DNA from: Anaerolineales bacterium
GTDB lineage: Bacteria; Chloroflexota; Anaerolineae; Anaerolineales; UBA4823
Assembly (NCBI GenBank): GCA_020354045.1
Contig: CP070639.1
Coordinates: 2,481,834-2,521,230, forward strand
Reading direction: 5' to 3'
Length of the DNA: 39,397 nt
Both the position numbers and the translations under genes were made by a program. Positions within the stretch are counted from its first letter, which is position 1, and each line of letters begins with the position of its first letter. Positions 1 through 39,397 of the stretch are shown piece after piece. Under the pieces are notes generated by a model. It was not told where the DNA came from. It ran no database searches and worked only from the letters and a program-made list of their open reading frames with translations.

Positions 1-228
1 GCGGATTAAGTTTTCGATCCCAATTTGTCTGATACTGGACAAAAGCACTTAGAGCTGGTTTGATTCCATCAGCAGCTACAGCATATTATCATTTTCAATT
101 TGCTTTTCAGCATGCTTGCCAGTTAGCCCCTCCGCCAGCTTGAAAAAACCGCCAAAGTTGGCCAGACCAAGACAGATCTTGCTACCAATGTGCAGGAATG
201 AACAATCACCATAAAGGGTTTACAAATC

Positions 229-1509
229 GTGTTGAAACAGGCTAAAATTCTCTTCGTGAAAGACAAGTTGGAGTTACTTGCCCGGGTACCATTATTCAAC
301 AACCTGCCAGCGCAGGACTTGCAACAACTGGTTAGCAGCCTGCAAACCTGCCAGCTCGAAGCCGGCGCGGTCCTCTTTCGGGAAGGCGAACAGGGTGAAG
401 CGTTCTATGTAGTACAAGCAGGGCAGATCGAGATCATCAAGGCCTTGGGAACGCCATATGAGCTGGTTCTGGCTCGCCGGTTACCGGGCGAGTTTGTAGG
501 CGAGATGAGCCTGCTGGCGCCCGGCGGCTTGCGGACTGCCAGCGTCAGGGCGACCACCCGCACAACCCTCTGGCGCATGACCCGGGGTGAATTCAATACC
601 CTGCTCCACCTACAACCAATGATTGCCTACAAGATGGTTCACGTGCTCGCCGACCGTTTAAACGAGGCCCATAACCTTTCCATTAGCGAATTGCAGGAGA
701 AAAATCAACAACTCACGATGGCTTACGAGGAGCTAAAGTCTGCGCAGGCGCAAATTATCGAAAAAGAGCGTTTGGAGAAGGAGCTACAGGTGGCGTATGA
801 TATCCAGATGAGCGTCCTGCCGCGCAGCTTACCCGCGCTACCTGGGTACGACTTCGGAGCCAGGCTCGTCCCTGCGCGCAGTGTCGGTGGTGATTTTTAC
901 GACTTTGTAGCTCTCGGGCGTGATCGCATGGCTATCTCGATTGGGGATGTGACCGATAAAGGGATACCAGCTGCCATTTTTATGGCCCAGGTGCATGCCC
1001 TGCTGCGGGCCGAGACCAGCAAATCTGCTTCGCCGAGGCAGGTCTTACGCAATGCCAACCGCCACTTGCTGGATATGAACGCCCGCGGCCTGTTTGCCAC
1101 CGTCCTGTTTGGCATCTTGCATGCTCACACTGGGGAATTCACTTACGCCCGTGCGGGGCACGATCTGCCAATCCTGGCCTCTGCTTCAGGCCAGGTAACC
1201 CTGGCGCCTAAGGATATCGGCCAGCCGTTGGGCATCCTGGATAATCCCCAGCTTGATGAACAGGTGCTTAAAATCCCGAAAAATGGGGCTTTGCTGCTAT
1301 ATACCGATGGCATTACGGATGGTAGAAGTCCAAAAGGCGAGGCATTTGGCCTGGCTCGACTGAAAGCAATGCTTGGTCATATCACTGGTTTACCCGCACA
1401 ACATGCCTGCAATGAGATGCTGGATAAGCTCATTAGCTTTCAAGGGAGCGCCCCACAAGAGGATGATGTCACCCTGGTTGTCATACGTTCAAAGAACACA
1501 GGCATCTGA
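229..1509 (+). CDS. Cyclic-nucleotide-binding domain / SpoIIE-type PP2C serine phosphatase
   Basis: Probable regulatory protein phosphatase that dephosphorylates a serine on an anti-sigma antagonist or similar partner, gated by a small ligand. Residues about 15-130 form a CNMP/CRP-like beta-roll with a phosphate-binding cassette (GEMSLLAPGGLRTASV). A charged coiled-coil linker follows at about 150-195. The C-terminal half is an RsbU/SpoIIE PP2C domain with the metal-binding aspartates in GGDFYD (near residue 220), GDVTDKG (near 239) and DDVTLVV (near 412). The start is GTG; there is no strong Shine-Dalgarno site, so an alternative start is possible. No anti-sigma or STAS partner lies nearby, so its target is unknown. 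Cytoplasmic; no transmembrane segment. Confidence 0.9.
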   Translation: MLKQAKILFVKDKLELLARVPLFNNLPAQDLQQLVSSLQTCQLEAGAVLFREGEQGEAFYVVQAGQIEIIKALGTPYELVLARRLPGEFVGEMSLLAPGGLRTASVRATTRTTLWRMTRGEFNTLLHLQPMIAYKMVHVLADRLNEAHNLSISELQEKNQQLTMAYEELKSAQAQIIEKERLEKELQVAYDIQMSVLPRSLPALPGYDFGARLVPARSVGGDFYDFVALGRDRMAISIGDVTDKGIPAAIFMAQVHALLRAETSKSASPRQVLRNANRHLLDMNARGLFATVLFGILHAHTGEFTYARAGHDLPILASASGQVTLAPKDIGQPLGILDNPQLDEQVLKIPKNGALLLYTDGITDGRSPKGEAFGLARLKAMLGHITGLPAQHACNEMLDKLISFQGSAPQEDDVTLVVIRSKNTGI

Positions 1510-1556
1510 GCCTCTCCCTGCTCTTAGTTAGTTTTCCTTCTTGGCAAGTAAACCTG

Positions 1557-2426
1557 TTAGCCTCGTTTTATTCCCCGTTGACGGGCAATCAATCTGTCCA
1601 GCCAGCGGTCTGGCAAAAGCCACGCCAATATAGCCCCCAACCTGGCATCCCAGCCAACCAGGTAACGTGTTTTTGGCCTGGGGGAGATAAGTGCATGCGC
1701 GGTAATCTCTGCCACCCGCTCAAGCGGCGTGCCACCCCGCCTGCGGGCTGCTCGCGCCCGGTTGGCTGTTAACGCCTCCCCGTAGTAATCTTCCGCATTG
1801 GGGCCAAGACGGTCCCTCAGCTCATCTGCAGCTGCCAGTGACTTCTCCCATATTGGGGTAACAATCCTACCCGGTTGAATGACTGAAACCTGTATATTCC
1901 AGGCCAACAGTTCTCGGCGTAGCGCGTCAGACAATGCCTCCAATGCAAACTTGGAACTGGCGTATGGTCCCAGAAAAGGTGCGGACACCCGCCCACTGAT
2001 CGAGCTGACAAATACAATTCTCCCCTGCCCTTTCCTCAGCATGGGTAAAAAAGCCTGAGTGACCGCCAGCTGACCAATCACATTCACTTCCAGCTGCCTA
2101 CGCAGGTCTTCGATCGGGATAAACTCCAGGGGCGCCGCGACGGCAATACCGGCGTTGTTTACCAGACCGGCCAGCCCATTATCTCCCATCACCTCCTTTA
2201 CCTGTGCCACCGCTGCCATAATCCCCTCAGCATCAGTAACATCCAGGCGGATCGGGCTAAGGCGCTGGGAAGCTTTGTTTGCCAGCTTCACTCCATCGCT
2301 GGGTTTACGCACACCCGCGAAAACCCGCAAACCCAGGGTGTCCAGGTGCAATGCTACTGCCTCACCTATGCCCGTCGATGCCCCTGTAATAACCACACCC
2401 TTCTCTATGCTTGTTTTACTCTTCAT
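1557..2426 (-). CDS. Short-chain dehydrogenase/reductase (classical SDR)
   Basis: NAD(P)-dependent oxidoreductase with a Rossmann fold. The cofactor motif TGASTGIG is at the N-terminus, NNAG follows in the middle, and the catalytic Ser-Tyr-Lys set is seen as VSSISG then YASSK. Its 289 residues are slightly longer than a minimal SDR, with a C-terminal extension like retinol-dehydrogenase-type members. The substrate cannot be read from sequence. The ATG overlaps the stop of the upstream phosphodiesterase-like gene by 4 bases (ATGA), so the two are probably translationally coupled. Confidence 0.93.
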   Translation of the reverse strand: MKSKTSIEKGVVITGASTGIGEAVALHLDTLGLRVFAGVRKPSDGVKLANKASQRLSPIRLDVTDAEGIMAAVAQVKEVMGDNGLAGLVNNAGIAVAAPLEFIPIEDLRRQLEVNVIGQLAVTQAFLPMLRKGQGRIVFVSSISGRVSAPFLGPYASSKFALEALSDALRRELLAWNIQVSVIQPGRIVTPIWEKSLAAADELRDRLGPNAEDYYGEALTANRARAARRRGGTPLERVAEITAHALISPRPKTRYLVGWDARLGAILAWLLPDRWLDRLIARQRGIKRG

Positions 2427-3745
2427 AGTCGCGCCGCTAGGAATGGCACCAGCATCTCTTCGGGGTGCAATCCACCGTGCCTGCCGATCAGTTGATTTCT
2501 TTTATCAGCCCACCACAGGTAGGCTTCGCCCCTTGGTACCAGGATATATTCTCCTAACCGGTCCATTGAACGCGGATGTGCCTGTCCAGGGCCGAACAAA
2601 CCGGCCTTCACCGCATAAACCGGATCCAACACAGCAAATTGATTAGGCCAGGTGCGCTCCACATACTCTCGCACCGCTTCAGTTTGCCCAGGTCGTACAA
2701 ACAGGTAGATCAAACGGTTCTCTCCAGTGGGCTGGATATGTAACCGCCGCAGCAGGTCAGGATGGTTGACCAGCTCATAATAGGGATCTGGGTTGGTGTT
2801 GATTTGCCCGTGGTCAGCCAGTAAAATCAACAGCGTATCTTTACGTAGTACGGGGCTTAAGCGCTGCAGAAAATTGCGCTCAAGGGCATCGCTGAAACCG
2901 GCAAATTCAGCAGCAGTACGCTCATCATCGGGTCCATACAGGTGACCGAAATGATCTACCTCGCTCCAATAGACATAGATGTACATGCGTTCATCCCGGC
3001 GAGTTTCGATCAAGTGGCGCAAATTGACCCACAGATCGGCTGCTGTGTTGAAAGCGCGCACATGGGCGCCCTTCAAAAACATCTGAGACAACCCCGAATG
3101 AGAGATACTACGGTGTTGGAAGGCATATGTTTGAACCTCATGGGCGAGCAGGTGCGGTCCCAGGGTCGGTAAGGGCATAAAACCTTCCGGTGTGAAGCCT
3201 GCTTTTGCTAGGCTGCCAATATCATTTTTAAAGGTAATCGGCGCATGCAGGATCGTATTGGCAACTACGCCGTACTCTTTCAACCACATCTCGTAACCCA
3301 GGGTGCCATGCACCAGCGCGCTTTGACCCGTCCACAGGCTGGTAAGTGCCGCGGAAGTTGTGCTGGGCGTGATCGAGGTAAGCGGTAGCAGCATCCCTTC
3401 TTGGGTCAGCCTGTTCCAGATTGACGCGGTATCATCGTTCATCCAGCGTTGAAATCGATGCAAGGCCAGAGCATCTATCAAGACCAGGATCACCCGCTGT
3501 ATATTCTTTCCCAATTTGTACAGTGGCTCATGGTCCACCGACCCGGCACCCATCTCCGGTACATTCAGAAGACGGCAAACCGACGCAGGTACATTTAAAA
3601 TGGAATGACCATGATAAGCTGGATAGAGAAAATCGCCGCCCAGGTCAAGCCCTGGTAAGCGATATTCCCGTAAGTTGTGAATATGCTGGCTAACTAAATC
3701 TGGCACGTCACTCTCAATCAACTTCCATTTTGGTTTATTGTGCAA
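2423..3745 (-). CDS. Alkaline phosphatase superfamily protein (type I phosphodiesterase/nucleotide pyrophosphatase-like)
   Basis: Putative metal-dependent phosphodiesterase or phosphatase. Visible family features are VLIDAL near residue 92 (first metal aspartate), the nucleophile region TPSTTSAALTSLWTG, EVDHFGHLYGPDD and LLADHGQINT, which supply the remaining Asp/His metal ligands. No signal peptide or membrane helix is seen, so it is probably cytoplasmic. The only start near the conserved region is TTG at 3745, without a clear Shine-Dalgarno site, so the N-terminus is uncertain. It is first in a two-gene unit with the SDR. The substrate is unknown; nucleotide pyrophosphatase and phosphonoacetate hydrolase-like activities are both possible. 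Confidence 0.85.
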   Translation of the reverse strand: MHNKPKWKLIESDVPDLVSQHIHNLREYRLPGLDLGGDFLYPAYHGHSILNVPASVCRLLNVPEMGAGSVDHEPLYKLGKNIQRVILVLIDALALHRFQRWMNDDTASIWNRLTQEGMLLPLTSITPSTTSAALTSLWTGQSALVHGTLGYEMWLKEYGVVANTILHAPITFKNDIGSLAKAGFTPEGFMPLPTLGPHLLAHEVQTYAFQHRSISHSGLSQMFLKGAHVRAFNTAADLWVNLRHLIETRRDERMYIYVYWSEVDHFGHLYGPDDERTAAEFAGFSDALERNFLQRLSPVLRKDTLLILLADHGQINTNPDPYYELVNHPDLLRRLHIQPTGENRLIYLFVRPGQTEAVREYVERTWPNQFAVLDPVYAVKAGLFGPGQAHPRSMDRLGEYILVPRGEAYLWWADKRNQLIGRHGGLHPEEMLVPFLAARL

Positions 3746-4034
3746 AAGCCGGGTAAATCTTATGTATTATCTCAACCTGGATCATGATGTGCACTACAGG
3801 CTTCACTCCAAATGAATGTGAGCGCAATCATACCATCAATTCAACAACCCTTTGGATCACGCTGAAGACCGCCTGGTTGGTAAACCTCTCGTTGGTTGCC
3901 AATACTTAGCAATTCTGTAGATAAAACAAATCCTGGGGAGCTCGTTTCTAAACATTTCACTGGCATGGCCTTTTAAATATCTTGCATAAGTGATGATAAA
4001 CTATACGAGTTAACCGATCCAAGGTATCACGCTT

Positions 4035-5516
4035 ATGATTATTAGAAACAGAATTCAATTTGAGATATGGAATAAAATCTCTCAACAACTGTGTTTGGTT
4101 GCTATTCTGCTGGTTGCCTTACTTTCAAGCTGCGAACAGGCACCCACCCCAACGCCCAAACCAGAGAAGGCAACACCTACACCCCGCCCATCCAGGCCAA
4201 CACAAGCTGGCATTACACCCCGCCCGCTGGGTATCTTCACACCCACCACAGCCCCAACCAGCAGCCTGAAAGTAGATTCCAATGACCTGCAGGGGTTGGA
4301 GATTCTCTTCTGGCACCCGTGGTCTGGTGAGACAGGTAGAATTGTCGAGGCTCTGGTTGACGAATTCAACAGCTCTAATATCTGGGGCATTGAGGTAGTG
4401 GCTGATTCTCAGACTGGCTTTGACGCGCTGTTTGAGAACCTGAGCACTACACTGGAAACTGGCGCGCGCCCAGACGTCATTGCCAGCTTTTTCTACCATG
4501 GCCTTTACTGGAACCGCACCGGTGACAAGCTGGTCGAGCTGGAACCCTATGTTAATGATCCGGTCTGGGGCTTTTCCGAAGAAGAGCAAGCCGATTTCTA
4601 TACTGGAATGTGGGAACAAGAGCGCTGGGACTCGGGTCGCTTTGGTCTGCCCGCCCAACGTACTGCTCAACTCCTCTACTACAACCTCACCTGGGCAAAA
4701 GAGCTTGGGTTTGCAAATGCCCCCACTACAGCCAGCCAATTCCAGCGCCAGGCTTGCACCGCAGCCCGAGCAAACCAGAGCGATACTGATAGGACTAACG
4801 ATGGTACCGGCGGGTTGATCATCTCGCTAGATTATGATGTGATCTTGAACTGGATTTACGCTTTTCAAGGTCAGGTGGTCAATCCAGAAGACGGTTATGC
4901 ATTCGATACGTCCGAGATAGAAGCAGCTTTTAACTTCCTGCGCGAACTATACGATCAGGGTTGCGCCTGGCTTACCGAGCAGGATTTTCCAGAAGTGGAA
5001 TTTGCGACACGCCAGGGCTTATTTTCGACGGGCAGTTCTGCAGGGATCCCTTCCCAGGAAGCAGCCTTTGCCGACCTGGGCAGCAAGGATGAATGGACGG
5101 TCATTCCCTTCCCAGCTGGGCGAGGCGAAGCAGATTTTGTCACTTATGGTCCTTCCTTCATGGTATTCCAATCAGAACCGGATAAACAGTTAGCCAGCTG
5201 GTTGCTGATCAAATGGCTCACCAGCCCCGCTTCTCAAGCGCGGCTTGCTGAAGCCAGCGCGCACTTCCCTGTTCGCGCATCCAGCCTCGATACACTTGAC
5301 CTGTTGCCAAGAACGCACCCCCAATGGTCTGTGGCTGCCAGTTTCCTGCCTTCCGCCCGGCCTGAACCCCCCTTAGAATCCTGGCGGATTGTCCGTTGGG
5401 CAGTCAGCGATGCTGCTACCCAGCTCTTTCGTTATTATTTCGAAGTCGATCAGGTGCCCCAACTGATCAAACTGCTGGATCAGACTGCGAATGATCTGAA
5501 CGATTCCAGCCAGTAA
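4035..5516 (+). CDS. Extracellular solute-binding lipoprotein (ABC family 1, sugar type)
   Basis: Periplasmic or surface-anchored substrate-binding protein of the carbohydrate ABC family 1. The N-terminus has a hydrophobic signal ending in a lipobox (LLSSC, Cys33), then a Thr/Pro-rich linker to about residue 80. The binding-protein fold follows (ILFWHPWSGETG, later FFYHGLYWNR, WVIPFPAG-like and LLIKWLTSPASQARLAEA). Length 493 is normal once the linker is counted. No permease or ATPase gene is adjacent, so it is an orphan that must share a transporter encoded elsewhere, or act as a sensor. An AAGG about 10 bases before the ATG is only a weak ribosome site. Confidence 0.9.
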   Translation: MIIRNRIQFEIWNKISQQLCLVAILLVALLSSCEQAPTPTPKPEKATPTPRPSRPTQAGITPRPLGIFTPTTAPTSSLKVDSNDLQGLEILFWHPWSGETGRIVEALVDEFNSSNIWGIEVVADSQTGFDALFENLSTTLETGARPDVIASFFYHGLYWNRTGDKLVELEPYVNDPVWGFSEEEQADFYTGMWEQERWDSGRFGLPAQRTAQLLYYNLTWAKELGFANAPTTASQFQRQACTAARANQSDTDRTNDGTGGLIISLDYDVILNWIYAFQGQVVNPEDGYAFDTSEIEAAFNFLRELYDQGCAWLTEQDFPEVEFATRQGLFSTGSSAGIPSQEAAFADLGSKDEWTVIPFPAGRGEADFVTYGPSFMVFQSEPDKQLASWLLIKWLTSPASQARLAEASAHFPVRASSLDTLDLLPRTHPQWSVAASFLPSARPEPPLESWRIVRWAVSDAATQLFRYYFEVDQVPQLIKLLDQTANDLNDSSQ

Positions 5517-5575
5517 AATTCACTGCCCAGAGTCCTATACCAATCCAACTGCGGTACAATCCAGAGTGAATAGCT

Positions 5576-6013
5576 ATGTCTGATTTGCCCGCTGTGACGA
5601 TTTATACCGATGGTGCCTGCGACCCCAATCCGGGTCCAGGCGGCTGGGCTGCGCTCTTGCGTTATAAGCGGACCGAAAAGATCCTTACTGGTTCAGAGCC
5701 ACAAACAACCAATAACCGCATGGAACTTACCGCCGCAGTACAAGCCTTGCAAGCGCTGGATCGGCCCTGTAATGTTATCTTTTACACAGACTCGGAATAT
5801 CTCAAAAAAGGCATCACTGAATGGATGCCTACCTGGCGCAAGCGCCAATGGCGACGTAAAGGTGGTGCCCTGGCAAATGTTGATTTGTGGCAACAGTTGG
5901 ACGTTGTTATTCAGCCCCATCAAGTAAAATGGCGTTGGGTGCGAGGTCATGCTGGCGATCAAGACAACCAGCGTGTGGATAGCCTGGCAAGACAAGCAAT
6001 TCGTGCTACCTGA
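5576..6013 (+). CDS. rnhA: Ribonuclease HI
   Basis: Cleaves the RNA strand of RNA-DNA hybrids. All four acidic active-site residues are visible: Asp12 in YTDGACDPNPGPGGW, Glu50 in NNRMELTA, Asp72 in YTDSEYL and Asp135 in RVDSLARQA, plus His125 in RGHAGDQDNQ. The basic handle region is present (WRKRQWRRKGG). The length of 145 residues fits the E. coli-type family. A TACAAT sequence at 5555-5560 could serve as a -10 box, giving a leader of only about nine bases; there is no obvious Shine-Dalgarno site. Confidence 0.97.
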   Translation: MSDLPAVTIYTDGACDPNPGPGGWAALLRYKRTEKILTGSEPQTTNNRMELTAAVQALQALDRPCNVIFYTDSEYLKKGITEWMPTWRKRQWRRKGGALANVDLWQQLDVVIQPHQVKWRWVRGHAGDQDNQRVDSLARQAIRAT

Positions 6014-6127
6014 ATCTAAATCTGATGAGCTCCCTCAGGTTCTGACAAAACAAACCTGTCTGCTCATCATCCTGCTGGAGATTAAGAATACCATTTCACC
6101 CCAACGTCACGGAATGGAGAGAGAAAA

Positions 6128-6904
6128 ATGTCTGCCTACGAACACATCTTGACCGAAAAAAACGAGCGTGTTGGGCTGGTCCGGCTCAACCGTCCAAAAG
6201 CCCTGAACGCCCTGAACAACGCTTTGATCACTGAGTTAATGCATGCATTGTCAGAGTATGACGCCGATCCGGCCATTGGCGCAATCGTCATTACAGGTAA
6301 TGAGCGCTCCTTTGCCGCGGGAGCAGATATTAAGGAAATGGCTGATGCGTCCGCTGTCCAGATGCTCACAGCAGATCATATTAGCCCGTTTGACCGCATC
6401 CGATCCATCACCAAGCCGGTCATTGCCGCTGTCTCTGGTTGGTGCCTGGGAGGTGGGAATGAGGTAGCCATGTCATGCGATATGATTATCGCCTCCGAGA
6501 CGGCTCGCTTCGGTCAGCCTGAGATAAATCTTGGGGTGATACCCGGCGCTGGCGGCACACAGCGGCTGACCAAGGCAGTAGGCAAAGCGCTCGCCATGGA
6601 AATGGTGCTGAACAACCGCACTTTAACCGCAGAAGAAGCACAGCAATATGGGCTGGTCAACCGGGTTGTGCCCGTGGAAAGATATCTCGAAGAGGCACTC
6701 GCTCTAGCAGCCGAAATCGCCCAACGTGCTCCATTGGCAGTGCGTTTAGGTAAAGAGGCCGTCAATCACGCCTTCGAATCATTCCTTTCGGATGGGCTGG
6801 CTGACGAGCGCCGCTCTTTTTATTTCTTATTCTCTAGTGCTGACCAAAAAGAGGGGATGGCCGCCTTTATGGAGAAACGCAAGCCTGAATGGAAGGGTGA
6901 GTAG
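6128..6904 (+). CDS. Enoyl-CoA hydratase/isomerase (crotonase family)
   Basis: Hydrates trans-2-enoyl-CoA in fatty-acid or amino-acid degradation. Crotonase hallmarks are present: the oxyanion-hole segment AAGADIKEMA, GGGNEVAMSCDMIIA, and SETARFGQPEINLGVIPGAGGTQRL in two adjacent blocks, which places both catalytic glutamates (SET and QPE). Length 258 is typical. A GGAGAG Shine-Dalgarno site lies just upstream of the ATG. No acyl-CoA dehydrogenase or thiolase is adjacent, so the pathway is not fixed by context; a crotonase or 3-hydroxybutyryl-CoA dehydratase role is most likely. Confidence 0.93.
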   Translation: MSAYEHILTEKNERVGLVRLNRPKALNALNNALITELMHALSEYDADPAIGAIVITGNERSFAAGADIKEMADASAVQMLTADHISPFDRIRSITKPVIAAVSGWCLGGGNEVAMSCDMIIASETARFGQPEINLGVIPGAGGTQRLTKAVGKALAMEMVLNNRTLTAEEAQQYGLVNRVVPVERYLEEALALAAEIAQRAPLAVRLGKEAVNHAFESFLSDGLADERRSFYFLFSSADQKEGMAAFMEKRKPEWKGE

Positions 6905-6929
6905 CTGTTGCAGTTGGCCTCCCAGGCAG

Positions 6930-7763
6930 TTACCCATCCAGGTGATGGATAAACTCCTCAACTGTGAGCGGCATGAAATCCCAGCCTAATTTTTCTGCTA
7001 GGCGCATCAACTGCGGTGCTTCCACGTATGCCTGGTCAATAACGGAGATTTGGGATAATACCTGGCGGGTTGAACCATCCAAAACCACCCGTCCTCCAGC
7101 CATTAGAATCGACCGCTCGAATTGCTCGGCACAAAAGTCGATGTCATGTGTCACCCCGATGATAGTCTTGCCTTGCTTATTAAGCTCAGAGAGAATACTT
7201 CCAATTTGCTGCACACCGCGGTAATCCTGGCCTGTCGTCGGCTCATCGATGATCACCACCTGGGTATCCATTGCCAGTACCGAAGCGAGCGCCAGTAGCT
7301 TCCGCGAGCTGAAGGTTAAGTCATAAGGATGCATCTCCTTTATGTGCTCCAAGCCTACCATCTCTAGAGAAGCCTGTACGCTGCTTGCAGCCCGCTCAGC
7401 AGACCACCTCAGGTTTCGGGGTCCAAACATCATTTCATCCCACACTGTTCTTTGAAATAACTGGTCGTCCGGGTTTTGAAAGACATAGCCCACACGGGTT
7501 GCCATTTGGGCAACCGAATGGTCGTGTGTATCCCAACTGCCCACCTTTACTGACCCTGAAACAGGTTTCAACAAGCCGTTCAAGTGCTTGACCAGGGTTG
7601 TTTTTCCAGCTCCATTCTGCCCAATGAGCGCGACTCTCTCACCGGAACTGACATGGATGGTGATATCCTCCAATGCCTGTATACCAGAGGGGTATGTAAA
7701 CGAAATCGAGTCGACCTCAATTTCTATAGGTAATAGCTTGGCAGGTGCTTTTTCCACGATCAT
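6930..7763 (-). CDS. ECF transporter ATPase with atypical signature motif (EcfA-like)
   Basis: One of two ATPases driving an energy-coupling-factor importer. Walker A is GQNGAGKTT (residues 48-56), the Q-loop is VFQNPDDQLF, and Walker B is VVIIDEPTTGQD (169-180). The ABC signature, normally LSGGQ, reads FSSRK at 151-155, which would weaken one of the two composite ATP sites of the heterodimer. The ATG overlaps the stop of the preceding ATPase gene by 4 bases. It is last of a four-gene minus-strand unit (S component, EcfT, two ATPases). Confidence 0.92.
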   Translation of the reverse strand: MIVEKAPAKLLPIEIEVDSISFTYPSGIQALEDITIHVSSGERVALIGQNGAGKTTLVKHLNGLLKPVSGSVKVGSWDTHDHSVAQMATRVGYVFQNPDDQLFQRTVWDEMMFGPRNLRWSAERAASSVQASLEMVGLEHIKEMHPYDLTFSSRKLLALASVLAMDTQVVIIDEPTTGQDYRGVQQIGSILSELNKQGKTIIGVTHDIDFCAEQFERSILMAGGRVVLDGSTRQVLSQISVIDQAYVEAPQLMRLAEKLGWDFMPLTVEEFIHHLDG

Positions 7764-8614
7764 CTACGCTTTTGAAAGGCTTTAAAGGTTAAAGTTGCTT
7801 CATCCAGGGTGACAGGTAGCCTCTTGCCATCCTGCCATTTGCCTAGTTCTTGCAGTCGGCGGGCTGCGAGTGTGTAGCGAGTTTGACCAACCCCAGCGCG
7901 CCAGACGGTATCTATTGCCAGCACATGACGTGGCTCGCCATCTGCCAGCAGAGCTCCATCCACCAGGGCAATAGCCCGGTCGGCAAAGGCCGCCACCCAC
8001 TCCACCTTGTGTTCGATCATGATCACTGTCATCTGACCGGAGGAAGCCATCTCTCGCACGGCTTGAAACACTTCCCGGCTGCCAACCGGATCTAGTTGGG
8101 AAGTTGGTTCATCCAAGACCAGGATCGCCGGTTGCATCACGAGAACTGAGGCAATCGCCACTCGCTGCATCTGGCCTCCAGAAAGCCCCAGCGGTGAACG
8201 CTCCGCCAGTTCACTCACACCGACCAGTTCCATGGCAGCCGCTACGCGAGCAACCATTTCTTCACGGGGGATGCCCAGATTTTCCAACCCAAAAGCAATT
8301 TCATCTTGCACTGTCACCTTTGTGCCAGAAATCTGGTTAAAGGGATTCTGTAAAATCAACCCCACCAGGCGTAGCAGTTCCCGTTGTGGCATTGTCGCCG
8401 CGTTTTTCCCCTCCACGTTGACCTCGCCTTGCAAACTGCCATGATAGAAATGCGGTATGAAGCCTGCCAAAATATAAGCCAGAGTAGTTTTGCCAGCTCC
8501 ATTGGGTCCAATCACAGCACAGAACTGTCCGCGTGGAATTTCGAGCGATAAATCACGCAAAGCCGGGCTGGAGGTGCCTGGGTAGCTGTAGGTCACCCCT
8601 TGCAAGGATATCAA
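7760..8614 (-). CDS. ECF transporter ATPase (EcfA-like, canonical)
   Basis: ATP-binding subunit of an energy-coupling-factor importer. It has a complete motif set: Walker A GPNGAGKTT, Q-loop LILQNPFNQ, signature LSGGQMQR, Walker B LVLDEPTSQLDP and the switch histidine in MIEHK. The start is TTG at 8612-8614, overlapping the TGA of ecfT (TTGA), so it is translationally coupled to the transmembrane subunit. It partners the neighbouring ATPase with the degenerate signature, so this subunit probably supplies the intact signature half of the working site. Confidence 0.93.
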   Translation of the reverse strand: MISLQGVTYSYPGTSSPALRDLSLEIPRGQFCAVIGPNGAGKTTLAYILAGFIPHFYHGSLQGEVNVEGKNAATMPQRELLRLVGLILQNPFNQISGTKVTVQDEIAFGLENLGIPREEMVARVAAAMELVGVSELAERSPLGLSGGQMQRVAIASVLVMQPAILVLDEPTSQLDPVGSREVFQAVREMASSGQMTVIMIEHKVEWVAAFADRAIALVDGALLADGEPRHVLAIDTVWRAGVGQTRYTLAARRLQELGKWQDGKRLPVTLDEATLTFKAFQKRR

Positions 8615-9396
8615 GACACAAGCCTCAAGACGATGCTCAGAATTAGAGTCCCAGCCATTGCCAGCAGCAGGAACCTTTGCAGCATAGGCTCCCAGGCTGC
8701 CTGGGCGATCTCCCTGTAACTGGTCTTTGGTCCTGGATAATTAAACCCCCTGACTTCGATCGCCAGTGCCCTTTCTTCCACATCGATCAGGCTGCTCAGT
8801 ATTAAAGGTGCCACCAGTGGCAATACAGCTCGCGCCCGCTGAAATATGCTGCCAGCAATTTCTAGCCCGCGCGAGCGTTGGGCATCCAAGATGGTGTTGG
8901 CGCGTGCCTGGAAGCGTGGCACAATTTGAATAGATGAAACGATCAGGTAAGAAAGGCTGGATGGTAACCCACGCTCAGCCAGGGCCAACATCAGTTGGTC
9001 CGGTCTGGTCGTGAGCGCAAACCACAGGAAACTACCCACAACAATCAAAATGCGTCCCGAGCTGGCAATGGCGAACTGCACACCTTCCTGCTTGAAAGAT
9101 ATCGGGCCAACCTCGATGAGCGGCGTCCCCCCGCTCCACAGGATGCCCTGGATCAAGAACACCGAGATCATGAAAGGCAGAACAATACGCCCAGTGCGGC
9201 TTACCAGCTCCAGAAGCAGGCGACTCAAGAAAGCCAGGGGGAGTAAACCAAAAATCACTAGCAGGTAGGTTGACCACATGCCGGGCAAGGACAGACCAGC
9301 CAGAAGAAAGAAACCAGAAACCGCCAGCTTCGTCAATGGGTGTAGACCGTGTATGAAGCTGGCTCGCTGTTTATATAGACCGAAGACTTCAGCCAT
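8611..9396 (-). CDS. ecfT: ECF transporter transmembrane subunit EcfT
   Basis: Membrane scaffold that couples the two ATPases to the substrate-binding S component. It has the expected 261 residues with several hydrophobic helices. The two cytoplasmic coupling-helix motifs are recognisable as QRSRGLEI (about residue 173) and EVRGFNYPG (about 214), close to the conserved Ala-Arg-Gly signatures that contact the ATPases. It sits between the S component (35-base gap) and the ATPase genes (overlap), which fits a dedicated group I module. Confidence 0.92.
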   Translation of the reverse strand: MAEVFGLYKQRASFIHGLHPLTKLAVSGFFLLAGLSLPGMWSTYLLVIFGLLPLAFLSRLLLELVSRTGRIVLPFMISVFLIQGILWSGGTPLIEVGPISFKQEGVQFAIASSGRILIVVGSFLWFALTTRPDQLMLALAERGLPSSLSYLIVSSIQIVPRFQARANTILDAQRSRGLEIAGSIFQRARAVLPLVAPLILSSLIDVEERALAIEVRGFNYPGPKTSYREIAQAAWEPMLQRFLLLAMAGTLILSIVLRLVS

Positions 9397-9431
9397 TCGC
9401 CTTCACTTGGCGTGAGGTGCTCATGCTTGGA

Positions 9432-10022
9432 TCAGTCTGTCGTCTTACTAGCTCCTGGAAAACGAGCGAGAAATCTCATTGGTAGGGCACGTACAATCAA
9501 CCACACCAGCAGGAAGGAGATCGCCTTATCCAGGGGATCAGAGGAAATCCCCTGGGCAAATGTCGATGGCAAGACCCCCAAGCCAAATCCTCGGAACATT
9601 GCTACGATCACATCTGTACCTGATCCAGTTACTCCACCCCATACATAAGCAGAAATGGGTGCCGAAATGGCTGCTGCGACTAAACCCGTGATCAGGCCAG
9701 CCAGAATAGCTTTCCACCACGAACGTAGCCACCTTGCTTCGGCAAACAGCCCTGCCAGCAAGCCGATTATCGCCGCCACTGCAGCAAAGGGAGCATAGGT
9801 TACATTCAACCCGGATAAACCCCATACCAGGTTAGAAACCAGGCCGGTCAAAGCACCTGCCCACGGACCAGCGAGAACACCGACCAGTATGGTGCCAATG
9901 GTATCCAGATAGAGTGGAATTTTCGCGGCATAAATGAGCTGTCCTACCGCAATGTTGATTGCGATCGCAACCGGAATCAGGACAATAGTGATAGTAGTGA
10001 AATTCCGTCTTATGTCAGCCAT
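9432..10022 (-). CDS. ECF transporter S component (substrate unknown)
   Basis: Small membrane protein that captures the vitamin or other micronutrient for the adjacent ECF module. About six hydrophobic segments are seen in 196 residues, with a sequence style like the riboflavin-type/unknown S components (IPLYLDTIGTILVGVLAG, then ALTGLVSNLVWGLSG). A strong GGAGGG Shine-Dalgarno site lies 6 bases before the ATG. It is first in the minus-strand operon. No riboswitch was recognised in the 116-base leader, so the substrate cannot be deduced from regulation. Confidence 0.88.
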   Translation of the reverse strand: MADIRRNFTTITIVLIPVAIAINIAVGQLIYAAKIPLYLDTIGTILVGVLAGPWAGALTGLVSNLVWGLSGLNVTYAPFAAVAAIIGLLAGLFAEARWLRSWWKAILAGLITGLVAAAISAPISAYVWGGVTGSGTDVIVAMFRGFGLGVLPSTFAQGISSDPLDKAISFLLVWLIVRALPMRFLARFPGASKTTD

Positions 10023-10138
10023 AGCAAACCCTCCGAGAATCTAGATTGGATTTCTGTCTGTAGGATAAATACAAGTATATCAATAATACAAAAGATCAGT
10101 GCCTGGATTAATTAATGCAGAAATTTGTTTAATCGGCC

Positions 10139-11347
10139 TCATCTTGTGGGTTTGCGCGTAATGGTGAGCACCATCATTTTCGACCAACGATAAGCTGTCT
10201 GCGCGCCTCGGGATGCAGAGAAACATAGCGGCACCATGATGATCAGGACGTATTGCGGCCATTTGGTGGGCCATGCTAACAGCACAACCAGCCCAATTAC
10301 CAGCCAAATAAAGTAAAAATTTGATCCCTCGAGTCGGGTTGGATTGTCCTGGTAATCCTCTTTTCTCCACAAGCCTGCCAATCCCGCCAAAGCGAAAATG
10401 GAAATCAGCCTGTCCAGGCTAAAGATGATCTTTCCCTGGTAGATAGGATAAAGACTGTAAAAGGGAGTACTTAGCCAAACCAAGGGTTGCCAGAAGGGAA
10501 AACCTGCCGCGCTGACGGTCGTAGATTGGGTGTACCCGACATGAAATAAAACTGAATTTCGCAACCGACTGAGCGGGTCTGGCCACAGGTACGGATCGAA
10601 GACAAAGAACGCTAAAAGTGAAATCACCGCCCAGGCTAAAATTTGTGGGAACAGCCTCTGCAGCTTAGGCTCCCGAAAACAGGTGATGGCATAATGCAGG
10701 AGGACGGACATGCCCACAATGCTGTAGGTGTATTTGGAAGCGGCGGTCATTCCCAACGCAATGGCAGAAAAAGCTAGCCATGCAGGCGTGGTTTTCGGTG
10801 GCTTTTCATTCTGAGTAGATTGCTTGGACCAACGCAGATAAAAAACACCAGACAGGAAGCTGGTCAGCAAAGGCAGGGCTTCGAGGCCAACTACGCTGGT
10901 AGAAATAGCCACCAGGCTCTGGGTCGCAAAGAAGAACCCGGCCAGCGGGTCAAACGCTGCGATCAGCATGCTGGCGATTGTGCCCAGGACCACCGAGGTG
11001 TATCGAGCAGCCATCCCCCAGGGTTTACCTTCCGCGTTCTGGATCGGTATCCCCGTATTGAAGTATTTGTTATGCATTTTTTCCAAAGGTGGTTGGGTAA
11101 GTAAAATCAAGCCGTTTAGGATTTTCGACAGTGGAGGATGCTGTTTATTAACCTCATACAGTGCCACCTGCTCATAGTTGCCTGCGCGCAGAAAATTCGC
11201 GTAGCTCAAGGCACTCTTAAGATAAGTGGGTTCATCCTCATCGATGACATGTCTCTCAGCGAAATAGAAGCGCACACCTGCTGCAATCAAACCCACGATA
11301 AGAACTAAGTAGATTCGAATCAGCTTGGAGGAAGGTTTCAGAGCCAT
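10139..11347 (-). CDS. Polytopic membrane glycosyltransferase-like protein (GT39/ArnT-like)
   Basis: Putative lipid-linked sugar transferase of the GT-C fold. The first periplasmic loop carries the acidic motif HVIDEDEPTYL expected after transmembrane helix 1 in this class, followed by KQHPPLSK. About ten further hydrophobic segments follow. I place the start at ATG 11347: the longer TTG start at 11362 would overlap a perfect TATAAT box 6 bases before this ATG. The acceptor and sugar are unknown. It stands alone, 116 bases upstream of the ECF genes and divergent from the secreted protein gene. Confidence 0.8.
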   Translation of the reverse strand: MALKPSSKLIRIYLVLIVGLIAAGVRFYFAERHVIDEDEPTYLKSALSYANFLRAGNYEQVALYEVNKQHPPLSKILNGLILLTQPPLEKMHNKYFNTGIPIQNAEGKPWGMAARYTSVVLGTIASMLIAAFDPLAGFFFATQSLVAISTSVVGLEALPLLTSFLSGVFYLRWSKQSTQNEKPPKTTPAWLAFSAIALGMTAASKYTYSIVGMSVLLHYAITCFREPKLQRLFPQILAWAVISLLAFFVFDPYLWPDPLSRLRNSVLFHVGYTQSTTVSAAGFPFWQPLVWLSTPFYSLYPIYQGKIIFSLDRLISIFALAGLAGLWRKEDYQDNPTRLEGSNFYFIWLVIGLVVLLAWPTKWPQYVLIIMVPLCFSASRGAQTAYRWSKMMVLTITRKPTR

Positions 11348-11353
11348 ATAGGT

Positions 11354-11359
11354 ATTATA
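11354..11359 (-). promoter_or_regulatory. -10 box (TATAAT) for a leaderless start
   Basis: On the minus strand TATAAT is followed by six bases and then the ATG at 11347. Transcription would begin at or next to the start codon, and there is no Shine-Dalgarno site. No good -35 element is visible. Confidence 0.55.
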
Positions 11360-11398
11360 CAAATAATCTCTTATTGCAGAAAAGTAAGCCAGAACCTG

Positions 11399-11426
11399 TT
11401 GACTTTTCTCATTTCATGAGTACAAT
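11399..11426 (+). promoter_or_regulatory. Sigma-70-type promoter for the secreted protein gene
   Basis: TTGACT (11399-11404), a 16-base spacer, then TACAAT (11421-11426). The predicted start is near 11433, leaving a leader of about 45 bases with an AAGGAG ribosome site before the ATG at 11478. Confidence 0.75.
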
Positions 11427-11477
11427 CATTCTAACAAGACCTCTACATGGATCTGTTCACACAAAAGGAGCCCTACC

Positions 11478-11969
11478 ATGAGAATTAAAAAAGTCGTTTT
11501 TACCCTATTAATTATTATTCTCGCGTTCTCTGTCATGGCCCCCGGGATCAATGCTCCTGGATACTATACCGTTAAGAGAGGTCAGACCGTCTCGATCGCC
11601 AGGGGTCGCGCCGGAGTACATTTCTCAATGAGTAACTATAATGGGACCGTAAAGGTAACGCGCAGATCTACTGACAAGGTCCCGGGTGATGTAGAACCTA
11701 AATTCACAGAAAATCTAATCGATGTGCGCCTGACAGACAGTAGCGGTAAAACGGTCACGCATGTGCTTGGTGCCGTCTATGTTTATTTCCAGGTCCGACC
11801 AAAAGATCTGCGCTTATGGGATCAAGGGCAGCTTTCTATCTACTATTTCGATACCTGGAAAAAGGAATGGCGCACTTGTTACACCTATGCTGTCCGCAAC
11901 GGCAAAAACATCACCAGCCTGGGCTGCCGCATGCGCGTTTTCGGCTTATATGGTGTTGCCCGCAAGTAA
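11478..11969 (+). CDS. Small secreted protein of unknown function
   Basis: Not recognised. It has 163 residues with a clear Sec signal peptide: KK near the start, a hydrophobic core to about residue 20, and a likely cleavage after INA. The mature part is basic and rich in beta-strand-like stretches (VTRRSTDKV, VYVYFQVRPK, LSIYYFDTW) with two cysteines near the C-terminus that could form a disulfide. AAGGAG lies upstream of the ATG. It is monocistronic, with its own strong promoter and a hairpin terminator, which suggests substantial independent expression. It is probably extracytoplasmic, with no function assigned. Confidence 0.85.
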   Translation: MRIKKVVFTLLIIILAFSVMAPGINAPGYYTVKRGQTVSIARGRAGVHFSMSNYNGTVKVTRRSTDKVPGDVEPKFTENLIDVRLTDSSGKTVTHVLGAVYVYFQVRPKDLRLWDQGQLSIYYFDTWKKEWRTCYTYAVRNGKNITSLGCRMRVFGLYGVARK

Positions 11970-12013
11970 ATAGTATCGACGCTGATTGACTGCTTTTCGT
12001 TTTCATGCATAAC

Positions 12014-12044
12014 AGGGAGGGCAGTGGATTGACCTGCCCTCCCT
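12014..12044 (+). terminator. Hairpin terminator after the secreted protein gene
   Basis: Perfect 11-base-pair stem (AGGGAGGGCAG with CTGCCCTCCCT) and a 9-base loop, about 45 bases after the stop. The T-run is short (TTG), so it may be only moderately efficient. It could also act on the convergent histidine kinase transcript. Confidence 0.75.
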
Positions 12045-12078
12045 TGTAATAGCTATATACATCTGACTGAATAGGGGG

Positions 12079-13536
12079 TTATGACTTCTGATGCGCGGGA
12101 AGCTCCACCCAAAATGTGGAGCCTTTTCCTACTTGGCTGATGACACCAATTCTACCTGAATGGATCTCTACGATGGACTTGGCGATTGGCAGGCCTAAAC
12201 CACTTCCCTGAGGAGGTCCGTAACGTGGGCGTGTGGCTTCCACACGATAAAAGCGCTCGAATATATGCGGAAGTTGAGCAGCCGCAATCCCAAATCCAGT
12301 ATCTTTCACGCGCAGGCAAACCAAGCCCACGCTTTCCCCTGTATCCAACTCCAGTTCTACGCTTCCACCGCGCGGAGTGTATTTGATAGCGTTATCGACC
12401 AGGTTGTACAGCATCCTGCGCAACTGATCTTCATTTCCTAACACCCAGGATGAACCTGACTTTATTTGAGATTGCAGATGAATATCTGCTCGTTCAGCCC
12501 TGACCTTGAAAATATCATATACCTCACTTGTGATCACCGCCAAGTCAAGAAGAATGTGCTGTTTGGTTTCGAGCCCGGCTTCGATGCGTGAAAGATCAAG
12601 CATATCATTCACCATTCGACTCAGCCGGTCTACCTCGCCTTCAATTTCAGCTAAAAACTGTTCAGATACCTGGGTGTCATGTAGCGCGCCAGCACGCAAA
12701 GCCTCAACCCGCAGCTTAATTGAGGTCAGTGGTGTCCGCAACTCATGGCTGGCATTTGCCACAAATGCCCTCAGTTCATTAACATAGGTCTGGAGGCGAT
12801 TAGCCATATTATTAAATGCTTCTGCAAGCCGGTTCAATTCGCGCGGCACGATCGGGGCTTTAACCCGGGCACCAAGTTCACCCCTCGAGATCGAATCAGC
12901 GGTACGCATAATATTCCCAATCGGTCCAGCCAGATTGCGAGACAACAAATAACCCACCGCGCTCATACCTAAAGCCACCAGCAGTGCAGCAATAATCAGC
13001 AAACCAAAGGATTGCCGGCTCGTATTCAGAGCCAGTTCCAGGGGCAGGTCCAGACGGAGCACTCCATACAACTGCTCGCTGTTTATAACCTGAACTACCA
13101 GTAAAAGTGTACTTTCCTCACGATCATTGATGTGCCTGAGTTTAGGCTGGTTTGAGCCTGCTTGCAAGGCTTGCCATAGCTCTGGAGTTGTCTCCGGATT
13201 TAATGGCGCTGGTAAACTCCCCGAACTATCTACGATTGCTTCCCCACTGGCTAGGTACAGTGTGTAGTGAACTTGGTTATCGCTCAGAGAGCGCGACAAC
13301 ACACGCTCAATTTCGGCCATGGAACCCTGACCTGCCTGGAAAGACCTTAGAGGTTCTTCCAAACCAGTACTTAAAACCAGGGCTACATCCTCATAATGTT
13401 CTTCCACTTGTGTACGGGCAACATTAAGCAATATATTTCCAGAATATGCAGATACGAGAGCGATGCTAATCAGTGAAACGAGTAAGTGGGAAAGAATTAA
13501 GCGCGCCTGTATAGTTCGGGGCAGAAACACGTGCAT
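12079..13536 (-). CDS. Membrane sensor histidine kinase
   Basis: Autophosphorylating sensor for the response regulator encoded just upstream. Transmembrane helices at about 12-34 and 177-198 flank an extracytoplasmic sensor domain of about 140 residues. A HAMP linker follows (about 200-250), then the HisKA dimerisation helix with the phospho-acceptor His264 in ASHELRTPL, N-box LVDNAIKYTP, G1 DTGFGIA and G2 GSGLGLPIAKS. Length and layout match PhoR/BaeS-type kinases without PAS. The signal is unknown. Confidence 0.95.
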   Translation of the reverse strand: MHVFLPRTIQARLILSHLLVSLISIALVSAYSGNILLNVARTQVEEHYEDVALVLSTGLEEPLRSFQAGQGSMAEIERVLSRSLSDNQVHYTLYLASGEAIVDSSGSLPAPLNPETTPELWQALQAGSNQPKLRHINDREESTLLLVVQVINSEQLYGVLRLDLPLELALNTSRQSFGLLIIAALLVALGMSAVGYLLSRNLAGPIGNIMRTADSISRGELGARVKAPIVPRELNRLAEAFNNMANRLQTYVNELRAFVANASHELRTPLTSIKLRVEALRAGALHDTQVSEQFLAEIEGEVDRLSRMVNDMLDLSRIEAGLETKQHILLDLAVITSEVYDIFKVRAERADIHLQSQIKSGSSWVLGNEDQLRRMLYNLVDNAIKYTPRGGSVELELDTGESVGLVCLRVKDTGFGIAAAQLPHIFERFYRVEATRPRYGPPQGSGLGLPIAKSIVEIHSGRIGVISQVGKGSTFWVELPAHQKS

Positions 13537-13589
13537 GAACTTCCCTTAATCAATTTAGGTATGTTGTAATGCAAAAGAAAAATAAATCC

Positions 13590-14288
13590 CTAGGCCAGTT
13601 CTTCTGGGCCTGCAAAGCGATAACCATGGCCTCGCACTGTCTGGATATATCGCGGGCTGGCGGGATCATCTTCGACCTTCAAGCGCAGCCAGCGAACGTG
13701 CACATCCAGAGTGCGCGGATCTCCGATCCAATCATCTCCCCAAACATCTGCCAGTAGTTCATCTCGACTTAATGCACGTCCCGCGTTTTTCATTAAGCTC
13801 GACAACAGATCAAATTCCCGTGCCGAAAGTTGCAATTCCTGTTCGCTCTTAAATACCCGCCTTGACACCGGATCCAGGGTTAAGTTTCCTACTGTGGCTG
13901 CTTGTACATGAGCAGTTTGGCGATCCAATTCCACTCGGCGCAGGATCGAGCGAATGCGGGCTAGCAGCTCGCGGAATGAGAATGGCTTGGCCAGATAATC
14001 ATCTGCACCAACCTCCAAACCAAGCACGCGATCAATTTCCTCACCTCGAGCGGTTAACATGATGACAGGAATCGTGCTGTTGGCGCGTATCCGCCGGCAA
14101 ACCTCTAATCCGCTCATGCCCGGTAGCATTATGTCCAAAACAACCAGCTCGGGGTCAAATTTCTCCACCTCTTGCAAAGCAGCGACCCCGTCGCCAACTG
14201 ACTTTACATCGAAACCTTCCCGTCGCAAGCTATACGTGAGCGAGTCTGTAATTAATGGTTCATCATCAACGAGCAAAATCCGGTTCAA
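13590..14288 (-). CDS. OmpR/PhoB-family response regulator
   Basis: Transcription regulator with a receiver domain (acidic pocket Asp8-Asp9, phosphorylation site Asp52 in VVLDIMLPG, switch Thr in MLTARG, Lys in AKPF) and a C-terminal winged helix ending in TVRGHGYRFA. The start is TTG at 14288 with a near-perfect GGAGGTGG ribosome site 5 bases upstream, which decides it. It is transcribed ahead of its kinase with a 53-base gap. Putative direct-repeat operators lie upstream at 14353-14384, so autoregulation is plausible. Confidence 0.96.
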   Translation of the reverse strand: MNRILLVDDEPLITDSLTYSLRREGFDVKSVGDGVAALQEVEKFDPELVVLDIMLPGMSGLEVCRRIRANSTIPVIMLTARGEEIDRVLGLEVGADDYLAKPFSFRELLARIRSILRRVELDRQTAHVQAATVGNLTLDPVSRRVFKSEQELQLSAREFDLLSSLMKNAGRALSRDELLADVWGDDWIGDPRTLDVHVRWLRLKVEDDPASPRYIQTVRGHGYRFAGPEELA

Positions 14289-14352
14289 GATCCACCTCCG
14301 TACTTGCTGGATAGAGCCAAATCTAATTGATTAACGCAATTGTGCTACAAAG

Positions 14353-14384
14353 TTTAACATAACCTGGGTTAAGTCTTGATTAAG
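14353..14384 (-). promoter_or_regulatory. Candidate OmpR/PhoP-type operator (TTAAG direct repeats)
   Basis: TTAAG occurs at 14369 and 14380, an 11-base period as expected for tandem binding of OmpR-family dimers, with a further TTAAC-like copy at 14354. On the minus strand the block lies directly upstream of a possible -35 (TTGTAG, complement of 14345-14350) for the response regulator gene. Functional assignment is inference. Confidence 0.4.
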
Positions 14385-14628
14385 ATATAGAGGCCAGGCA
14401 CAACTTTTTCCCAGTTTTTTGTACCTCTATAGAGTAAGCTCACTGATAATACCTTACAAATCTTATCACATTAAGGCATATCTTAGATCATAACCAGTAG
14501 GCTATTTGATGGACTTATCATAAGTGTTATGCCCAATGCTGACCGAGTTTTTTGACTCATCGAAAGGTTTATCATGGGTGGACATTAAAATGGGTTAACT
14601 CGCAGTATAAATTCTTTTCACTGAAGGC

Positions 14629-14657
14629 TTGTTTCAATCTGGATATAGGTATACAAT
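14629..14657 (+). promoter_or_regulatory. Sigma-70-type promoter for the redox gene cluster
   Basis: TTGTTT (14629-14634), 17-base spacer, TACAAT (14652-14657). The predicted start is near 14664, about 38 bases before the GTG of the ferredoxin gene. Confidence 0.65.
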
Positions 14658-14701
14658 GATCGTATAGTTCTCTGGGCTGGGTCAATCATAGAGTTATTGA
14701 A

Positions 14702-14971
14702 GTGAATTTCAGAAAATTACTCAGGCAGGATTCGCTACGCCACACTACATTAGCTCAGGGATTTGTCGTTCCTGAGTCATCTCGCTGTGTACAATGCGGC
14801 ATCTGTTCCTATAATTGCCCAATTAATATCGATGTACGCCGCCATGCTTGGTTAGGTCTCCCTGTAAAAGACAGCCATTGCCTGACTTGTGGCGAATGTG
14901 TTGCGCGCTGCCCGCGAGGCGTGCTGTCTTTCGGGCGGACCAACTTATTTGAAACACAGGAGCAAAACTGA
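14702..14971 (+). CDS. 2x[4Fe-4S] ferredoxin-like protein
   Basis: Small electron carrier or subunit of 89 residues. Two full cluster motifs are visible, CVQCGICSYNCP and CLTCGECVARCP, each CX2CX2CX3CP, separated by about 26 residues. The N-terminal 28 residues are basic and lack a signal peptide, so it is cytoplasmic or on the inner face of the membrane. The start is GTG, without a strong ribosome site. It is the first gene of a four-gene unit ending in a multiheme cytochrome, and is likely to pass electrons to or from the flavoprotein that follows 13 bases later. The motif spacing resembles the iron-sulfur subunit of heterodisulfide reductase-type complexes. Confidence 0.9.
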   Translation: MNFRKLLRQDSLRHTTLAQGFVVPESSRCVQCGICSYNCPINIDVRRHAWLGLPVKDSHCLTCGECVARCPRGVLSFGRTNLFETQEQN

Positions 14972-14984
14972 CAGGATTCGTGAC

Positions 14985-16313
14985 ATGCGCCGGTATTTGA
15001 TCATTGGCAGTGGCGTAGCCGGTATCTCAGCCATAGAGGCCATCCGCAAAATCGACCAGAGCGGAGAGATCATTCTGGTCAGCGATGATGTTCATGGTTA
15101 TTATTCTCGTCCAGGCTTGGCTTATTACCTGACTGGCGAACTGGCTGAGGAACATTTATTTCCATTTTCCAAGTCTGATTTCAAGAATCTCAATCTGCAC
15201 TTCCTGCATGCCCGAGTTGTTCAGATCAAGCCAACAGAACATCAAGTTCTGTTAAACACTGGCAAAGTGGTGCGTTATGATCGTTTGTTGATTGCTGTTG
15301 GCGCCTCAGCAGCCAAACTGAGGCTTCCCGGTAGCGAGCACGAGGGAGTGGTAAAGCTCGACAGCCTGGAAGATGCTCGTCTCATCCTGCGCTTGTCCCG
15401 CAGAGCTCGCACTGCAGTTGTCGTTGGGGGCGGGATCACAGCACTGGAAATTGTAGAAGGTTTGCTTGCCAGGGGGGTCAAAACACATTTCCTGCTACGT
15501 GGCCAGACCTACTGGGGCAATGTGCTGGACGGTATCGAGTCGCATATCGTACTTAACAAGTTGCAGGAAGAGGGGGTAAAAATCCACTTTAACACCGAGA
15601 TCGAGAGTATCCTGGCTAAACGAGGCAAAGTAGCTGGAATACAAACCAAAGATGGCAGGCGATTGGCATGTGATCTGGTCGCCTATGCCATTGGTATCAG
15701 GCCGCGCCTTGATCTGGCTGAGAGCTCAGATCTCCAAACCAATCGAGGGATCCTCGTTGATAATCACCTGCGCACAAATGTCCCAGACATTTTTGCTGCT
15801 GGGGATGTAGCCGAAGTCTATGACCCATTTACAGGACAATCTGTAATTGACAGTCTCTGGGGTCCTGCACGAGACCAGGGCAATGTCGCTGGCACAAACA
15901 TGGCTGGAATATCGGTGCCATATGCCAAACCTATCCCGTTTAATGTCACCCGTCTCGCTCACCTGACGACCACAATCATCGGCACGGTTGGCAAGGGTGC
16001 TGATAAAGATCTAGTTGGTATCGCGCGCGGTGATAGCGAAACCTGGCGGCAGCTACCAGATGCGATCGCGGCCCAATCCAATTTTGACATCAACCGCTTG
16101 AGGATACTGGTTGGGCAAAACACGCTGCTGGGTGCCATCGTAATGGGAGACCAGTCGCTTTCAAAAGCCTTGCATAAGCTCATCATACATCAGGAAGAGA
16201 TTAAATCCATTCGCAACCAGCTGCTGCAACCGGATGCTCCACTTGCCAACATCATTGCCGACCATTATATACATACAAGTGAGAAGTATGCACACTCGAA
16301 CCACCAACCGTGA
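14985..16313 (+). CDS. FAD-dependent NAD(P) oxidoreductase
   Basis: Two-dinucleotide-fold flavoprotein of 442 residues. FAD site IIGSGVAGISA at the N-terminus, second nucleotide site VVVGGGITALE in the middle, and the FAD ribityl motif IFAAGDVAE followed by LWGPARDQG. This matches the rubredoxin reductase/NirB-N-terminal class that moves electrons between NAD(P)H and an iron-sulfur or heme partner. An in-frame extension upstream to 14889 would overlap the ferredoxin, so I start at ATG 14985 with AGGA upstream. No CXXC redox pair of the thioredoxin reductase type is seen. It overlaps the next gene by 26 bases. Confidence 0.9.
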   Translation: MRRYLIIGSGVAGISAIEAIRKIDQSGEIILVSDDVHGYYSRPGLAYYLTGELAEEHLFPFSKSDFKNLNLHFLHARVVQIKPTEHQVLLNTGKVVRYDRLLIAVGASAAKLRLPGSEHEGVVKLDSLEDARLILRLSRRARTAVVVGGGITALEIVEGLLARGVKTHFLLRGQTYWGNVLDGIESHIVLNKLQEEGVKIHFNTEIESILAKRGKVAGIQTKDGRRLACDLVAYAIGIRPRLDLAESSDLQTNRGILVDNHLRTNVPDIFAAGDVAEVYDPFTGQSVIDSLWGPARDQGNVAGTNMAGISVPYAKPIPFNVTRLAHLTTTIIGTVGKGADKDLVGIARGDSETWRQLPDAIAAQSNFDINRLRILVGQNTLLGAIVMGDQSLSKALHKLIIHQEEIKSIRNQLLQPDAPLANIIADHYIHTSEKYAHSNHQP

Positions 16314-17115
16314 ACTCTGGTATGCGGTCATCGCAATACTCTGTATCTCAGCTGCCTACCTGTTTGTAGTCCTATGGTATGAAGGCATACCACGCGCCCG
16401 AGGGCTCTTCGGGCATTCAATTGGCATCCTGGGTTTTCTCTTAATGTTGATGACAGAGACCCTCTATTCTTTGCGCAAGCGCAGCCGTAGAGCCAGATGG
16501 GGTCGCATGTCTGGCTGGTTGGATTTCCATATCTTTACAGGGCTGGTTGGTCCATACATGGTGCTTCTGCATACTTCCTGGAAGTTCAACGGCCTGGCTG
16601 GTGTTGTGATGCTTTTGACTGTAGTCATTGTAGTCAGCGGTTTTATTGGTCGCTACATCTACACTGCATTGCCCCGCACAGCTGACGGAGCTGAGATTGA
16701 AGCCAGCGTCCTGGAAACCCAGATCAATTCAACCAATACTGAGCTGAACGCGTGGTTGTTGAACAGCTCAGAAGAGAGCGTGCGCTCGCTTGCCAGGCAG
16801 TTATCTTTCCAATCCCCGCAATCGCAGTCTCCATTGCGTCTGCTGTTTGGACGTACATTTGACGATTGGCGTTACCGTTTATTCTGGCGGCGGGAGCTTA
16901 AGAAACTTGGTCTTCAAATCGGTACACAGATCGAGCAATTGAACAAGCTATTACAAAGGCAGCGTGCTTTACAGCGACAGATGGCTTCCCTTGCCATGGC
17001 GCGGCGCATGTTAGCACTCTGGCATGCAGTGCATATCCCCATCGGGATGGCATTATTTGCTGCAGCTTTTGTACACATTATTGCGGCAATTTACTACGCC
17101 ACCCTGCTAAGATAA
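16288..17115 (+). CDS. Five-helix membrane protein, putative b-type cytochrome
   Basis: Not matched to a named family with certainty. Its 275 residues have hydrophobic helices at about 10-31, 40-60, 81-98, 103-126 and 247-272. A long charged helical stretch lies between helices 4 and 5. Histidines lie in or at the ends of helices: His43, His81, His95, His246, His249 and His263, a pattern suited to bis-His heme b ligation. ATG 16288 has GAGAAG upstream and overlaps the flavoprotein gene. An earlier in-frame start at 16234 would add residues with no ribosome site. Position between a flavoprotein and a multiheme cytochrome supports quinone- or heme-mediated transmembrane electron transfer. Confidence 0.78.
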   Translation: MHTRTTNRELWYAVIAILCISAAYLFVVLWYEGIPRARGLFGHSIGILGFLLMLMTETLYSLRKRSRRARWGRMSGWLDFHIFTGLVGPYMVLLHTSWKFNGLAGVVMLLTVVIVVSGFIGRYIYTALPRTADGAEIEASVLETQINSTNTELNAWLLNSSEESVRSLARQLSFQSPQSQSPLRLLFGRTFDDWRYRLFWRRELKKLGLQIGTQIEQLNKLLQRQRALQRQMASLAMARRMLALWHAVHIPIGMALFAAAFVHIIAAIYYATLLR

Positions 17116-17175
17116 TTCCCTTTTATACAGAGTGTTACTGGATCAGTCTAATGAACTGAAAAACGAAGAACACTT

Positions 17176-18825
17176 ATGAAACCATCACGAATTAGCTGCC
17201 TATCCGGAACTGGCATAATAACTGCCCTGCTCACTCTGATGATCATCACTGGCGTAGGACTCGCCCGCGGCGGCGTTTTATTCAGCCCGGGTGATTTAAA
17301 TGCAATTCCAAAAGATCAACCCCTGGGGGGTGTCGCGACCCATGCAGAAATTGGAGGACGCTGCGCAGCCTGCCACACTGCTTTTTGGGAACAAGAATTA
17401 ATGGCAGATCGCTGCATAGCATGCCACAACAATTTAATCCAGATGGGACAAAACTTCCATGTTGTCATGCTGGCTCAAAGTAAAAGCCTGCAATGCAAGC
17501 ACTGTCATACTGAGCATCGTGGCGCGTTGGCTTCACTAACTACCCTGCAAATGGAACGCTTCCCGCATAATGATGCTACCAGATTTTCTCTGCAAAGCCA
17601 CCAGCGAAACCAGGATGGTTCAACCTTCCAATGTGAAGATTGTCATGGTGCGGATTTCGCGATATTCCAGGTCAACTGGTGCCTTGAATGTCACCTGGAA
17701 ATTGAGGGTGCACAGATCGAATCCCATGCTGCTGTTTATAGCCTAGAATGCCTGGCCTGTCATGATGGTTTAGAGACACTGGGACGTGGTTTTGACCATA
17801 ACTTGACCTCTTTCGCGCTTACCGGAGAACATACCACCACGCTATGTTCGGATTGCCATGCCGGTGCAGGCTCTCTCGCTGATATGGAAGCTACCCGAGT
17901 CGAATGCGCCTTTTGCCACAACCACGATGACCCCCATGCAGGTGGTTATGGTCGCGAATGTGAACAATGTCATAATCCACAAGATTGGGAAGATATAGCT
18001 TTCAACCACCAACAGACTGCTTTCCCTTTGCTCGGAGCGCACGCGCAGGTCTCCTGCCAGGGCTGTCACCAATTTACCTCTCTGCAGAACACACCCACAA
18101 CTTGCTTCGCATGCCATGCTGAGAATGACCCGCATGAAGCCCAATTTGGTCAGGACTGTGCTACCTGTCATACCGTCGAGGGCTGGGACAAGGTAACTTT
18201 TGACCACTCACTGTCAGCGTTCCCGCTAACCGGTGCACACACCTCGGTTGCCTGTACTGACTGCCACCTTAACAATGTTTACCGTGGCACTGCGCAAGTG
18301 TGCCAGACCTGCCATGTGCAGGATGACATTCATGCTGGTCAATTTCTTCAGGACTGTGCTGCCTGCCATGTGACCGAGACGTGGGAACAGGTAAACTTTG
18401 ATCATTCATCGGCAGCTTTCCAGCTCACCGGGGCACATGTGGATGCAGTGTGCTCTCAATGCCATTTGAATGGGCAGTTTGTAGGGACCTCCCAACAATG
18501 CGTTGCCTGCCATGCCGACCCGATGTATCACCAGGGCTTATTCAGCCAGAATTGCGACAGCTGCCACAATACTTCTGCCTGGGTTCCAGCTACCTTCAAC
18601 CAGGCTCACAGGTTTCCGATTAACCACGGAAGGCGAGGCAGCAGCTGCAGCACCTGCCACCCAAGCACACTCAGGGACTACACGTGTTACGGCTGTCACG
18701 ATCACAACCGGGCAAATATTGAGAGCGAACACAGGGAAGAAGGTATCGGAAATTTCAATAATTGCGTACGCTGCCATCCTACAGGTCGGGAAGAAGAAGG
18801 CGGCGACGGTGGTGGCGATGATTAA
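17176..18825 (+). CDS. Multiheme c-type cytochrome with 21 CXXCH sites
   Basis: Exported electron-transfer protein. Its 549 residues contain 21 CXXCH heme-attachment motifs. The N-terminus is a signal peptide or anchor (hydrophobic residues about 13-30). The first six hemes (residues about 63-200) look like a cytochrome c3/c7-type cluster. From residue 206, five modules of 66-70 residues follow, each opening with FDH...F.LTGAH and carrying three CXXCH. The last is degenerate and ends in an acidic Gly-rich tail (EEEGGDGGGDD). Extra histidines (FDH, GAH, DPH) are likely distal ligands. No porin or outer-membrane partner lies nearby. It is the terminal gene of the redox unit, with no clear terminator before the convergent bactofilin gene. 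Confidence 0.95.
   Translation: MKPSRISCLSGTGIITALLTLMIITGVGLARGGVLFSPGDLNAIPKDQPLGGVATHAEIGGRCAACHTAFWEQELMADRCIACHNNLIQMGQNFHVVMLAQSKSLQCKHCHTEHRGALASLTTLQMERFPHNDATRFSLQSHQRNQDGSTFQCEDCHGADFAIFQVNWCLECHLEIEGAQIESHAAVYSLECLACHDGLETLGRGFDHNLTSFALTGEHTTTLCSDCHAGAGSLADMEATRVECAFCHNHDDPHAGGYGRECEQCHNPQDWEDIAFNHQQTAFPLLGAHAQVSCQGCHQFTSLQNTPTTCFACHAENDPHEAQFGQDCATCHTVEGWDKVTFDHSLSAFPLTGAHTSVACTDCHLNNVYRGTAQVCQTCHVQDDIHAGQFLQDCAACHVTETWEQVNFDHSSAAFQLTGAHVDAVCSQCHLNGQFVGTSQQCVACHADPMYHQGLFSQNCDSCHNTSAWVPATFNQAHRFPINHGRRGSSCSTCHPSTLRDYTCYGCHDHNRANIESEHREEGIGNFNNCVRCHPTGREEEGGDGGGDD
17791..18790 (+). repeat. Five tandem 66-70 codon three-heme modules
   Basis: Module starts are near 17791, 18001, 18199, 18397 and 18595, a period of 198 bases for modules 2-5 and 210 for the first. 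Each encodes FxH, a GAH-like motif and three CXXCH; the fifth is diverged. The protein period is exact, while the DNA has drifted, which indicates old internal duplication. Confidence 0.85.
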
Positions 18826-18840
18826 GTGAGAAGGTCGATA

Positions 18841-19308
18841 TCAGGGACTCTTTTCACCCTCTTCTGGAACCACATCCTTGTCACTGCCTTCGCCATCAGC
18901 CTGCTCTGGCATTGAGGATGGTAGTCCGAGATCGACTTGTTCTTCCATACGAATCTGGCCGCGTAAGAATGCCCCCTCTGCGGTGGCGAAAGCTGCTGTG
19001 ATCACATTTCCCCACACCCGCCCGGTTGAGCGGATCTCGACTTTTTCCGCAAGGATATCGCCCCGCACTGCACCAGCGACAATAACTGTTTTTGCCCGCA
19101 GCTGGTTGCAGGTGACTCTGCCCGTTTCCCCCACTACCAGTAGCCCCCGTAAATCGATATCCCCCTCAAATGCACCCTCTATGCGAATCCCACCACTGCC
19201 GCTCAGGTTGCCTTTCCAGGCTACTCCCGCTCCAAGTACCGAGGTGACCCTTTCAGGCGCTGCTTGGGGGGTTGACAAGGGGACTGTTTCTTCACGCTTG
19301 CGGAACAT
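18841..19308 (-). CDS. Bactofilin (polymer-forming cytoskeletal protein)
   Basis: Self-assembling beta-helical filament protein involved in cell shape or local scaffolding. The central region (about residues 25-125) shows the repeating hydrophobic/Gly pattern of the bactofilin beta-helix: WKGNLSGSGGIRIEGAFEGD, then VAGAVRGDILAEKVEI and GRVWGNV. Flexible N- and acidic C-terminal tails flank it, as in the family. Length 155 is typical. It lies 11 bases after fabI on the same strand, so the two are probably cotranscribed. No M23 peptidase partner is adjacent. Confidence 0.93.
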   Translation of the reverse strand: MFRKREETVPLSTPQAAPERVTSVLGAGVAWKGNLSGSGGIRIEGAFEGDIDLRGLLVVGETGRVTCNQLRAKTVIVAGAVRGDILAEKVEIRSTGRVWGNVITAAFATAEGAFLRGQIRMEEQVDLGLPSSMPEQADGEGSDKDVVPEEGEKSP

Positions 19309-19319
19309 TTCTATGGCTC

Positions 19320-20102
19320 CTACTCTACTGCTTCGCTGAACCCTAGAATATTATAGCCAGAGTCCACATAGAGCACCTCACCAGTGGTTTTAGCAGCCAG
19401 GTCTGAACAAAGGTAGACCGCGCTGGCGCCTACATCCTCAATTGTTATACTTTCATGCAAGGGAGCAAGGTCTGCGAATTTCCGATACATCGTCTTAAAT
19501 CCAGATACGCCCGCGGCCGACAGCGTGCGGATGGGTCCAGCCGATATTGCATTTACACGCACCCCCTGTTTACCAAAATCGTAAGCCAGGTAGCGCACCG
19601 AGGCTTCTAAAGCTGCCTTTGCCACCCCCATAACATTATAGTTCGGGGATACCTTCTCCGCCCCATAGTAAGAGAGTGTCAGCAGCGCGCCACCCGGTCG
19701 GATAAATGGCTGGAATGATCTGGCCAGGGCAGTTAGAGAATAAACACTGATGTCCATGGCCGTGTGAAACCCCTTCCGGCTGGTGGCATAATACGGGCCT
19801 GTCAGTTCTTCACGGTTCGCAAATGCAATGGCGTGTACCAGGATATCCACCCCATCGAACGCCTGTCTGGCTTTTTCCGTCACAGCCTCAATTTGTTCGT
19901 CAGAGGTGACATCACATTCTTCTACAAAGCTACATCCTATTTGTTCCGCTAACGGCTTTACCCGTCTTTCCAGAGCCTCACCAGCATAACTAATGCCGAT
20001 TCCAGCCCCTTGTTCATGGAAAGCCTTCGTGATCCCCCACGCAATTGAGCGTTCATTGGCCAGTCCAAAGATCATAGCAGTTTTTCCATCTAGTAAACCC
20101 AT
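19320..20102 (-). CDS. fabI: Enoyl-[acyl-carrier-protein] reductase (NADH), FabI
   Basis: Catalyses the last reduction in each cycle of type II fatty-acid synthesis. It has the FabI-specific cofactor motif [12 protein letters not shown] and the catalytic Tyr155-(X6)-Lys162 (YNVMGVAK), with Tyr145 in SYYGAEK, and the substrate-loop region [17 protein letters not shown]. Length 260 is typical. A GGAGG ribosome site precedes the ATG. This isozyme is the usual target of triclosan and diazaborines. Bactofilin follows closely. Confidence 0.96.
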
Positions 20103-20151
20103 CGGGTAACCTCCAAAACAATAAGATTTTAAATTCCAGGATAAATGTTCT

Positions 20152-20766
20152 TTAGAGAGTATCGATTATGTTTTCCGCCTTCGCCAGCGATGTGCGAAAC
20201 CTCCACGGGATACTCTTCCAGGGTTCAGGTACATTGTTTAACCCTACTCTTGGACCGGTGGTTATCATAGTCTGGCTGACTTGCTGTTCCATTTCCACAA
20301 AGATTTCAGATTGGCTGGCACACAGATCGATGCCATTATGGCGCGCATCGATCCCTAGAGCCTGGCAAATCTTGGCTGGTCCATCTGTCCATCTTTGAGG
20401 TGCAACCTGCACACGACGCGCAGCAATTGTCTTCAAGCCTTCTACAGGCTGAATTGCCCGGATCAACACCGCAGCGGGGTAACCTTCGGTTTCCGTGACA
20501 AAGTTCAACATCCAATGCATACCATAGGTAAAATATACATATGCATGACCAGGTGGGCCATACATCACTTTCGTGCGGTTGGTGAAACCAGCTCTGGCAT
20601 GACAGGCCTGGTCCTCTTCTCCACGATATACCTCCACCTCGCTGATGATACCTGCCAGGCGCTGCCCGTTATCCATGTGTACCAGACGCTGGCCCAATAA
20701 CTCTTTCGCTACCTGGAGTGTATTTTGAGCGTAAAAATCGCGCCCCAATTGCTTGGTTTTTGGCAT
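20152..20766 (-). CDS. 3-methyladenine DNA glycosylase (AAG/MPG family)
   Basis: Base-excision repair glycosylase that removes alkylated purines. Diagnostic segments include [23 protein letters not shown] start (GRDFYAQ), [15 protein letters not shown] with the catalytic glutamate, [27 protein letters not shown], and the C-terminal GPRVGLN. The ATG at 20766 gives 204 residues. A longer reading from TTG 20781 is less likely, because TACAAT lies within it, 6 bases before the ATG. Monocistronic and divergent from guaB. Confidence 0.94.
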
Positions 20767-20772
20767 GCGGAT

Positions 20773-20778
20773 ATTGTA
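20773..20778 (-). promoter_or_regulatory. -10 box (TACAAT) for a leaderless start
   Basis: On the minus strand TTGTACAAT is followed by six bases and the ATG of the glycosylase gene. The layout matches that at 11354-11359. No Shine-Dalgarno site and no good -35 are visible. Confidence 0.5.
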
Positions 20779-20828
20779 CAATAAAACTTGGATAGTTTTA
20801 GCATTTATCTTTCACGATGGAGGCGGCG

Positions 20829-22274
20829 ATGAACATTCGAGCCGATGTTGGTTTGACCTTTGATGATGTTTTGTTGGTGCCTAATCACTCTTCAATCCGC
20901 AGTCGTTCACATGTAGATCCTTCCAGCTGGCTGGTGCCAGGTATACGTTTGGCGATCCCGATACTTAGCGCCAATATGGATACGGTCACAGAAGCGTCCA
21001 TGGCAATTGCAATGGCGCAAAGTGGCGGCATGGGCATCATTCACCGCTTTATGCCCATTGAACGCCAGGCAGATGCCGTGCGTAAAGTTAAGCGTGCTGA
21101 AAGTTTTGTCGTAGAAAACCCCCTCACCGTTCCATCTGATACCAGTATCGATGATGCCCGCCGCATCATGGCCGAAGCCGGCATTGGTGGTTTGATCGTT
21201 ATCGGTGCCCAAGGTCAACTCGTCGGCATTCTCACCGCGCGCGACTTGCTGCTGGCTCCAAAAGGCTCTTACAGTGTTACCTCCGTGATGACGCCTAGAG
21301 AGCGAATGGTGGTTGCCCAGGCAGATGAGCCTCTGGATGCCGCTCGCCTGGCCTTGCACGCTCACCGCATAGAAAAGCTTCCCCTGGTTGATGACCAGGA
21401 TAATGTAGTTGGCCTGATCACCGCGCAAGACATTATCAAATTGCAAGAACACCCGCAAGCTACCAAGGATAACAAGGGACGTCTGAGAGTAGGCGTTGCG
21501 GTTGGAGTGCGCTCACCCGACCTGGAACGCGCCGCGGTCTGTGTCGAGGCCGGCGCGGATGTACTCCTGATTGATATTGCCCATGGACATGCCGATCATG
21601 TGGTTGAAATGGTGCGCACACTAAAGCGCGAATTCCCGGAATACCCTGTAGTTGCTGGAAATGTCGCCACCGCGCAGGGTGTACATGATCTTGCTGAGGC
21701 TGGGGCAGATGCGGTTAAAGTAGGTGTGGGTGCTGGTTCTATTTGTACCACCCGTATTGTCACTGGATATGGAGTGCCACAGCTCACCGCCATCGCGGAT
21801 TGTGCCCGCGTCGGCCAGGAAATTGGAGTTCCAATCATTGCCGATGGAGGTATCAGCACTTCTGGTGATCTGACCAAAGCTATGGCTGCGGGTGCAAGTA
21901 CAGTAATGTTGGGTAGTTTGTTAGCAGGTACCGAGGAGAGTCCGGGAGCTGCGGTAGTTCGCAATGGACGGCGCTATAAAGTTGTGCGCGGCATGGCCTC
22001 GCTCACCGCTAATGTAGCCCGCAAAGAGATCGAAAAGATCGGAGAAGTCGATCCGGATGAATGGGAAGCCATCGTTCCTGAAGGGGTAGAAGCCCTGGTT
22101 CCATACCGTGGCACCGTGACCGATATTCTTTACCAGCTCATCGGTGGGCTGCGCTCTGGTATGAGCTATGCCGGAGCTGGGACAATCGCGGAGTTATGGG
22201 AAAACGCAGAATTTATCCGCATCACACCTGCGGGCCAGGCCGAATCTCAGGCGCATGATGTCAGACTCATTTAG
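20829..22274 (+). CDS. guaB: IMP dehydrogenase
   Basis: Oxidises IMP to XMP with NAD, the committing step of GMP synthesis. N-terminal [18 protein letters not shown] starts the TIM barrel. Two CBS domains are inserted (about 95-210, with [10 protein letters not shown] between them), and the catalytic Cys306 lies in [13 protein letters not shown]. The flap region follows ([13 protein letters not shown]). GGAGG five bases upstream supports ATG 20829 over ATG 20817. Length 481 is normal. The C-terminal [25 protein letters not shown] is split here as YRGTVTD and [12 protein letters not shown]; both are standard. Confidence 0.98.
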
Positions 22275-22314
22275 CGGGATCGCTCGGATACGCACTACGA
22301 TCACATCACTTGGG

Positions 22315-23265
22315 TTAAATTAGTGGCTTGGTGGGAATTTCCCGCCGGAAACGTGCGTCCCTATCTAGGGTCAATCGTAAGCCTTCACTTAGATTTATTC
22401 TAGGTTGGTAGCCAAGTTTCTCGCGTGCCAGGGTGATATCCGCACACATCCGAGAGACGCCCGGATCAGTGCGCGGATTATAGATGACCTCCGCTTTGCT
22501 GTTGGTGAGTTCTAAAACCTGCTGGACAAGTTCCCGCACGCTGGTTTCCTTACCGCTCCCAACGTTAATGATGGCCCGCTGGATCCCTGGAGCAGTCGCC
22601 GCGGCAACCATACAGCGCACGACGTCATCTAAAAAAACGTAATCGCGAGTTTGGGACCCCTGGCTGTGTACAACGATCGTCCCGTCCCGCACTGCCTGAC
22701 GTAAAAAGTTAGGGATCACGGGAGGATGCGAGGCCGGTAAATGTTGGCCAGGTCCGTACGCGTTGAAAACGCGCAGGCACACTGTTTCTATCCCCCATTG
22801 AGATCCAATCGTGTTTACGTAATATTCCGCAGCGATTTTTGAGACCGCGTAAGGCGAGCGAGGGTTGAGTATGGCCGTCTCCGACAGGGGTTGCTCGGAT
22901 TGGTCACCGTAGACTGCTCCCGAAGAGATGAAAACTACCCGCCGCACGCCGACATCCCGCATGGCTTCCATCAGGCTCACCGTTCCGCCAACGTTTACGG
23001 CGTTGTACTCGCGCGGGTATAGAGCGGACTCAGGCACCGAAACGCGTGCCGCCAGGTGATACACACAGTCAACATCTTGCAGTAAAGTCCAGAGTTTGGG
23101 CCTGTCATTCACGTCGCCGCGCGTGAAATGAACATCTGGCGATAAAGCCTGGGGGTTGCCCGTAGAAAGGTCATCCAGCCCACGTACCTGGTGGCCTTCG
23201 CGTGCCAGCCGGTTTGCTAGCGCCGAGCCCAGAAATCCAGCCGATCCTGTGATCAGAAAATGCAT
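22315..23265 (-). CDS. NAD-dependent epimerase/dehydratase (UDP-glucose 4-epimerase-like)
   Basis: Extended short-chain dehydrogenase acting on nucleotide sugars. N-terminal ITGSAGFLGSALA binds NAD. The catalytic Tyr and Lys are in YAVSKIAAEYY, the middle has FISSGAVYGDQ, and the substrate region has RVFNAYGPGQ. Length 316 fits GalE/WbpP-like enzymes; the exact sugar is not fixed. Monocistronic, with its start close to the divergent HEXXH protein gene. It could feed exopolysaccharide or glycolipid synthesis, but no glycosyltransferase is adjacent. Confidence 0.93.
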   Translation of the reverse strand: MHFLITGSAGFLGSALANRLAREGHQVRGLDDLSTGNPQALSPDVHFTRGDVNDRPKLWTLLQDVDCVYHLAARVSVPESALYPREYNAVNVGGTVSLMEAMRDVGVRRVVFISSGAVYGDQSEQPLSETAILNPRSPYAVSKIAAEYYVNTIGSQWGIETVCLRVFNAYGPGQHLPASHPPVIPNFLRQAVRDGTIVVHSQGSQTRDYVFLDDVVRCMVAAATAPGIQRAIINVGSGKETSVRELVQQVLELTNSKAEVIYNPRTDPGVSRMCADITLAREKLGYQPRINLSEGLRLTLDRDARFRREIPTKPLI

Positions 23266-23397
23266 GGCGAGGTGGATTATAGCACGAGAAATTGGGTCTC
23301 TGAAGTTGCTGTAAGGCTCGCCACACTGCGATCCTGGCTCCGGAAGAAGGTAGTACCTAGAAAATACCTGCTGATGCCATGGGCTAAAAAATTTAAT

Positions 23398-23426
23398 TTG
23401 ACACGCTTCACGTGGTCGTTTATGAT
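23398..23426 (+). promoter_or_regulatory. Near-consensus promoter giving a leaderless mRNA
   Basis: TTGACA (23398-23403), 17-base spacer, TATGAT (23421-23426), then seven bases and ATG at 23434. This is the best of three such layouts in the window, and it sets the start of the downstream gene. Confidence 0.75.
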
Positions 23427-23433
23427 CGCTGCT

Positions 23434-24693
23434 ATGCGCCTGCTGGATGCTCTACAAAAGGTCCTAATCCTGTTCATACTTACAGCCCTTCTGCGAGGAT
23501 CCACGCTGCCGCCAGCTGAGCAGACAGAAAAAGTAAGGGCTTTCACTCGCGATGTAGAATTTGATTATGTAAGCTGGACTTTGGAAGCTCTGGGCATTAA
23601 ATTCCAACAATTAGCTTTGGGAAGCGCTCACTATATACCAGAGAGCCAGCGCAACCAAATTGTACGGGATTACTTGCACCTGGTTGCAGAAATTCAACAG
23701 ACAACCTCCCGTTTGAATGACATATATGCTGATCCTGGTATTACCAACCCTCAGCAGGCCTCACAGGAGATCCGCCGCAAGCTAGATGGGCTTCACGACA
23801 GGCATGCCAAATTGGCACCATTGGCTGAAGCCATCCTCCAGGATCAAACTGCCACTATCGTTGCTGACCTGGACATTGCCCTCGCCGGGCAATCGATCCC
23901 GCCCGTCCTGTATCACAGCACGCCTTTACCGCTGGCTTTAATTGTTTCACCTCGTGAAGTCATTCGCCTGGATGAAAATATTTCGCTGCTGGCTGATTTA
24001 AGCCTCGAACAGCAGGTAGACCTCGAGGAGCAGGTAGATAATACCATCGATGTTTCCTCACTTGTTGTTGGTATTGGTGGTGTCGGTGTCTACCCGACCA
24101 TGGTGATGCAAACTACAGACCTGAATTGGCTCGCAGAGGTGGTCGCTCACGAATGGGTGCACAACTTTCTCAGCCTGCGACCTCTGGGGGTTAACTATTT
24201 TACGAGCCCTGAGCTGCGCACGATAAATGAGACGACTGCCTCCATTGCAGGCAAGGAAATCGGGCGAGCCTTGATTGAACGCTATTATCCCGAACTGCTG
24301 CCACCCCCACCTCCCGAGCTGCCACCCTCAGCGCCCCCCACGCCTGCCCCAGAACCACCCGCTTTCGATTTTCGGGCCGAGATGCGCCAGACCCGGGTAA
24401 CCGCAGATGCCCTGCTCGCAGAAGGCAATATCGAAGAGGCGGAAGCATACATGGAAGCACGTCGTGCAGTGTTCTGGGAAAAAGGCTACCACATACGTAA
24501 AATTAACCAGGCTTACTTTGCCTTTTATGGAGCTTATGCAGACCTACCCGGAGGCGCAGCAGGCGAAGATCCTGTTGGCGCAGCCGTACGGGCGTTTCGC
24601 CTCCAAAGCCCTGATCTGGCTGCCTTCCTAAGACAAATTTCCTGGATAACCTCCTTTGAACAATTATTGGGGCTTGTCAACCCATCTGATTAG
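23434..24693 (+). CDS. Membrane-anchored putative zinc metalloprotease (HEXXH)
   Basis: Unrecognised family. With the promoter-defined ATG at 23434 it has 419 residues. An N-terminal membrane anchor lies at about 8-23 (VLILFILTALL). A helical domain follows. HEWVH at His239-Glu240-His243 has NETTASIAGKEIG about 30 residues later, which could offer a third glutamate ligand as in gluzincins. A Pro-rich hinge (about 290-310, PPPPPELPPSAPPTPAP) leads to a C-terminal helical domain. It is probably active outside the cytoplasm. Reading from the upstream ATG 23260 would overlap the divergent epimerase start and the promoter, so I rejected it. Confidence 0.78.
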   Translation: MRLLDALQKVLILFILTALLRGSTLPPAEQTEKVRAFTRDVEFDYVSWTLEALGIKFQQLALGSAHYIPESQRNQIVRDYLHLVAEIQQTTSRLNDIYADPGITNPQQASQEIRRKLDGLHDRHAKLAPLAEAILQDQTATIVADLDIALAGQSIPPVLYHSTPLPLALIVSPREVIRLDENISLLADLSLEQQVDLEEQVDNTIDVSSLVVGIGGVGVYPTMVMQTTDLNWLAEVVAHEWVHNFLSLRPLGVNYFTSPELRTINETTASIAGKEIGRALIERYYPELLPPPPPELPPSAPPTPAPEPPAFDFRAEMRQTRVTADALLAEGNIEEAEAYMEARRAVFWEKGYHIRKINQAYFAFYGAYADLPGGAAGEDPVGAAVRAFRLQSPDLAAFLRQISWITSFEQLLGLVNPSD

Positions 24694-24758
24694 AGCGATC
24701 ACTGGTAAAATGGATGGCATTACGCTAGTTAAGACGCATACTAGTAGGAGTTCGTATA

Positions 24759-26075
24759 TTGAGACACCAAATTTTTCTTTTTTTATGTCTTTCGTTGATC
24801 CTCACAAGCTGTCAGGGCAACCTCTCAACCGCTTCCTCAGGCGGTGCCCAAATAGAAAGTCCGGGCGAGCAGGCAAATCAGACTTCGACAACTCCCTCTC
24901 TCACTACTGAGAAAACCGTAGCGGTCCCTCCAACCCAGGTCGAGGTCGCTATGACCTTGGAACCTGCAGGTTGTACGGTAGTAAGTCCAAGACCTACTCC
25001 AGGACCGACCGAACAATCCATTTTCCCGCCTGTGGGCGATCTGGATTGGGTCATTGGACCTCAGGAAGCCAGCATCACCCTGGTTGAATATAGCGATTTT
25101 CAGTGACCGGGTTGTGCTGACCTTGCGCCCGTGTTGGCGCAGCTAAAAAATAAATATCCACAGGATGTTCGCATTGTCTACCGACATTTCCCGCTGATCT
25201 CCATCCATGATAAAGCCGCTTTATCCGCTCAAGCTGCCGAGGCAGCCGGCGCTCAGGGTAAATTCTGGGAAATGCATGATCTGCTTTTTGAAAAGCAAGG
25301 CGAGTGGGCCTCTCTGGACGTGCCAGAATTTGAGGACTGGTTGCTAGAGCAAGGAAATGTGCTGGAGCTTGAAATTGAGCAATTCACCCGGGATCTAAGT
25401 AGCGCAGAGATCGCTGTCATGGTCCAGGCTGCTTATGACCATGCAGCGAAAATTGGCTTACCTGGCACCCCATTTTTACTTCTGAATGGACGCATCTGGC
25501 CCAATAATTTGCCGATGAGCCCGGGTAACCTCGCTGCCATCATCGAATTGGACCTACTGGAGCGCAGGCAGTTTACCCAGTGTCCTCCCTTAGCCATTGA
25601 TCTCTCCAAACAGTACCTGGCAACCCTAAAGACGGAAAAGGGGGATATTGTTCTGGAGTTGTTTGCTGATCAGGCGCCTTTAGCTGTCAACAACTTTATT
25701 TTCCTGGCTCAGTCTGGCTGGTTTGATGGTGTCTCATTCCACCGGGTGATCCCAGGGGTCGTCGCTCAGGCAGGCGATCCCAGTGGAACAGGCTTCGGTG
25801 GACCAGGGTATGCTTTTATCACCGAGATATCGTCTGAATTAAAGTTTGATAAAGCCGGAGTGCTCGGCATGGCAAATTCCGGACCCGATTCAAACGGTTC
25901 CCAGTTTTTCATCGCACTGGCACCAAACCCGCAGTGGGATGGCAGTTATACCATCTTTGGTCAGGTTATTGTTGGAATGGACGTCGTTGAGAGCCTTTCC
26001 GCACGCGATCCTTCTAAGACATTGGATCTGCCACCCGGTGATCTGATTCTGAGCATTGTGGTTGAGGAAAAATAA
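24759..26075 (+). CDS. Candidate selenoprotein: DsbA-like thioredoxin fused to cyclophilin, lipoprotein (in-frame TGA at 25104-25106)
   Basis: One continuous frame of 438 residues, interrupted only by TGA at codon 116. Seen: the start is TTG 24759 with TAGGAG upstream; a lipoprotein signal ends in LTSC (Cys18); a Thr/Pro/Ser-rich linker follows; then VEYSDFQ-(TGA)-PGCADLAP, VYRHFPL and the cis-proline loop GLPGTPF (Pro about 238). These are the landmarks of a DsbA/thioredoxin_4 domain in which TGA replaces the first Cys of CXXC. Residues about 286-438 form a cyclophilin (FHRVIPG, AQAGDP, GSQFFI). Inference: the product is an exported thiol/selenol oxidoreductase joined to a prolyl isomerase, a folding helper. 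A SECIS-like hairpin follows the TGA. The alternatives are a nonsense mutation or a sequencing error. Restart at GTG 25131 would lose the active site. Confidence 0.8.
25123..25142 (+). promoter_or_regulatory. Candidate bacterial SECIS element
   Basis: Six perfect pairs (25124-25129 with 25136-25141, TGCGCC/GGCGCA) plus a U-G closing pair, and a six-base loop CGTGTT with G as its second base. The loop begins 23 bases after the TGA. A G among the first two loop bases, a short stem and this spacing match what is expected of bacterial SECIS elements, which lie in the coding region just after UGA. Confidence 0.65.
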
Positions 26076-26139
26076 GCCTGAGCGGATAACGATTCGGCTC
26101 GAGAGCTGTTTATAGGTCAGTCATAAGCAGGTACCTTCA

Positions 26140-27408
26140 TTGAACGAACAAGTTAACACCTCTTCTTCTTCCGTCAATATGACCGGAAGTGCCATCCACT
26201 GGTCCTCTGTTATTCAGCTGGGTTTCAGCTTGTTGGGTACATTGTCTTTATGGGGTGTTGCCGCGACGCTTTTCCTGGGTGGTTTCTTACAACTTGTCAG
26301 CCAGGGCAGCTCATCTGATGCGGTACTGCAATACTTTTTACTCGCCGGAGGTGCCGCTCTGTGCGGCACGTTGTTGCTGCCTGGCTCAATACACGCTTTC
26401 AGGCGCCTGGCAGGGCATCCACCGCGGCCAATTGTCAGTTTCCCATCCTGGCTCCGCCCCACATTGTTGATCTTTTTATTACCTCTTTTACTTCTGTTTG
26501 GACACTGGGTAAATCAGCAAGATCAGATCGCCTGGCTTATCCTTCCAATTGTGCATGGATTGTCAATTGGTCTACCTATTCTATGGTTTGTGTATCTGGC
26601 AATTCGCAACTTGTCAGCTGGTTCCCCTCAGCGCCAGTGGGGCGTATTCAGCACTGGTCTGGTTTTGGCTCCAGTCTTGAGTTTTTTCATTGAAATCTTT
26701 GTCATTCTTTTCCTTATTTTAGCCTGGTCCGCCTGGGCAACAACTCAGCCAGATCTGCTGAGAGATCTCACCAATCTGGCTCAACGCTTAGAGCAAGCCC
26801 GTGTCTCACCAGAAGAGGTCTTGCGCATATTGGAACCCTATATTGCCAGTCCCGTAGTATTATTCGCCATCCTCAGCGTCTTTTCAGTGCTTGTGCCCCT
26901 GATAGAAGAAACAATCAAACCTTTAGGCGTCTGGATGTTGGCAAATCGGAAACTCAGCCCTGCGCAAGGTTTCGCTGCTGGTGTATTGAGTGGAGCTGGT
27001 TTCGCCCTGGCTGAGAGTTTAGCGCTTTCCAGTACCGGCGAAGATTGGGCCTTGGCGGTTTTTACCCGTATCGGGACAGGCGCGCTACACATCTTGGCCA
27101 GTGGTTTAGTAGGCTGGGGACTGGCGCGTGCCTGGGGAGAACGTAAATTCCTGCAGCTGGCAGCCACCTACTTGTTGGCTGTGTTCCTACACTCAATTTG
27201 GAATACACTCAGTATTCTGCTTGCAATGAGCTATTTGCCCGAAATTCTCACTGATCTGGATCTTATCCAGTTGCCTGATATCCAAGGCGAGATTATCCCA
27301 TACCTACTGGTACTGCTCGCTTTTACTGCTTTTCTCTCGTTGTTGGGGATTAATAGGGGTCTTAAGCACCGGGACGACGATCACTTCATCCCCCAGGATG
27401 TAGTATAA
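26140..27408 (+). CDS. PrsW-like intramembrane metalloprotease
   Basis: Polytopic membrane protein with about nine or ten helices. It carries the PrsW family motifs: EETIKPLG with Glu256-Glu257, then GAGFALAES, and a later HILASGLVGWGLA with HSIWN. In the known members these sites mediate site-1 cleavage of anti-sigma factors; the substrate here is unknown. Length 422 is longer than the minimal family because of extra N-terminal helices. The start is TTG at 26140 with a poor GCAGGT upstream; ATG 26179 is a possible alternative. It follows the candidate selenoprotein by 64 bases, but cotranscription is unproven. Confidence 0.82.
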   Translation: MNEQVNTSSSSVNMTGSAIHWSSVIQLGFSLLGTLSLWGVAATLFLGGFLQLVSQGSSSDAVLQYFLLAGGAALCGTLLLPGSIHAFRRLAGHPPRPIVSFPSWLRPTLLIFLLPLLLLFGHWVNQQDQIAWLILPIVHGLSIGLPILWFVYLAIRNLSAGSPQRQWGVFSTGLVLAPVLSFFIEIFVILFLILAWSAWATTQPDLLRDLTNLAQRLEQARVSPEEVLRILEPYIASPVVLFAILSVFSVLVPLIEETIKPLGVWMLANRKLSPAQGFAAGVLSGAGFALAESLALSSTGEDWALAVFTRIGTGALHILASGLVGWGLARAWGERKFLQLAATYLLAVFLHSIWNTLSILLAMSYLPEILTDLDLIQLPDIQGEIIPYLLVLLAFTAFLSLLGINRGLKHRDDDHFIPQDVV

Positions 27409-27503
27409 TCCTGTGCGCAATTTATCCTGGTTTGTGAGAACCTCGCGGGTTGCAGACTTTGCGGGGCACTTCTCACTGCACCATACTTATTTTAGGGAGT
27501 ATT

Positions 27504-28157
27504 ATGGAACTCATTTCAACATTGGTTGACCTTTTTCTTCATTTGGACAAGCATTTGAGCAGTATCCTTCAGACTTATGGTACCTGGACATATCTGTTGC
27601 TTTTTTTGATCATCTTTCTTGAGACTGGCGTGGTTGTTACACCATTTTTGCCCGGGGATTCTTTACTATTCGCGGCGGGTACATTTGCAGCTTTAGGAGA
27701 TCTCAACGTAGCCTTGTTATTTGGCTTGCTTAGTGCCGCGGCCATTATTGGCGATACAGTCAATTATTGGATCGGGCACTTTATCGGTCCACGTGCCTTC
27801 AGCGGTGAAATTCGTTTTCTCAAAAAGGAATACCTGGATCGCACGCATGAATTTTACGAAAGACATGGTGGCAAAACCATTATCCTGGCGCGCTTCGTCC
27901 CTATTATCCGTACTTTTGCACCTTTTGTCGCTGGGATTGGAGCCATGTCATATGGTCGCTTTATAACCTATAATGTCGTGGGTGGCATTGTCTGGGTATT
28001 TTTGTTCACGTTCGGTGGATACTTTTTTGGAAATCTCCCCTTCGTTCAGAACAATTTCACCTTCGTAGTTTTGGCGATTATCTTCGTATCCATCTTGCCA
28101 GCTATTTATGAGTTTATGAAGGAACGCGGTCAATCCACCAGAAAAGCACAGGTATGA
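27504..28157 (+). CDS. DedA family membrane protein
   Basis: Putative lipid (undecaprenyl-phosphate or phospholipid) transporter or flippase-type protein with a VTT/SNARE-associated domain. Conserved segments are ETGVVVTPFLPGDSLLF and, later, ILARFVPIIRTFAPFVAG with the two essential arginines. ATG 27504 with AGGGAGT upstream gives 217 residues; an upstream ATG at 27450 lacks a ribosome site. Membrane helices flank both motifs. It converges with acpS, with only 20 bases between the stops. Confidence 0.93.
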   Translation: MELISTLVDLFLHLDKHLSSILQTYGTWTYLLLFLIIFLETGVVVTPFLPGDSLLFAAGTFAALGDLNVALLFGLLSAAAIIGDTVNYWIGHFIGPRAFSGEIRFLKKEYLDRTHEFYERHGGKTIILARFVPIIRTFAPFVAGIGAMSYGRFITYNVVGGIVWVFLFTFGGYFFGNLPFVQNNFTFVVLAIIFVSILPAIYEFMKERGQSTRKAQV

Positions 28158-28176
28158 GCTCTTCTCCGCCTGTTCC

Positions 28177-28542
28177 TTACTTGCCTGAGGCGACCACCAT
28201 TGCAATGGCGTAGTGCTCTGAATGGCTGAGACTGACCGACCAGCTATGCAACCCCAGTTCTTCAGCCAGTCTGGCAGCTGACCCATGCAAGCATAATACC
28301 GGTTGCCGCTCAGGACCGCGCAGGATTTCAATCTCTTTCCACATCACCACCCCGATCCCCGTTCCCAATGCCTTCGATACTGCTTCTTTGGCTGCAAAAC
28401 GTGCAGCCAAAGAAGCCATGCTTTTCCCTGCCTCGGAAGATTCCTGCTGTGTAAAGACCCGCTGCAAGAATCTTTCCCCGTAACGCTGGATAACGCGCTC
28501 AAGTCGCTCTATCTCAATGATATCTACACCGGTCTTCAGCAT
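28177..28542 (-). CDS. acpS: Holo-[acyl-carrier-protein] synthase
   Basis: Transfers the 4'-phosphopantetheine arm from CoA to acyl carrier protein. The N-terminal TGVDIIEIERL has the Mg-binding aspartate, and the core ARFAAKEAVSKALG has the second acidic ligand. WKEIEILRG and SWSVSLSHSEHYAIA complete the family pattern. At 121 residues it is the small AcpS class. Single gene, about 40 bases upstream (same strand) of the M16 pair's end, so it may be read through from the peptidase transcript. Confidence 0.96.
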   Translation of the reverse strand: MLKTGVDIIEIERLERVIQRYGERFLQRVFTQQESSEAGKSMASLAARFAAKEAVSKALGTGIGVVMWKEIEILRGPERQPVLCLHGSAARLAEELGLHSWSVSLSHSEHYAIAMVVASGK

Positions 28543-28582
28543 TCCGCCAACTTTAATTAATAACTATCTATCTCGCAGTACC

Positions 28583-29905
28583 TCAAGGGCCAGCAATACC
28601 AACTGCCAGCCGTTGTGGGTGCAGGTAGCGGCCTGCGGCTTCCAGCACTTCCTCAACCGTCACCGAGCGGATTATGTCTGGATAGCGCACATAATAATCC
28701 AGGCCAAGATCATAGCGCTCCAGGTTCAGCAAAGCCCTGGCTACACCAGCATTTGACTCTAGAGAAAGCGGAAGCCGCCCGATGTAATTCGCCTGGCTGT
28801 CAGCGAGTTCGTTTGCTTCAACCGGCTCACTCACAAATCGTGCAATCTCCTGCTGGATCAATTGTGTGGCTCGTTCAACATTCTCCGGGTCGACCCCCGC
28901 TACGACCCGCCAGGGGCCCGGTCCGATGCCACCTCCCAGGCTGCTGGAGGCATAGTAAGCTAGGCCTGCACGTTCACGCACCGTCTCCCCTATCCTCCCC
29001 ATCATTCCGAATTGGCCCAAGACGCTATTCCCTAGCGAGGCAGCGATATAATCCGGTGAGAGGCGTGTTGGACCTGGCGCTCCGAGGACAATGTCTGCCT
29101 GCGATTTGCCAGGGATGGTTGTTTTGCGCCTCACCAGCTCTTCCAAAACAGCCAGTTCAGGGAGCTCGGGCGGTGTTGGCTGGTCTGTATTGCTCCAATC
29201 GCCAAACGCGGCTGCTACCATTTCCAGCACTCTGTCTGGTTCTGCGGCTCCAACAATGGCGATCACCATTCCAGCCGGTCCATACATCTTCTGCTGGAAA
29301 GCGAGCAAATCGTCCCTGTTGATTGCTTGCACCGTTTCAGGGTAGCCATCTTCGGGTCGGCTGTAAGGATGATTGGCATACGCAATCTGGTCAAATGTTT
29401 GCGCCGCCATCTCTCCAGTATTTTGAGCGCGGATAGCCAATCCTGTGAGCAACTGTGACCTCAAGCGCTCAACCTGTTCAGCGGGGAAGGTTGGATAGCG
29501 CAGGGCTTCAACCAGCAAATCCAGCAACAGGCTCAAATCTTCCACCAGTGCTTTGCCCCCAAAATTCATTGTGTGTGTGCCGCCATCAAACCCAAGGCTG
29601 GCACCCGCGGATTCAAGTGCATCATAAATCCCCTGAAAATCACGCTTACGCGTTCCCCTTAATAAAGCCGCCGATGTAAAATTCGCCAATCCTAGTTTTT
29701 CATCTGGATCAAAGATGCCACCCACTTGAAGATAACCACTGAGCGAGATCGAGGGGCTGTTAAGATTTGCGCGGCTCAATACCACAATCCCATTAGGCAG
29801 CTGTACCCTCCTGATATCCTCTGGATTCGGTACCGAATGCGCAGCACCCGCACCTTGCAATGCCAATGGCGAGCCAAATTCGTTGAATGATCGATATAAT
29901 CTCAT
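28583..29905 (-). CDS. M16 peptidase family, non-catalytic subunit
   Basis: Processing-peptidase-like protein of 440 residues with the usual two-domain M16 shape (GGIFDPDEKLGLANF... then ALLRGT). The zinc motif HXXEH is absent: the position aligns with LANFT, so it lacks the metal ligands. Such proteins are the partner half of a heterodimeric M16 enzyme. Its ATG overlaps the stop of the catalytic gene (ATGA), which supports stoichiometric translation. The substrate peptide is unknown. Confidence 0.9.
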   Translation of the reverse strand: MRLYRSFNEFGSPLALQGAGAAHSVPNPEDIRRVQLPNGIVVLSRANLNSPSISLSGYLQVGGIFDPDEKLGLANFTSAALLRGTRKRDFQGIYDALESAGASLGFDGGTHTMNFGGKALVEDLSLLLDLLVEALRYPTFPAEQVERLRSQLLTGLAIRAQNTGEMAAQTFDQIAYANHPYSRPEDGYPETVQAINRDDLLAFQQKMYGPAGMVIAIVGAAEPDRVLEMVAAAFGDWSNTDQPTPPELPELAVLEELVRRKTTIPGKSQADIVLGAPGPTRLSPDYIAASLGNSVLGQFGMMGRIGETVRERAGLAYYASSSLGGGIGPGPWRVVAGVDPENVERATQLIQQEIARFVSEPVEANELADSQANYIGRLPLSLESNAGVARALLNLERYDLGLDYYVRYPDIIRSVTVEEVLEAAGRYLHPQRLAVGIAGP

Positions 29906-31212
29906 GAATCCACCTTCATTCCAGGCATTTCTCCATCTCCAGTTGGCAGATAAAATCCCACCACGCGGTTTTGCCTGCGCAAGTAAATCTGGGCTACGCG
30001 CTGTACATCCTCCGGTTTAACTGCCGCCAGGTCATCCAGATAACCTGAGAACCAATCGTAAGTGGCAAACATCTCACTGAAGCCCATCCAAAAAGCCTGG
30101 TTGGTGATGCTCTCGCTGCCATAGGCAAACAATGCCCGCGCTTGCTTCACTGCGCGCGCCAGTTCATCCACTGGAGGTGGTGTTTCTTGAATGCGCTGGA
30201 TTTCTTCCAGCAACCTTGAAAGCACCTGCTCTGGTGTGCGATCCGGACGCACAACCACCGTAAAAGTATGCAAGAAGGGGTCAATCGTGGCTTGCAAACC
30301 GCCAAATACGCTCACGGCTAGGTCTCCCTCCACCAAAGCCCGGTATAGACGCGAAGTCTTATTAGAAAGCCCTCCGCCAAACATGTTGAGATTGCTGGCA
30401 CCCGATAGCAAGCTGTCCATGACAGTTAAGGCAAAAAAATCTGGGTGAGCAGCTGGTGGTGTCCGGTGTGCCACCTGGATATAAGTAGTTTCTCCGGGTC
30501 CTTCAACCGTCACCTGTCGCTCCCCGCTTTGAAGCGGTTCAGGTCTGATATTTTGCTTCGTCTCCTCTACTGCAGGGATCATCGCGTACAATTCTTGAAT
30601 TTGTGCCAGCATGGCATCAATCTTAAAATCCCCTGCCATGGTCAGCACCGCGTTGTTGGGCGCGTAATATGATCGGTAGTGGCGGTATAAATCCTCGCGT
30701 TGCATGGTAAGCAAATCAGATAGATCTCCAATCACCTCATGATGGTAAGGATGAACCCGAAAGGCAGCCGACTGCAGCTCCTCCCCGAGTAGGAAGAGAG
30801 GCTCGTTCTCGTTCCCTTGGCGTTCAGAAATGATGACAGTCCGCTCTGAGGCGACTTCCTCAGCTTCGAACAGGCTGTTAACCATCCGATCAGCTTCCAG
30901 TTGTAATGCCAGCTCGATTTTCTCAGCAGGCATGGTCTCAAAATAAGTGGTCCAATCCAGATAGGTAAAGGCATTCCACATACCCCCCTCTCGAGAAATA
31001 GCTTTGTCAAGTACCGAGGCGGGGTAACGCGGTGTGCCCTTAAATTGCATGTGCTCAACCCAATGGGAGATACCCGTAATACCAGGGATCTCATTGCGTG
31101 ACCCAACCCGGTACCAAACCCAGTGGCTGATAATGGGAGCGGTATTGATCTCTTTCAGCAAGACGAGCATACCGTTGGAAAGTTGTGTTTTTAAATATGA
31201 CGTATTATCCAT
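29902..31212 (-). CDS. M16 zinc peptidase, catalytic subunit
   Basis: Inverzincin metalloprotease of 436 residues. The HXXEH motif reads His50-Trp-Val-Glu53-His54 in ISHWVEHMQFKGT, and the distal zinc glutamate lies about 75 residues later in VASERTVIISERQ. It works with the adjacent inactive subunit to form the clam-shaped chamber that degrades or processes peptides. GAGGTG precedes the ATG. No signal peptide is obvious, so a cytoplasmic place is likely. Confidence 0.93.
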   Translation of the reverse strand: MDNTSYLKTQLSNGMLVLLKEINTAPIISHWVWYRVGSRNEIPGITGISHWVEHMQFKGTPRYPASVLDKAISREGGMWNAFTYLDWTTYFETMPAEKIELALQLEADRMVNSLFEAEEVASERTVIISERQGNENEPLFLLGEELQSAAFRVHPYHHEVIGDLSDLLTMQREDLYRHYRSYYAPNNAVLTMAGDFKIDAMLAQIQELYAMIPAVEETKQNIRPEPLQSGERQVTVEGPGETTYIQVAHRTPPAAHPDFFALTVMDSLLSGASNLNMFGGGLSNKTSRLYRALVEGDLAVSVFGGLQATIDPFLHTFTVVVRPDRTPEQVLSRLLEEIQRIQETPPPVDELARAVKQARALFAYGSESITNQAFWMGFSEMFATYDWFSGYLDDLAAVKPEDVQRVAQIYLRRQNRVVGFYLPTGDGEMPGMKVDS

Positions 31213-31409
31213 TGCACCTCAACACGTGGTCGTGACTGTTCACTCATAATCAAAATCTTTTTACATACCTGTTGTTTGCGCACCAATCTGTCCACTCAGC
31301 CTGGAACACAGACATGAATATAGCACAAACCAGTGTATTTTGACAATTCAATTTGCATATCAAATTTAGAAAAGGAAAATTATCCAACCAGCCTCGTGAA
31401 ACTTTTTAC

Positions 31410-31438
31410 TTGTGAAAGCTTGAGCCTGGGGCTATAAT
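31410..31438 (+). promoter_or_regulatory. Sigma-70-type promoter for the ferredoxin-NADP reductase gene
   Basis: TTGTGA (31410-31415), 17-base spacer, perfect TATAAT (31433-31438). The predicted start is about 31445, leaving a leader of about 60 bases. Confidence 0.75.
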
Positions 31439-31504
31439 GACACAGGATTTATTCCCTTTTAGAAATCAGGGCATTTACACACCAGATTTGAAAGGAAGGT
31501 CAAA

Positions 31505-32854
31505 TTGAACACTGAGAACTCGTCGAAATATTTGGTTGCGGTCATCGGTGCGGGTCCAGCAGGTTTGTTTGCTGCGCGTCAGTTGGCCACGGACGGTGCC
31601 CAGGTCGTGTTGTTAAATCGTGATATCAAGCCAGGAGGCTTGGCAGAGTATGGCATTTATCCTTCCAAGCACAAAATGAAGGAGGGTTTGCGGAAACAAT
31701 TTCGCCAGATTCTACAAACCCCGCAGATTGAATACTTTGGCAATGTCACTGTTGGCAATAATGGTGACTTGACCCTGTCTGATTTGCGTGCTGCCGGTTT
31801 TCAGGCTCTGTTGGTCACAGCTGGTGCACAAGGCACCAAATGGTTGGGGCTTCCAGGTGAAGAATTAGCCAGAGGCGTTTATCATGCCAAAGACATCGTT
31901 TACCATTACAACAAGCTGCCACCATACGCCAATCAAGATTTTTACATCGGACGGCGGGTAGCGCTCATCGGTGTTGGAAACGTGATGTTAGATATCGCCC
32001 GCTGGCTGATTCGCCAGCTCAAGGTCGATCAAGTGACTGCAATTGCCAGGCGAGGTCCAGCAGAGGTTAAATTCGACAAGAAAGAGATGGAATCGGTCAT
32101 TGCCAACCTTGACCTGCAAGCCCTGGATAAAGAAATCGCTCGGGTTGCGCCCGTGATGGAAAGCCTGAGCCAGGATGTAGAAGCTGCTAAGACCTATATC
32201 CTATCTGCCCAGCCAAAAGCAGAAGAGCCAGTATCAGCCACCCGTTTTCAGCTGGAATTCCTGGCCTCGCCAACCCGAATCCTGGGTGATGAGCTTGGTC
32301 AGGTTTGCGGTCTGGAAATCGAAGAAACCACCCTGATCCCTCGCAATGGAGATACTAAAGCCAAAGGAACCGGAGTAAAACGGGTTATGGATGTGGACAC
32401 GGTAATATTTTGCATCGGGGATCGCGTCGACGAAGAATTCGGCTTGCCTGTGCAGTGGAATGAGTTCGTAAAAAGCCAGGATCCCCAGTACCCGATGGAT
32501 GGCCTTTCCTACGAAGCTTACAATCCCGAACAGGGAGCTCCAATTCGTGGAGTTTTCGTCGCTGGTTGGTCCCGGGAGGCCAGCAGTGGACTGGTTGGCG
32601 TGGCACGTAAAGATGGTGAACGCGGCGCGAAAGCGGTTTTTCAATATCTGCAATCCCTGCCACCTACAGATAGCCCTGAACAGAAAGTACTCAGTTTTAG
32701 AGAGAAGCTGCACACGCTTGGGAAGCCGATAATTTCAAAAGAAAATATCACCCAGCTGGAGGCTGCAGAACGCGCCGAGGCAGAAAAGAAAGGACTGGAA
32801 GAGTTCAAATATGGCTCCAATAAGGAGATGCTCGCAATTCTCGGGTTGTCATAA
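31505..32854 (+). CDS. Ferredoxin-NADP+ reductase, adrenodoxin-reductase type
   Basis: Moves electrons between NADPH and ferredoxin. N-terminal FAD site VIGAGPAGLFAARQLA, then PGGLAEYGIYPSKHK typical of the FprA/GltD-like group, NADP site LIGVGNVMLDIARWL, and C-terminal VFVAGWSREASSGLVGVARKDG. Its 449 residues include a tail of about 65 residues of unknown role (residues about 385-449). The start is TTG 31505, fixed by AAGGAAGG six bases upstream. Monocistronic. The GltD or other amidotransferase partner is not present, so a stand-alone ferredoxin-NADP reductase is the better call. Confidence 0.88.
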   Translation: MNTENSSKYLVAVIGAGPAGLFAARQLATDGAQVVLLNRDIKPGGLAEYGIYPSKHKMKEGLRKQFRQILQTPQIEYFGNVTVGNNGDLTLSDLRAAGFQALLVTAGAQGTKWLGLPGEELARGVYHAKDIVYHYNKLPPYANQDFYIGRRVALIGVGNVMLDIARWLIRQLKVDQVTAIARRGPAEVKFDKKEMESVIANLDLQALDKEIARVAPVMESLSQDVEAAKTYILSAQPKAEEPVSATRFQLEFLASPTRILGDELGQVCGLEIEETTLIPRNGDTKAKGTGVKRVMDVDTVIFCIGDRVDEEFGLPVQWNEFVKSQDPQYPMDGLSYEAYNPEQGAPIRGVFVAGWSREASSGLVGVARKDGERGAKAVFQYLQSLPPTDSPEQKVLSFREKLHTLGKPIISKENITQLEAAERAEAEKKGLEEFKYGSNKEMLAILGLS

Positions 32855-32898
32855 GCGCTAAAAGCGCGGAACCCAAAGACAATTAGGTATGTTAACGA

Positions 32899-32922
32899 CC
32901 CTCCCCCGCGTGCGGGGGAGGG
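32899..32922 (+). terminator. GC-rich hairpin after the reductase gene
   Basis: CCCTCCCCCGC pairs with GCGGGGGAGGG with a tiny loop, about 45 bases past the stop. No T-run follows, so it may instead be a dispersed palindrome or stabilise the mRNA end. Confidence 0.5.
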
Positions 32923-33030
32923 TTGGTGTTGGCATCATGGGTTAAATTTAGATTCAGGCAAATTAAGTTCAGGGTTATGTCCTTCGAAGACGGGGAGATT
33001 AGCGAAGGAACCTGTTTTCACCCGCCAGCA

Positions 33031-33492
33031 TCAAGTCAGCGGCTTGCGAATCCAGCTTTGGTAGGGGATGATCATCAGAAATCCTATCGCAATGATCGCC
33101 TCCCCAATCATCACACCTCCTGCCTGCCACGGTCCAAAATATGGAATCTTCGGGAATTGATGTTGTCCAAACCCAAAAATATCAGCCATGCCTGATGCAA
33201 CGGCAATGACATAGCCTGTACTTACCAGGCGCAAGCCGATATCCGCAATAATCGATTTCTCTGTGCCATTCCACAAAGCATTCAGCGTGATATAACCCCC
33301 CATACACATGATTGCCAGGCCTACCAGGAAAACCGCAATTTGTACGAAGCCTGTCACCGGGCTGCGGTCCAAGCCAAACATTCCTGGGTCTGCTCCCAGA
33401 AGATAGATCACCAGGCCTAGAATGGTTATTGCCAGTCCGATGCGGAGCCGGGCGCGATTTACGCCGTTTTTTGCAGGTTTTGTTTTTTCCAT
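33031..33492 (-). CDS. Four-helix membrane protein of unknown function
   Basis: Not recognised. About 153 residues from ATG 33492, whose A is shared with the TGA of the dipeptidase gene (TGATG), so translation is coupled. A basic N-terminus (KTKPAKNGVNRARLR) precedes hydrophobic helices at about 18-37, 48-68, 88-105 and 126-146. The start at 33531 would lie deep inside the dipeptidase. It is the last gene of the mutY-dipeptidase unit. Confidence 0.78.
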   Translation of the reverse strand: MEKTKPAKNGVNRARLRIGLAITILGLVIYLLGADPGMFGLDRSPVTGFVQIAVFLVGLAIMCMGGYITLNALWNGTEKSIIADIGLRLVSTGYVIAVASGMADIFGFGQHQFPKIPYFGPWQAGGVMIGEAIIAIGFLMIIPYQSWIRKPLT

Positions 33493-34604
33493 CAGGTTTT
33501 TGGCAGTATACGCTGCAAACGTGAAATCCAATTTCCACCGAGGATGGCAGCGATGTGTTCTGTAGTATACCCCTTGTCCAACAAGTTGGGAATTAATTTA
33601 CGTAAATCCGCGATGGTATCTATCTCTTCGGGTACAGATTGCAGACCAAAACCACCATCGAAGTCACTTCCAATACCAACATGAGACGCATCCCCAGCTA
33701 TCTGGCAAACATAATCGATATGAGCGATGACATACTGCAAGGTGACCTCATCACGCCGGTCACCCTTCACCCACCCAGACTTCAAGAAAGAATTCAGGGG
33801 GACAATTCCTACTACCCCATCTCTTTCAATTATGCCCCGTAGAACCCGGTCGGAGAGAAGCCGGTTACCTGCTGAATCAGCCACGAGCGCACGAGCATTG
33901 GCATGCGTAGCAGCGATAACCCCGGGATAATAGTCCAGGGATTGCATTGCAGCTTGATCATCCATATGGCTGATGTCCAGGATAAAACCGTAATCTGCCA
34001 TACCCTCCAGTAACGCATAACCCTCTTTTGTTAATGGTCCAGGCTCACGCGTGCCTCCACAAAAGCGTGTTCCTGCCCAGGCAGGCCCGATCAGGCGCAC
34101 ACCCAGCTCCCACCACCTCTCCAATTCTTCTGGGTCCTGGATGCATTCTGCCCCTTCCATAAGCATGACCAGCCCAACCGGATATTCACGCTCATCTGCC
34201 TTCCCCTGCCAATCCGTGAGCAGTTCTTGCAATTTCAATTGATCCCGCACCAGCTGGAACTGCTCAGGATGTTCTTCAACCAGCCGATTATATACATCCA
34301 CCTGCTTGCGATAGAGCGCGTGCGCTTCAGCGGTATCTCGGTAGATTATCGTGTCCCAGGCTTCAACTTTCCTGCGGATGGGTGCAGCAAACAAGGTAGT
34401 AAACACCAGGGCCACACGACCGCGCTGAAATTCGGGCCATCCCAATAACGTATCGCCATTCCACTCTGGTATGTGGGTATTCTGCTCATACAGGCGCGTC
34501 TCTTGCACTGAACGGGAGTAATTTCGCCCGAAGGTAAGCATATTCCAGGCCAGATCAAGGTGAGCATCAACGATGAGCATGTTCTCTGTAGTTGCTGCAG
34601 TCAT
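33492..34604 (-). CDS. Membrane-dipeptidase-like peptidase (M19)
   Basis: Zinc-dependent dipeptidase of the amidohydrolase fold. The first zinc pair is His15-X-Asp17 in DAHLDLAWN; later metal or active-site segments are MLMEGAECI (bridging glutamate), DISHMDDQA, ATHANARA and GIGSDFDGGFG. Length 370 is typical of bacterial M19 enzymes. No signal peptide, so it is cytoplasmic. The ATG overlaps the mutY stop (ATGA). Substrates may be dipeptides of D- or L-amino acids, or cyclic derivatives. Confidence 0.93.
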   Translation of the reverse strand: MTAATTENMLIVDAHLDLAWNMLTFGRNYSRSVQETRLYEQNTHIPEWNGDTLLGWPEFQRGRVALVFTTLFAAPIRRKVEAWDTIIYRDTAEAHALYRKQVDVYNRLVEEHPEQFQLVRDQLKLQELLTDWQGKADEREYPVGLVMLMEGAECIQDPEELERWWELGVRLIGPAWAGTRFCGGTREPGPLTKEGYALLEGMADYGFILDISHMDDQAAMQSLDYYPGVIAATHANARALVADSAGNRLLSDRVLRGIIERDGVVGIVPLNSFLKSGWVKGDRRDEVTLQYVIAHIDYVCQIAGDASHVGIGSDFDGGFGLQSVPEEIDTIADLRKLIPNLLDKGYTTEHIAAILGGNWISRLQRILPKT

Positions 34605-35713
34605 GAATCCTTCTCTGCACCTTCATAATCGTTTTCATTCGCGATATGATTCGCGATCTGCCTGTCTATCTTCCCCATGGGGTAATTAGCCAGTTCGTCC
34701 AGATGTATCCATCGCACCGCTTTGACCTGTAGTGGTCGAGGCATTGTCTCACCCTTCAGAGCACACCGGAAGGCATGCAGCGTAACTCGGAAATGAGTAT
34801 AAGCATGTTGGTATATTCCCACACTTTCACCTACCTGTACCGAGACGCCCAGCTCTTCCCGGATCTCACGTTGCAGGCATTCGTCAAGCTCTTCATCAGG
34901 TTGCAATTTGCCGCCAGGGAACTCCCACATGCCCCCTAACAAGCCAGATTCAGGACGTTGAGTGATGAGCAGCTTGCCATTCCTGCGGATCACCGCTGCC
35001 GTGACCGTATGGTGAGGTATATTTTCTCTGGATTTTCGCACCGGGCGCTCTTCCTGAATTGCGAGTGCCTTTGCCTGGCAGATGTCCCTCAACGGGCAGT
35101 CATCACATCTAGGTGAACGCACGCCACAAATTCCAGCTCCCAGATCCATCAGTGCCTGGTTGTAATCGCCTGCCTTTCCCCGTGGTAGGTTTTGCTCTGC
35201 CAGCTCCCAGAGCATCCGCTCCCCAATTGAAGACCCCACCTCTTCAGATACATCAAAGACACGTGTCAATACTCTGCGAACGTTGCCATCCAGGACGGGG
35301 AAATCCAGCCCATAAGCAATGGAGGCAATAGCTCCTGCTGTGTAACGCCCAATACCAGGCAATTTCATTAAAGCTTGAAAATCTGCAGGTAGCCGTCCAG
35401 CATGCTCTTTCACCACAATCTGAGCCGCACGGTGCAGGTTGCGAGCGCGGCTATAATAGCCTAATCCCTCCCATGTGATGAGAACCTCTTGTAGAGGTGC
35501 CATTGCCAAGGAGTGAATGCTTGGATATTTATCCATCCAGCGTTTAAAATAGGCTGTCACAGTCTCAACCCTGGTTTGCTGGAGCATGATCTCGGATACC
35601 CAGATCGTGTACGGGTCGCTTGAGCCACGCCAGGGCAGGCTGCGAGCATGGCGACCATACCAGTTTAGCAGGCGTTCAGCCAGTGGTGAAATTGGGGAAT
35701 GCACAAATGTCAT
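34601..35713 (-). CDS. mutY: A/G-specific adenine DNA glycosylase
   Basis: Removes adenine mispaired with 8-oxoguanine. Catalytic Glu41 is in SEIMLQQTRVE, the helix-hairpin-helix is LPGIGRYTAGAI with catalytic Asp142 in VLDGNVRRV, and the [4Fe-4S] loop is C-X6-C-X2-C-X5-C (CGVRSPRCDDCPLRDIC). The C-terminal Nudix-like 8-oxoG recognition domain keeps a full Nudix box (GGKLQPDEELDE...REIREELG), more complete than in most MutY, so extra hydrolase activity is conceivable. First in a three-gene unit. No Shine-Dalgarno site is evident before ATG 35713. Confidence 0.97.
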   Translation of the reverse strand: MTFVHSPISPLAERLLNWYGRHARSLPWRGSSDPYTIWVSEIMLQQTRVETVTAYFKRWMDKYPSIHSLAMAPLQEVLITWEGLGYYSRARNLHRAAQIVVKEHAGRLPADFQALMKLPGIGRYTAGAIASIAYGLDFPVLDGNVRRVLTRVFDVSEEVGSSIGERMLWELAEQNLPRGKAGDYNQALMDLGAGICGVRSPRCDDCPLRDICQAKALAIQEERPVRKSRENIPHHTVTAAVIRRNGKLLITQRPESGLLGGMWEFPGGKLQPDEELDECLQREIREELGVSVQVGESVGIYQHAYTHFRVTLHAFRCALKGETMPRPLQVKAVRWIHLDELANYPMGKIDRQIANHIANENDYEGAEKDS

Positions 35714-35730
35714 TGGTATTTAGGTTTCAA

Positions 35731-35755
35731 AACGCCGGCCCATTGAGCCGGCGTT
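35731..35755 (-). terminator. Terminator hairpin between the 35783 gene and mutY
   Basis: Nine perfect pairs AACGCCGGC/GCCGGCGTT with a 7-base loop. On the minus strand the stem runs into TT, giving a short T-run after a GC-rich stem. It separates the small-protein gene at 35783 from mutY. Confidence 0.75.
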
Positions 35756-35782
35756 CTTATTTAAGACCGGTGCGGATTGAGA

Positions 35783-36085
35783 TTACAACTGGAATCCACT
35801 CCGTGCTGGTACAACCTTAAATGCAAAATCTTCTACATAATCAAGCAGCTGCACCTTGAGCTTGTCCCAGTCAGGTGAGCTCAACACCTTTTGGAGCGAA
35901 CTCAAACTAGGAACCTGGATAGCTGCCAGGATCTGGGGTTGATCTCCATACATGGTAAACCAGGCATCACTGGGTTCCAATCCCATGCGTTGAATGCTTG
36001 GAATGAAATCCCGGACAACAAATTCAAAATATTCTTGCTCACGACCAGGCAGAATATCCCAGGTCATTAAGAGTTTTACAGCCAT
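35783..36085 (-). CDS. Small protein, possible ferredoxin-like alpha/beta-barrel (Dabb-like)
   Basis: Not recognised with certainty. Its 100 residues lack a signal or membrane helix. The pattern beta (KLLMTWDI)-helix (REQEYFEFVVRDFIPSIQRM)-beta (DAWFTMYG), then AAIQVPSLSSL and a helix, suggests the dimeric alpha-beta barrel fold seen in EthD/ABM/NIPSNAP proteins. GAGG and AGGG lie upstream of the ATG. It lies 16 bases after the MBL-fold gene, so cotranscription is likely. Confidence 0.75.
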   Translation of the reverse strand: MAVKLLMTWDILPGREQEYFEFVVRDFIPSIQRMGLEPSDAWFTMYGDQPQILAAIQVPSLSSLQKVLSSPDWDKLKVQLLDYVEDFAFKVVPARSGFQL

Positions 36086-36101
36086 GCCCTTTTCCTCACC
36101 A

Positions 36102-36749
36102 TTATGATCGGGCGTATTTTAGCACGACAACTTTACTTTCTTCCGGGACAGATGAACGCGTCACTTTCAAAGAGTCTTGTGCTTCGACATTCGTCAAGCC
36201 CATTTCCTTGAGGAATTTGCTTAGAGGCGCCAGTTTAATTTGGCTTTCGGGGGTTTGATAGTGCATAGGTATAACAATCCCCGGTTCAATCAGGCTGACA
36301 ACTTCCGCTGCCTTGGCCGCGTTCAGCCCGCCACCACCACCCACGGGCACCAGCGCCACATGTACAGTACCTAGCGCCTCTATTTCAGTTTGGCTCGGCA
36401 CCCGTCTTAAATCTCCTAAATGGGCAACGGTGACACCCTCATAATCAAACACATACAGCGTATTCAGCGGTTCATCAGCCCCCTTCTTCCCATGCCCATT
36501 CGTCTGCACTCCGGTGATGAACACACCACCGATTTCGTATTCACCCGGTCCGGTGAGGGTATGCTTCTTGCCTTTTACCACGGATACATAACTATGCCCA
36601 GGTGCCTCATGGCTGACGGTGACAATATCTGCCTTTAGCTTAAGTGCCTCATAGCCTGTTGCGCTATGGTCAAACGGATCAGTTACCACAGTCGCCATGC
36701 TGCGCTCGGTCAGGCGGAAGCAAGAGTGTCCATACCAAACAATTTCCAT
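36102..36749 (-). CDS. Metallo-beta-lactamase-fold hydrolase (UPF0173-like)
   Basis: Predicted zinc hydrolase of 215 residues. It has WYGHSCFRL at the N-terminus, the metal-binding HxxxH-like VSHEAPGHSY in place of the classical HxHxDH, later AHLGDLRRV and VIPMHYQTP. This matches the UPF0173/YtkL subset of the superfamily, whose substrate is unsettled. AGGAGG precedes the ATG. It is first of a two-gene minus-strand unit. Confidence 0.9.
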   Translation of the reverse strand: MEIVWYGHSCFRLTERSMATVVTDPFDHSATGYEALKLKADIVTVSHEAPGHSYVSVVKGKKHTLTGPGEYEIGGVFITGVQTNGHGKKGADEPLNTLYVFDYEGVTVAHLGDLRRVPSQTEIEALGTVHVALVPVGGGGGLNAAKAAEVVSLIEPGIVIPMHYQTPESQIKLAPLSKFLKEMGLTNVEAQDSLKVTRSSVPEESKVVVLKYARS

Positions 36750-36842
36750 ACAGCCTCCTAAACGATGTGATTATACTTCATCGTGGTCAGAATCGGGTCC
36801 AAGTTGGCTTATTTCACGACAAAATTGTCAGACAATCAAATC

Positions 36843-36871
36843 TTTACCGACCTGAGCACCCATGTTATAGT
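36843..36871 (+). promoter_or_regulatory. Probable promoter for the WD40 gene
   Basis: TTTACC (36843-36848), 17-base spacer, TATAGT (36866-36871); about 100 bases before the ATG at 36974. Moderate match. Confidence 0.5.
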
Positions 36872-36973
36872 AGCACAGAAACCGGTCTGTCCAACCATTC
36901 TGGTGGACTCTATGGATAAATTCCATATGTAAATTACTGATTCATTTGACAACAAACTAAATGCAAGAAAACA

Positions 36974-37864
36974 ATGATATTCGAACCTCGTTCAATTTTT
37001 GAAGCACATTCTAGTTATGTGATCGGGCTGCTGTTCAGCCATGATAACCGCACCCTCATCTCCTCCGGAATGGATAACGCCATCAAGCTTTGGTCCGTGC
37101 CAGGTTGGGCGCTGGTCAAAACGCTGGAAGGTCACGCCAAAAGTGTGAATAGTCTTTCGCTTTCTCCAGATGGTAAGCTACTGGCTTCCGGTTCGAGCGA
37201 CAACACCGTTAAATTATGGTCACTTCCTGATGGTCATCTGCTGCACTCGCTGCAGGATCGCAAAAAAGTGGTCTCTGTGATCGAATTTTCGCCAGACGGA
37301 AAAGGGATTGCTTCCGGCTCTTATGGCGGCAAGGTAATGATCTGGACAACCAGCGGTGAGAGCGTTATTGGCTTTCAAGCCAATCAGAATAAGAACCTGT
37401 CCTCACTTGCCTTCTCTCCAAACGGGGATATTCTCGCCACCTCTGGCTTAGGAGATATAATCGCCATCTGGGAAATTCCATCCGGAAATCAAAACCAAAC
37501 GCTGGCAGGTCACAAAACCGCCGTCGGTTCGCTGACATTCTTGGATGCTGGTAGCCAGTTGGTCTCTCTGGATTATGAAGGGACGGTCTTATTTTGGGAC
37601 GCGCACACCTGGAAGCCCATACGCACCTATCCTTCGCGCAACGCACGGGTGCGCGGCCTGGCTTTCTCACCCGATGAACAGATTACAGCCCTGAGCTTGG
37701 AAAGCAAGATAGAATTCCGCGCAACCAGCGATTGGAGCTTGTTGGCAGAACTTGTCCTTGGCACCAAAGTGGTCAATGGGATGGCTTTCTCCCCAGACGG
37801 TGAATATTTTGCTGCCGGGGCAGCAGATAGGAAAATCCGAGTTTGGGAACTGCCCCTGAGCTGA
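36974..37864 (+). CDS. Seven-blade WD40 repeat protein
   Basis: Beta-propeller scaffold of 296 residues made of seven repeats of about 41 residues. Blade ends are visible as IKLWSVP, VKLWSLP, VMIWTTS, IAIWEIP, VLFWDAH, IEFRATS and IRVWELP. Most blades show the LAFSPDG turn. No signal peptide, kinase or protease domain is attached, so a cytoplasmic protein-binding role is likely. The stop overlaps the next reading frame by 22 bases, which points to coupled expression with the concanavalin-fold protein. Confidence 0.92.
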   Translation: MIFEPRSIFEAHSSYVIGLLFSHDNRTLISSGMDNAIKLWSVPGWALVKTLEGHAKSVNSLSLSPDGKLLASGSSDNTVKLWSLPDGHLLHSLQDRKKVVSVIEFSPDGKGIASGSYGGKVMIWTTSGESVIGFQANQNKNLSSLAFSPNGDILATSGLGDIIAIWEIPSGNQNQTLAGHKTAVGSLTFLDAGSQLVSLDYEGTVLFWDAHTWKPIRTYPSRNARVRGLAFSPDEQITALSLESKIEFRATSDWSLLAELVLGTKVVNGMAFSPDGEYFAAGAADRKIRVWELPLS

Positions 37865-38628
37865 GACATAATCTGACAGCAGATGCCCAGGTTAGGCAAA
37901 TTTCAGAACATGGGTGGCATCTGCAGATCCCACCTGGGCCAGCAGGCCAGTACCGCTTATCCCAACTGGATGATTACGCCCATCTAAAAAGGCATGAGTT
38001 CCCCTGGCATCCTCCTGTACATCTGCGCCTAAAGGCCAGGGCTTCCCAGACCTCTCTACCCGGTACCTGGGGTTTTGGTCTTTGGAATGACCCTTTCAGC
38101 ATGACTATGGGATTTGGGGGTGGTACCCGCCGTTTGCCCACCTTGCCCAATGCTGCCTGGTTCTTTTTCGCCTCCCCAGAAAACTACCTCTCGCTCAGAG
38201 ATGACCTGCCTGCCAGCGGTAGCTTGGCTGCCACATTTCAATCCAGATACATACCAGCCCCTCTGTTAGCACCCGTTGCGCTTGCCCTTCCCTTACTCCT
38301 ATTGCCTCCCATGGTGCGGCTATTGCGCCGTTTGGGACGAAATGTGATCAAACAAAGCGCAGCAGAACTGGATTTGGACGTCACTGCATGGCACAGTTAC
38401 GCGATCGAATGGACATCCCGGCGGATCGTCTTCCGCCTCGATAACCAGGTAATATCTCAAACCAACCTCGCCCCGGCGGGTCCTATGGGATTAGTGATCT
38501 GGATTGATAACCAGTACGCCGCATTGACTCCCGGTGGACGCCTCCGCTACGGCGCACTGGCACATTCCACCAGCGCCTGGATTGAGATCGATGAGCTTCA
38601 GATAATCTCAGATTGTGCTTCAACCTGA
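37843..38628 (+). CDS. Concanavalin/GH16-like fold protein without visible catalytic motif
   Basis: The frame opens with TTG 37843 inside the WD40 gene and runs 261 residues. There is no later ATG before the conserved region. WGFGLWNDPFSM and, later, TAWHSYAIEWTSRRIVFRLDNQ are characteristic of the beta-jelly-roll of GH16 and related lectin-like proteins. The GH16 catalytic ExDxxE is not seen, so a carbohydrate-binding or degenerate enzyme is more likely. A hydrophobic stretch (about 138-160) is inserted mid-domain. No signal peptide is visible. Confidence 0.7.
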   Translation: MGTAPELRHNLTADAQVRQISEHGWHLQIPPGPAGQYRLSQLDDYAHLKRHEFPWHPPVHLRLKARASQTSLPGTWGFGLWNDPFSMTMGFGGGTRRLPTLPNAAWFFFASPENYLSLRDDLPASGSLAATFQSRYIPAPLLAPVALALPLLLLPPMVRLLRRLGRNVIKQSAAELDLDVTAWHSYAIEWTSRRIVFRLDNQVISQTNLAPAGPMGLVIWIDNQYAALTPGGRLRYGALAHSTSAWIEIDELQIISDCAST

Positions 38629-39265
38629 GTATATTGGCTGATCAACATTCCACATGCGCCTCATCCGCATTGAGATCAGGTTGATGCCGGTATTAGCCTG
38701 CTACTTGATTTTATGTCTACTACCCATCTCTAGCTCATTTAGCATATCTGGCAAAAACCACGATCACTTAGCCAAGCCTGATATATATCAAACGAATAAG
38801 CAGCACCACCACTATTAGCCCACAAAATCAGAGATGGGAAACTGGGTGTCTCAGCAGGCTTTTCCGTAGCCATTGGACAATCAATGACAAATATGCCATT
38901 TGACAACAAAGCAGCATAGATTCGCTGGAAATTGTGCAACCTGCTTTTGTTTTGACTCACTGCCACCCTACTGCCTTGAGCTTCGTGTCAGGCCTCGCCA
39001 GCCACCGATTAGAAGCGAAATCAGCCACTCCCAGAGTCTACCGTGCGTCTTACCAGTTTAAGTATCGCACGGCGCGCCAAGCCAGAGCCTCCGTTTGATT
39101 GTCTCCCCATGAAGATCTCCTTCCTCTTGTCGAACGATGATCATGGAAAGGACAAACCACCAGACTAACCCTTTAGCGGCATTAATCGAGTGTGCCGGAA
39201 TGAAAACACATCGCACGAATCCTTCAAACAACAGGCGATAAAGCATGCACTCCTAGCCGCGGTGC
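38629..39265. other. Gene-poor stretch before tRNA-Phe
   Basis: About 640 bases with no convincing coding sequence, repeat or hairpin. Two short minus-strand frames (38739-38966 and 39058-39246) lack ribosome sites and recognisable motifs. It may be a decayed gene or an old insertion next to the tRNA; nothing visible proves either. Confidence 0.5.
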
Positions 39266-39293
39266 TTGACAACGGATTAACTGATGGTAAAAT
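39266..39293 (+). promoter_or_regulatory. Strong tRNA promoter
   Basis: Perfect TTGACA (39266-39271), 16-base spacer, TAAAAT (39288-39293). The predicted start is near 39300, about 25 bases before the tRNA. Confidence 0.75.
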
Positions 39294-39325
39294 AATGGCG
39301 CACTGGGGCTTTCAGTGCCGTTTAG

Positions 39326-39397
39326 GCCGAGATAGCTCAGTTGGTAGAGCACATGACTGAAAATCATGGTGTCGCCAGTTCGATTCTGGCTCTCGGC
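39326..39397 (+). tRNA. tRNA-Phe (anticodon GAA)
   Basis: Cloverleaf is complete up to the window edge. Acceptor GCCGAGA pairs with TCTCGGC, the D-arm is GCTC/GAGC, the anticodon stem CATGA/TCATG encloses CTGAAAA with GAA at 34-36, and the T-arm is GCCAG-TTCGATT-CTGGC. The window ends at the last acceptor base, so the discriminator and any encoded CCA are not visible. Confidence 0.97.

What the first reader, a model, noticed from the sequence alone, without database searches (positions are those of the whole stretch)
24759..26075. Candidate new selenoprotein: in-frame TGA replaces the first Cys of a DsbA-like CXXC
The frame is open for 115 codons, then TGA, then open for 322 more codons to TAA, in the same frame. 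The TGA falls exactly where DsbA/thioredoxin_4 proteins have the nucleophilic Cys (EYSDFQ-C-P-x-C), giving Sec-Pro-Gly-Cys. The resolving Cys is intact, the downstream fold is intact, and the base after TGA is C, a favourable context. Chance placement of a nonsense mutation at that one codon is unlikely, though TGC/TGT to TGA is a single change. Other genes here use TGA as stop, so a general code change is excluded.
Basis: partly seen in the sequence, partly recalled or inferred. Interest (0 to 1): 0.93.

Follow-up and report, generated by a model that had tools for sequence, protein, structure and literature searches.

The report
Selenocysteine-carrying DsbA–cyclophilin fusion lipoprotein
A bacterial gene joining a disulfide-exchange domain to a proline-isomerase domain has a stop-type codon (UGA) exactly where the key active-site cysteine belongs, and 75 related genomes share that codon at the same place; it is very likely read as the rare amino acid selenocysteine, which would make this protein, partly listed in databases in shortened form, an overlooked selenium-dependent protein-folding helper.

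Summary
The frame 24759-26075 is open except for TGA at 25104-25106, first position of a U-P-G-C motif. The same TGA sits at the same aligned site in 77 loci of 76 genomes; other relatives have Cys or another residue. The own genome has tRNA-Sec, selA, selB and the 5' part of selD. A SECIS-type hairpin follows the TGA, with compensatory changes in 22 TGA orthologues and no such signal in 30 Cys orthologues. The redox domain is of a known kind: DsbA-like selenoproteins, and the Rcas_1661 (seleno)lipoprotein family, whose cut-off it misses (86.4 against 190 bits). The cyclophilin fusion and the SECIS shift were not found in the papers searched. Seventeen of 120 listed database relatives start just after the UGA. 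Selenium incorporation itself is unproven.

The parts
24746..24750 (+). AGGAG, Shine-Dalgarno-like, 8 nt before the TTG start
   Evidence: sequence; motif recognised from general knowledge
24759..26075 (+). predicted selenoprotein gene, 438 codons with UGA read, TAA stop
24759..24812 (+). signal peptide and lipobox LTSC; Cys18 predicted lipid-anchored
   Evidence: C18 at least 90% conserved in the 47 aligned proteins chosen from 70 loci; predicted helix 3-18; no signal-peptide program was run
25047..25508 (+). Thioredoxin_4 / DsbA-like domain, residues 97-250
   Evidence: PF13462 75.2 bits, PF01323 51.4 bits; model pLDDT 94-98 there
25104..25106 (+). in-frame TGA, predicted selenocysteine (residue 116) of U-P-G-C
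25113..25115 (+). resolving Cys119
   Evidence: invariant in the 47 rows of A3; some of the 23 loci left out of A3 lack it
25123..25142 (+). SECIS-type hairpin: 7 bp, loop CGUGUU at 25130-25135, 23 nt between UGA and loop
25131..25133 (+). GTG inside the SECIS loop, start codon of the mechanical 314-aa ORF; database relatives of 314 aa start at the equivalent residue
25470..25472 (+). Pro238, predicted cis-Pro of the thioredoxin fold (T-P before a strand)
   Evidence: invariant in A3; strand 239-242 in the model; role inferred
25623..26009 (+). cyclophilin-type peptidyl-prolyl isomerase domain, residues 289-417
   Evidence: PF00160 144 bits; PDB cyclophilins by sequence and fold

Best explanation
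The in-frame UGA at 25104-25106 is predicted to be read as selenocysteine by SelB and tRNA-Sec, directed by the hairpin at 25123-25142, giving a likely lipid-anchored protein that would combine a Sec-Pro-Gly-Cys disulfide-exchange site with a proline isomerase. Shown here: the UGA and its conservation at one column, the Cys and other states in orthologues, the hairpin with compensatory changes, the machinery genes, and the two domains by profile match. Inferred: that Sec is inserted, that the protein sits outside the membrane, and that it helps exported proteins fold by making, breaking or shuffling disulfides while isomerising prolines. The likely redox partner is a DsbD/CcdA-type membrane protein, because one was found and VKOR was not, which leans towards a reductase or isomerase role rather than an oxidase; this last step is weak.
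For: TGA at the same site in 22 of 70 loci (69 genomes) in the set of relatives; 30 have a Cys codon and 18 another residue. TGA at that site in 55 of 55 further loci flagged with one TGA in the phylum and class searches. tRNA-Sec 72 bits and TCA anticodon, selB 343 bits, selA 547 bits, selD 5' part carrying its own TGA, then a run of N. All 22 TGA genomes have tRNA-Sec of at least 60 bits or selB over its cut-off; 12 of 47 non-TGA genomes with the fusion have neither (Fisher p=0.007, not corrected for kinship). Hairpin in 22 TGA sequences: 96.1% of cells paired, 10 double-change cells, 0 of 500 shuffles as high; 30 Cys sequences: 48.1%, 188 of 500. bSECIS-model hairpin at -7.5 kcal/mol or better in 61 of 77 TGA loci (21 of 22 and 40 of 55) against 2 of 30 Cys loci; codon-shuffled background 4.5-7.1%. 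VKOR 0 matches, DsbD_TM 33.7 bits over its cut-off of 27.1.
Against: No proteomic or selenium evidence. The lowest-energy fold of this gene's own 60-mer (-15.9 kcal/mol, z -1.11, 31 of 200 shuffles as good) pairs the 3' arm with an upstream stretch instead of forming the conserved hairpin (-10.1). L018 (TGA) has no hairpin meeting the published rules, and 15 of 55 class loci miss the energy limit. Eight of the 22 TGA genomes show only one of tRNA-Sec (60 bits or more, my threshold) and selB; their completeness is 63-97%, and one of them (G035) is a single contig. 35 of 47 non-TGA genomes have machinery too, so having it does not predict the TGA. selD is incomplete in the sequence held. The direction of the redox reaction rests on two family searches in one genome of 84% estimated completeness.
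Confidence: 0.92

Rival explanations
1. The UGA is a real stop and two products are made: a 115-residue lipoprotein stub and a 314-residue protein started at GTG 25131, as gene callers have it.
For: 15 of the 120 listed database proteins are exactly 314 aa long and start at the equivalent residue (one, 99% identical, is probably the window's own), two more are 308 aa; the ORF listing gives the same pieces.
Against: The cut would fall inside the thioredoxin fold and remove the nucleophile. Thirty orthologues code a Cys at that site in one uninterrupted frame. The GTG is part of a covarying hairpin loop.
Confidence: 0.03
2. Nonsense mutation, pseudogene or sequencing error.
For: TGC or TGT to TGA is a single base change.
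Against: 77 loci in 76 genomes carry it at one column; their matches run on to query residue 426-438 with no other stop inside, and the hairpins covary.
Confidence: 0.01
3. The UGA is read through without selenium, with Cys or another amino acid inserted.
For: Cys orthologues suggest that Cys works at this place. Some SECIS-bearing genes can take Cys under selenium shortage (recalled, from no call).
Against: The tRNA-Sec, selA and selB genes are present and the hairpin goes with TGA, not with Cys. TGA ends 13 of 32 picked ORFs in the window.
Confidence: 0.04
4. It is a selenoprotein, but the redox domain works as an oxidase (DsbA-like) or a peroxide-scavenging enzyme rather than a reductase or isomerase.
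For: Pfam names the fold DsbA-like. The fused cyclophilin fits oxidative folding. The genome's oxidase partner could be a family not searched, for instance DsbB.
Against: No VKOR match in the genome and a DsbD_TM match present; this is weak.
Confidence: 0.4

Closest known systems
NCBIfam NF041057, Rcas_1661 family thioredoxin-like (seleno)lipoprotein (listed as 'DsbG-like protein' in the review PMC13188914)
   Same: Named a thioredoxin-like (seleno)lipoprotein; the model aligns to residues 8-246 of this protein.
   Different: 86.4 bits against a cut-off of 190; the model has 247 positions and so no room for a cyclophilin domain. The own genome has a closer relative of that family elsewhere, at C1:2439779-2440411, with its own TGA (164 bits, also under the cut-off).
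DsbA-like selenoproteins, PF01323 UxxC (GOS 'DsbA 1/2'; 'DsbA-like protein form 1')
   Same: Same domain family and same Sec position in the motif.
   Different: No cyclophilin fusion and no Chloroflexota member is mentioned in the passages seen.
Cyclophilin-type PPIases, PF00160
   Same: C-terminal domain over the cut-off, with Arg329 and Phe383 conserved in A3 (their roles in cyclophilins are recalled).
   Different: Fused behind a Sec or Cys thioredoxin-like domain in a predicted lipoprotein.

Membership tests
Bacterial selenoprotein | In-frame UGA aligned with Cys of homologues | tested here: met
   22 TGA, 30 Cys, 18 other of 70 loci; 55 of 55 flagged loci
Bacterial selenoprotein | SECIS hairpin after the UGA (loop 3-9 nt, stem 4-16 bp, G in the first two loop bases, spacing 16-37 nt, -7.5 kcal/mol or better) | tested here: met
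   Own gene: 7 bp, CGUGUU, spacing 23, -10.1 kcal/mol, though it is not the minimum-energy fold of the 60-mer; rules read in PMC13188914
Bacterial selenoprotein | selA, selB and selC in the genome | tested here: met
Bacterial selenoprotein | Complete selD in the genome | tested here: inconclusive
   First 107 of 311 model positions, with an in-frame TGA, then a run of 100 N (assembly gap or masked stretch); the only other match is under the cut-off
Bacterial selenoprotein | Selenium found in the protein | not testable with these tools
   needs 75Se labelling or mass spectrometry
NF041057 Rcas_1661 (seleno)lipoprotein | Score at or above 190 bits | tested here: not met
   86.4 bits
NF041057 Rcas_1661 (seleno)lipoprotein | Thioredoxin-like lipoprotein with a Cys or Sec site | tested here: met
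   lipobox by eye only
PF13462 / PF01323 thioredoxin-like, DsbA-like | Score above the gathering cut-off | tested here: met
   75.2 against 23.2 and 51.4 against 25.6 bits
PF00160 cyclophilin | Score above the gathering cut-off | tested here: met
   144 against 21.7 bits

The most novel reading that the evidence does not exclude
An overlooked selenium-dependent protein foldase, joining disulfide exchange to proline isomerisation, runs through the class Anaerolineae. In its gene the SECIS hairpin has jumped between two registers (23 and 37 nt after the UGA) at least four times while the UGA stayed put, and Sec, Cys and other residues have replaced one another many times. That makes it a natural series of experiments on how SECIS elements move, arise and die.
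Probability: 0.7. Interest if true: 0.72.

Novelty: new variant of a known kind. Interest (0 to 1): 0.64.

Why it matters
If true, a protein family spread across a class of environmental bacteria is partly mis-annotated: the shortened entries start at a GTG that is really the loop of the recoding signal. It would be a selenoprotein that carries a proline isomerase, a pairing not seen in the papers searched, and would tie selenium to folding of exported proteins in Chloroflexota. Because one orthologous gene carries the SECIS at different places, it allows direct tests of how far from the UGA SelB can work, and of how Sec is gained or lost.

Tried and rejected
Considered and rejected: nonsense mutation or pseudogene, sequencing error, reassigned UGA code, two separate genes (see rivals). 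Membership in NF041057 was rejected on score. A second, proximal hairpin before the +37 hairpin, suggested by eye in several class sequences, was tested and is not established: 72.9% of cells paired against 69.7% in shuffles (34 of 500 as high), covariation 0.254 against 0.200 (16 of 500), double changes no more than shuffled (299 of 500), and a partner slid by -2 gives more double-change cells, 15 against 7. Searches for an oxidase partner: VKOR gave nothing; DsbB was not searched. Of the 50 Foldseek rows shown nearly all are cyclophilins or spliceosome chains that hold one, and one (8j07_S) is an axonemal entry, so the search says nothing on the thioredoxin half. Rows left out: three of the 73 listed two-domain rows (G075, G086, G096; no stop inside) were not fetched; the 64 rows without a TGA were not checked for their site residue, apart from two Cys loci, L172 and L173, which are not in the tree, and those already seen among the relatives; 23 of 70 loci were left out of the protein alignment A3, most of them with Ala, Ser or other residues at the site. 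The tRNA-Sec threshold of 60 bits is mine (family cut-off 47); I copied the genome lists by hand. G044 has a 53-bit match that I counted as none. The register classes were defined after seeing the sequences, and the tree is a quick one (SH-aLRT support only).

Full report
What is there. The frame 24759-26075 reads 115 codons, TGA, 322 codons, TAA. A Shine-Dalgarno-like AGGAG lies 8 nt before the TTG start. Read through, the protein has 438 residues: a predicted signal peptide with lipobox LTSC, a linker of low model confidence, a Thioredoxin_4/DsbA-like domain (97-250) and a cyclophilin domain (289-417). AlphaFold2 with a 47-row alignment gives mean pLDDT 89.1, with ten-residue blocks at 91-99 from residue 91 on. 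Residue 116, the UGA, lies just before the helix 117-132, as the first CXXC position does in thioredoxin folds (recalled). In the 47 rows, chosen from 70 loci, Cys119 and Pro238 are invariant, and Cys18 and Arg329 at least 90% conserved.

Conservation of the TGA. In 101 genomes searched as relatives, 73 listed rows cover both domains. I examined 70 of these loci, in 69 genomes: 22 have TGA at the aligned site, 30 a Cys codon and 18 another residue (Ala, Ser, Thr, Asp, Gly). A search of 400 genomes of the phylum found 38 with a match at 1e-70, 4 of them with one TGA inside. A search of 396 genomes of the class found 118 with a match at 1e-80; 56 of the 120 rows, in 55 genomes, have one TGA inside. 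All 55 rows other than the own gene were fetched, and all 55 have the TGA at the aligned site. Together: 77 loci in 76 genomes, the own one included. Named records of the closer matches (L086-L131) are Anaerolineales, Thermoflexales and other Chloroflexota; further down come Patescibacteria and others. Eight of the 80 loci fetched there have TGA at the site, all eight with Chloroflexota titles, some of them the same contigs as above. The window's organism is therefore inferred to belong in or near Anaerolineales, class Anaerolineae; no call names it.

Machinery. The own genome (3.59 Mb, one contig, estimated 84% complete) has tRNA-Sec with anticodon TCA, selB and selA. selD matches model positions 1-107 with its own in-frame TGA (at what I recall as the usual place), then runs into 100 N, an assembly gap or a masked stretch. 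Over the 101 relatives, each of the 22 TGA genomes has tRNA-Sec of at least 60 bits, or selB over its cut-off, or both (14 both, 4 each alone). Of 47 non-TGA genomes with the fusion, 35 have some machinery and 12 have none (Fisher p=0.007, kinship not corrected). In 6 of the 70 loci the tRNA-Sec gene lies beside this gene: L049, L050, L067, L081, L083, L085; two of these six have TGA, three Cys and one Ser.

SECIS. In the 22 TGA sequences of the set of relatives, RNAalifold finds a 7-bp hairpin whose stem begins 16 nt, and whose loop CGUGNU begins 23 nt, after the UGA. 96.1% of pair cells are paired, 10 cells have changes on both sides, covariation 0.270 against 0.125 in shuffles (0 of 500 as high); versions slid by 1-3 columns give 30.5-57.8% paired. 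The same positions in the 30 Cys orthologues show no such signal: 48.1%, 188 of 500. One Cys orthologue, G055, keeps the full stem and a CGUG loop, which looks like a fossil of a recent Sec-to-Cys change. By the published rules (PMC13188914, section read) 21 of 22 and 40 of 55 TGA loci have a fitting hairpin, 2 of 30 Cys loci do, and codon-shuffled sequences do so at 4.5-7.1%. Against: the minimum-energy fold of the own 60-mer, -15.9 kcal/mol, is a different pairing (z -1.11), against -10.1 for the conserved hairpin, and L018 fails the rules.

SECIS position shifts. In the wider class 38 of the 55 TGA loci have a hairpin of at least 5 bp whose loop, UGGUA or UGUUA in most, begins 37 nt after the UGA, and 11 have the +23 hairpin instead. 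In the 38 sequences (35 distinct), chosen by that stem, 95.0% of cells are paired, 36 cells have double changes and covariation is 0.425 against 0.165 (0 of 500); the choice by stem favours pairing but does not by itself make compensatory changes. On a quick protein tree of 125 rows, with the UGA residue written X, 34 TGA rows are of the +23 type, 38 of the +37 type and 5 of neither; on this tree the two registers need at least 4 changes, and Sec/Cys/other at least 17.

Annotation. A search of 5.8 billion proteins gave 6116 relatives at 1e-60 among the 7998 candidates scored; of the 120 listed, 15 are exactly 314 aa and 2 are 308 aa, starting just after the UGA. The 314-aa start is the residue of the GTG in the SECIS loop. 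The one 99% identical, without a source, is probably the window's own. Names shown in that list are peptidylprolyl isomerase and cyclophilin/protein-disulfide isomerase; none shown is a selenoprotein name.

What is known. DsbA-like UxxC selenoproteins are in the GOS paper (PMC2398784, passages) and in the 2026 review (PMC13188914, sections 5 and 6 and passages of others). The review's main text holds none of cyclophilin, peptidyl, Chloroflex, PF13462 or PF00160. The main text of the deep-Sep paper (PMC12013277, passages) holds none of Chloroflex, DsbA or isomerase. PMC1794560 (passages) counts 3 Chloroflexi selenoproteins; the passages do not name them. The full-text searches (listings only, apart from the papers named above) showed no selenoprotein-cyclophilin fusion and no SECIS shift between orthologues; most subscription journals and all bioRxiv preprints are outside that library. 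The closest curated family is NF041057, not met on score.

Function. Inferred: a membrane-anchored foldase on the outside of the cell. The genome shows a DsbD_TM protein (33.7 bits) and no VKOR match, which leans towards a reductive or isomerising role; this is the weakest step.

Noticed in passing
own genome C1:2439779-2440411 (L226): A second predicted selenoprotein, an Rcas_1661-like thioredoxin-like protein with TGA at DFQ-U-P-F-C; it has neither of the two hairpin registers, and other positions were not scanned.
   Followed up: partly
own genome C1:879056-879379 (L167): selD carries its own in-frame TGA and is cut by a run of 100 N.
   Followed up: partly
L049, L050, L067, L081, L083, L085: The tRNA-Sec gene stands beside this gene, on the opposite strand, in 6 of 70 loci, also where the site is Cys or Ser.
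   Followed up: partly
L040, L042, L052-L054, L056-L058, L066, L068, L069, L075, L076: 13 of the 15 orthologues with Ala, Ser or Thr at the Sec site have a Cys four residues earlier (YCDFQ, YCDYQ or YCDFH), as if the redox pair had shifted; L073 and L083 do not.
   Followed up: no
L035 (G055): Cys orthologue that keeps the full SECIS stem and loop, a likely fossil of a former Sec codon.
   Followed up: partly
window 14702-18825: Multihaem cytochrome c (17176-18825, many CxxCH) near a flavin oxidoreductase (14889-16313) and a ferredoxin-like gene (14702-14971).
   Followed up: no
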